Of a DNA stretch of 38,894 nucleotides, positions 1-38,894 are shown piece after piece. The stretch lies in assembly GCA_017941035.1 (NCBI GenBank), contig JAGAXG010000005.1, positions 1-38,894 on the forward strand, given 5' to 3'. Numbering within the stretch: position 1 is the stretch's first letter; each line of letters starts with the position of its first letter. The stretch comes from a bacterium (GTDB lineage Bacteria > Cyanobacteriota > Vampirovibrionia > Gastranaerophilales > Gastranaerophilaceae). A program made the translations under genes and the position numbers. Under the pieces are notes generated by a model that saw nothing but the letters and a program-made list of their open reading frames with translations, made no database searches and had not been told where the DNA came from.

Positions 1-9
1 TAAACAACT

Positions 10-384
10 TTAATCAATACTGCGGATATCATATATTATGTTCTGAATAAAGCCAACTATAAGAAAGAATACAACCATCATTATTGGTAAAAACGCAAAA
101 ATTATACCTAATATCTGGAATATTTTAATGTATTTGTTATTCAAAAATTTTTCGTTGGTTATTCTTTTCCAACTGATAAGTTCAAATACGTATACAAAAA
201 AGGTAATTAAATAAAATAAAATATTTAAACCTAAAATATAAATAAAAATTATTGCTAAAGGTAATCCTGCTTCAGGTTTTAAAATATCAGGGAAAAAGAA
301 TATACAAAGCAAAATAAATACAATCCATCCGCACGTGGATAAACAGTTAAAACTATATCTATCTTTAAATTTATCTAAAAACAT
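10..384 (-). CDS. Small four-helix membrane protein, possible immunity partner of divergent lipase-like gene
   Basis: The protein is about 124 aa from the ATG at 384; an earlier ATG at 402 would add six residues. It has a short basic N-terminus, a GWI motif near residue 20 and about four hydrophobic segments, so an inner-membrane protein is likely. No known family is recognised. The gene is divergent from the lipase-like fragment at 420 with almost no space between the starts. The same arrangement recurs at 38,049-38,423, where the membrane protein shares the layout: basic start, Phe-rich stretch, GWI, then a helix pair, a polar loop with Asn, and a last helix pair. That recurrence suggests a linked function, perhaps protection from a membrane-active partner. 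This is inference. Confidence 0.6.
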   Translation of the reverse strand: MFLDKFKDRYSFNCLSTCGWIVFILLCIFFFPDILKPEAGLPLAIIFIYILGLNILFYLITFFVYVFELISWKRITNEKFLNNKYIKIFQILGIIFAFLPIMMVVFFLIVGFIQNIIYDIRSID

Positions 385-419
385 AATGTTATTATACAAC
401 AAAATGAAAGGAGAAAATT

Positions 420-797
420 ATGACAAAAACAGAAACAACAAATTTTGATAATGAAATGAAAGCACTTTCTCAAGGTGTTTACAAAGGAAATGAAAAATCA
501 ATTCCAAAAGATTGGATTAAAGTTTCTGAATTTGACAAAAAGAGCGGATTTCACGGTGAAGCGTTTTACAAAAATGGAAAAGTTGTAATCGCAATGCGAG
601 GAACAGAATTAAATGATGTAGGAGATATATTAACTGATGGAAATATGTATACTTTGAGATTACTTTTACCGGATTATATCAGAGCAATTATGCTAAATTC
701 TATTTTGCCGGAAGTTTTAGACTCTGAATTGAAAAAAGTTACCTGCGAATGGATTACAAAACAAGGTAAAGATTCTATAGAAATCCATTTTGGATAA
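420..797 (+). pseudogene. Chimeric fragment: lipase-class-3-like N-terminus joined to MobC-like C-terminal tail
   Basis: The first ~75 aa resemble the start of lipase class 3 / DUF2974 proteins, including GF-G--Y followed by IAMRGTE and D-L-D at residues ~56-75. The GxSxG nucleophile elbow and the rest of the hydrolase are absent. From about base 658 the reading frame continues into ~44 aa that match, with only about four differences, residues ~43-85 of the MobC-like protein at 34,796 (LPDY-RAIMLNSILPE, then CEWITKQGKDS and IHFG). It stops where the homologue has a GAA codon (TAA at 795-797). A good Shine-Dalgarno (AAGGAG) precedes the ATG, so it may still be translated, but neither parent function should survive. 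Confidence 0.7.
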
Positions 798-810
798 AAA
801 ATAAATCAAA

Positions 811-1428
811 TTATCTTTTATCAGTTGCTTTAATAATATGCCACCCAAATTTTGTTCCTACAGGCTTTGATATCTCACCTATTTTTAAATCAAATGCGAC
901 ATCAGAAAATTGTTGTTCCATTTTTTTTCTAGTAAAAAATCCTAAATCTCCTCCGTTCATGCCGGAAGGACACAAGGAATATCTTTGTGCTGCTTCTTCA
1001 AAAGTTATATCGCCATTTATAATATCTTTTCTGATTTGCACAGCATCTTTTCTTTTTTTTACAAGTATATGACTTGCACGCATTTCACGAACATCAAGAT
1101 TTGGGTTTAAATATGTTGCCAACGCAGAACGTTTTTTCATAGTAGGTGCATCTTTCAGAAGTTGAATTTCTCTTGCTATCGGAGTATCTGGAACTTCAGA
1201 TTTGATTGTAGTTTTCTTCTTTTTAGTTTTTTCTTCATTTACTTTAACTTTTTTTTGTTTCTTCTGTTTTTTTTGTTTTTTTTCTTTTACTTTTTTCTCT
1301 TTTTTATTTACAATAACTTCTTCCTGCTGAACATTATCAGAAGTACCTTTTATTTTCTTTGCAAATGTACAATTAACAGTGGAAGTTATTATTGCAAGAA
1401 TCATAAATACTGTTAATATTAATCTCAT
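811..1428 (-). CDS. Secreted parvulin-type peptidyl-prolyl cis-trans isomerase
   Basis: The 205-aa protein starts with a hydrophobic signal peptide (residues 1-23), followed by a very Lys-rich linker (about 38-75) and a C-terminal rotamase (PpiC/parvulin) domain at about 116-205. Diagnostic motifs are ASHILV, FEEAA--YS, GGDLGFF, a Phe-x-x-Val-Ala-Phe stretch and the terminal GWHIIK. It would assist folding of exported proteins in the periplasm, as SurA/PpiD-type enzymes do. The ATG is preceded by AAGGAG. It is the last gene of the minus-strand group that includes plsY and holAB. The poly-Lys linker may bind envelope polyanions, but this is speculation. The family assignment is firm; the exact substrate is unknown. 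Confidence 0.88.
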   Translation of the reverse strand: MRLILTVFMILAIITSTVNCTFAKKIKGTSDNVQQEEVIVNKKEKKVKEKKQKKQKKQKKVKVNEEKTKKKKTTIKSEVPDTPIAREIQLLKDAPTMKKRSALATYLNPNLDVREMRASHILVKKRKDAVQIRKDIINGDITFEEAAQRYSLCPSGMNGGDLGFFTRKKMEQQFSDVAFDLKIGEISKPVGTKFGWHIIKATDKR

Positions 1429-1484
1429 TTTTTCTCCTTAAAATTACACAACAATATATTAACCTAAAAAAATATATTTATACA

Positions 1485-2189
1485 CTACAATTGTATAGTT
1501 CTTAGAACAAAATAATATCTATAATTACCATAATAAACAATTATTGAAATAAATCCGTCGTCTAAATCAGTTGCATCTAAATAAGTATCAGGAATTGGTT
1601 TTCTTTGAGAACTTTTTACAGATTTTCCAACAAGTTTAAGTGCCTTTTCTCTAATTTTTTGAGCTGTAGTCATTTTAACTTGCGGTAAATGATTTTTATA
1701 AAAATCTACTGGAACTATCTCTTTTTTATAACAAGGTACAATATATTTAACTTTCCCTGCTTCTTTAAACAAAATATACCATGCACCTTTATGCTCTCTA
1801 GGAGTTAAAAGATAATATCCCGGTTGAATAGCAACAGATTTAAAATACAATGGTGCCGTTAATCTAAAAAGAGGGTATGGTGACCATGTTGAATACATTG
1901 TATCTTGATATTCTCCAGGGTCAATATCGTGCATATACTTAAACTCTGGAACAGGCATATCCCGATACATTTGAACAATATCAATATCCTGTCCAATATA
2001 TTCACCTTCAGAAATTGGCTCCCCGTCAACATCTTCAGGATAAGATGTTTCACTCTGAGACTGAGTCTGTGCCTGTTCTTGAACAGGCTTATTAGAAGGA
2101 AGTGTTTGATTACTCTTTTTATTCCAAAATGCTGAATAAGAAGGCAAAGCAGTGATTAACATTATTAATGTAATTACTAATTTTTTCAT
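1485..2189 (-). CDS. Secreted protein of unknown function
   Basis: The 234-aa protein has a signal peptide (residues 1-19, cleavage after SYSA likely), then a low-complexity Gln/Ser/Pro stretch (about 26-50) and an acidic segment (50-75). The C-terminal ~130 residues are rich in Tyr and alternating hydrophobics, with motifs such as GYYLLTPREHKG-WY, suggesting a beta-rich folded domain in the periplasm or at the outer membrane. I do not recognise the family. It lies 39 nt downstream of plsY and 56 nt upstream of the parvulin gene on the same strand, so co-transcription is likely. An envelope role is possible from context only. Confidence 0.7.
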   Translation of the reverse strand: MKKLVITLIMLITALPSYSAFWNKKSNQTLPSNKPVQEQAQTQSQSETSYPEDVDGEPISEGEYIGQDIDIVQMYRDMPVPEFKYMHDIDPGEYQDTMYSTWSPYPLFRLTAPLYFKSVAIQPGYYLLTPREHKGAWYILFKEAGKVKYIVPCYKKEIVPVDFYKNHLPQVKMTTAQKIREKALKLVGKSVKSSQRKPIPDTYLDATDLDDGFISIIVYYGNYRYYFVLRTIQL

Positions 2190-2228
2190 ATATTTATTTT
2201 AATATTATTTCAGATAAAATCAAATAAT

Positions 2229-2831
2229 TTATCTAACTTTATTTTCTGTACCGGCTCTAAGTCTTTGAATATTTTCTCTATGCAAATAAATCACATAAGC
2301 ACCTGCACATAATGCGTACATAACATAAGCAATCGGAGCATTCAAAAACCACATAATAAAAGGTGCAAGACCAAGAGCAATAATTGAACCTAATGAAACA
2401 TATTTTGATGTCCAAGTAACAAAAGCCCAAACAACAGCTATCATCAATCCTGCCTGCCAATTCAATGCAAGAAGTGTCCCAACCCCAGATGCTACAGATT
2501 TTCCACCGGTAAAATTCAAAAATAATGACTTACTATGTCCTAAAATTACAAATACAGAAGCTAAAACAGGTAATAAACCAATTGATTTAAATGCAGTTGC
2601 AAATAATGTTGTAAGAATTACAGGCAAAGCACCTTTAAATGCATCCAAAAGCATCACTATAAAAAACCATTTTTTACCCATTACGCGTTTTACATTTGTT
2701 GCACCCGTAGAGCCTGAGCCAACTGTCCTTATATCTTGACCGGTAAATAATTTTACTACAATATATCCTGTTGGAATAGAACCAATAATGTAAGCCCCTA
2801 TTATAACCATTAAAATTTGAATAATACTCAT
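2229..2831 (-). CDS. plsY: Acyl-phosphate:glycerol-3-phosphate acyltransferase
   Basis: PlsY moves an acyl group from acyl-phosphate to glycerol-3-phosphate, making lysophosphatidic acid at the inner membrane. The 200-aa length is normal for the family, and the protein is almost entirely membrane segments. Signature motifs are visible: GSIPTGYI near the start, GSGSTGATN at ~38-46, the GHSKS-F--F-GGKSVA block at ~98-113, and a final helix ending in HRENI-RL. It sits 21 nt downstream of holB in the minus-strand group. A PlsC-like acyltransferase, the next enzyme type in phosphatidic acid synthesis, is encoded at 7,295-8,116. Confidence 0.96.
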   Translation of the reverse strand: MSIIQILMVIIGAYIIGSIPTGYIVVKLFTGQDIRTVGSGSTGATNVKRVMGKKWFFIVMLLDAFKGALPVILTTLFATAFKSIGLLPVLASVFVILGHSKSLFLNFTGGKSVASGVGTLLALNWQAGLMIAVVWAFVTWTSKYVSLGSIIALGLAPFIMWFLNAPIAYVMYALCAGAYVIYLHRENIQRLRAGTENKVR

Positions 2832-2852
2832 ACCTTCTCCTTCTATTATTAA

Positions 2853-3737
2853 TTATCGCAGAAACAATTTAAAACTCAAATTTTCACAAACTGTTAAAAT
2901 ATTCATTGCAGGAATTAAAGACACTTGACGCTTTGCATCCTCAACATATTTTAAATCTTCCATAATTTTATAATATAAATTTTTATTTTCAAAATTTGAT
3001 TTCAAAATTTCATACATATAATTTTGAATTTGAGTAAAAATAACTTTTGGTTCATTATCATTAAGCAAATCTAAAAGCTTTGCTTCAAAATCTAAAACCT
3101 GTCCCTTATCTAAAGTCCAATAATTAGAAACTGAATTTTCTACCAAATCAAAATTTCTATCATCAGTAATTTTTGCCGAAATAAAAAAAGATTGTGCTCT
3201 GGATACAACTGTTGAAATAACATCTGTCTTGTCTTTAGTAAGAAATATAAAAGTTGTATTTTCAGGCGGTTCTTCAAAGGTTTTTAAAAGTGCATTAGAT
3301 GTAACTTCAGGGAAATTTATTTGATTTAAAGGAAGTAAATTCCCATCTTCATCCCTATCACAAAAAATATAAACCCTGTGATAATCACTTGTAACTGTAA
3401 GTTCTGAGATTATAGAACGCGCTTGAGAAACATTTATATTTTTCTTACCACCTTCTTCGTCATCAGAATTTTCTTTGAAATCAAGTCTTGTAATTATTTT
3501 AACCGCAGGATGAGAATTTTCTTTAATCCAACGACAATTTAAACATTCACAATGAGAATTTCCATCTTCTCTGCAATTTAAAAGTCTTGCTATTTCTAAA
3601 GCGAGAGCACATTGTACAGAACTATCCGCACCCCAAAATAAAAGGCAATGACTAATTTTATGCTCTTTTATTCCTTTTTTAAAATAGTTCAAAATATCTT
3701 CAGATAAGAGTGAATTATCGTAATATTGCATACTCAA
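2853..3737 (-). CDS. holB: DNA polymerase III delta-prime subunit
   Basis: The 294-aa protein has the clamp-loader AAA+ layout. The zinc-binding cluster is C-x7-C-x-C-x2-C at ~55-68, followed by the KI-VSQARSII segment, the ALLKTFEEPPENTTFIFLT block (~150) and a sensor/SRA-Q motif where SRC is usual. The P-loop position reads GADSSVQ without the Gly-Lys pair, in line with a delta-prime type subunit that does not hydrolyse ATP. Its start overlaps the end of holA by 23 nt, implying translational coupling of the two clamp-loader subunits. Confidence 0.9.
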   Translation of the reverse strand: MSMQYYDNSLLSEDILNYFKKGIKEHKISHCLLFWGADSSVQCALALEIARLLNCREDGNSHCECLNCRWIKENSHPAVKIITRLDFKENSDDEEGGKKNINVSQARSIISELTVTSDYHRVYIFCDRDEDGNLLPLNQINFPEVTSNALLKTFEEPPENTTFIFLTKDKTDVISTVVSRAQSFFISAKITDDRNFDLVENSVSNYWTLDKGQVLDFEAKLLDLLNDNEPKVIFTQIQNYMYEILKSNFENKNLYYKIMEDLKYVEDAKRQVSLIPAMNILTVCENLSFKLFLR

Positions 3738-4584
3738 CCTCTCTTTCAGGAGTTAAATTTGATTGACCTGATTTAATTTTATATTCTGCTTCTGTCAAAT
3801 TTTCTTTTAATTTAATAAGTTTTTTTAAAGAAATATTTTTTAATTTTTGAATTTCTAATTTAACACGATATGGATGAATGTTTATCATTTTTGCAATATC
3901 ATCAGCAGAATGAGGTTTTAAATTAGCTTTAATTTGAATTTTAGAATGAAGAATATTATGCAAAACTGATAAAATTGCAAGAGGATGTGTCGAAGTTAAA
4001 AGTTTTTGATATTCCTCAACCGCTTTTTGTTTGTTATCAGTTGCAAGATAATCAATAAATAAAAACAAATCTTCATTATTTACACAAATTTCTTTTACAG
4101 TCTCTTTTGTTACAGAATTATCTCCTGCAAAAACTTTCAATTTCCCCAATTCAGAATCAAGCATACGAAGATTGCCACCAACCTGCATAAGCAATAATGA
4201 CACAGCCTCAGGTTGAATTTTTAAATCATGTTTTTTTGATTGATTCTTAATCCATTCCTCTAATTCAGCGGTTTTGTATGATGGAATCCGAGCAAACTCT
4301 TTTGAATTATATTTAGAAAGAATTTTAAAAAATTTTTTCCTTTTATCAATACCTATTTTTGATTTCGATTCAGGATTTACCCATGCTCTAAATACAATAT
4401 CTAAATCCTTAGATACATTTTCTAACACTTGTTCAAATTGTTTTAACTCTTTATCTTCAAAACCAGTTTTAAAATATTTTATACAATCAATGACAATTAA
4501 CATTTTACCAAACATCATTGGTTGAACAGAAATACAAGCAATTAAATCTGAAAATTTCAAATTATCAAATTCTTTGTAAGCCAT
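3715..4584 (-). CDS. holA: DNA polymerase III delta subunit, with 5' end displaced by a frameshift
   Basis: The 289-aa open frame matches the clamp-loader delta subunit that opens the sliding clamp. It shows the region around MMFGKMLIVID, the linker rich in Lys, the LLLMQVGGNLRMLDSELGKL motif (~130-150), FLFIDYLATDN, and the C-terminal KLTEAEYKIKSGQ-like tail (usually D-xxKtG). The ATG at 4584 lacks the expected N-terminus. In-frame upstream sequence encodes a typical delta start (FYGDEEF, then a Lys-rich helix), but it is cut from its ATG at 4673-4675 by a run of nine T on the coding strand; ten would restore a ~320-aa protein. See the finding on this tract. Confidence 0.88.
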   Translation of the reverse strand: MAYKEFDNLKFSDLIACISVQPMMFGKMLIVIDCIKYFKTGFEDKELKQFEQVLENVSKDLDIVFRAWVNPESKSKIGIDKRKKFFKILSKYNSKEFARIPSYKTAELEEWIKNQSKKHDLKIQPEAVSLLLMQVGGNLRMLDSELGKLKVFAGDNSVTKETVKEICVNNEDLFLFIDYLATDNKQKAVEEYQKLLTSTHPLAILSVLHNILHSKIQIKANLKPHSADDIAKMINIHPYRVKLEIQKLKNISLKKLIKLKENLTEAEYKIKSGQSNLTPEREVEYAILR

Positions 4585-4685
4585 TTCAATAAAATTTTTA
4601 TCAAGCTTTGATTTTAATTTCTTGATTTCATTTGAAATATTAAATTCTTCATCCCCATAAAAAAAAATAAATCATAAGTAAATTT

Positions 4686-4700
4686 TAACACGAAAAAATA
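4686..4700 (-). promoter_or_regulatory. TAACAC-core repeat between regulator and holA
   Basis: A 15-nt sequence TAACACGAAAAAATA differs by one base from 5,125-5,139 upstream of the regulator gene. Its position between the XRE gene and holA would suit a second operator. The function is inferred. Confidence 0.35.
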
Positions 4701-4709
4701 AAGAAATTT

Positions 4710-5114
4710 TTAAGAATGTAATTGAAAAGGACATTTTGTACAATGAGCTTTCGGATGCAAAATTAAATTGTCTTCCAAATCGTAAAGTTTTGCTACACGT
4801 GTTACAAGCGGGGCTCCGCATTTTGGGCACTTTAACCCGCCGGCTCCGTTTATTATCAACTCTTTCAAACTTTCTATTATTTCAGGAGAGATTATTTCAC
4901 TCGAAATATCTTTTTCCAATATTTTAATTTCACTTGGTTCACATTTTAAAACTTTTGCTAAAGCTTGACGAGTTGTGACTGCCATAAACAATACTCTTCC
5001 TTCTTCAATTTCCTCAATCTCAGAAAGAGGAATATTAGAAGCTATCGACAATCCCTTAGCCGTTAATCCTAACTCTTCTCTTTTTTGTGAAACAAATTTT
5101 GCAAGTGTACGCAT
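4710..5114 (-). CDS. XRE-family regulator with C-terminal zinc ribbon
   Basis: The 134-aa protein (ATG at 5114; a TTG two codons earlier is less likely) has an N-terminal helix-turn-helix of the Cro/C1 type (~1-60, with TAKGLSIASNIPLSEIEEIEEGR) and a C-terminal zinc-ribbon-like part: CPKCGAPL at ~97-104 and CTKCPF near the end, four cysteines in two CxxC pairs. It probably binds DNA as a transcription regulator. It is 34 nt upstream of the real holA start and probably leads the operon. Repeats with core TAACAC flank the gene on both sides and could be its operators (see feature and finding). Confidence 0.8.
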   Translation of the reverse strand: MRTLAKFVSQKREELGLTAKGLSIASNIPLSEIEEIEEGRVLFMAVTTRQALAKVLKCEPSEIKILEKDISSEIISPEIIESLKELIINGAGGLKCPKCGAPLVTRVAKLYDLEDNLILHPKAHCTKCPFQLHS

Positions 5115-5124
5115 AACCAAATAC

Positions 5125-5150
5125 TAACACAAAAAAATATATTCGTGTTA
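5125..5150. promoter_or_regulatory. Inverted TAACAC/GTGTTA repeat in divergent promoter region
   Basis: TAACAC at 5,125-5,130 and its inverse GTGTTA at 5,145-5,150 form a perfect 6-bp inverted repeat, between the XRE regulator (minus) and the gene at 5,248 (plus). It is a candidate operator for the regulator. Confidence 0.45.
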
Positions 5151-5247
5151 AGAAATATTAAGCTACATGCCTAAAAACATGCAATTTCAAGGATTAAGAA
5201 TTTTTTATATAAGTACAGGGGACAAAATAAAGAATCGGGGAAAAACT

Positions 5248-6384
5248 ATGTGGGGACAAATCACTAATATAGGACTTGCAAATTTACCATATTGGAATTT
5301 TTTGCCAATGATGTACACAAATTTTGGCGGAGATATTCAATTAAGTACAATTGAACCATACAATAATAATCCTTTAAATGCTGTGTTAAATCCTATGGCA
5401 CAAATGAGCTGGGGAATAGCTGGATTATCGGAAGGATTTTCAATGTTTCCGCAGGTGAATCAAGGTTCTGCCAGTGCACTAGCTCAACAATGGCTTACTC
5501 CAACATATAATCAAATGGCAAGCCAGAATATTAATACAACAGACGCAAATATTAAAGGAACAATAACAAGACTTGAAGCTAAACTTCAAGACAAAAGCAC
5601 AACTGAAGAACAAAAAACAGAAATACAGAAAATAATAGATAATTTAAAACAAGCTCAGGAAAAACTTGATAATCTTAAAAAATCATCTGAATTAACTCCT
5701 GATGAAGCATATAAACAATCAACTGAAATATCTTCTGAAGTAAATGAAATTATTAAAAATGCTGTTAATTTGTTTAGCAGTGCTCAAACAGCACAAACTC
5801 AAAATAGCGAAAATAAAACAAACCAAGCAGAAAACAAACCTGCTGCAACAAATCCACAGAAAACAGAAACAAAAACTGATGACTCTGAAAAAAAAACAGA
5901 TAAAAAACAAGGAGTCAGCCAAAATATAGATGATTTTTCAACTGAAATCAAAAAAGATGTAGAAGCATTCTTTAATGCAATTGACGGAATTGGCACAGAC
6001 AATGATGAAATGGAAAAATTAATTCAAAAGCACGTTGATGCAGGCACTTTAACTGAATTTATGTTATGCTGGAATGAAAAAGCCTCAAATAGACACAATG
6101 AGTCACTTATTGAAGCTTTTATGAACGATGCAGACCATGGTCAAGCTAAAAAATATCTGCCTTTGATGATTGAAAGTCTTACAGAACGCGCAAAAGAATT
6201 AGGAATATATAATGAACAATTTGAATCTTATCGCAATGCTGCAGATAAAGAAGTATTTTCAGACGGTATTTGGGGAGCATTGCATGGTATGAATGATGAT
6301 GTAGTTTGCGAAAATATTGATGCAATGCTGCAACTTATTGCAGAAAAAGAAGGCAGCAAGTATGGTTCTAAAAAAACAGAATGA
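5248..6384 (+). CDS. Protein with C-terminal annexin-like GxGTD motif
   Basis: I prefer the ATG at 5,248 (378 aa) because GGGG lies seven bases before it; an ATG at 5,167 would add 27 residues. The N-terminal third is Asn/Met/Gln-rich. Residues ~95-170 form a Lys/Glu-rich probable coiled coil, and ~175-225 is a low-complexity Gln/Asn/Thr/Lys linker. The C-terminal ~150 residues are a helical domain starting with F-NAIDGIGTDNDEMEKLI, which resembles the Gly-x-Gly-Thr-Asp loop of annexin repeats, and a second weaker GALHGMNDD segment. No signal peptide is obvious. The function is unknown; the annexin resemblance rests on one motif. The gene ends before a clear terminator. Confidence 0.7.
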   Translation: MWGQITNIGLANLPYWNFLPMMYTNFGGDIQLSTIEPYNNNPLNAVLNPMAQMSWGIAGLSEGFSMFPQVNQGSASALAQQWLTPTYNQMASQNINTTDANIKGTITRLEAKLQDKSTTEEQKTEIQKIIDNLKQAQEKLDNLKKSSELTPDEAYKQSTEISSEVNEIIKNAVNLFSSAQTAQTQNSENKTNQAENKPAATNPQKTETKTDDSEKKTDKKQGVSQNIDDFSTEIKKDVEAFFNAIDGIGTDNDEMEKLIQKHVDAGTLTEFMLCWNEKASNRHNESLIEAFMNDADHGQAKKYLPLMIESLTERAKELGIYNEQFESYRNAADKEVFSDGIWGALHGMNDDVVCENIDAMLQLIAEKEGSKYGSKKTE

Positions 6385-6454
6385 ACATTCTTCAATAGTG
6401 AAGATTAAATAAACTTATTCTTTTAATAGGTTAGGTAGTTAGTGTAGATTTTTT

Positions 6455-6485
6455 AATCCCGCAAAATGCGGGATTTTCTTTTTGT
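6455..6485 (+). terminator. Rho-independent terminator
   Basis: A perfect 9-bp stem (AATCCCGCA / TGCGGGATT) with an AAA loop is followed by a T-rich run. It terminates the gene ending at 6,384 and isolates rpsO. Confidence 0.92.
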
Positions 6486-6493
6486 TTCATGTA

Positions 6494-6522
6494 TTGATTT
6501 TTAATCTTTAGCATATTATTAT
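6494..6522 (+). promoter_or_regulatory. rpsO promoter
   Basis: TTGATT (6,494-6,499) and TATTAT (6,517-6,522) are separated by 17 bp, a good sigma-70-type match, giving a leader of about 50 nt before rpsO. Confidence 0.65.
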
Positions 6523-6578
6523 CCTAAATGTAGAGTGCTTACGCCAATAATCACTCAACAAGAAAAAGGAAAACTCAA

Positions 6579-6848
6579 ATGTCAATTAACTTAGAAAACA
6601 AACAAGAATTCGCTAAAAAATTCGGAAAGAACGAAAAAGACACAGGATCATCAGCAGTTCAAATAGCTATGATGACAAAAAAAATCTCTGAATTAACAGA
6701 ACACTTGAAATCAAACAAAAAAGATTTCGCTACAAAAAGAGGTCTTTTGATGATGGTAGGTAAAAGAAAGAAACTTCTTGCTTACGTAAAATCTAAAAAT
6801 CTTGAAGAATACAGAGCGTTAATTAAAAAGTTAAAGATTAGAGGTTAA
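6579..6848 (+). CDS. rpsO: 30S ribosomal protein S15
   Basis: At 89 aa this is exactly the usual S15 length. Recognisable blocks are TGSSAVQIAMMTKKI-ELTEHLK (~22-44), the short K-D-ATKRGL segment and the basic C-terminus with LLAYVKS and Y--LIKKLKIR. S15 binds 16S rRNA early in small-subunit assembly. A GGA-containing ribosome-binding site precedes the ATG. The gene has its own promoter and a terminator at each end, so it forms a single-gene unit. The leader contains a GAGTG/CACTC inverted repeat (6,533-6,555) close to the start. In other bacteria S15 represses its own translation through leader structure; whether that happens here is unknown. Confidence 0.97.
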   Translation: MSINLENKQEFAKKFGKNEKDTGSSAVQIAMMTKKISELTEHLKSNKKDFATKRGLLMMVGKRKKLLAYVKSKNLEEYRALIKKLKIRG

Positions 6849-6858
6849 TCGCTTTATA

Positions 6859-6892
6859 AAAAACCGATCAATAAAAGATCGGTTTTTTATTT
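6859..6892 (+). terminator. rpsO terminator
   Basis: A 9-bp stem (AAACCGATC / GATCGGTTT) with an AATAAAA loop and a T tract begins 10 nt after the rpsO stop codon. Confidence 0.93.
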
Positions 6893-6898
6893 TTATTA

Positions 6899-7291
6899 TT
6901 ATTTTGCAAAACTATCTCTGCATAACCCTTTTATCCACCAATAGCAAGTTGAACATAATTGTTCATGTTTTTGAATCGTTATAGATTTAAGTTTTTCCAA
7001 AATTTCAGAATATTTATACTTTTTACCTTCTGTAATATTTAAAATTTCAGAAACTTTTCTATCAAGATTTTGAACTGATTTTTCACTGCAGTTTGAATCA
7101 GAATTTTTAAATTTTGCAGGACAATAACTGCACAAATAATCATTTTTATTTATTATCAAAATATCAGTATCCGGATTTGTTTTAAGCTTATTAACAACAT
7201 CATTCCAAATATGCACTTGATTATTTGAATAATTTAATCCTTTATAACCTTGTAAACACAAAAAATGATGGGGTCTTAATGATATTTGCAT
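6899..7291 (-). CDS. DUF1284 family cysteine-rich protein
   Basis: The 130-aa protein begins with the typical DUF1284 N-terminus (LRPHHFLCLQGYKG) and contains paired cysteines: CSYC at ~53-56, a single Cys near 69, CSTC at ~116-119 and a final Cys near the C-terminus. The spacing suggests a metal or Fe-S site. No function is established for the family as far as I recall. It lies 3 nt downstream of the acyltransferase gene, so the two are probably co-transcribed. The assignment rests on the N-terminal motif and cysteine pattern. Confidence 0.8.
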   Translation of the reverse strand: MQISLRPHHFLCLQGYKGLNYSNNQVHIWNDVVNKLKTNPDTDILIINKNDYLCSYCPAKFKNSDSNCSEKSVQNLDRKVSEILNITEGKKYKYSEILEKLKSITIQKHEQLCSTCYWWIKGLCRDSFAK

Positions 7292-7294
7292 AAT

Positions 7295-8116
7295 CTAAAC
7301 ATCCGCAACTTCAGGTAAATCTATACTTTTTAACCTTTGTTCAATACGTCTATACCATTTTAAATGCTGTTTAAACAAAATATCATAGTTTTCTACATGA
7401 CCAGAAGAAATATTTTCAAATTGCTTATCACAAATTTTGGTCAATGCTTGTTCCAAAAATTTTGTATATTCGTGTCTATCAATATTTTTATCAGTAAGTT
7501 CAATGCACTCTCCAAAGTCAACAATAACTTCAGGTCTATTATCTCTCAAAAAACAATAATCTATAGCAACAGGAATCAAATTAATCTTCCCGTATTTTTT
7601 AACAGCATTTTGAGCAATATATGCCAAACCTGTCTGAAATTCAAACGGTCTATAATGTGGAGGTCTGATAATTCCTTGCGGGAAAATAAATAAAATATTT
7701 CTTAAATCTTTCAATAAATCGACAGAATATTTCAAAGCTTTAACAGCAGATTGAGCAGACTTTTTATTAACTGAATAAGCTCCACCGCGTCTTAATAAAG
7801 GAAATCTGTTTAATTCTTCAACCATTAAACGAATTTCTTTATGACAAATTCTATGAGTAATATTATACAGAACAATTCCATCCCACCAATTACTATGAGG
7901 AGCAAACATGATAGTAGGAACATTTTTATCTCGGTTTTTATAATTTTCTACCCCATTATAACGAAAAGCATAAAATCTGTTTTGAAGCATATTAAAGAAA
8001 AACAAACTCGCTACAGTAAGCCAAAACTTATTTGTTTTAGCAGGTTTAAATTTTTCTTCCTTATTCCTCAACTTAGTTGGAGGCACATCTGAATATAATT
8101 TTTCTTCTAATGGCAT
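7295..8116 (-). CDS. PlsC-like 1-acylglycerol-3-phosphate acyltransferase
   Basis: The 273-aa protein carries the glycerolipid acyltransferase motifs. HSNWWD (~74-79) is the catalytic HX4D box. FPQGIIRPP (~142-150) corresponds to the FPEG substrate-binding motif, with Gln replacing Glu. LIPVAIDY (~180) matches the later family motif. A hydrophobic stretch (~29-48) may anchor it. It would acylate lysophosphatidic acid or a related lipid at the inner membrane. The Gln variant and the extended C-terminal helix region leave the exact acceptor open. It is tightly followed by the DUF1284 gene. Confidence 0.82.
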   Translation of the reverse strand: MPLEEKLYSDVPPTKLRNKEEKFKPAKTNKFWLTVASLFFFNMLQNRFYAFRYNGVENYKNRDKNVPTIMFAPHSNWWDGIVLYNITHRICHKEIRLMVEELNRFPLLRRGGAYSVNKKSAQSAVKALKYSVDLLKDLRNILFIFPQGIIRPPHYRPFEFQTGLAYIAQNAVKKYGKINLIPVAIDYCFLRDNRPEVIVDFGECIELTDKNIDRHEYTKFLEQALTKICDKQFENISSGHVENYDILFKQHLKWYRRIEQRLKSIDLPEVADV

Positions 8117-8191
8117 ATGTTCATTTTAGCTCATAAAAAATAAAATGATACACATATTAAAAAAACTTAACTTTTGATTTATAATTTAAAT

Positions 8192-9013
8192 ATGAAAGAA
8201 TATGATTTTTATATAGTTCCAACACCAATAGGAAATCTTGGAGATTTAACATTGCGAGCAATTGAAGTTCTTAAATCAGTAGACTTAATAGCTTGCGAAG
8301 ATTCAAGAGTTACTCAAAAACTTTTGAACCATTTTAATATCAAAACAAAATGCGTTTCTTATCATAAATACAATGAAAATGAAAGAGTAAACCAAATTAT
8401 CAGCTTTTTAAAAGAAGGCAATAAAATGGCTCTTGTCTCTGATGCTGGGACACCTCTAGTATGTGACCCAGGTTCAATTATAGTTAAAGAACTCAGAAAA
8501 AACGGTTTCCATATAACGTCTTTACCAGGAGCAAACGCAGTTACAACTTTTCTTTCACAAATCTCTAGAGAAGATGAACAATTTTCATTCATAGGATTTC
8601 TTCCAAAAACTCAAATTCAAATTGAAAAAATTATTCAAGAATATTCAATACGAGATTTGATTTTTTATGAATCTCCAAACAGAATTCTAAACACATTAAA
8701 TTACATTAAAAATGTTCGTCCAAATACAAAAATCGCAATAGGCAGAGAATTAACAAAGATTTTTGAAGAAGTGCTAATTGATAATATTGAAAAAATCATT
8801 GAGTATTTTGAACAAAATTCTCCAAAAGGAGAATTTGTAGTACTGGTATTTAGAGAACATGAAAATATCGAAGAAAAAAATATTCAAAATAAAATAGCAA
8901 TTTTACAGCATAAAAAATATAGCGCGAAAGATATTTCTATAATATTATCTGAACTATATGGAGTTAATAAAAATAAAATATACAAAATTGCCATAGGAAA
9001 GCAAAATACATAA
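8192..9013 (+). CDS. rsmI: 16S rRNA 2'-O-ribose C1402 methyltransferase
   Basis: The ~273-aa protein has the tetrapyrrole-methylase fold signatures of RsmI: YIVPTPIGNLGD at the start, CEDSRVTQKLL-HF, YHKYNENER, the LVSDAGTPL-CDPG block (~85-97), SLPGANAVTTFLS, GFLPKT, FYESPNRI and GRELTKIFEE. It methylates C1402 of 16S rRNA using SAM. I chose the ATG at 8,192 over the TTG at 8,174 because the family starts near this point. A TATAAT box at 8,180-8,185 would place the transcription start at or beside the ATG, so a leaderless message is possible. Confidence 0.95.
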   Translation: MKEYDFYIVPTPIGNLGDLTLRAIEVLKSVDLIACEDSRVTQKLLNHFNIKTKCVSYHKYNENERVNQIISFLKEGNKMALVSDAGTPLVCDPGSIIVKELRKNGFHITSLPGANAVTTFLSQISREDEQFSFIGFLPKTQIQIEKIIQEYSIRDLIFYESPNRILNTLNYIKNVRPNTKIAIGRELTKIFEEVLIDNIEKIIEYFEQNSPKGEFVVLVFREHENIEEKNIQNKIAILQHKKYSAKDISIILSELYGVNKNKIYKIAIGKQNT

Positions 9014-9140
9014 AACATAAATAAACTATTAAAAGAAATTATGGGAATATCCATATAATATGCTTTATGTAACATTTTGACAAGAATAATAATTATTGAT
9101 ATATTAAGTTTTGGTGTTTATGGGATTAGGAGTATTATAA

Positions 9141-11588
9141 ATGAAGAAGTTTTTTTGCATTATTTTGACATTTTTGGGAATTTGTATATATCAACTGCCA
9201 ATACTTGCAATAACTACAAATCCGATGTCAAAACCTGTTAAGGCCTCAACTAATGCAAAATCTATTGAGTTAGCATTTGTTTTTGACGGACCTTCTGATA
9301 AAAACGCAGAAGTACTTAAAGTATTTCAACAAACAATCACAAGATCATTACTACCGGATTTTAAAGCTGTATTTCCTAATGATTTAATCTTCACAGGTGA
9401 TTGGACACAAAAAGGAGCAATCTCAGCTTCTGATAAAGCGTTAGCTTCCCGAGCAAGAATGGTTATTTCTTTAGGCTATATGTCAAGCACATATTATGCA
9501 GGCAAAACAGATAAAAAAAAATATGTCGTAACAATTGACCAATACGGTTTGAGAGATTTTGGCGACAAGTTTTTTAACCCGATGCAACAAACAGCAAACG
9601 ACTTCGCAACTTTCAAGATTTTAGTTCCTAATATTAAAAAATCTGCAATTCTTATGAATGAAAATTTTTATAAAACAAATTCGAATTGGAGTTCAAGCAT
9701 TGCAAAAAAACTTAAAGAAAAAAAATGTGATTTAGATTTTGTTATAATTCCTATTAATACAAATGTTAAAACCTCATTAGCTAAAATGCCTTCAGATGTC
9801 GATTCTGTTTTTGTAACGCCGTTATTTAATCTCACAACAGAACAAAGAAAAGAATTATATAAATATGTAAATGACAAAAAGCTTCCTTCATTTTCGGTTG
9901 TCGGACGAGAAGATGTTGATTTAGGTGCAATGCTTGGTACTTCAACAATGGATGTAGATAAAAAAATCGCAGAAGCCACATCTTTTAATATTCACGGTGT
10001 TCTGCACGGTAATGTAGTTAAAAATGAAAAAATTCCTTTTTATGATGATAAAGTAATTTTTTATAATGCAGATTCAGGTGAAGCTGTCGGATACACAGCT
10101 CCACTCAGATTATTAAATAATTCTGTCACGATTACTCACAAAGAACTTCCAAAATATGATTTATCATATCTTTTAAATACTTTAGATGATAATAACCTTG
10201 ATATTAAAAGAAAACAATTCCTAATTAGTGCAGCTCGACGTTCTGTAGCAAGTGCTTATTTAAGATATTTACCTACTTTAAGAATTGATTTAGGATATCA
10301 AACTTATAATGATGCTTTCGCAAGATCTTATGCTGATGTACCAACACGCGCAGGACAATTTACTCTTGCAATGGATCAAGTTTTATATTCTCCTGATTTG
10401 GTTACAAATATTATTGTTAAACATAAAAAATTAAAATTTGATAAAGCTGAAGAACTTTTAACTAAAGCCAATATGGAATACCATACTGGGACTCTTTATA
10501 TAGAAACTTTAATGCTTGAAAATATGATAAAAGTTCAAGAAGAATACGTTCAAGAAACCAGAGAAAATCTTGCTATTGCACGTGTCAGAGAAAAAACAGG
10601 CAAATGTGGTTATGAAGAAGTTTTACGCTGGGCAGGAGAAGTTTCTGAAGCCGAGAAAAAACTTCTTAATATGCAAGCAGATTATAAAAATATAAAAATA
10701 AATATTAGCAAACTTTTATATAAAAGCCAAAAAGATGATTTCACTTTTGCACCTTTAACAGCAAGTGATCCTGCTTTCTTTACATCAGATTTACATATTA
10801 TTGACCACGTAAGAAATCCAAAAAAACTTGGTAAATTCACTGATATGTTAGTAGAAGAAGCTATTTATTTATCACCTGAAACAACAAAACTAAAAGCTGC
10901 AATTGCCATGAAAAAAGCAGAAATGTCTAATTACATTCAAAAATTCGTAATGCCGAATGCAAAAATGTCACTTGAATACGGCTCACAATTTGATAGAATT
11001 CTTCCTTACGAAACAGAAGGACACAATCAAATGAAATTAGTAGCAGCAGGTGCAGCAGCAGGACGGGCTATTACACCTCAACAAGCGGCAAATTCACCAT
11101 ATCTTGGTTTAAACAAAAATTCATTCAGGTTTTTTATAGGTGCACAGTGGAAACCTATTGAAGGAGGACATAAATTTGCGGAAGTTGCAAGATGTAAATC
11201 AGAATTGAACGAATTAAACGCATACTTAGAAGAAGTTAATACAGAGATTGAAATGCAAGTTCGTTCAGTTGTAAATAGAGCAATCGCAAAATACTTTATG
11301 ATTGAAAAATCATATAAAGCAATGTTTGCTCAGGCAGAAAACTATCAGACCGTGAAAGCAAAATATTTAATGGGAGAAGTTCCTATTACACAAATTTCTG
11401 ATGCGCAAGATTTGTATTTTAACGCAAAAATCGATGCTTTGAATTCTCAGTATGAATTTTTTAAAGAATTGATTTGGGTACAAAGAGGATTAGTTTCAGT
11501 CAATTGGACAAATGCTTCAGACGAAGCAAAAAAATGGATAAATGGAATTCCTGCAATTCTACCTGCTGAAGAAGATTTTACTCTATAG
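9141..11588 (+). CDS. Fusion of periplasmic substrate-binding-like domain and TolC-type outer-membrane channel
   Basis: The 815-aa protein has a signal peptide (1-23). Residues ~40-320 look like an ABC-transporter substrate-binding protein of the ABC_sub_bind type: a two-lobe alpha/beta pattern, a VISLGYMSS segment, an IKKSAILMN segment, and VDSVFVTP followed by LPSFSVVGRE. Residues ~345-815 have TolC/OEP character: long amphipathic helices, ARRSVASAYLRYLPTLR, a heptad-like coiled region with YVQETRENLAIAR, a second repeat half at ~620-790 and a Tyr/Phe-rich barrel strand region. TolC proteins are usually ~430-500 aa without such an N-terminal domain. It may be a channel gated or supplied by a ligand-binding module. 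No partner pump lies beside it. Confidence 0.82.
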   Translation: MKKFFCIILTFLGICIYQLPILAITTNPMSKPVKASTNAKSIELAFVFDGPSDKNAEVLKVFQQTITRSLLPDFKAVFPNDLIFTGDWTQKGAISASDKALASRARMVISLGYMSSTYYAGKTDKKKYVVTIDQYGLRDFGDKFFNPMQQTANDFATFKILVPNIKKSAILMNENFYKTNSNWSSSIAKKLKEKKCDLDFVIIPINTNVKTSLAKMPSDVDSVFVTPLFNLTTEQRKELYKYVNDKKLPSFSVVGREDVDLGAMLGTSTMDVDKKIAEATSFNIHGVLHGNVVKNEKIPFYDDKVIFYNADSGEAVGYTAPLRLLNNSVTITHKELPKYDLSYLLNTLDDNNLDIKRKQFLISAARRSVASAYLRYLPTLRIDLGYQTYNDAFARSYADVPTRAGQFTLAMDQVLYSPDLVTNIIVKHKKLKFDKAEELLTKANMEYHTGTLYIETLMLENMIKVQEEYVQETRENLAIARVREKTGKCGYEEVLRWAGEVSEAEKKLLNMQADYKNIKINISKLLYKSQKDDFTFAPLTASDPAFFTSDLHIIDHVRNPKKLGKFTDMLVEEAIYLSPETTKLKAAIAMKKAEMSNYIQKFVMPNAKMSLEYGSQFDRILPYETEGHNQMKLVAAGAAAGRAITPQQAANSPYLGLNKNSFRFFIGAQWKPIEGGHKFAEVARCKSELNELNAYLEEVNTEIEMQVRSVVNRAIAKYFMIEKSYKAMFAQAENYQTVKAKYLMGEVPITQISDAQDLYFNAKIDALNSQYEFFKELIWVQRGLVSVNWTNASDEAKKWINGIPAILPAEEDFTL

Positions 11589-11642
11589 TATTTAACTTTA
11601 ATTCTATATTATTAAATTCTTTTAGAAAGAAGAAAAAGAAAA

Positions 11643-11807
11643 ATGTCGCAAGAACAAATAGCTCTGTGTGCGAATTTAAACAGGAACACAATCGGACAAA
11701 TTGAACGCGGAGAAACATCTCCATCCGTAGATACTGTTCAAAAAATAGCAAAAGCATTAGGAATGACATTTGGAGAACTAACAGATATTTCTGATATAAA
11801 TTTATAA
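11643..11807 (+). CDS. Small XRE helix-turn-helix protein, possibly truncated
   Basis: The 54-aa frame MSQEQIALCANLNR... contains HTH helices 2-5 (NRNTIGQIERGE-SPSVDTVQKIAKALG) of the HTH_3 family. The first helix of the fold is not covered from this ATG. In-frame codons just upstream (from about 11,616) encode LLERRKRK, which resembles the usual helix 1, but there is no ATG/GTG/TTG start there before the TAA at 11,613. It may use a non-standard start, be a minimal HTH, or be a decayed gene. A terminator follows directly. Confidence 0.65.
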   Translation: MSQEQIALCANLNRNTIGQIERGETSPSVDTVQKIAKALGMTFGELTDISDINL

Positions 11808-11840
11808 AAGCGGGTATTTAAAAAATTAAACCCGCTTTTT
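11807..11840 (+). terminator. Rho-independent terminator
   Basis: The 9-bp stem AAAGCGGGT / ACCCGCTTT has an A/T loop and a T run. It lies between convergent genes and may serve both, though the T tract favours the plus strand. Confidence 0.9.
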
Positions 11841-11860
11841 ATTTATATTTTTAGTACCAA

Positions 11861-13537
11861 CTACACTCTCAAAAGTTCTCTTACGTCTTTGCGTTTGACT
11901 TTTCTTGTCGTTGTTTTAGGAAGTTCCTCTTTAGAAATTACAACATTTGTAGGGCGTTTATATGATGCAAGCTGTTGAGATAATGTTTTAACATCCAGTT
12001 TTATCATTCTGTCAATATCATCTTCAGAATAACTATTATAAAGTTCTGCTCTTGGTACAACAACCGCAGTAACTTCTTCTGTACCGTCTTTTGATCCAAA
12101 ATTTCTTGAAATTCCAAGAACACAAACTTCAGCAACATAATGACTTTTTTCAATAATTGCCTCAACTTCTTCAGGAAAGACTTTTTTACCACCTTGAAGC
12201 ACAATCATATTTTTAATTCTCCCAGTAATATAAATATGACCATCCTTGTCTATTTTAGCAATATCTCCTGTATGAAGCCAACCGTCCTTATCAATTACTT
12301 CTGCTGTCATTTCAGGTTGATTGTGATAACCCTTCATTACAGAAGGACCTCTCAAACATAATTCTCCGCTATCAGGAAGGACTTTTGCTTCAAAATGAGT
12401 CAATGGATGACCAACAGAAGTCAATTTACCTTTTTTATCATAATTTACGGAAACAACAGGACTTGTTTCTGATAAACCGTAACCTTGATAAACTCTTATT
12501 CCAAGCCTTTCAAAGAAAATTCCGACTTCAGGATCTAACGGTGCACCTCCGGATATACATCCAAAGAAACTTCCGCCTAAATTATCATGAAGTTTTTTAA
12601 ATAACATTCTGCGAATCTTATAAGACGGAATAAATTTTGAAATATAATACATAGTTTTAAAACCAATTCTTGTAGCCATAGATGCTGAACTAATTTCTTT
12701 TTCAATTCCCATTTTTAAAAGTTTTAAAAAAGCAGGGACAACAATCATAAATTGAATATGTTTTTCACGCATAATTCCTGTTATGTCTTTTGGCTTAAGA
12801 CTTGTTGTGTAATAAACAGTGTGACCTGCGTTCAAAAATGTTGAAAATCCAACAGTCATTTCAAATAAATGATTCATTGGCAAAATTGAAAGCATATTAA
12901 TTTTTTGCTTTTTAGGCAAAATTATATCTACAACCTCCATCAAATCGACAAGCTGTGCATTAACATTTTTGAAGGAAATTTCAACACCTTTAGGTGCACC
13001 CGTTGTCCCAGATGTATAAATAATAAATGCAGTTGATTTTGAACTTCTTTGGCGCCATTTAGCATCATATTTATCAGGCAAGTTATAAATATTTTCAATA
13101 TTTTCAGAATTTGCATATTCATCAATCAAAATAATATGTTTGATTTCGGGAATTTCTTTTTGTAAATCAATGGCCAAATCCAAATAATATTGAGATACAA
13201 GCATTACTGACGGCAAGCAATCTGATAAAATAGATTTTAACTCATATTTCGAAAGTTTAATATCTAAAGGAACAGTAATGGTTCCTGTTAAAACAGAAGC
13301 AAAAACACATGCACCATAAGCAGGTTTTGATTCGGAAAATATTGCAAGACATTCTCCTTTTTTAATCCCAATATCTTCAATCAAATATCTGGCTATTTTT
13401 CTTGACAAAAGTCCTATGCCTTTATAAGTAAATTCCTCCCAGCCGTATTTCCCTTTAATACCAAGCGCTACACGATCTTGATAATCTGCTGTTTTGTTCT
13501 CCATGTGAGACAAAATAAAACTGTTTCTCAATTCCAT
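11861..13537 (-). CDS. AMP-dependent long-chain acyl-CoA synthetase-like ligase
   Basis: The ~558-aa ANL-superfamily enzyme adenylates a fatty (or other) acid and probably transfers it to CoA or ACP. Motifs in order: YTSGTTGAPKGVE (A3, ~174), LPMNHLFEMT, YGLSETSPVVS (~355), GWLHTGDIA (A7/A8, ~418), GRIKNMIV-QGGKKVFPEEVE (hinge region ~440) and the C-terminal Lys in TTTRKVKRK. Shine-Dalgarno spacing favours the ATG at 13,537 over the one at 13,543. It lies between the TolC fusion and the glycosyltransferase cluster, so a role in envelope lipid recycling is possible but unproven. Confidence 0.9.
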   Translation of the reverse strand: MELRNSFILSHMENKTADYQDRVALGIKGKYGWEEFTYKGIGLLSRKIARYLIEDIGIKKGECLAIFSESKPAYGACVFASVLTGTITVPLDIKLSKYELKSILSDCLPSVMLVSQYYLDLAIDLQKEIPEIKHIILIDEYANSENIENIYNLPDKYDAKWRQRSSKSTAFIIYTSGTTGAPKGVEISFKNVNAQLVDLMEVVDIILPKKQKINMLSILPMNHLFEMTVGFSTFLNAGHTVYYTTSLKPKDITGIMREKHIQFMIVVPAFLKLLKMGIEKEISSASMATRIGFKTMYYISKFIPSYKIRRMLFKKLHDNLGGSFFGCISGGAPLDPEVGIFFERLGIRVYQGYGLSETSPVVSVNYDKKGKLTSVGHPLTHFEAKVLPDSGELCLRGPSVMKGYHNQPEMTAEVIDKDGWLHTGDIAKIDKDGHIYITGRIKNMIVLQGGKKVFPEEVEAIIEKSHYVAEVCVLGISRNFGSKDGTEEVTAVVVPRAELYNSYSEDDIDRMIKLDVKTLSQQLASYKRPTNVVISKEELPKTTTRKVKRKDVRELLRV

Positions 13538-13562
13538 AAACATATACCCCTAAACTACTTAT

Positions 13563-13590
13563 ACATTTTATATTTATATATATAAAATGT
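13563..13590. repeat. 11-bp perfect inverted repeat between divergent genes
   Basis: ACATTTTATAT (13,563-13,573) and ATATAAAATGT (13,580-13,590) form a perfect hairpin or operator with a 6-nt centre. A TATAAT box (13,603-13,608) upstream of the glycosyltransferase gene lies nearby. No Rho-independent T run is present, so a regulatory role is more likely than termination. Confidence 0.6.
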
Positions 13591-13646
13591 CAATTATATA
13601 AATATAATATAGCTATTTATTTTATTATTTATGGTATATTTATCTT

Positions 13647-15620
13647 ATGATGAATAATAATAAAATAAATATCTGCATCTCTTGTGATGATAATTATGCG
13701 AAATACGCAGGAGTTGTAATAGCATCAATTCTAGTGAATGCTTCTAAATCAGATGAAATTTCTATATACATTTTAGACGGCGGTATTAAACAAAATAATA
13801 AAGAAAAAATTCTTTTACTTAAATCAATTAAAAATTGTGAAATAAATTTTGTGAATATTGACGAAACTTTATTTGATGATTTTAAAAAAGTAACAACTCA
13901 TTCATATATTTCAATTGCAACTTATTTCAGACTAAAACTACCTAGCCTTTTACCAAATGTGGATAAAATAATTTATTTTGATTGCGATGTAATTATAAAT
14001 TCCAGTTTAAAAGAGCTCTATAAAACAGACGTAGAAGATTATCCTATTGCAGGAATAATTGATATTAAGAAAAAAATTGTAAAAATAAATCCAACTTATG
14101 TTAATGCCGGCATTTTAATTATGAATTTGGAATATATGCGAAAATTTGGATTTGAAGAAAAATTCTATCAATATACTAAAGACAATTTTGAAAATATAAA
14201 ATGCGGGGACCAAGAAATTATTAATGAAGTTTGCAAAGGAAATATCAAAATAGTCCCAAATAAATGGAATGTACAAATAAGTAATTTTACAAATCGCTCA
14301 GATTATATGAAAAATCCAAATATTATTCACTATGTAAGTAAAAATAAACCTTGGCAGTTTGGTTCTTTTAGCTACAGAAAAGAGTTATTTTACAAGTATC
14401 TTCAACTTACGCCATGGAAACTTTCTAATGACGAATATTTTAAACAAAAATATATAGGTGAAATTATAAGTTGGTTCAAATATTTAAAATACAGACCTTT
14501 ATTTATGTTCAGACCAAAATTTTGGTATGCTTTATATAAAACATATTTTAATTTCGCAATGTATAAAAAACCGGTTATAAAAGAGAATACTTTTTTAGTA
14601 TGGGAACCTTGCGGGAAAAGTCATGCAGAAGTTGTTCCGGGGTTTGTAAAATATTTACTTGATTTAGGATATCACGTTTCTGTTTTGGTTTCACCAAATG
14701 CGTATAAAGAAAATCTTTTTGCAAGATTTGGGAAAGATGAAAATATTTCTTACAATAAAATGAATCAAAAACAAATAAAAACATATTTCAAAAAATCTGA
14801 TTTATCAGATGTTGAAGGTGTTATAGTTACAACTGTCGGGAAACTTTGCACAGCACCTCACTATGAGCAGGTTGATGAAGCTTTTAATCCTAAAGCAGAC
14901 AGAAAAAAATTATTTTTTGTTGAACACGAAATAGATGAAAGAGTGGACAGAAATCAACTTCCAAAAACAATGATTACACTAAGAAAAATGGATTATAAAA
15001 ATGCTGAAACTGTAGCTATTAATCCTCATTATTTTGGAAATATAAAAGTTACTCCTAAAAATAATATAACAAATTTTGTTACAGTTGGCGAATTGAAAGC
15101 CGGCAAGAAAAATACTACGGTTTTTATAAATTCAGCACAAAAACTTATCAAAAATGGTATTACAAATTTCAAAATAACAGTTGTCGGTAAAGGCAAAATA
15201 GAAGATTTGCCAAAAGAAGTTGTGCCTTATTTTGATATAAAAGGGAGATTGCCATTTGATAAAATGTTTGAAGAAATAGAAAATGGTGACTTTTTGTTAT
15301 CTGCTTATGAAGATATCCCTGGTCATATAAGATATATTACTACCGGTACAAGTGGTAATTTTCAGCTTGTTTACGGATTTGTAAAACCTATTATTATAAA
15401 AGAAAATTTTGCACCAATAAATGGATTTACTGATAAAAATTCTATTCTTTATAAAGATGATGAAGATTTTTATAATGCACTTGTTAAAGGTATTGAGATG
15501 TCAAAAGACGATTACCAGACTATGCAAGATGATTTAAGTATGTATGCAAATAACTTATATAATGAATCAAGAGAAAATTTAAAGAATTTGATAGAATTTC
15601 AAAAGGGAGAAAGAATATAA
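13647..15620 (+). CDS. Two-domain glycosyltransferase: GT8 followed by GT-B domain
   Basis: In this 657-aa protein, residues ~1-265 form a GT8 (GT-A) domain: the start NICISCDDNYAKYAGVVIASIL, the DxD motif in YFDCDVIINSSL (~110-121), YVNAGILIMNLEYM, the GDQEIIN motif and the HYVSKNKPW block that binds metal and nucleotide sugar. After a linker (~265-320), residues ~325-650 form a GT-B domain resembling retaining GT4-like transferases, with LVWEPCGKSHAEVVPGFVKYLL, VTVGELKAGKKN, ITVVGKGK and a late LSAYEDIPG region. It is the first gene of a plus-strand GT operon and overlaps the next GT8 by one base. It probably builds a surface glycan; sugars are unknown. Confidence 0.85.
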   Translation: MMNNNKINICISCDDNYAKYAGVVIASILVNASKSDEISIYILDGGIKQNNKEKILLLKSIKNCEINFVNIDETLFDDFKKVTTHSYISIATYFRLKLPSLLPNVDKIIYFDCDVIINSSLKELYKTDVEDYPIAGIIDIKKKIVKINPTYVNAGILIMNLEYMRKFGFEEKFYQYTKDNFENIKCGDQEIINEVCKGNIKIVPNKWNVQISNFTNRSDYMKNPNIIHYVSKNKPWQFGSFSYRKELFYKYLQLTPWKLSNDEYFKQKYIGEIISWFKYLKYRPLFMFRPKFWYALYKTYFNFAMYKKPVIKENTFLVWEPCGKSHAEVVPGFVKYLLDLGYHVSVLVSPNAYKENLFARFGKDENISYNKMNQKQIKTYFKKSDLSDVEGVIVTTVGKLCTAPHYEQVDEAFNPKADRKKLFFVEHEIDERVDRNQLPKTMITLRKMDYKNAETVAINPHYFGNIKVTPKNNITNFVTVGELKAGKKNTTVFINSAQKLIKNGITNFKITVVGKGKIEDLPKEVVPYFDIKGRLPFDKMFEEIENGDFLLSAYEDIPGHIRYITTGTSGNFQLVYGFVKPIIIKENFAPINGFTDKNSILYKDDEDFYNALVKGIEMSKDDYQTMQDDLSMYANNLYNESRENLKNLIEFQKGERI

Positions 15621-16513
15621 TGAGTAAGATTCCTGTAGTATTCACATTTGATAAAAGAATAGTTTTAGGTGCGGCTGTTGCTATTAAAAGTCTTATTGAT
15701 TGTGCAAATCCTGATACTATTTATGATATTTATGTATATCATCCTGATATCGATGATAAAACAGTTAAAGAATTTGAAAAAATGTTTGAAGGCTCAAGAC
15801 ATTCTATAACTTTTGAATATATAAACAAAAACAAATTTAAAAATGCTCCAATAAACAAAAATGGCAGTTGGACTGAAATTGTATATTATCGTCTGCTTAT
15901 TCCTGAACTTTTGCCTCAGTATGATAAAGTTTTATACGCAGATACAGATGTATTATTTAAAGGGGATTTGTCAGAGGTTTACAATACAGATATTTCAAAT
16001 TATGAATGTGGTGCTGTCAGAATGGAACCTAATAATGATAAGATGATTTGCCACCATTATTTCCCTGAAAATAAAAATAAATGGACATATATTTCAAGTT
16101 TCATATTGTTTAACTGTAAAAGAATGCGAGAAGAACATTTTGTAGATAGAGTTTTTGATACAATTAAAACTTTTAATACAAGGCTAAAATTCTTTGATTT
16201 AGATACTTTAAATATTACATGTAACAATATTTTAGATTTACCATACAGATATGGTGTATTCCAAAGTCTTTATTATAATGTTGATATAACAAAAGGTGCA
16301 GAGTTTGAGTTCTTGAAAAATGCTTATACAAAAGAAGAACTTGAAGAAGAAAAAGCTCATACAATTATGCTTCATTATGCCGGAAAACCGGGTAAGCCAT
16401 GGAGATTTAAGCATATTCCTCAAGATTACAAAGAATATATGGAAAAAATCCCAAAATCTTTAAAAAGATATACATTCAGGGATATAAGAAAAAAATTATT
16501 CAGTAAGGTATAA
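15620..16513 (+). CDS. Glycosyltransferase family 8 protein
   Basis: The 297-aa GT8 protein has the typical start VVFTFDKRIVLGAAVAIKSL, the DxD motif in VLYADTDVLFKGDLSEVYN (~100-118), FFDLDTLNITCNN (equivalent of the GDQ motif) and IMLHYAGKPGKPWRF near the C-terminus. It transfers a sugar, in this family often glucose or galactose, from a nucleotide donor. The start codon overlaps the stop of the preceding gene (TAATG), indicating translational coupling. It has modest similarity to the first domain of that gene, consistent with an old duplication. Confidence 0.92.
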   Translation: MSKIPVVFTFDKRIVLGAAVAIKSLIDCANPDTIYDIYVYHPDIDDKTVKEFEKMFEGSRHSITFEYINKNKFKNAPINKNGSWTEIVYYRLLIPELLPQYDKVLYADTDVLFKGDLSEVYNTDISNYECGAVRMEPNNDKMICHHYFPENKNKWTYISSFILFNCKRMREEHFVDRVFDTIKTFNTRLKFFDLDTLNITCNNILDLPYRYGVFQSLYYNVDITKGAEFEFLKNAYTKEELEEEKAHTIMLHYAGKPGKPWRFKHIPQDYKEYMEKIPKSLKRYTFRDIRKKLFSKV

Positions 16514-16515
16514 AT

Positions 16516-17307
16516 ATGAAAAAAACAGCAATTATTACATTAACATATAATAAGCTCGAGCAAGCAACTAAACCGTTTTTAAATTCATTGTATGAATTTA
16601 CACCAGAAAAAGATTTTGATTTGGTTATAGTTGATAATAATTCAACAGATGATACTGTCAAATATATCAAAGAATTTCAGAAAAAATATTCAAATATCAC
16701 TCTAATTTGTAATGAAGAAAATTTGGGCTATTCAAAAGGAAATAATATCGGTATAAATCAAGTAATTGATAAATCGTATGAATTTATCGGGCTTTTAAAT
16801 AATGATATTTTATTCACTCCTGACTGGCTTTCAAATACAATAAAAAGCTTTGATATAGATGAACAACTTGGTATGATTTCACCCAGAAATAATGAAAAAT
16901 GCAAATTAACTCCCAAAAATTATTTGAGTGGGTATAAGAAATATCTTTCAAAATTTAAAACACCTTTAAAATATGTTGTTACTCCGTTTTTTAGTTGTGT
17001 AATAGTCAAAAAAGAAGTTATTGACAAAATTGGATTGTTTGATGAAGCTTTTTCTCCTGCATTTTGGGAAGATAATGATTTATCATTTAGAGCAATGTAT
17101 TGCGGTTATTCTCTCGCTTATACAAATTTCGCATTTATTTTTCATAATCACTCAACAACGAGTTCTTCTGTTCCGTCTGAAATTTCTGAAAGAAATAAAA
17201 GATATTTCTTTAAAAAACACCCTCTGGGACGTTATATTTGGGAACATAAAAGAACTAATTTAATAAAAGATATGATGAAATATATTAAAGAAAGTTTCGA
17301 TAAATAG
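16516..17307 (+). CDS. Glycosyltransferase family 2 protein
   Basis: The 263-aa GT2 protein has the nucleotide-binding start AIITLTYNKLEQ, VIVDNNSTDDT (~38-48), ENLGYSKGNNIGI, the DxD-type GLLNNDILF (~92-100) and a catalytic-region FWEDNDLSFRA (~188), all characteristic of rhamnosyl- or related transferases of O-antigen type. It begins 2 nt after the GT8 gene and ends abutting the 3' end of the convergent fucosyltransferase-like gene without any spacer. Rhamnose is a plausible donor because the dTDP-rhamnose genes are close by, but this is inference. Confidence 0.9.
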   Translation: MKKTAIITLTYNKLEQATKPFLNSLYEFTPEKDFDLVIVDNNSTDDTVKYIKEFQKKYSNITLICNEENLGYSKGNNIGINQVIDKSYEFIGLLNNDILFTPDWLSNTIKSFDIDEQLGMISPRNNEKCKLTPKNYLSGYKKYLSKFKTPLKYVVTPFFSCVIVKKEVIDKIGLFDEAFSPAFWEDNDLSFRAMYCGYSLAYTNFAFIFHNHSTTSSSVPSEISERNKRYFFKKHPLGRYIWEHKRTNLIKDMMKYIKESFDK

Positions 17308-18183
17308 TTACTTTTTAATATCGATTCCTTTTTGTATTTTCCATCCGTTTTCATCTCCAACAACTTTTACGTTTTGAAAATCTTCTGATAACCAAAAAGC
17401 TAATTCTCCAAAAGTTGAACCGTAAGAGTATATTGCATCTTTTGCATAAGACATTATGTACAAATCCGCCATTGCATCAATCATTGATTTGTAATTTTTA
17501 TCAGGCAGTTCAATTATTCTATCGCCATATTTATTTTTAAAAGCATCAGAAGTTTTTTCATTCATTGCAGAAAGATAAAACTTAGTATCTTGCGGGAATT
17601 TACCCATTTCATTAAAAAATAATTCTAATGATTCATTTCGTCCATATAAATTCCAATCCGCAGAATTTCTGACCTGTAAAGCTACAAAACTCTCAGGCAG
17701 ATTTACTTGATGTATTCTTTCTAAAACTTCTTTTGACGGTTTTAATTTTTTAAATTCCTTTGAATATTTTTTATACAATTTTGGAGTAACAACAGAAAAA
17801 TCCAAAACCATTCCTTCAAGAGTTTTTAAATGAACAGGGGGAAAATTAACGGTTATTTCATTATTTAAATGTTTCCATCTTTTCTCCCATCTTTTTATTA
17901 TACTAATATGATGATACTCATTTAATTCATAATCAGGTTTATAATCAAAAATTTCACTGAATTTTTTATTAACCCAACCGCGATTATCCCAATAAATATT
18001 TACGACATTCGGCATTGTATAATATACATAATTTACAAGTCCAAAAATTCTGTTACCTATTCCTTCTTTTTTATCAAAAACCAAATTCAAAACGTCATAA
18101 TGCTCAGGAATAACTTTTTCTTTTACTTTTATCCCGAAATAGTTATATATTTTATGCCAACCGTCAATTAACTTTAAAAACAT
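17308..18183 (-). CDS. Fucosyltransferase-like GT-B protein
   Basis: The 291-aa protein has an N-terminal segment EGIGNRIFGLVNYV (~44-57), like the G-GN-L motif at the start of fucosyltransferases. ALQVRNSADWNLYGR (~172-186) occupies the place of the HxR motif but with Gln-Val-Arg. YSYGSTFGELAFWLS (~257-271) matches the Ser-rich donor-binding motif typical of GT11/GT23-type enzymes. GDP-fucose is therefore a likely donor, and neighbouring ManC supplies GDP-mannose, its precursor. gmd/fcl are not in the window. The family link is moderate. Confidence 0.62.
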   Translation of the reverse strand: MFLKLIDGWHKIYNYFGIKVKEKVIPEHYDVLNLVFDKKEGIGNRIFGLVNYVYYTMPNVVNIYWDNRGWVNKKFSEIFDYKPDYELNEYHHISIIKRWEKRWKHLNNEITVNFPPVHLKTLEGMVLDFSVVTPKLYKKYSKEFKKLKPSKEVLERIHQVNLPESFVALQVRNSADWNLYGRNESLELFFNEMGKFPQDTKFYLSAMNEKTSDAFKNKYGDRIIELPDKNYKSMIDAMADLYIMSYAKDAIYSYGSTFGELAFWLSEDFQNVKVVGDENGWKIQKGIDIKK

Positions 18184-18242
18184 TTAATATAACCTCTGAA
18201 TTAAGATTATAATAATACATCATTAAAATCAAGATAATTTTG

Positions 18243-18270
18243 TTGCAAATATGATTTAAACTGATATAAT
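18243..18270 (+). promoter_or_regulatory. manC promoter
   Basis: TTGCAA (18,243-18,248), a 16-bp spacer and an extended -10 box TGA-TATAAT (18,265-18,270), 20 nt before the ATG. Confidence 0.7.
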
Positions 18271-18289
18271 TTTATCAAAGGAGCTTAAT

Positions 18290-19675
18290 ATGAAATCAAT
18301 AATTTTAGCTGGCGGATCAGGAAGCCGTTTATGGCCATTATCAAGAGATATGTACCCAAAACAACTTTTGAGTTTGGATGAAAATACCAGCCTTTTGCAA
18401 CAAACTTTTAAAAGACTTCAGAATTTCTGCTCACCTTCAGACATTGTAACAGTCACTAATGTAAAACATTACTCTGATATTAAGCTTCAATTAAACAAAC
18501 TTGATAAATTAAATGTAGTTATTGCCGAACCTTTAGGTAAAAATACCGCTCCGGCTATTGCTTGTACACTTGAATACTTTAATCAAAAAAGTTCTGAAGA
18601 TATCGTTTTGATAGTTCCTTCGGATCATTTAATAAAAAATACAGAAGCATTTTGTAAAACAGTTGAAGAAGGTCAAAAACTCGCACAACAAGGTTATATA
18701 GTGACTTTTGGTATAAAACCTACATATCCTGAAACAGGTTATGGATATATAAAAATATCAAACAAACTTGAAACAGGTTATAAAGTAGAAAAATTTGTCG
18801 AAAAACCTGATTTTGAAACTGCTGAAAGATATTTAGAAAGCGGGAATTTCTATTGGAATGGCGGAATATTTATGAGTAAAATTTCAGTTTTACTTGATGA
18901 ATTTAAAAAATATGTACCAGAAATTTATAATAATATTGAGCAGCTTGATTATTCTAAAGAAACAAAAATTAAATATGGGATTTATGAACAAATGCCATCA
19001 ATATCCATTGATTACGCAATTATGGAAAAATCTGACAAAATAGCTCTTGTGGAGCTTCAATCGGATTGGAATGATTTAGGTTCATGGCAATCACTTTATA
19101 GTGTAAAACCAAAAGACGAACACGGAAATGTTATAGAAGGAAAAGTTATAACAGAAAATGTTAAAAATTCTTTTATTTATTCCCAAAAAGAAGTTGTTGC
19201 CTGCTCAGATTTAGAAAATGTTGTAATAGTTGAAACAGAAGACGCAATTATGGCATGCCGTTTGGATAAATCTCAAAATGTTAAAAAACTTTATGAAAAA
19301 TTAAAATCTCAAGAAAGTGATACAACTAAACTTCACAAAACTGTATTCCGTCCTTGGGGATATTATACATGTATGAACGAAGGAGAAGGATATTTAACAA
19401 AAACAATATGTGTTCTCCCAAAACAAAAACTTTCCATACAATCTCATAACTACCGTTCTGAGCACTGGGTTGTTTTAGAAGGAAAAGCTCTAGTTATAAA
19501 AGATGATAAAGAATATTACTTAAATGCAGGAGATAGCATTGACATTCCTGTTAAAGCAAAGCATTCTCTTCAAAATCCTTACGATAAAGAACTGAAAATT
19601 ATTGAAGTCCAAAAAGGGGATTATATTTCAGAAGATGATATCATTCGTTATCAAGATTGTTATGGCAGAGTTTAA
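18290..19675 (+). CDS. manC: Mannose-1-phosphate guanylyltransferase / mannose-6-phosphate isomerase
   Basis: The 461-aa bifunctional type II enzyme (also called AlgA/CpsB/ManC) begins [20 protein letters not shown], the nucleotidyltransferase signature. It has VIVPSDH (~109), GYGYIK, FVEKPD, WNGGIFM (~190), SIDYAIMEKS and SDWNDLGSW (~263). The C-terminal cupin domain (~350-461) is the phosphomannose isomerase, with RPWGYY, LSIQSHNYRSEHWVVLEG (metal-binding His) and SIDIP--AKHSLQN. It makes GDP-mannose for glycan synthesis. It ends 2 nt from the convergent rfbA. Confidence 0.95.
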   Translation: MKSIILAGGSGSRLWPLSRDMYPKQLLSLDENTSLLQQTFKRLQNFCSPSDIVTVTNVKHYSDIKLQLNKLDKLNVVIAEPLGKNTAPAIACTLEYFNQKSSEDIVLIVPSDHLIKNTEAFCKTVEEGQKLAQQGYIVTFGIKPTYPETGYGYIKISNKLETGYKVEKFVEKPDFETAERYLESGNFYWNGGIFMSKISVLLDEFKKYVPEIYNNIEQLDYSKETKIKYGIYEQMPSISIDYAIMEKSDKIALVELQSDWNDLGSWQSLYSVKPKDEHGNVIEGKVITENVKNSFIYSQKEVVACSDLENVVIVETEDAIMACRLDKSQNVKKLYEKLKSQESDTTKLHKTVFRPWGYYTCMNEGEGYLTKTICVLPKQKLSIQSHNYRSEHWVVLEGKALVIKDDKEYYLNAGDSIDIPVKAKHSLQNPYDKELKIIEVQKGDYISEDDIIRYQDCYGRV

Positions 19676-19677
19676 TG

Positions 19678-20556
19678 TCATAATTCTTTAATTACTTTTT
19701 TTACATAAGAATAATATTCGTTATTCTTATAACCTTTGATATTTTTCAAAACTTCTTCTTTTGAAATAAATTTCATGCGTAGAGCAACTTCTTCAAGGCA
19801 AGCTATTTTTATTCCTTGATTTTCTTCAATTGTTTGAACACATAGGCTTGCTCCAAGCAATGATTTGTGAGTTCCTGTATCAAGCCAAGCAAAACCTCTG
19901 CCCAAAGTATTTACAGAAAGCTTACCTTTTTCTAAATAAATTCTGTTTAAATCTGTTATTTCTAATTCTCCACGCTCAGATGGTTTGAGATTTTTTGCAT
20001 ATTTGACAACTTTATTATCATAAAAATACAAACCTGTAACAGCATAATTTGATTTAGGTTCTTTTGGTTTTTCTTCTATAGAAACCGCTTTACCTTTATC
20101 ATCAAATTCAACAACTCCAAATCTTTCAGGGTCTTTAACTTTGTAACCAAAAACAGATGCCCCGCCATATTTTTCAATTTTTTCAATATTTTTATGCATC
20201 ATGCCGGAAAACCCAGGACCATAAAAAATATTATCGCCTAAGATTAAAGCACAAGAATCATTTCCAATAAATTCTTCCCCTAAAATAAAAGCCTGAGCAA
20301 GTCCGTCAGGAGAAGGCTGCTCTTTGTAGGAAAATTTAACTCCAAACTGTGAACCGTCTTTTAAAAGTCTTTTAAAATTAGGCAAATCTTCAGGAGTAGA
20401 AATTATGAGAATATCTTTAATACCTGCAAGCATTAAAACAGATAAAGGATGATAAATCATCGGCTTGTCATACACCGGTAATAATTGTTTTGAAACTACC
20501 ATAGTACTCGGGTATAATCTTGTTCCGGATCCTCCTGCAAGTATAATTCCTTTCAT
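19678..20556 (-). CDS. rfbA: Glucose-1-phosphate thymidylyltransferase
   Basis: The 292-aa enzyme has the RmlA signature [15 protein letters not shown], followed by [32 protein letters not shown] (~82), [10 protein letters not shown] (~104), [17 protein letters not shown] and [11 protein letters not shown] (~222). It makes dTDP-glucose from glucose-1-phosphate and dTTP, the first step of dTDP-L-rhamnose synthesis. It is the last gene of the lptB-rfb operon, 11 nt after rfbD. Confidence 0.97.
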
Positions 20557-20567
20557 ATCTATTCTCC

Positions 20568-21392
20568 TTATTTTCTCAAGTTTATATAATCAGTTAACGC
20601 TTCCTGCCAAGGTCTGCAAAGTCCGCCATTGTCCATAACACTATATGCAGGCCTCTTTGCAGGACGAGGAAATTCATCAGTTGTACATGGTTTTAAGTTT
20701 ACTTTTAAATCAGCAAGATTAAATATTTCCTTTGCAAATCCATACCATGATGTTTGTCCACCTCCACAAACATGATATGTTCCATAAGCTTTTCCTGATA
20801 ACAATTTCAATATACCTTTGCAAAGTTCGACTGTCCAAGTCGGACATCCAATTTGATCATCCACAACTTTTAATTCAGGTTTGTCTGCAAATGAAATCAT
20901 TGTTTCGACAAAGTTTTTACCGTGAATTCCATATAACCAAGCTGTTCTGGCAATATAATATTTCCTGCAGTATTTACGGACAGCTTGTTCTCCTTCCCAT
21001 TTTGTTAAACCATAATTATTTAAAGGAGAAGTTTTATCTGTCGGTTTTAATGTTTTAACTTCATCTCCTTTAAATACATAATCTGTTGAAATATAAACCA
21101 TTGTAATATTATTTTTAGAACAAACTTTAGCAAGATTTTCTGTCCCTATTGCGTTAATTTTATGAGATGTTTCATAATCTTCTTCCGCTTTATCTACATT
21201 TGTATATGCCGCACAATGTATTAAAATATCGGGTTTTTCATTATTAATGACCAATTCAACAGAATTGATATCTGTAATATCCATATTATCAATGTCTGTT
21301 TTAAAAACTTCATATCCGTTTTCTTTTAATATCGGACACAAATCCTGTCCTAGCATTCCATTTGCGCCGGTTACCAAAACCTTTTTAGACAT
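20568..21392 (-). CDS. rfbD: dTDP-4-dehydrorhamnose reductase
   Basis: The 274-aa short-chain dehydrogenase has [14 protein letters not shown] (NAD(P)-binding), the DITD segment, [12 protein letters not shown] (~60), STDYVFKG (~104), the YGLTKWEGE catalytic Tyr-x-x-x-Lys (~127) and ARTAWLYG. It reduces dTDP-4-keto-L-rhamnose to dTDP-L-rhamnose. It overlaps the end of rfbB by 8 nt. Confidence 0.96.
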
Positions 21393-22374
21393 TTACTCCT
21401 ACTTTCTTTTTATCTTCAATATGTTTAATCCACGATTGATTATTTAAATACCAATCGATTGTCATTTTTATTCCTTGTTCAAAAGTAACAGAAGGAGTCC
21501 AGCCAAGTTCTGAAGTTATTTTATCATTAGAAATTGCATAACGTCTATCATGCCCTAATCTATCTTGAACATATTCAATTGAATTTTCATCTTTACCCAT
21601 AGCTTCAAGTATTAAATGAGTTATTTCAAGATTAGTTTTTTCGTTATGACCTCCAATATTATAAACTTGACCAATTTGTCCTTTATGCAAGACTTCATCA
21701 ATTGCTTCACAATGGTCATAAACATATAACCAATCACGAACATTCATGCCATCCCCATATACAGGAACTTTTTCTCCGCGCAAAAGTTTTGAAATAAAGA
21801 ACGGGATAAGTTTTTCCGGATATTGATAAGGTCCGTAATTATTTGAACATCTTGTATTAAGTACCGGTAATTTATATGTTTCGTAATATGCTCTTACAAG
21901 TAGATCAGCACTTGCCTTACTTGCAGAATAAGGAGAATTTGGGGCTAGTGGTGTTGTTTCATAAAAATAACCCGTTTTCCCTAAAGTACCATAAACTTCA
22001 TCTGTTGAAACCTGTAAATAGCGTTCAATTCCAAGCTCTTTACAAGCTTGCAGTAAATTCAAAGTTCCCTGAACATTTGTTTCTACAAAAATTTCCGGAT
22101 GTTTAATTGAATTATCAACGTGTGATTCTGCAGCAAAGTTTACTACACAATCACAATCTTTAATTAAATCTCTTGCTAATTCTCTGTCACAAATATTTCC
22201 GTGGACAAAAGTATAATTAGAATTAGATTCTACATCCTTAAGATTTTCTAAATTCCCGCAATAAGTTAAAGCATCGATATTTACAACTTTATAATCAGGA
22301 TGTTTTTTTAAAATATGTCTAACATAACAACTGCCAATGAATCCTGCACCACCGGTTACTAAAATTTTTGTCAT
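21385..22374 (-). CDS. rfbB: dTDP-glucose 4,6-dehydratase
   Basis: The 329-aa extended SDR enzyme has ILVTGGAGFIGS, NIDALTYCGNLENL, FAAESHVDNSI (~80), STDEVYG (~123), the catalytic YSASKA (~148), NNYGPYQ-PEKLIP and GDG-NVRDWLYV-DH (~215-231). It converts dTDP-glucose to dTDP-4-keto-6-deoxyglucose. Start and stop of rfbC/rfbB overlap by one base. Confidence 0.97.
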   Translation of the reverse strand: MTKILVTGGAGFIGSCYVRHILKKHPDYKVVNIDALTYCGNLENLKDVESNSNYTFVHGNICDRELARDLIKDCDCVVNFAAESHVDNSIKHPEIFVETNVQGTLNLLQACKELGIERYLQVSTDEVYGTLGKTGYFYETTPLAPNSPYSASKASADLLVRAYYETYKLPVLNTRCSNNYGPYQYPEKLIPFFISKLLRGEKVPVYGDGMNVRDWLYVYDHCEAIDEVLHKGQIGQVYNIGGHNEKTNLEITHLILEAMGKDENSIEYVQDRLGHDRRYAISNDKITSELGWTPSVTFEQGIKMTIDWYLNNQSWIKHIEDKKKVGVNV

Positions 22375-22931
22375 TATTCTATTTCCTTTTTATTAATTTC
22401 ACACAATTTCGGTTGTTTACTGTCTTTTTCAGACAATAAAGGCTCAAAATCTATATTCCAGTCTATATTTATATCCTTATCGCTCCACAATATACCACGA
22501 TCTGCTTGCGGAGCATATTCCCCACTTGCCTTATATAAAAGTTCTACTTCATCAGATAATGCAACAAAACCATGCGCAAAACCAACAGGAATATACAACA
22601 TATATTTATTTTCTTCTGAAAGTTCTACTTTAACATATTGACCAAAGGTCGGAGAACTAGGTCTTATATCAACTGCAACATCATAAATTCGTCCTCGACC
22701 ACATCTTACAATTTTTGCTTGTCCATATGGTTTTGCTTGATAATGTAAACCTCTTAAAACTCCTTTAGAAGATTTAGAATGATTGTCCTGATTAAATTCC
22801 ACATCAATTCCATTTTCATAAAAATCGGATTTTTTATAACTTTCCATGAAAAAACCTCGATTATCGCCAAAAACTTTTGGTTTTATAAGTATTACATCTT
22901 TTATTTTTTGTCTTTCAAATTCAAACGGCAT
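22374..22931 (-). CDS. rfbC: dTDP-4-dehydrorhamnose 3,5-epimerase
   Basis: The 185-aa cupin-fold epimerase has KPKVFGDNRGFF-ESY, FNQDNHSKSSKGVLRGLHYQ (catalytic His in the LHYQ block, ~63), KIVRC-RG-IYDVAVDIR, MLYIPVGFAHGF and LYKASGEYAP. It is the third enzyme of dTDP-rhamnose synthesis by reaction order and the first gene of the rfb set here. It begins 14 nt after the phosphodiester glycosidase gene, so it reads through from the lpt genes. Confidence 0.96.
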   Translation of the reverse strand: MPFEFERQKIKDVILIKPKVFGDNRGFFMESYKKSDFYENGIDVEFNQDNHSKSSKGVLRGLHYQAKPYGQAKIVRCGRGRIYDVAVDIRPSSPTFGQYVKVELSEENKYMLYIPVGFAHGFVALSDEVELLYKASGEYAPQADRGILWSDKDINIDWNIDFEPLLSEKDSKQPKLCEINKKEIE

Positions 22932-22945
22932 AATATTTATCCTTT

Positions 22946-23734
22946 CTAATACACTAGCATAAATGATTTCAACATTCTGCCCGCGCCATCTCCTTTTATT
23001 GAAATAACTTCAATTCCTTTCTTATAATTCATTGATGTGGAACTTCCGCCGTCAAATGCCATTGCCCTCTCAAGTTCTAATTTTTTGCAAAGAGCTTGAA
23101 CCTCATACATATCCATAGGATTATCATCTGTAATAATCAAAATATGACATTCGTCAGTTCCTTTTAGACCAATAATTGTACGGGATGTTTTATGCAAAAC
23201 AGATGCAGATTCTCTTATTACATTACCTTCTTCATTTTTTATAACAAAGCCTTCTTCTTCCATTTTTAATTCAGGTAGTATCAAAGGTCCTCCCTGCGCA
23301 GAAGTCTCTAAAGTACACCCAAAAGGAACTTTTGAATTGTGAGAAACAATATCGTATTGATACTTGTTTCCGCATTGTATTATACGAAATTCACTCCTGT
23401 TTAAAACTTTGTTCATATTTTTTCTAAAAAATGAACTTTGAAGTAGAGAATCATTAAACATAGGATCTTCTGCTATCATTCTGTCAGTAACAATATATGA
23501 AATTGTTTTACCATTTTTAGGGTCAAAAAAACCTGCATTTAATGTTAACGTTGCTTTTGATTTTATATGAGCTTCTCTATTTGTAATTAAATCTTCACTC
23601 GCAACAAATTTTATTCTTTTTTTTATCTTTTCACCTTTCAATGTAATATGATAAATCCCATCATTATGTTCGATAGAAATATCATTCGCAAAAACAGGAA
23701 TGTAAGAAAATACAAATAAAAATATTTTCTTCAT
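22946..23734 (-). CDS. Secreted phosphodiester glycosidase family protein (NAGPA/DUF2233-like)
   Basis: The 262-aa protein has a short signal peptide (1-16). Motifs of the NAGPA domain are LNAGFFD (~66), a GGPLIL segment (~147), SRTIIGLK (~183), LIITDDN, and the C-terminal AMAFDGGSSTSM block (~229-240) with conserved Asp and Gly-Gly-Ser. The domain hydrolyses sugar phosphodiesters in the mammalian uncovering enzyme and is common as an exopolysaccharide-associated domain in bacteria. Placement between lptF/G and rfbC suggests work on envelope glycans; the substrate is unknown. Confidence 0.88.
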   Translation of the reverse strand: MKKIFLFVFSYIPVFANDISIEHNDGIYHITLKGEKIKKRIKFVASEDLITNREAHIKSKATLTLNAGFFDPKNGKTISYIVTDRMIAEDPMFNDSLLQSSFFRKNMNKVLNRSEFRIIQCGNKYQYDIVSHNSKVPFGCTLETSAQGGPLILPELKMEEEGFVIKNEEGNVIRESASVLHKTSRTIIGLKGTDECHILIITDDNPMDMYEVQALCKKLELERAMAFDGGSSTSMNYKKGIEVISIKGDGAGRMLKSFMLVY

Positions 23735-23735
23735 A

Positions 23736-24848
23736 TTATAAATCCTTTATCTTATAAAATCCGTATATCGCACACATGAATGCTAATGTTGGAAATATAG
23801 CAGTAATGTATGGAGACACAATTTCTTTTTCTGCAAGCATATCAAAAAACGGTAATGTTATATAGTACAAAAATACACATCCTATACCAATTGTAAATCC
23901 TACAAGTCTTTGTTCTCTTGGTTTTGAAAAACCAAGCAAACATCCTAAAATTGCAAGTAATATACAAATTAATGGATTTAAATACCTTTGAAGGAATTTA
24001 TTAAGCATATAATTATATTCTTCAGATAATTCTTCTTGTTTTAAAAGTTTTATGTATTTCTTTAAATTTTTTGTAGAAATATCTCTTTCTTTAATTGTCG
24101 AATAATTCATCAATATATAAGCATTATGAGCAGATTCTCCATTCAAAATATCTAATTTATCAAGATGACCTATGTCAATATAAATCCCGTCATTAGAAAT
24201 TTTGTAATGTGAAATATTTTCTAAAACCCACTTGTCATCATATATATAACCTTTTTCAGCTGAATAAATATTTGAAAGCTGATGTACATCCTGATAAACA
24301 TGACTTGAAAAATCTAATACTATAACATTTCCCAAATTCTTCCCGACAGACTGAGAAACAATAACTGCCAGCAAAGGATGTCCTGTTTCATCTTTTTGAG
24401 TATAAATGTATTGAGCAACAGAAACTTCTCCCCTTATTTCACGTAATTTATTTTCAGCAAAAGGTGTTCCACTGTCTTTTAACATAAAACAAAATGATGA
24501 AAATATAATACTCAAAACTATAATAGGAGCAACAATACGCTGAAAGGACATTCCAACAGCTCTGAAAATAGTCATCTCAGAATCTTTGCTCATTTTATCA
24601 AAAGTAAATAATGTTCCTAAAAGCAATCCGACAGGAATAGCTTTGTCTAAAATTTTAGGAAGTTCATAATATAAAAGTAAAATAGCAGTTTTAAAGCCAT
24701 ATTCACCTGACAAAGCACGTCTTATTGTATTTAACAAAATTTCCGGTGCTATCCAAACAATTGTAAATAACAATATAGCAACCAATGTTGCCATAGCAAC
24801 TTGTTTGAAAATATATTTGTCATAAATTGTTATTTTCGGAAATTTCAT
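23736..24848 (-). CDS. LptF/LptG family LPS export permease
   Basis: The 370-aa protein begins ITIYDKYIFKQV and has a first membrane helix (~18-36), then helices at ~60-80 and ~100-120, a periplasmic beta-rich domain (~125-290) and three C-terminal helices with RYLNPLICILLAILG and FTIGIGCVFLYY. This is the YjgP/YjgQ layout. It forms the membrane part of the LptB2FG exporter that extracts LPS from the inner membrane. The start overlaps the lptB stop (TAATG). A single permease gene next to lptB, rather than an lptF-lptG pair, suggests a homodimer or a distant second gene. Confidence 0.9.
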   Translation of the reverse strand: MKFPKITIYDKYIFKQVAMATLVAILLFTIVWIAPEILLNTIRRALSGEYGFKTAILLLYYELPKILDKAIPVGLLLGTLFTFDKMSKDSEMTIFRAVGMSFQRIVAPIIVLSIIFSSFCFMLKDSGTPFAENKLREIRGEVSVAQYIYTQKDETGHPLLAVIVSQSVGKNLGNVIVLDFSSHVYQDVHQLSNIYSAEKGYIYDDKWVLENISHYKISNDGIYIDIGHLDKLDILNGESAHNAYILMNYSTIKERDISTKNLKKYIKLLKQEELSEEYNYMLNKFLQRYLNPLICILLAILGCLLGFSKPREQRLVGFTIGIGCVFLYYITLPFFDMLAEKEIVSPYITAIFPTLAFMCAIYGFYKIKDL

Positions 24849-25573
24849 TACAGAGTAAAATCCTTTCCTAAATAAAACTCTTTCGCAACGGGATCAACAG
24901 CTACATCTGTGCTCTTCCCTTGTATCTTAATTTTTCCGTCAAAAATTACATAAGCTCTATCAGTAATTGATAAAGTTGCCTTAGGATTATGGTCAGTAAT
25001 CAATACCCCTAAACCTTTATCAATAGAAAGTTTACGTATATTTTCTTTGATTTCGCCAATTGCAATAGGATCAATACCTGTAAATGGTTCATCGAGCAAT
25101 ATAAAATCAGGACTTGCAGCAAGTGCACGTGCTAATTCGACACGACGTCTTTCTCCGCCTGATAATGAAATCGCCGACTCTTTTCTAAGTTTTGCTACCC
25201 CAAATTCTGATAACAATTCTTCTAATTTTCGACGCTTTTCATCTTCTGTTAATTTATCATTCATTTCAAGAACAAGTTTTATATTATCCTCTACAGACAA
25301 ACTTCTAAAACTTGATGCCTCTTGAGGGAGATAACCAATGCCCGCTTTTGCTCTAATATGCATAGGCCATGATGTAATATCACGCCCGTCAATTTTTACA
25401 CTTCCGCTATTTGGCTTCACTAGTCCTACAACCATATAAAACGTAGTTGTTTTCCCGGCTCCATTAGGCCCTAAAAGCCCTACAACTTCACCTTTTTCTA
25501 CTGTGAAAGATATATTATTGACAACACGCCTTGAGCCGTATATCTTGATTAAATTATTTGCTTCAATCCTCAT
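24848..25573 (-). CDS. lptB: LPS export ABC transporter ATPase
   Basis: I chose the ATG at 25,573 (241 aa, the usual LptB length) because AAGGGG precedes it; an upstream frame extension is unlikely. The Walker A is GLLGPNGAGKTTTF (~34-47), then GIGYLPQEASSFRSLSVEDN, the signature LSGGERRRVELARAL (~136-150), Walker B PDFILLDEPFTGIDP and a switch His in LITDHN. LptB drives LPS extraction with LptF/G. It is the first gene of a seven-gene minus-strand unit ending with rfbA. Confidence 0.95.
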   Translation of the reverse strand: MRIEANNLIKIYGSRRVVNNISFTVEKGEVVGLLGPNGAGKTTTFYMVVGLVKPNSGSVKIDGRDITSWPMHIRAKAGIGYLPQEASSFRSLSVEDNIKLVLEMNDKLTEDEKRRKLEELLSEFGVAKLRKESAISLSGGERRRVELARALAASPDFILLDEPFTGIDPIAIGEIKENIRKLSIDKGLGVLITDHNPKATLSITDRAYVIFDGKIKIQGKSTDVAVDPVAKEFYLGKDFTL

Positions 25574-25631
25574 TTTATCCCCTTTTAAATTTAGTAATAT
25601 TTTATCGAAAAAAAGGAATAAATGCAAATAT

Positions 25632-25661
25632 AATAAGTCTTTTTTGATAAAAAGTCTTATT
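25632..25661. repeat. 13-bp inverted repeat upstream of lptB
   Basis: AATAAGTCTTTTT and AAAAAGTCTTATT are inverted arms with one central mismatch and a TGAT loop. It lies about 60 nt upstream of the lptB start, where leader structure or an operator for the lptB-rfb operon would sit. Confidence 0.55.
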
Positions 25662-25700
25662 TTTATAAAAACATTACGAATTGTAAAATATTTTTTGTAA

Positions 25701-25741
25701 ACATGTGATTTCTTTATGAAAAATGGGTATATATCACATGT
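25701..25741. repeat. 9-bp perfect inverted repeat with ACATGT cores
   Basis: ACATGTGAT (25,701-25,709) and ATCACATGT (25,733-25,741) are perfect inverted arms, each containing the palindrome ACATGT. A further nested pair, AAAATGG (25,720-25,726) and CCATTTT (25,749-25,755), could form an alternative hairpin with the TATATA runs. The arrangement fits an operator region or a structured small RNA. Confidence 0.5.
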
Positions 25742-25796
25742 ATATAAACCATTTTCTTTTTCTTTATTTTCTCCTACACACTAACCTTTTACTAAC

Positions 25797-25820
25797 AGCC
25801 GTCGATTACGGCTTTTTTGT
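25797..25820 (+). terminator. Orphan plus-strand terminator
   Basis: AGCCGT / ACGGCT stem, CGATT loop and six or more T. Neighbouring genes on both sides are on the minus strand, so it should end an unannotated plus-strand transcript (see finding). Confidence 0.8.
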
Positions 25821-25901
25821 TGCATTTAGGGCATTAAAATACTACAATGACAATTATCAATGCGTATTATCAAGCTGCATTTGTAAGAATAAAATATGCC
25901 T

Positions 25902-26585
25902 TTACAGATTTTCAAAACCCGGAGAATAAGATGGCAAACCTTTATAACCTTCATTTTGCATTACTGATTTTTTTATATATTTATTTGTATAATTTCCTTT
26001 TTCAAGTAATTTTTTCAAAGTATTTTCACGTTCAACAAGAGAAGATTCTTTATCGTTACTTTCAGGATACATTTTTAAAATTTCATTCCAAACAACAGCT
26101 TCCATTGTCCAAGCATAAGTTTCTTCTGCAAGAGAATTGTATTCATCCTGATGAAGGGCTTCATGGGACAATAGCGCAGCAATAGCACCTGCAGGAGCAT
26201 CTTTGTGACGATTGCTTATATATATATATAGTTTTTTCCCTCGTTTCCAGCCTAATGCATCAAAAGTTGAATATTCCTGATTAATTTGACCTAAATCTTT
26301 AAATTCAATTTGAACAGGCTTTTGCGAAAGATTATTACCTAAAATTGCATTCCTTGAAAACATGCCGGATGTATCTTTCAGCATATCGAGTGCAACATAA
26401 AAAATTTCATCTTTTCCTACACATTTGTAGTTAGGAGTAATTTGCTTAATGTATGCAGGGGTATATTTTTTAGGATATTGCTTAGGAACTATTTGAGATG
26501 TTATATCTTCTATAGCAAAACAGTTACCTGAAAGGCTTAATGCCGTGATTAATGTCGTTAAAAATAATTTTGTTAAATGCTTCAT
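25902..26585 (-). CDS. Secreted HExxH metalloprotease-like protein
   Basis: The 227-aa protein has a signal peptide (1-24). A candidate zinc-peptidase motif HEALH occurs at ~141-145 in IAALLSHEALHQDEYNS, followed by EETYAW ~10 residues later, which could provide a third (Glu) ligand as in gluzincin-type enzymes. The C-terminal ~60 residues are Lys/Asn/Glu-rich and helical. No family name is recalled. It would act in the periplasm or outside the cell. It lies downstream of the TPR gene on the same strand (66-nt gap). Confidence 0.72.
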   Translation of the reverse strand: MKHLTKLFLTTLITALSLSGNCFAIEDITSQIVPKQYPKKYTPAYIKQITPNYKCVGKDEIFYVALDMLKDTSGMFSRNAILGNNLSQKPVQIEFKDLGQINQEYSTFDALGWKRGKKLYIYISNRHKDAPAGAIAALLSHEALHQDEYNSLAEETYAWTMEAVVWNEILKMYPESNDKESSLVERENTLKKLLEKGNYTNKYIKKSVMQNEGYKGLPSYSPGFENL

Positions 26586-26651
26586 ACTTTTGTAATCCTC
26601 TCCTTCAATCTGATATCATGTATTATATTTATATTTCAGAGAAAGGCAATT

Positions 26652-28199
26652 TTATTTTTTATGATTTAGTTTTACCAATTCAGCGTACTTGAATTTGTAT
26701 TCATTTGAATCATCTAATCCCTGAGCCTCTGAAATATATTCCAGAGCAGATCTATAATCCTTTTTGAATTTATAAAAATCGCTCATTTTTGCATAATATA
26801 AAGGATTATTCAAATCGTACAAAATTGCCCGTTTCATACATTCTATCGCTTCTTCGATATCATCTGTTTTTTCTCGCGAAAGAGCCAAATAATAATAACC
26901 TTCCGCACAATTTATATCCAGAGAAAGAGCTTCCTGAGCATATTCTTTTGTCTTTTCGAAATCCTCTTTCAAATAAGACGATTTCGCACCGAGAATGTTC
27001 CCTAAAATATAGTTTGGATTAATTTTAAGTATTTTTTCTGCAATTTCCTGAGCTTTGCTATAATCTTTTTCTTTTATATAAATTTCTGCAAGATCGTTCA
27101 AATAATTCATATTTTCAGGATTTTTTCCAATAACTTCAGATATTAATTTTTCAGCTTTGTCAAAAATATTTAACTCTGCATAAATTTTTGCGAGTGACAT
27201 TTTACCAAAATCATCTAATATTAACTGTTCTAGAAGATTTTTTGCTTCAATAAAATTCTTATCATGAGCAAAGAGTATAGCCTTTAATATTAATGCTCTG
27301 TTATATTCAGGATTTATAGTTAAAATTGCATCAATTTCTTTTTTAGCCTTCCCAAAATCTTTCATGTCATAATATAAATATCCTAAAGAATACCTGTAAT
27401 CGATATTATCAGGAGCGAGAAAAATAGCTTTGGAATAAGCATTTTGAGCTTCTTTCATCCAACCATTATAAAAATATGCATTCCCAAGATTATATAAATA
27501 CTTTGGATTATTTTTATCAATATTTGAAGCTATTGAAAAATGTTTAATTGCATCAACAATTTGCATATTTTCCAAATCAAATAAACCCAAAAAATTCAAA
27601 ATTTCAGGATTCTGAGTATTTGAACTTATACGCCTAAAAATATTTTGCGCTTTATCATAATCTCCTTTATCAAAATTAATTTTGCCTTGTAATAAAAGAA
27701 CTTTTTCATCATTTTCATCACACTGAGACAAAAATTCTTTGGTTTTTTCAAGTTCTCCATTTGTATAAAAAGCATTTGCACATTCGATTTTTATATCCTG
27801 ATTAAAAAACTCGGAATTTTCATATTGTTCAATTTCAGTAAACAGTTTTAAATCTATTAAAATTTTTATCAATGATTCAAGATTTTTTGAATTTTTATTT
27901 TGGTCAAATAATTTCTGTGCAATACCAAGTGCACCATCTAAATCTCCCTGAAGTTCTTTTATTTTTCTAATTATTATCAAACTTTGTTCATGTACAGGAT
28001 TTAAATTCAAAACTTTTTCTAAATAATCCATTGCTCTTTCATAATTATTCATTAAAAAATATAATTCACCTATTTGAGACAAAATTTCAATATTATCATC
28101 TTCAATTTCAAGAGCTTTATAGAGCATTTCTATTGCTTGTTTGTAATATTTTTGTTCTTTTAATTCAAATGCATTTTTTATATATTCTAAACTTTCCAT
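26652..28199 (-). CDS. Tetratricopeptide repeat protein
   Basis: The 515-aa protein consists almost entirely of TPR units of ~34 aa (at least a dozen), recognisable by the W/L--G--Y---A pattern and Pro-32 positions, for example ILSQIGELYFLMNNYERAMDYL, YLYNLGNAYFYNGWMKEAQNA and YSLGYLYYDMKDFGKAKKEI. No signal peptide or membrane segment is seen, so it is probably a cytoplasmic scaffold. It starts 12 nt after the FtsB/DivIC-like gene, which suggests a link to cell division or envelope assembly; the partner is unknown. Confidence 0.92.
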   Translation of the reverse strand: MESLEYIKNAFELKEQKYYKQAIEMLYKALEIEDDNIEILSQIGELYFLMNNYERAMDYLEKVLNLNPVHEQSLIIIRKIKELQGDLDGALGIAQKLFDQNKNSKNLESLIKILIDLKLFTEIEQYENSEFFNQDIKIECANAFYTNGELEKTKEFLSQCDENDEKVLLLQGKINFDKGDYDKAQNIFRRISSNTQNPEILNFLGLFDLENMQIVDAIKHFSIASNIDKNNPKYLYNLGNAYFYNGWMKEAQNAYSKAIFLAPDNIDYRYSLGYLYYDMKDFGKAKKEIDAILTINPEYNRALILKAILFAHDKNFIEAKNLLEQLILDDFGKMSLAKIYAELNIFDKAEKLISEVIGKNPENMNYLNDLAEIYIKEKDYSKAQEIAEKILKINPNYILGNILGAKSSYLKEDFEKTKEYAQEALSLDINCAEGYYYLALSREKTDDIEEAIECMKRAILYDLNNPLYYAKMSDFYKFKKDYRSALEYISEAQGLDDSNEYKFKYAELVKLNHKK

Positions 28200-28211
28200 T
28201 AATATTTTATC

Positions 28212-28658
28212 CTATTCTTCATCTACCTGTTCAGGAATATCAGGTATGAAAGTTGGTTTTACCTCTTTTTCTTTTATTTTTTGGTTTTTAAATTTTTTCC
28301 ATTGAAATTTCTTTTTCTTAGGTTTTTCAACTTTTTTATTTATAATAACTAATACTTCATCCTGTCCTGCCATTTTAAGATTATTACGAGCTATCCCCTC
28401 AAGACTATTGTCAGAAGTAATCATTTTCTTTTCAGCTTTTAAATCTTCGTTTCTTAATTTAACTTTTTTCAAATGATTTTCCAAAATTATAGATTTTGAT
28501 TGATAAGAAATTATCTTTGAAATATTTAAAATTGCGCCATATCCTATTTGTATCAAACAAAAAACAAGCACTACCGTTAGAAAAGAGTAGTAAAAACCTA
28601 CTTTTCTGTTGTATCTGCTATAAGATTCATTATTTTTTTCTTTGTCAGAATTTTCCAT
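28212..28658 (-). CDS. FtsB/DivIC-like septum formation initiator protein
   Basis: The 148-aa bitopic protein has a short polar N-terminus, a membrane helix at ~22-44, a coiled coil (~50-85) with KVKLRNEDLKAEKKMI, and the family-typical SLEGIARNNLKMAGQDEVLVI region (~87-107), where the E-xAR--L-M---GE pattern is usual. The C-terminus is Lys-rich with a final acidic Pro segment. It is likely part of the divisome FtsQLB/DivIC complex. The coiled coil plus the terminal motif support the call; sequence length is longer than E. coli FtsB. Confidence 0.85.
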   Translation of the reverse strand: MENSDKEKNNESYSRYNRKVGFYYSFLTVVLVFCLIQIGYGAILNISKIISYQSKSIILENHLKKVKLRNEDLKAEKKMITSDNSLEGIARNNLKMAGQDEVLVIINKKVEKPKKKKFQWKKFKNQKIKEKEVKPTFIPDIPEQVDEE

Positions 28659-28704
28659 AAGCTTAAATTAATTATAAACAATATTTTTTCTAAAAACCAA
28701 TAAT

Positions 28705-29610
28705 TTACAATTTGAAAGTAGTTGAAAATTTAAACTGATTCCAAAATGCATTACTAATATCATCATAAGTTTCACTTGCACTAAAATTTATACGCCATCT
28801 GTCATAATCTTTATTCCCAAACGGGTTTAGAGACAAAACAACTTCTGCTTTTTTACGTCTTTTAACCATATCGGCAGAAAAATGATTTATTAAAGTTAAA
28901 TACTGTGATATTTGCAGTTCAGGAGAAATAAAAAATTTATCATTGTAATTATTATTTGTCGTATTAACCGTTTTGTTATAAGATGTTGTAATTGCAAATC
29001 TTTTATATCTGTATTTTGTAAAAACTCCAGAAGATTGCTCTAATTCTCCGTAAGAAATCTCTTGGCTATAAGTAGTTCCGGCGCTAAACCCGCCCAAAGA
29101 TTTAGACTGTTTACTCGATAATGGAGTAATACTATATTCTGAACCGTTGTATTTAGAATAAATATCTCTGTTAAAAAGATTAGGTGTAGTTTCTAAACCT
29201 TTAAAAACCTTAGCTTCAACCTTTTTTGGCTGTTTTATATTCAACTGTGCAATATTATTATCAAGCTTTAATTCAACACCTTCTTCATTTTCTTCGTTAT
29301 ATTCAGCATAACCTTTTAATACATCCGTATACATATCACCAATTAAATAATCATCTTCACCATCAAAATCTTCCTCATAATCCAAATTTTTACAACCTGA
29401 AGTATCTGCTGTTACATCATCACTTGTAATATCTTCTTGAACAGATTTTTCCTGTTTACTTGAAATTTCTTCTATTTGATTTTTTTCAACCTCATCTGGA
29501 ATATGCCATTTGAAAATTTTTGTTGTTGAAATCGTACCATTCCCATCAGCAAAAACTCTGCAGGGTAATATGAAAAACATTAAAAATATAATCAAAACAA
29601 CACGTTTCAT
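28705..29610 (-). CDS. Secreted protein with probable C-terminal outer-membrane beta-barrel
   Basis: The 301-aa protein has a signal peptide (1-21), an acidic disordered part (~40-115), then ~160 residues of alternating hydrophobic/polar strands rich in Tyr, Phe, Ser and Thr with short Asn/Gly turns, such as YSQEISYGEL and FKYRYKR-like stretches. It ends in FKFSTTFKL, an aromatic-ended last strand like that of small outer-membrane beta-barrels (though the final residue is Leu, not Phe). No family is recognised. It is the first gene of the minus-strand group with the FtsB-like and TPR genes (46-nt gap). Confidence 0.68.
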   Translation of the reverse strand: MKRVVLIIFLMFFILPCRVFADGNGTISTTKIFKWHIPDEVEKNQIEEISSKQEKSVQEDITSDDVTADTSGCKNLDYEEDFDGEDDYLIGDMYTDVLKGYAEYNEENEEGVELKLDNNIAQLNIKQPKKVEAKVFKGLETTPNLFNRDIYSKYNGSEYSITPLSSKQSKSLGGFSAGTTYSQEISYGELEQSSGVFTKYRYKRFAITTSYNKTVNTTNNNYNDKFFISPELQISQYLTLINHFSADMVKRRKKAEVVLSLNPFGNKDYDRWRINFSASETYDDISNAFWNQFKFSTTFKL

Positions 29611-29684
29611 AACTATATTTTACAATAGAAAAGTTTTTATTCAATTTATGTAACTTCTCTTAACATGTAAAACCCTATCTCCAC

Positions 29685-29713
29685 TTGACAATATCAATAA
29701 ATCATGATAGCAT
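29685..29713 (+). promoter_or_regulatory. Promoter upstream of a terminator hairpin
   Basis: A consensus TTGACA (29,685-29,690), 17-bp spacer and TAGCAT (29,708-29,713). A perfect 10-bp palindrome CATGTACATG (29,711-29,720) overlaps the -10 end and start site and could be an operator. Confidence 0.6.
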
Positions 29714-29738
29714 GTACATGGGGTAAATGTATATTTAT

Positions 29739-29770
29739 AAGTCTTATCAATTTGATGAGACTTTCTTTTT
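29739..29770 (+). terminator. Terminator or attenuator in the ctpA leader region
   Basis: An 11-bp stem (AAGTCTTATCA / TGATGAGACTT, one G-T pair), ATT loop and T-rich run lie ~96 nt before ctpA and only ~20 nt after the predicted start of transcription. Confidence 0.85.
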
Positions 29771-29865
29771 GTGGAAATTATTATTCAAAAACTTTTTTTT
29801 ATATCTTACTGTTTTACAAAAAAAGTATATTGATTATCAATTTTCGTTGATGTTAAATTATTGAT

Positions 29866-31104
29866 ATGAAACGACGGATTAAAGCATTGATAATTTTTAC
29901 AGGAACAATTGTCACAATATTTGCAATTAATTCCTTTTATTTATCAAATCATAATCCACTATTAAATGAAGATACAAAAATAATAGATAATAGTACTGTA
30001 TCCGCTCAAAAGCTTTTTGAAAAAAATTGGCAGACAATCCGAAATGAATATTATGATCCAAGTTTTAACCGTCAACAATGGTATAGGTGGAAAACTCATT
30101 ATCAAAATAAAATAAAAACTAATGAAGATGCAAAAGTTGCAATAGAGACAATGATTGCAAGTTTAAATGATCCTTACTCAAAATTTATGACTCCGGAAGA
30201 ATTTGAACGACAAAACAGTTCAATAACTTCAAAGATTTCAGGTATTGGAGTTAATATTATAAGTGAAGCCGGAAAAATAAAAATCCTTAACATTATAGAA
30301 GATACTCCTGCACAATTTGCCGATTTAAAATCCGGAGATATTATACTTTCCGTTGATAATAAAAAAGTGAGCGGATTGTCACTTACAGATGTTTCAAATC
30401 TTGTCAAAGGACCTGTAAATACTTTTGTATCTATAGAAATACTACGCGGAAAAGAAAAATTAAATAAACAGGTTATAAGAAAAGAAATTACCATAAAAAC
30501 CGTTAAAAGTGATAATGATAAAGATATAGGATACATACAAATTTCAAGTTTTATCAGTAACTCAACTCCTAATGAATTTTTAGAAGCTTTAGAAAATACT
30601 TCAAATTCAAAAGGTTTAATTATAGATTTGCGGGGAAATACCGGAGGACTTTTGACAAATGCTATTTTTATTGCAAATCTTTTTATAGAAAAAGGAAAAC
30701 TTGTCAGCATAGTTGGCAGAAATGGATATAAATATGACATTGAAGCTCAAGAAAATAATGTCCACATTAAAAAACCTATAATAATTCTTGTTGACGGAAC
30801 AAGCGCAAGCGCAAGTGAAATTCTTTCCGGAGCAATGAAAGATTACCATAGAGCAAAACTTATAGGAACAAAAACATACGGTAAAGGAATGGTTCAGAAA
30901 ATTATTCCGATGCCAAACAAAACCGGTTTAAATTTAACTATCGCAAAATATTTAACTCCTCATGGAAATGATATAAACAAAAAAGGAATTATTCCTGATG
31001 TTGAGGTAAAATTTACCAAAGAAGCATTATTAAACAAAAAAGATATTCAACTTGAAACTGCAAAAGCAATGCTTTCTTCAATGATTACTAAAAATACATA
31101 TTAG
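29866..31104 (+). CDS. Carboxy-terminal processing protease (S41)
   Basis: The 412-aa protein has an N-terminal signal anchor (~5-24), a helical region with NWQTIRNEYYDP, and a PDZ domain (~100-175) with SGIGVNI and SGDIILSVDNKKVSG. The S41 catalytic domain contains GLIIDLRGNTGG (~253-264), the nucleophile in GTSASASEILSGAMKD (~307-322) and the base Lys in GTKTYGKGMVQ (~329-339). The Ser-Lys dyad looks intact. It belongs to the CtpA/Prc group, which trims periplasmic proteins, cell-wall hydrolases or signalling proteins. The gene symbol ctpA is often used, but the specific member is not resolved. Confidence 0.94.
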   Translation: MKRRIKALIIFTGTIVTIFAINSFYLSNHNPLLNEDTKIIDNSTVSAQKLFEKNWQTIRNEYYDPSFNRQQWYRWKTHYQNKIKTNEDAKVAIETMIASLNDPYSKFMTPEEFERQNSSITSKISGIGVNIISEAGKIKILNIIEDTPAQFADLKSGDIILSVDNKKVSGLSLTDVSNLVKGPVNTFVSIEILRGKEKLNKQVIRKEITIKTVKSDNDKDIGYIQISSFISNSTPNEFLEALENTSNSKGLIIDLRGNTGGLLTNAIFIANLFIEKGKLVSIVGRNGYKYDIEAQENNVHIKKPIIILVDGTSASASEILSGAMKDYHRAKLIGTKTYGKGMVQKIIPMPNKTGLNLTIAKYLTPHGNDINKKGIIPDVEVKFTKEALLNKKDIQLETAKAMLSSMITKNTY

Positions 31105-31110
31105 TATAAC

Positions 31111-31139
31111 TTGACATCAGATTATGTGTAACGTATATT
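31111..31139 (+). promoter_or_regulatory. tRNA-Cys promoter
   Basis: TTGACA (31,111-31,116), 17-bp spacer, TATATT (31,134-31,139), ~18 nt before the tRNA. Confidence 0.75.
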
Positions 31140-31156
31140 ATAAACACGGTGGTTAA

Positions 31157-31227
31157 GGCGACATGGCCAAGTGGTAAGGCAGAAGCCTGCAAAGCTTTTA
31201 TCCCCAGTTCGAATCTGGGTGTCGCCT
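31157..31227 (+). tRNA. tRNA-Cys (GCA)
   Basis: The acceptor stem GGCGACA/TGTCGCC pairs fully. The D-arm carries AGTGGTA, the anticodon stem GAAGC/GCTTT has loop CTGCAAA (anticodon GCA), and the T arm is CCCAG-TTCGAAT-CTGGG. Discriminator U, CCA not encoded. A T-rich tract follows directly and may help terminate. Confidence 0.95.
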
Positions 31228-31344
31228 TTTTTATTTTGCGTTTTGTAAATTATTTTTTATTTTTTTAAAGTTTAAAAAAAAACTGCCGAATAATTATATG
31301 GTTAGTATAATATTTTGTACTAAAATATATTTTAAGAGGGCTTT

Positions 31345-31998
31345 ATGATAGAAGAAGTTAGTTTTGATTTTCCTGACGAATTATTAGATAATATTCAACA
31401 AAACATTGAACATATAATTAGAACTTTTGATGTCCCGGAAGAAAATAAGATGGAAGTTATAAAACAGATTAATTTTATGTACTCCAGAACTAAGTATCTT
31501 TCATTGACTGATGAATTGACGGAGCTTCCGAACCGCAGATGTTTTGATAATGATTTTGATAAAGAATTTTCAAGAGCACAACGTTATTCAAATCCTCTTA
31601 CATTAGTTATGTTTGATATTGATCATTTCAAAAAAATCAATGATACCTATGGACATCAGTGTGGAGATTTTGTTCTTAAACAAATTGCTAATTCAGCACT
31701 TCAAACTTTCCGAAAAACAGATACCGTATATAGAACAGGCGGAGAAGAATTTACTGTTATTCTTACAGAGACTGATATTGATCAAGCTATTATACCTTTA
31801 GAACGTTTTAGAAAAACCATAGAAACTCTTGATTTAACCTACAATGGACAAGAAATTGGTGTAACAGTAAGTATTGGAGCATGTCAATTTAATTCTTCAA
31901 TAAAAACTAAAGAAGAATTTATTGAAAAAACAGATTCTTCTCTTTACGAAGCAAAAAACACGGGAAGAAACAAAACTATTCTTAATACTTCCCTGTAA
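31345..31998 (+). CDS. Diguanylate cyclase (GGDEF) without a recognised sensor domain
   Basis: The 217-aa protein has a ~50-residue N-terminal helical part and one GGDEF domain: DELTELPNRR, FDIDHFKKINDTYGH--GD, the active-site GGEEF (~132-136), and the late SIGA and YEAK--GRN motifs. RKTD sits five residues before GGEEF and is the inhibitory I-site (RxxD), so product feedback is expected. It makes c-di-GMP from two GTP in the cytoplasm. No membrane or PAS domain is present, so its input must come through the N-terminal helix or a partner. Its 3' end overlaps that of the convergent gene by 17 bp. Confidence 0.95.
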   Translation: MIEEVSFDFPDELLDNIQQNIEHIIRTFDVPEENKMEVIKQINFMYSRTKYLSLTDELTELPNRRCFDNDFDKEFSRAQRYSNPLTLVMFDIDHFKKINDTYGHQCGDFVLKQIANSALQTFRKTDTVYRTGGEEFTVILTETDIDQAIIPLERFRKTIETLDLTYNGQEIGVTVSIGACQFNSSIKTKEEFIEKTDSSLYEAKNTGRNKTILNTSL

Positions 31999-33196
31999 GC
32001 TTCAATATTTGCTGATATTTTAACCATCCTAAAACAACATGCTGAACATTATCAATTCTTATAATGCTGGCATTTGGTGTAACATCAGGTCTGACCCAAT
32101 TTGCGGAATTCGGAAGTCCTCCGGCTTGAATACCTGTTTTTACTTGAACCCTGCTTAAAAAATAATTCCCTATAGAAAGTGCCTTTATTAAAATCTTTTT
32201 TAATTGCGGATTATCTGTGCACATATAAATTGAGCATAAACCTTCCATAATTGTTCCCACACTACAAGGTCTAATATTATCTTTAAAAGCACCATAATAG
32301 CTATTTCTTACATTCGTAATTTGATTACTTAAAACTGGGATAGCCATTTGCTCAGCATATGCTTTCATTTGATTAGCTTCTTCAATTGTTACAAGTTTAT
32401 TTTCCAGCATTTTCTCAATAGCCAAAACAGACCAATGGTCAAAAGGGATATTTAAATCCATAATCCTTCTTGTTCTAACAAGGTACATAATTGCATCTTT
32501 TGCACCTTTTAACCATTTGTCCTGTTTATCAATTTCATACAGATACAAAAGTCCTGCAGCTGCTTCTCCGGGATAAAATATGGCTTCTGCTTCTGTATCA
32601 ATTGTTTTTGTCATGCAATTGTAATAAGCATAAATATTTCCATTTGATTTATCTTGCATTGAAAGAATAAATTCACCTAAACCTTGTAATTTAAATAAAT
32701 CAATTTCTTCTTCTTTATACAAATTGCACAATGCACAAAGTGCAACCCCTGCAGAACCTGATTTTGCAATAGGGAATTTTATGCCTTCTTCTTGTGGATC
32801 TGAAACAACCATATAACCATTTTCACCATAAGGTTCAATATATTTATTAATAAAATACTTAGATGCAATAATACGCTGATCTTTTAATTTCGTTTCTAAA
32901 CCTAATGTTTCATACATATACATTGCATATAAAGTTCCAGCATGGCGCAAAGAATTATACATTTTATTATCATACAAAATATCAGGATTAACATTTTTTC
33001 TATAAATAAAACGTCCGCTTTCAAGTATATTACGTTCGATATACCCCATAGAAAGTGCTATTTCATAATAATATGGAAGATCCTCAGTACCTTCATGTAC
33101 CATTTTCTTTGTTTCATGCCATATTATAGATGCTAAAATAGCAACTAACGTTAGAAATATTGCCGGTATAAAAAATGTTGGAGATGAAAAATCCAT
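31982..33196 (-). CDS. Membrane-anchored alpha/alpha-toroid (six-hairpin glycosidase-like) protein
   Basis: I use the ATG at 33,196 (404 aa). A hydrophobic N-terminal anchor (~7-30) precedes a long helical domain with repeated motifs reminiscent of (alpha/alpha)6 barrels: SLRHAGTLYAMY, SGSAGVALCALCNLY, IFYPGEAAAGLLYLYEI (~210-226), FDHWSVLAIEKML and VQHVVLGWLKY near the end. Such folds occur in unsaturated glucuronyl hydrolases, epimerases and lanthionine-type enzymes. Catalytic residues cannot be assigned. It may act on cell-surface glycans outside the inner membrane. Confidence 0.62.
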   Translation of the reverse strand: MDFSSPTFFIPAIFLTLVAILASIIWHETKKMVHEGTEDLPYYYEIALSMGYIERNILESGRFIYRKNVNPDILYDNKMYNSLRHAGTLYAMYMYETLGLETKLKDQRIIASKYFINKYIEPYGENGYMVVSDPQEEGIKFPIAKSGSAGVALCALCNLYKEEEIDLFKLQGLGEFILSMQDKSNGNIYAYYNCMTKTIDTEAEAIFYPGEAAAGLLYLYEIDKQDKWLKGAKDAIMYLVRTRRIMDLNIPFDHWSVLAIEKMLENKLVTIEEANQMKAYAEQMAIPVLSNQITNVRNSYYGAFKDNIRPCSVGTIMEGLCSIYMCTDNPQLKKILIKALSIGNYFLSRVQVKTGIQAGGLPNSANWVRPDVTPNASIIRIDNVQHVVLGWLKYQQILKLTGKY

Positions 33197-33275
33197 ACAA
33201 TTATTATAGCAAAGGAAATTAAAATAATAATAAAGCATTTGTATGATTTTTTTTAATTTTAAATTTCTCTTATGT

Positions 33276-33281
33276 TATAAT
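33276..33281 (+). promoter_or_regulatory. Extended -10 promoter of mnmA
   Basis: TGT-TATAAT (extended -10 form) lies 25 nt before the mnmA start; the -35 region is weak. Confidence 0.5.
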
Positions 33282-33306
33282 TTAAAAAAATATTGAAAGG
33301 GAAATT

Positions 33307-34377
33307 ATGAAAGTTTTAGTCGGATTATCAGGCGGTGTAGATTCCTCTGTTGCAGCACTTATTTTAAAACAACAAGGCTATGAGGTTATAGGAGCGACGA
33401 TGTCTATTTGGGGCAAAAACGGATTAGCTATTGCAGAAGGTAAGCATAATGCCTGCTACGGGCCTGATGAAGTTGAAGATATTGAAACAGCTAAAAAAAT
33501 AGCTGATGATATTGGAATTCCTTATCATGTTGTTGATTGTGTAAGCAAATATGAAGATATAGTTATAGAAAATTTTAAAAGAGAATATTTACAAGGTCAT
33601 ACTCCAAATCCTTGTGTATGGTGTAATGCATTGATAAAATTTGGTGTATTACCTGAAGTCGCAAAATTAAACGGTGTTGAATTTGACAAATTTGCAACAG
33701 GACATTATGCAAGAGTTGAGGAAGAAAACGGAAGATATTTATTGAAACGTGGAATTGCACCACATAAAGACCAATCTTATTTTTTGTATAGATTAAAACA
33801 AGAACAATTAAAAAATATAATTTTACCATTAGGGAATTATACAAAAGATCAGATTCGCGCTATTGCAAAAGAAAATGGGCTTGAAGTTGCTGACAAACCT
33901 GATAGCCAAGATTTTTACGGCGGGGATTATAATGAACTTTTGAATGTTAAAGATAAAATAGGTAATATTGTTGATTTAGAGGGTAAAATTCTTGGTACAC
34001 ATAAAGGTATCTGGAATTTTACAATTGGACAAAGGAAAGGAATTGGTGTTTCAGCACCTTATCCTTTATATGTTTTATCATTAAATAAAGATACAAATGA
34101 AGTTGTTGTTGGACCTGCAGATAAAACTTTCAAAAAATCCTTGATAGCAAATGATTTGAACTGGATTGCAATTGATAATTTAACAGAAGCAAAAAAATGT
34201 CAAGCAAAAATTCGTTCGACTCAACAACCAACCGATGTAGAAATAAGACCGTGCGGGGAAAATGAAGTTGAAGTAGTTTTTCAAGATATGCAAAAGTCAA
34301 TCGCAATAGGTCAATCTGCTGTATTTTATGATGGAGATACCGTTTTAGGCGGGGGAGTAATAAAAAGTGTACAATAA
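33307..34377 (+). CDS. mnmA: tRNA-specific 2-thiouridylase
   Basis: The 356-aa enzyme has the PP-loop VLVGLSGGVDSSVAA (~3-17), the first catalytic Cys in TPNPCVWCN (~98-106), ATGHYAR (~130), KDQSYFLYRL (~153), KPDSQDFYGG (the second Cys site usually reads SQ--CF, here DFYGG) and GTHKGIWNFTIGQRKG (~240). It thiolates U34 of tRNAs for Lys, Glu and Gln, and it lies beside tRNA-Gln (UUG). The second Cys of the canonical pair seems absent at its usual place, which points to the variant chemistry seen in some lineages. Otherwise complete. Confidence 0.92.
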   Translation: MKVLVGLSGGVDSSVAALILKQQGYEVIGATMSIWGKNGLAIAEGKHNACYGPDEVEDIETAKKIADDIGIPYHVVDCVSKYEDIVIENFKREYLQGHTPNPCVWCNALIKFGVLPEVAKLNGVEFDKFATGHYARVEEENGRYLLKRGIAPHKDQSYFLYRLKQEQLKNIILPLGNYTKDQIRAIAKENGLEVADKPDSQDFYGGDYNELLNVKDKIGNIVDLEGKILGTHKGIWNFTIGQRKGIGVSAPYPLYVLSLNKDTNEVVVGPADKTFKKSLIANDLNWIAIDNLTEAKKCQAKIRSTQQPTDVEIRPCGENEVEVVFQDMQKSIAIGQSAVFYDGDTVLGGGVIKSVQ

Positions 34378-34391
34378 AATTATCAAAAATA

Positions 34392-34419
34392 TTGACAAGT
34401 ATTTTTGATTGTATAAAAT
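34392..34419 (+). promoter_or_regulatory. tRNA-Gln promoter
   Basis: TTGACA (34,392-34,397) with a 16-bp spacer to TAAAAT (34,414-34,419). The -35 region and following bases (TTGACAAGTATTT) recur exactly at 34,742. Confidence 0.6.
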
Positions 34420-34440
34420 AATAGATGTGGCACGATATAT

Positions 34441-34516
<76 letters not shown>

Positions 34517-34520
34517 TTTA

Positions 34521-34545
34521 AGACTTCCGCAAGGGAGTCTTTTTT
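34521..34545 (+). terminator. tRNA-Gln terminator
   Basis: AGACTTCC / GGGAGTCT stem (one G-T pair) capped by a GCAA tetraloop, then a T tract. Confidence 0.92.
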
Positions 34546-34741
34546 ATTGGAAGAACGAGAATCTGCAATTATAGGTTTTCAGGGCAGTTGTGATGGGAGT
34601 TTTGTCCTAAATTTGCCTATATTTAGGGCGATAAAAGTAGATTTATAGTGTAGAGATTAGCAAATTTTTGTAATTTATAACTACATATTTTTTGTGTACA
34701 TGTTTGCAGTTCATTATGAATACATGTATTTAATTATTTAA
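34546..34741. other. Gene-free stretch after tRNA-Gln
   Basis: No convincing gene is seen. The stretch contains two ACATGT palindromes: ACATGT at 34,698-34,703 and the longer ATACATGTAT at 34,720-34,729, just upstream of the promoter at 34,742. I find no copy of the tRNA 3' end inside the window to mark an attachment site. Confidence 0.5.
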
Positions 34742-34770
34742 TTGACAAGTATTTATAAATATACTATTAT
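34742..34770 (+). promoter_or_regulatory. Strong promoter of the MobC-like gene
   Basis: TTGACA (34,742-34,747), exactly 17 bp, TATTAT (34,765-34,770). A good Shine-Dalgarno (AAAGGAG) follows at ~34,782. Palindromes with ACATGT lie immediately upstream. Confidence 0.8.
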
Positions 34771-34795
34771 AGACTGATTATTAAAGGAGATATAT

Positions 34796-35197
34796 ATGTA
34801 TAAAAAACTTATTAAATTTATTAAAAACAATATGGATTCGAAATCGGAACAATTTAGCATTCGTATTCCAAAGTATTTAAAAAATATTTTGATAAAAGGT
34901 TCTAAAACCCAACGATTACCTTTACCTGATTATGTCAGGGCAATTATGTTGAATTCGATTTTGCCTGAAATTTTAGATTCAGAATTAAAAAAAGTGACCT
35001 GTGAATGGATAACAAAACAGGGTAAAGATTCTGTCAAAATCCATTTTGGAGAAAAGATAAAAAGATTACAAGAAATAGCCCAAATAGCATCCTACGCAAT
35101 TGAAGAAACCGAAAAACTTCAACAAAAATTTATTGATATCGAGGTCGAATATTTAAACACTATAAATAGCAGAGCCGAGCAGAGGAATGAGCGATAG
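34796..35197 (+). CDS. MobC/ribbon-helix-helix-like mobilization protein
   Basis: The 133-aa protein has a basic N-terminus, then FSIRIPKYLKNILIKGSK (~21-38), the strand-helix pattern of a ribbon-helix-helix DNA-binding domain, followed by LPLPDYVRAIML (~42-53). The C-terminal half is a probable coiled coil rich in Glu, Lys and Gln. Size and layout fit relaxosome accessory proteins (MobC type), and an oriT-like inverted repeat follows its stop at once. No relaxase gene follows. Residues ~43-85 recur in the chimeric fragment at 420-797. The family call is tentative; a free-standing RHH repressor is the alternative. Confidence 0.6.
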   Translation: MYKKLIKFIKNNMDSKSEQFSIRIPKYLKNILIKGSKTQRLPLPDYVRAIMLNSILPEILDSELKKVTCEWITKQGKDSVKIHFGEKIKRLQEIAQIASYAIEETEKLQQKFIDIEVEYLNTINSRAEQRNER

Positions 35198-35207
35198 CGA
35201 AAGGTGA

Positions 35208-35256
35208 GCAATTATGCCAATAATGATTATTTTGGCTAATTGCGAACGGTTCCGTT
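35208..35256. other. oriT-like inverted repeats
   Basis: A long imperfect inverted repeat (35,208-35,243) pairs GCAATTATGCCAATAAT with ATTATTTTGGCTAATTGC, followed directly by AACGG-TT-CCGTT (35,245-35,256) preceded by GCG. Such paired repeats next to a MobC-type gene are typical of transfer origins of small mobilizable plasmids. No nick site can be assigned. Confidence 0.45.
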
Positions 35257-35277
35257 TTATGCGAGGCGATAGTATTA

Positions 35278-35333
35278 CACAAGCCGAAATATAGGAGGGA
35301 AATAGCAATGTAAAAAGTTTGAAAAATTTAATT
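35278..35333 (+). repeat. 56-bp perfect direct repeat, copy 1 (start-stop leader)
   Basis: Identical to 37,317-37,372. It contains AGGAGGG (35,293-35,299), an 8-nt gap, then ATG followed immediately by TAA (35,308-35,313). The next gene starts 46 nt after this ATG. Confidence 0.95.
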
Positions 35334-35353
35334 AAATTTTGTAAAATAAGTGC

Positions 35354-35959
35354 ATGCAAAAAATATGGATTTTATTTTTAATATTTTTATTTATAACTTG
35401 TCCTGTTTTGGGTTGTCCTGTAACAAAAAACAAGCCGATTACTCATCCTGACGGAACTATTGAATATGATTTTTCTAAACAATCACAACCAAAAGCAAGT
35501 AAAATATTATATAAATTTGTCTTGAAAGAATTAAATAAAACTCCAAGAGAAGCACAAGATTTTGCAAATATAACCCCCAAAACAGTAAGTGCTTTTGAAA
35601 CCGATTTAAACGGCGACGGTAAAAAAGAAATTATTGGTGTTATTTTTTCAACATATTATTGGGGAACAGCGGGAATTTCTTTATTTATTCTTGAAGAAAA
35701 TAATAATAATGATTATCAAAATATTGCAAAATATATGATTAACATAGAAATTAATATGAGTTTTTATGTTTTACCGTATAAGACAAATGGTTACAAGGAT
35801 ATAAAATACCATAGTTCTATTGCCTTTGATTTTAAACCAATGCAAGCAAAATTTAATGGTAAATATTATTATAATTATGAACAAGAAAAAAAATGCTTAG
35901 AATACTTAAAAGATTTTTCCGAATATGATGTATCCGAAATAACAGGTATAAAAGAATAA
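35354..35959 (+). CDS. Secreted protein with EF-hand-like loop, unknown function
   Basis: The 201-aa protein has a signal sequence (1-20) ending in a Cys-containing stretch (PVLGC, a possible lipobox with Cys21). Residue region ~90-105 carries DLNGDGKKE, a calcium-loop-like DxNxDG motif followed by hydrophobic strands, as in VCBS/FG-GAP or EF-hand-like proteins. Its C-terminus YDVSEITGIKE closely matches an internal segment (YDVSNVTGIKD) of the lytic enzyme encoded next. It starts 46 nt behind the start-stop ATG of repeat copy 1 and lacks its own close Shine-Dalgarno. The role is unknown; an immunity or lipoprotein role is possible. Confidence 0.65.
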   Translation: MQKIWILFLIFLFITCPVLGCPVTKNKPITHPDGTIEYDFSKQSQPKASKILYKFVLKELNKTPREAQDFANITPKTVSAFETDLNGDGKKEIIGVIFSTYYWGTAGISLFILEENNNNDYQNIAKYMINIEINMSFYVLPYKTNGYKDIKYHSSIAFDFKPMQAKFNGKYYYNYEQEKKCLEYLKDFSEYDVSEITGIKE

Positions 35960-35988
35960 TAGCCGTTTAAAAATATAAATAGTATAAG

Positions 35989-36010
35989 GGTATTTAGAAT
36001 TTTAAATACC
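35989..36010 (+). repeat. Hairpin before the lytic enzyme gene
   Basis: GGTATTTA and TAAATACC form a perfect 8-bp stem with a 6-nt loop, without a T tract, 33 nt before the next start codon. Confidence 0.5.
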
Positions 36011-36042
36011 TGAATTAGTGATGAAATCGAAAGGACAATTTT

Positions 36043-37140
36043 ATGACAAAAACATTAAATGATTTTTATAATGATTTAGGTGCTAGAGAATCAGGAGGCA
36101 ATTATTCTTCTGTAAATAAATATGGCTATGTTGGTAAATATCAAATGGGTGAAGCTGCAATGGTAGATGCGGGCTATTATAAAAAGCCTTCTGGAAAATA
36201 TAATAATGATTGGTCTGGTCAATTTACAGGCAAAGATGGTGTATATAGTGTTCAAGATTTTCTAAAAAACAAACAGGCACAAGAAAATGCACAAAAAGCA
36301 TTCAAGCAGGCTCAATGGAATCAATTAAAAGCTATTGGGGCTGATAAATATATTGGTAAAGAAATTAATGGAGTAAAAATAACGCAATCGGGCTTATTAG
36401 CTGCAGCCCACCTAAAAGGTCCTGGGGCTGTAAAAGAATATTTACAAAGTAATGGCAAAAATATACCAAAGGATGCTTTTGGTACAAGTGTTGAAAATTA
36501 TATGAAAAAATTTGAAGGATATGATGTCTCAAATGTTACAGGTATAAAAGATTCAAAAACTAATGATAATACTTCTAAAATTGAACCAATTGAGAAAGAA
36601 CCTTTAAATTATAATAAGAATGCTCCGTTTGAATTAAGCATTCAATACAACGATTATCAACAATACAACCTTCCTAATTTAAATGATTTAATGATTAATC
36701 CTATAAATCAACAATCTAATAACCCATGGAATATGATTCCAATGGCTATACCTGAGAGTTTAAGACAACCTTCAGGTGTTCCAACAGGTCAAGCTGCAAA
36801 TTTTGATATCAATCAACTTGCAAATATGTTAGGAATTCAATTACCTGAAGTTCAACCAACAAATAAACCTCAACAACAATTAGGCTTATTTGGTTATACA
36901 AATCCATTAACAGGAAGTAATCACATATATACACGCGATGAAATCGGTGCAATGTCAACAGATGAATATGCTCAAAATGAAAAAGCAATTCATGCCCAAT
37001 TAAACAAAATTGGGATTCCGACCAACGGAGATTTGCAACGAGAAGCAATAACAGGAGGCGGAGTTGTGTATGTAAATTCTTACACTCGTTCTGATGGGAC
37101 AGAAGTTAAAGGGTATTATCGCTCAAGACCAAAATTTTAA
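36043..37140 (+). CDS. Lytic-transglycosylase-like peptidoglycan hydrolase with repeat-type C-terminus
   Basis: In this 365-aa protein, residues ~8-150 form a lysozyme-like domain. RESGGNY (~15-21) holds the probable catalytic Glu16, YGYVGKYQMG resembles the GxxQ-----A block, and LAAAHLKGPGAVKEYL (~126-141) matches the A-Y-aGp-----y motif of SLT folds. A YDVSNVTGIKD segment follows (~163-173), then an Asn/Gln/Pro-rich linker (~185-285), then a tail with VNSYTRSDGTEVKGYYRSRP, a motif of secreted effectors and phage structural proteins. No signal peptide is present, so it would need a special export route or lysis. An LprI-like gene follows; toxin-immunity pairing is an inference. Confidence 0.7.
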   Translation: MTKTLNDFYNDLGARESGGNYSSVNKYGYVGKYQMGEAAMVDAGYYKKPSGKYNNDWSGQFTGKDGVYSVQDFLKNKQAQENAQKAFKQAQWNQLKAIGADKYIGKEINGVKITQSGLLAAAHLKGPGAVKEYLQSNGKNIPKDAFGTSVENYMKKFEGYDVSNVTGIKDSKTNDNTSKIEPIEKEPLNYNKNAPFELSIQYNDYQQYNLPNLNDLMINPINQQSNNPWNMIPMAIPESLRQPSGVPTGQAANFDINQLANMLGIQLPEVQPTNKPQQQLGLFGYTNPLTGSNHIYTRDEIGAMSTDEYAQNEKAIHAQLNKIGIPTNGDLQREAITGGGVVYVNSYTRSDGTEVKGYYRSRPKF

Positions 37141-37145
37141 AACAA

Positions 37146-37176
37146 AAAACCCCTCTTATAAAAAGAGGGGGTTTTA
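37146..37176 (+). terminator. Terminator of the lytic enzyme gene
   Basis: CCCCTCTT / AAGAGGGG stem with flanking A/T pairs and a T run. It starts within 10 nt of the stop. Confidence 0.9.
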
Positions 37177-37209
37177 TTGTTACGATTGCAAATCGATACA
37201 ATTTTATGC

Positions 37210-37239
37210 TTGGAGAAAACAAGCCTCAAATGGTATAAT
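37210..37239 (+). promoter_or_regulatory. Probable promoter of the LprI-like gene
   Basis: TTGGAG (37,210-37,215), 18-bp spacer, extended -10 TGG-TATAAT (37,234-37,239). Confidence 0.55.
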
Positions 37240-37278
37240 AGTATAAACAAATCATTTACCTGTTTATAAATTAAATTA

Positions 37279-37309
37279 TGCTTAAGCTAAATTTATTAAA
37301 ACTTAAGCA
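37279..37309. repeat. 8-bp inverted repeat TGCTTAAG/CTTAAGCA
   Basis: Perfect arms (37,279-37,286 and 37,302-37,309) in the leader of the LprI-like gene, just before repeat copy 2. Confidence 0.55.
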
Positions 37310-37316
37310 AATACTG

Positions 37317-37372
37317 CACAAGCCGAAATATAGGAGGGAAATAGCAATGTAAAAAGTTTGAAAAATTTAATT
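37317..37372 (+). repeat. 56-bp perfect direct repeat, copy 2 (start-stop leader)
   Basis: Identical to 35,278-35,333, with AGGAGGG (37,332-37,338) and ATG-TAA (37,347-37,352). The downstream gene again begins 46 nt after this ATG. Confidence 0.95.
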
Positions 37373-37392
37373 TATATTGGTAAAATAGGTCT

Positions 37393-37965
37393 ATGAAAAA
37401 ATTTATTCTAATATTTATTTTAATATTTTTATTATTTAGTACGCTAATGAGCCTTACATATGCAATAAAATGTAATATGCAAGTTAAAGAATTAAATGCT
37501 GAAATAAGCAAATTAAATAGTACTATTTCTAAAATAAGTTCTGAAAATAAGACACTTGTCAAGAATAAAGATTTTGCACAAAAGCAATATCAAGATTTAA
37601 AATCAACTAAAAAGGAAGCAGAACTTATTGATACAGAAATTCAAGAATGCATGAAATCTTGCAATTATACTACTGCTTGTATGAATAATTGTGTATATGC
37701 TACGATTCCAAAATGGGAAAAAGAAATAGATAAAAATATTAAGTTATTAGAAAAAATAATGAATAATGAACAAATTACACTTTTGCATGATTCTCAAAAT
37801 AAATGGATTGTATACAGAAATGCTCAACAAAAATTGAACAGTGAAACAATTGGTACAATGATGGGTACAATGTATACAAATATCCTGTCATCCGAACAAA
37901 CTTATATAATTAAAAGAAGAGCAAAAGAACTTGAAGGATTATACTACTTTTATTCAAGGAAATAA
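37393..37965 (+). CDS. LprI/DUF1311-like lysozyme inhibitor family protein, membrane anchored
   Basis: The 190-aa protein has an N-terminal membrane segment (~3-25), a coiled coil (~30-75) and a C-terminal region with the DUF1311 (LprI N-terminal) pattern: Cys pairs in ECMKSCNYTTACMNNC (~93-108), Trp then Glu/Asp, a long helix, the Q-W---R pattern in DSQNKWIVYRNA (~137-148), and a final Arg-rich helix RRAKEL. LprI of Mycobacterium inhibits lysozyme. Directly behind the lytic enzyme gene it could protect the producer. Pairing is unproven. No close Shine-Dalgarno precedes its ATG. Confidence 0.75.
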   Translation: MKKFILIFILIFLLFSTLMSLTYAIKCNMQVKELNAEISKLNSTISKISSENKTLVKNKDFAQKQYQDLKSTKKEAELIDTEIQECMKSCNYTTACMNNCVYATIPKWEKEIDKNIKLLEKIMNNEQITLLHDSQNKWIVYRNAQQKLNSETIGTMMGTMYTNILSSEQTYIIKRRAKELEGLYYFYSRK

Positions 37966-38023
37966 ACCTATTCTACCTTTTTAAACAAAATAGTTAGTAC
38001 TTAGTTAAAAAGGAGAATTTAAA

Positions 38024-38092
38024 ATGAAATATGACAAAAATTTAAAAATCAATAAATTTTTAGTGCTATCGATAATAACGAATAAATTATAG
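38024..38092 (+). CDS. Possible 22-aa ORF, likely a gene remnant
   Basis: ATG at 38,024 has a good Shine-Dalgarno (AAGGAG) and reads MKYDKNLKINKFLVLSI before a stop at 38,090. It overlaps the 3' end of the membrane protein gene on the opposite strand. It may be the start of a lost gene. Confidence 0.3.
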   Translation: MKYDKNLKINKFLVLSIITNKL

Positions 38093-38378
38093 ATAATGTA
38101 AAAATAACGGATATAATTAATCCAATAATCCAAATAATACTATAAAACAGATTATTTATAATAAAAGAATTACTTATATTGTGGTTTACAATATGCTCAA
38201 TTAACAAAATTATTGATAGTGCAAATAAAATTACTCCCCAAATTGGTATTAGAAACATAATAAATATTCCTCCACCATCTACTTTTGATATTTGGTAAAA
38301 CTCATACAAAAGTATCCAACCAAAGATGGAAAACAAATGAAATGCAAATTTATGTTTTAAATACTCAATAAATTTCAT
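38049..38378 (-). CDS. Small four-helix membrane protein, second copy of the divergent arrangement
   Basis: The protein is ~109 aa from the ATG at 38,378 (an ATG at 38,423 adds 15 residues and would overlap the divergent gene). Four hydrophobic helices and an early FGWI motif match the layout of the membrane protein at 10-384, which is also divergent from a lipase-like gene. No known family. It may be the membrane partner of the gene at 38,415. Confidence 0.55.
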   Translation of the reverse strand: MKFIEYLKHKFAFHLFSIFGWILLYEFYQISKVDGGGIFIMFLIPIWGVILFALSIILLIEHIVNHNISNSFIINNLFYSIIWIIGLIISVIFTLSIIYSLLSIALKIY

Positions 38379-38414
38379 CGTAGTAATAGTAAAACAAATA
38401 GAAAGGAAATACAA

Positions 38415-38894
38415 ATGAAACATTTCGTCAATATAACAGATACAGAAAAAGAAATTTTATCATACAATTCTTACCACTTGGATAACCCAATAAAATTGGA
38501 TGGTTGGCAAATGGTTTATAAAGAACCTGAAACTAAAAATGGATTCGAAGGGCAAATTTATCAAATGATTCAAGGAAATTTTATCAGGATTATATACAAG
38601 AAATACAATTAAATAAAAATGGGAATTTTGACTTTTCAAAACGCGGGCTTCAGGAACAATTGCGATGGAATCCCAAACAAGCACAAAATTTTTCTGAACT
38701 TGTAAAAGATATAAAAAATGCTAAAAGATTGCCTGATGTACCAAATGAAAAACCTTTGGAAAAACCTGATGTATCGCACTATGAAGTTTACAGGGGAAAA
38801 AATGGTGATCATTATATTGAAGTATTCAATAATGGAGAAAAAAGGTTTTATATTACAAAAGATACCCCTCAAACCGCTACCCATACTACAAGTA
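38415..38894 (+). pseudogene. Frameshifted lipase-like gene, runs off the window
   Basis: The first 65-codon frame (38,415-38,612) has the same N-terminal pattern as the fragment at 420: LS--Y, a Trp about 12 residues later, then NGFEGQIY. Around 38,570-38,590 the coding signal moves to another frame (open from 38,537 to the window end), which reads FYQDYIQEIQLN, then RGLQEQLRWNPKQAQNFSEL and DVSHYEVYRGKNGDHYIEV with plausible protein composition. The RGT motif of the homologue is lost at the junction, so an internal deletion or frameshift is likely. It continues beyond 38,894. Confidence 0.6.

What the first reader, a model, noticed from the sequence alone, without database searches (positions are those of the whole stretch)
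420..797. Chimera of a lipase-like N-terminus and the tail of a mobilization protein
Two unrelated parts are joined in frame at about base 658. The tail aligns without gaps to 34,914-35,050, with only about four amino-acid changes but many synonymous ones, so it is an old paralogue kept under selection before the fusion, not a fresh local copy. It suggests that mobile-element genes and effector-like genes recombine here.
Basis: seen in the sequence. Interest (0 to 1): 0.6.

Follow-up and report, generated by a model that had tools for sequence, protein, structure and literature searches.

The report
Broken toxin gene fused to DNA-binder fragment
The fused gene is a decayed remnant of a mobile toxin-and-immunity cassette in a gut bacterium; the cassette family it came from is widespread, and its toxins share a short tag with a phage-head gene of the host, which suggests, but does not prove, that phage-like particles carry the toxins.

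Summary
The chimera is real. ORF 420-797 is a class-3-lipase-like N-terminus (to about base 648) joined in frame to an internal fragment (652-805) of a ribbon-helix-helix (RHH) gene. Neither half is complete: the lipase lost its GHSLGG nucleophile motif and C-terminus, and the RHH part lost its strand, first helix and C-terminus. Intact parents occur in related Gastranaerophilales, often side by side as one cassette: RHH, small membrane protein, effector. No other genome searched carries the fusion. I read it as a decayed cassette beside an intact immunity-like gene (10-384), not a new gene. A second mosaic of the same kind sits at the window's right end.

The cassettes belong to a larger family. 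Effectors (lipase_3, GH108, tail lysozyme, DUF6973) share a ~72-residue C-terminal domain. Its first 31 residues match the C-terminus of a protein encoded beside the major capsid gene of a conserved, single-copy phage-like head cluster (hhalign E 1.6e-15). The window's RHH cassette also begins with the end sequence of a Mu-like A/B transposon.

Most novel reading not excluded: the domain is a cargo tag that loads toxins into domesticated phage particles. This is inferred; tagged effectors also occur in some genomes lacking that cluster.

The parts
10..384 (-). intact small polytopic membrane protein (124 aa), immunity-like; same divergent place beside lipases in relatives
   Evidence: intact ORF, homologous to L034:5573-5965, L030:5573-5965, L026:7770-8144
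420..648 (+). truncated N-terminal part of a class-3-lipase-like effector; ends before the GHSLGG motif
652..805 (+). internal fragment of a ribbon-helix-helix gene (second RHH helix and following residues only); stop codon at 795-797
811..1428 (-). host peptidyl-prolyl isomerase gene; the 29 other same-genus loci examined show no cassette at this site
34441..34516 (+). tRNA-Gln upstream of the intact RHH cassette
34570..34650 (+). 81-bp sequence matching the left end of the Mu-like A/B transposon of L022, L023 and L037
34796..35197 (+). full RHH gene, paralogue of the chimera's tail; last codons replaced by an interspersed palindromic repeat (35173-35268)
35354..35959 (+). lipoprotein-signal-bearing partner of the lysozyme effector (putative immunity protein)
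   Evidence: MQKIWILFLIFLFITCPVLGC; homologues beside lysozyme effectors
36043..37140 (+). lysozyme-like effector with the shared C-terminal domain at residues 291-362 (DNA 36913-37128)
37393..37965 (+). LprI-like lysozyme-inhibitor gene, preceded by a copy of the RHH-downstream spacer
38049..38423 (-). second immunity-like membrane protein
38415..38612 (+). second lipase-like N-terminal stub, truncated
   Evidence: 64% to L109:12156-13121
38618..38893 (+). internal fragment of another tagged effector, cut by the contig end: second mosaic of the window
   Evidence: 86% to residues 184-274 of L106:3313-4488

Best explanation
ORF 420-797 is a decayed toxin cassette. Shown: its left part is the 5' end of a lipase effector gene, next to an intact divergent membrane-protein gene as in relatives; its right part is a 150-bp internal piece of an RHH gene, the gene that opens such cassettes; after that comes a host gene. 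Inferred: two neighbouring cassettes (immunity-lipase ... RHH-...) recombined by deletion, joining the lipase's codon ~76 to the RHH gene's codon ~40. The in-frame join is chance (one in three), and the stop at 795-797 ends the ORF. The product, if made, has no catalytic serine motif, no RHH fold and no delivery domain, so it is most likely non-functional. The intact gene at 10-384 is then an orphan immunity gene. Broader system: RHH-immunity-effector cassettes have been spread by a Mu-like transposon and recombine with each other. Effectors lack signal peptides while partners are membrane proteins, a lipoprotein or LprI-like inhibitors, which fits antibacterial toxins acting in a target's envelope.
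For: Mosaic map. Intact parents: lipases of 306-319 aa and RHH proteins of 124-146 aa, adjacent with a divergent membrane gene between. Other remnants: 48-aa lipase stub in L025, 5'-truncated RHH with intact membrane gene and no lipase in L028, lipase stub in L109, second mosaic at the window's right end. PPIase and its upstream neighbour are conserved in the genus without a cassette. Longest exact match of the junction region to other own-genome cassette loci is 11-13 bases, so a repeat-driven assembly join is unlikely. Mu-like end at 34570. LprI-like inhibitor beside muramidases (L042).
Against: The ORF keeps a plausible Shine-Dalgarno and start, and unique changes are not enriched for non-synonymous ones (7 syn: 4 non-syn in all), so constraint after fusion is not excluded. 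I found no genome with the exact tandem precursor arrangement. The contig starts at base 1, so the left flank is unseen.
Confidence: 0.82

Rival explanations
1. The fused ORF is a working new protein, for example a regulator or a decoy made from lipase and RHH pieces, kept by selection.
For: In-frame join, open for 125 codons, start region intact, tail amino acids conserved.
Against: Both domains are cut inside their folds; the family-invariant proline at the RHH helix start is lost; no other genome has it; tail conservation predates the fusion.
Confidence: 0.08
2. Assembly artefact: reads from two cassette loci were joined near the contig end.
For: The join lies ~650 bases from a contig end; cassette genes are repeats and other contigs (C32, C9) end inside them.
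Against: No exact match longer than 13 bases between the junction region and the other own-genome loci compared; the lipase N-terminus occurs only here in the genome.
Confidence: 0.05
3. An ancestral natural two-domain protein that relatives have split.
For: The two parents are neighbours in several genomes.
Against: Gene order in relatives is RHH then lipase, the reverse of the fusion, and each parent is complete on its own.
Confidence: 0.02
4. For the wider family: the shared C-terminal domain serves an unknown secretion route, not a phage particle, and its likeness to the head-cluster protein is shared ancestry of a motif only.
For: About 19 of 70 genomes without the first head cluster still have the domain; some arrays have no phage genes nearby (L187-L190); most effectors of this genome lie outside the head cluster.
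Against: Several cluster-lacking genomes carry tagged effectors inside a second, unrelated phage-like cluster; the 31-residue match is strong; tagged genes lie among capsid and terminase genes in L111, L112 and L164.
Confidence: 0.5

Closest known systems
MuF polymorphic toxins of temperate phages (Jamet et al. 2017, PMC5576092)
   Same: Toxins encoded in the packaging module of tailed phages; authors propose loading into the head and delivery on injection
   Different: There the toxin is fused C-terminally to the MuF head protein, mainly in Firmicutes; here toxins are separate proteins, mostly N-terminal, with a small shared C-terminal domain, in Gastranaerophilales, with immunity-like genes and envelope-type activities
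Phage T4 internal proteins with a capsid targeting sequence (PMC3012670)
   Same: Diverse cargo proteins sharing only a short sequence that directs them into the scaffolding core
   Different: Here the shared motif is 31 residues, sits at the C-terminus of the head-cluster protein, and is followed by a second conserved part in effectors; packaging is not shown
Polymorphic toxin/immunity systems (PMC3482391, found)
   Same: Shared delivery-type domain, variable toxin domains, immunity genes, orphan fragments, recombination (general knowledge of these systems)
   Different: Toxin usually at the C-terminus; here usually at the N-terminus (N-terminal tag in L107 and L187-L190)
Gene transfer agents (domesticated prophages)
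   Same: Head cluster in 45 of 46 genomes of the genus, normally one copy at 79-89% capsid identity, next to dxr in the three genomes read
   Different: DNA transfer not tested; podovirus-like with holin and amidase; no paper naming one in this group found in the held library
Mu-like A/B transposons and phages
   Same: Mu transposase C-terminal domain and B-type ATPase beside the cassette in L022, L023, L037
   Different: Compact ~6 kb element without head or tail genes, carrying the toxin cassette

Membership tests
Class-3 lipase (parent of the left part) | Lipase_3 profile match and GxSxG nucleophile motif | tested here: met
   Full-length parent: E 1.5e-7, GHSLGG invariant
Class-3 lipase (the chimera itself) | GxSxG motif present | tested here: not met
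   Homology stops at ~base 648, before GHSLGG
MobC/NikA mobilization protein (tail) | Match above the family cut-off | tested here: not met
   NikA-like 17.3 bits against cut-off 27 for an intact RHH protein
MobC/NikA mobilization protein (tail) | Adjacent relaxase or oriT | tested here: inconclusive
   No relaxase recognised by eye in the cassette neighbourhoods listed, which were not profiled gene by gene; oriT not searched
Polymorphic toxin/immunity system | Shared domain with varied toxin domains | tested here: met
   Lipase_3, GH108, tail lysozyme, DUF6973 with the same domain
Polymorphic toxin/immunity system | Toxicity neutralised by the neighbour gene | not testable with these tools
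   LprI-like inhibitor beside muramidases is suggestive only
MuF toxin | Toxin fused to MuF domain | tested here: not met
   No MuF match in Pfam or PHROGs for the window lysozyme effector and the L022 lipase effector; none in Pfam for the L112 and L106 effectors
Gene transfer agent | Conserved, vertically inherited head cluster without integrase | tested here: inconclusive
   Capsid gene in 45/46 genus genomes, normally one copy; same neighbour (dxr) in three; no integrase noticed in the clusters read; mutually exclusive with a second cluster in 146 genomes (76 / 17 / 0 both)
Gene transfer agent | Packages host DNA | not testable with these tools
   needs particle sequencing
Capsid-targeted cargo | Shared motif between a head-cluster protein and cargo | tested here: met
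   hhalign Prob 98.5, E 1.6e-15 over 31 columns
Capsid-targeted cargo | The head-cluster protein is a scaffold | tested here: inconclusive
   Helical model, mean pLDDT 71; best Foldseek viral hit E 9.7e-4 unnamed, an annotated scaffolding protein third at E 0.17
Capsid-targeted cargo | Cargo found in particles | not testable with these tools
   needs proteomics

The most novel reading that the evidence does not exclude
Gastranaerophilales keep domesticated phage-like particles that are loaded with antibacterial toxins (muramidases, lipases and others) through a C-terminal tag shared with the particle's own scaffold-type protein, and Mu-like transposons spread the toxin-immunity cassettes; the chimera is a wreck of one.
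Probability: 0.3. Interest if true: 0.85.

Novelty: new variant of a known kind. Interest (0 to 1): 0.45.

Why it matters
The fused ORF itself matters little, but it leads to a toxin-immunity family found throughout a gut Gastranaerophilales genus and linked by sequence to a conserved phage-head cluster. If the shared domain is a packaging tag, these bacteria would use inherited phage particles as toxin carriers, which can be tested directly by particle proteomics.

Tried and rejected
A functional chimera (rejected as main reading: both folds broken, no conservation elsewhere). dN/dS as evidence for selection on the chimera (uninformative: signal predates fusion). Assembly artefact (no shared exact k-mer in the loci compared). 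RHH as a mobilization protein (below cut-off, no relaxase noticed). Strict one-to-one link of the shared domain with the first head cluster (rejected: 19 of 70 cluster-lacking genomes have it; association still strong, 60/76 against 19/70, Fisher p 3e-10 without correction for phylogeny). The ~100-bp insert that splits some C-terminal domains looked like a special element but is a common palindromic interspersed repeat of the genus. The Pfam hint to a coronavirus Nsp3 domain (E 0.1) is noise. AlphaFold of the lipase effector was poor (mean pLDDT 48.5). A clear right terminus or target duplication of the Mu-like element was not found.

Full report
WHAT IS THERE. The window is a whole contig (C44, 38,894 bases) of a 1.8 Mb genome. 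Named relatives found through the ORF are mostly rumen and gut genomes, one of them labelled Candidatus Gastranaerophilales. ORF 420-797 encodes 125 aa. A blastn map of bases 1-900 shows three blocks: 2-607 matches immunity-plus-lipase loci, 652-805 matches RHH genes, and from ~811 the host PPIase gene begins. Protein alignments place the join between the lipase part (last shared residues around ...GDILTDGNM) and the RHH part (...LRLLLPDYIRAIMLNS), at bases 648-652.

THE PARENTS. Full-length lipase relatives have 306-319 aa, the motif GHSLGG and a match to Lipase_3 (E 1.5e-7). Full RHH proteins have 124-146 aa; their family match is weak (NikA-like and Arc-like). In L021, L022, L023 and L037 the two genes lie together: RHH, a divergent small membrane gene (two in L021), then the lipase. 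The fused ORF has the parts in reverse order, so a simple read-through or deletion inside one cassette cannot make it. Two cassettes in tandem, with a deletion from the first lipase into the second RHH gene, would. This step is inferred; no genome with the exact precursor was seen, though arrays of such genes exist, for example in this genome's contig C9 (L106).

WHY IT IS A REMNANT. The lipase part ends before the nucleophile motif and lacks the shared C-terminal domain. The RHH part keeps only the second helix and what follows, and ends at a stop codon where relatives read GEKIKRL. No genome among 59 relatives or in a pattern scan of 84,980 species matches both parts in one ORF. Similar wrecks are common: a 48-aa lipase stub in L025, a 5'-truncated RHH gene with an intact membrane gene and no lipase in L028, a stub in L109, and at this window's right end an intact membrane gene (38049-38423), a lipase stub (38415-38612) and an internal fragment of another effector (38618-38893). 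In the window both stubs sit beside an intact membrane gene, as expected for orphan immunity genes.

SELECTION. The tail differs from the window's own RHH gene by 14 synonymous and 5 non-synonymous changes over 45 codons; dN against intact RHH genes is 0.03-0.07 and dS 0.5-1.5, similar to values among RHH genes. This is the past of the RHH family. Changes found only in the fused ORF are 3 syn: 2 non-syn in the tail and 4: 2 in the lipase part, too few to decide. One of the two in the tail removes a proline kept in all ten RHH genes compared.

ARTEFACT CHECK. The longest exact match between 561-760 and the other own-genome cassette loci compared is 11-13 bases, and the lipase N-terminus occurs nowhere else in the genome. 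A repeat-driven misjoin is therefore unlikely, though the contig end is near.

MOBILITY. In L022, L023 and L037 the cassette is carried by a compact ~6 kb element with a Mu-type transposase, a B-type ATPase, a 183-aa protein and a DUF1804/phrog_756-type DNA-binding protein. Its left end, 81 bp, is found directly before the window's intact RHH cassette at 34570-34650 (86% to the end consensus). The window cassette is thus probably a non-autonomous derivative. A matching right end was not identified.

THE EFFECTOR FAMILY. The lipases, the window's lysozyme-like protein (36043-37140), GH108 muramidases and DUF6973 proteins share a ~72-residue C-terminal domain. A search with it gives hits in all 46 genomes of the genus, although in some of them the only hit is the head-cluster protein described below. 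Partner genes are small membrane proteins, a lipoprotein-like protein, or LprI-like lysozyme inhibitors. Effectors read here start without an evident signal peptide (read by eye). This arrangement is what one expects of antibacterial effectors with envelope-localised immunity; function was not tested.

LINK TO PHAGE-LIKE CLUSTERS. In L111, L112 and L164 tagged effectors lie inside a head-gene cluster with amidase, virion protein, major head protein (phrog_267, E 4e-53), holin, head-tail adaptor and both terminase subunits. Its capsid gene is in 45 of 46 genus genomes, normally once, at 79-89% identity, and beside dxr in the three genomes read. The roughly 200-230-aa protein encoded beside the capsid and holin genes ends in a 31-residue motif that matches the first part of the effectors' C-terminal domain (hhalign Prob 98.5, E 1.6e-15). 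Across 146 genomes of the order the capsid and this protein occur together almost without exception. A second, siphovirus-like cluster (major head, major tail, portal, terminase) is found in 17 genomes, none of which has the first, and tagged effectors sit inside it too (L193, L195, L196, L198). The domain is more common with the first cluster (60 of 76) than without (19 of 70; counts read by hand, test, phylogeny not corrected).

WHAT THIS DOES AND DOES NOT SHOW. It shows a sequence and gene-neighbourhood link between the effectors and phage-like head genes. It does not show packaging. The model of the head-cluster protein is helical with a small C-terminal helical unit (mean pLDDT 71); fold searches were inconclusive about a scaffold role. 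Effectors in some genomes without any recognised cluster (L187-L190) remain unexplained.

COMPARISON. MuF toxins (PMC5576092) and T4 internal proteins with a capsid targeting sequence (PMC3012670) are the nearest models for how it might work; by architecture this is neither. The held library returned no paper joining Gastranaerophilales or Melainabacteria to such a system; subscription papers are not covered.

Noticed in passing
window 38049-38893: Second mosaic: intact immunity-like gene, lipase-like stub, and internal fragment of a different tagged effector, cut by the contig end.
   Followed up: partly
window 35173-35268 (-); L106:4453-4558; L111, L115, L116: Palindromic ~100-bp interspersed repeat, found in 29 of 46 genus genomes; it replaces the last RHH codons in the window and splits effector C-terminal domains elsewhere with a stop inside.
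   Followed up: partly
window 37317-37400: Copy of the spacer that normally follows the RHH gene, placed before the LprI-like gene; a possible recombination site between cassettes.
   Followed up: partly
L117/L118 (own genome C21), L119, L120: Conserved podovirus-like head cluster beside dxr, normally one per genome, gene-transfer-agent-like.
   Followed up: yes
L193, L195, L196, L198: A second, siphovirus-like conserved cluster in other genera, never together with the first in 146 genomes.
   Followed up: partly
L187-L190, L107:5322-6089: Proteins with the shared domain at the N-terminus instead of the C-terminus, in L187 in an array with many membrane-protein genes.
   Followed up: no
L106 (own genome C9:1-5130): Array of tagged effectors and LprI-like genes whose first ORF starts at the contig end inside a shared domain; might continue from the window's right end.
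   Followed up: no
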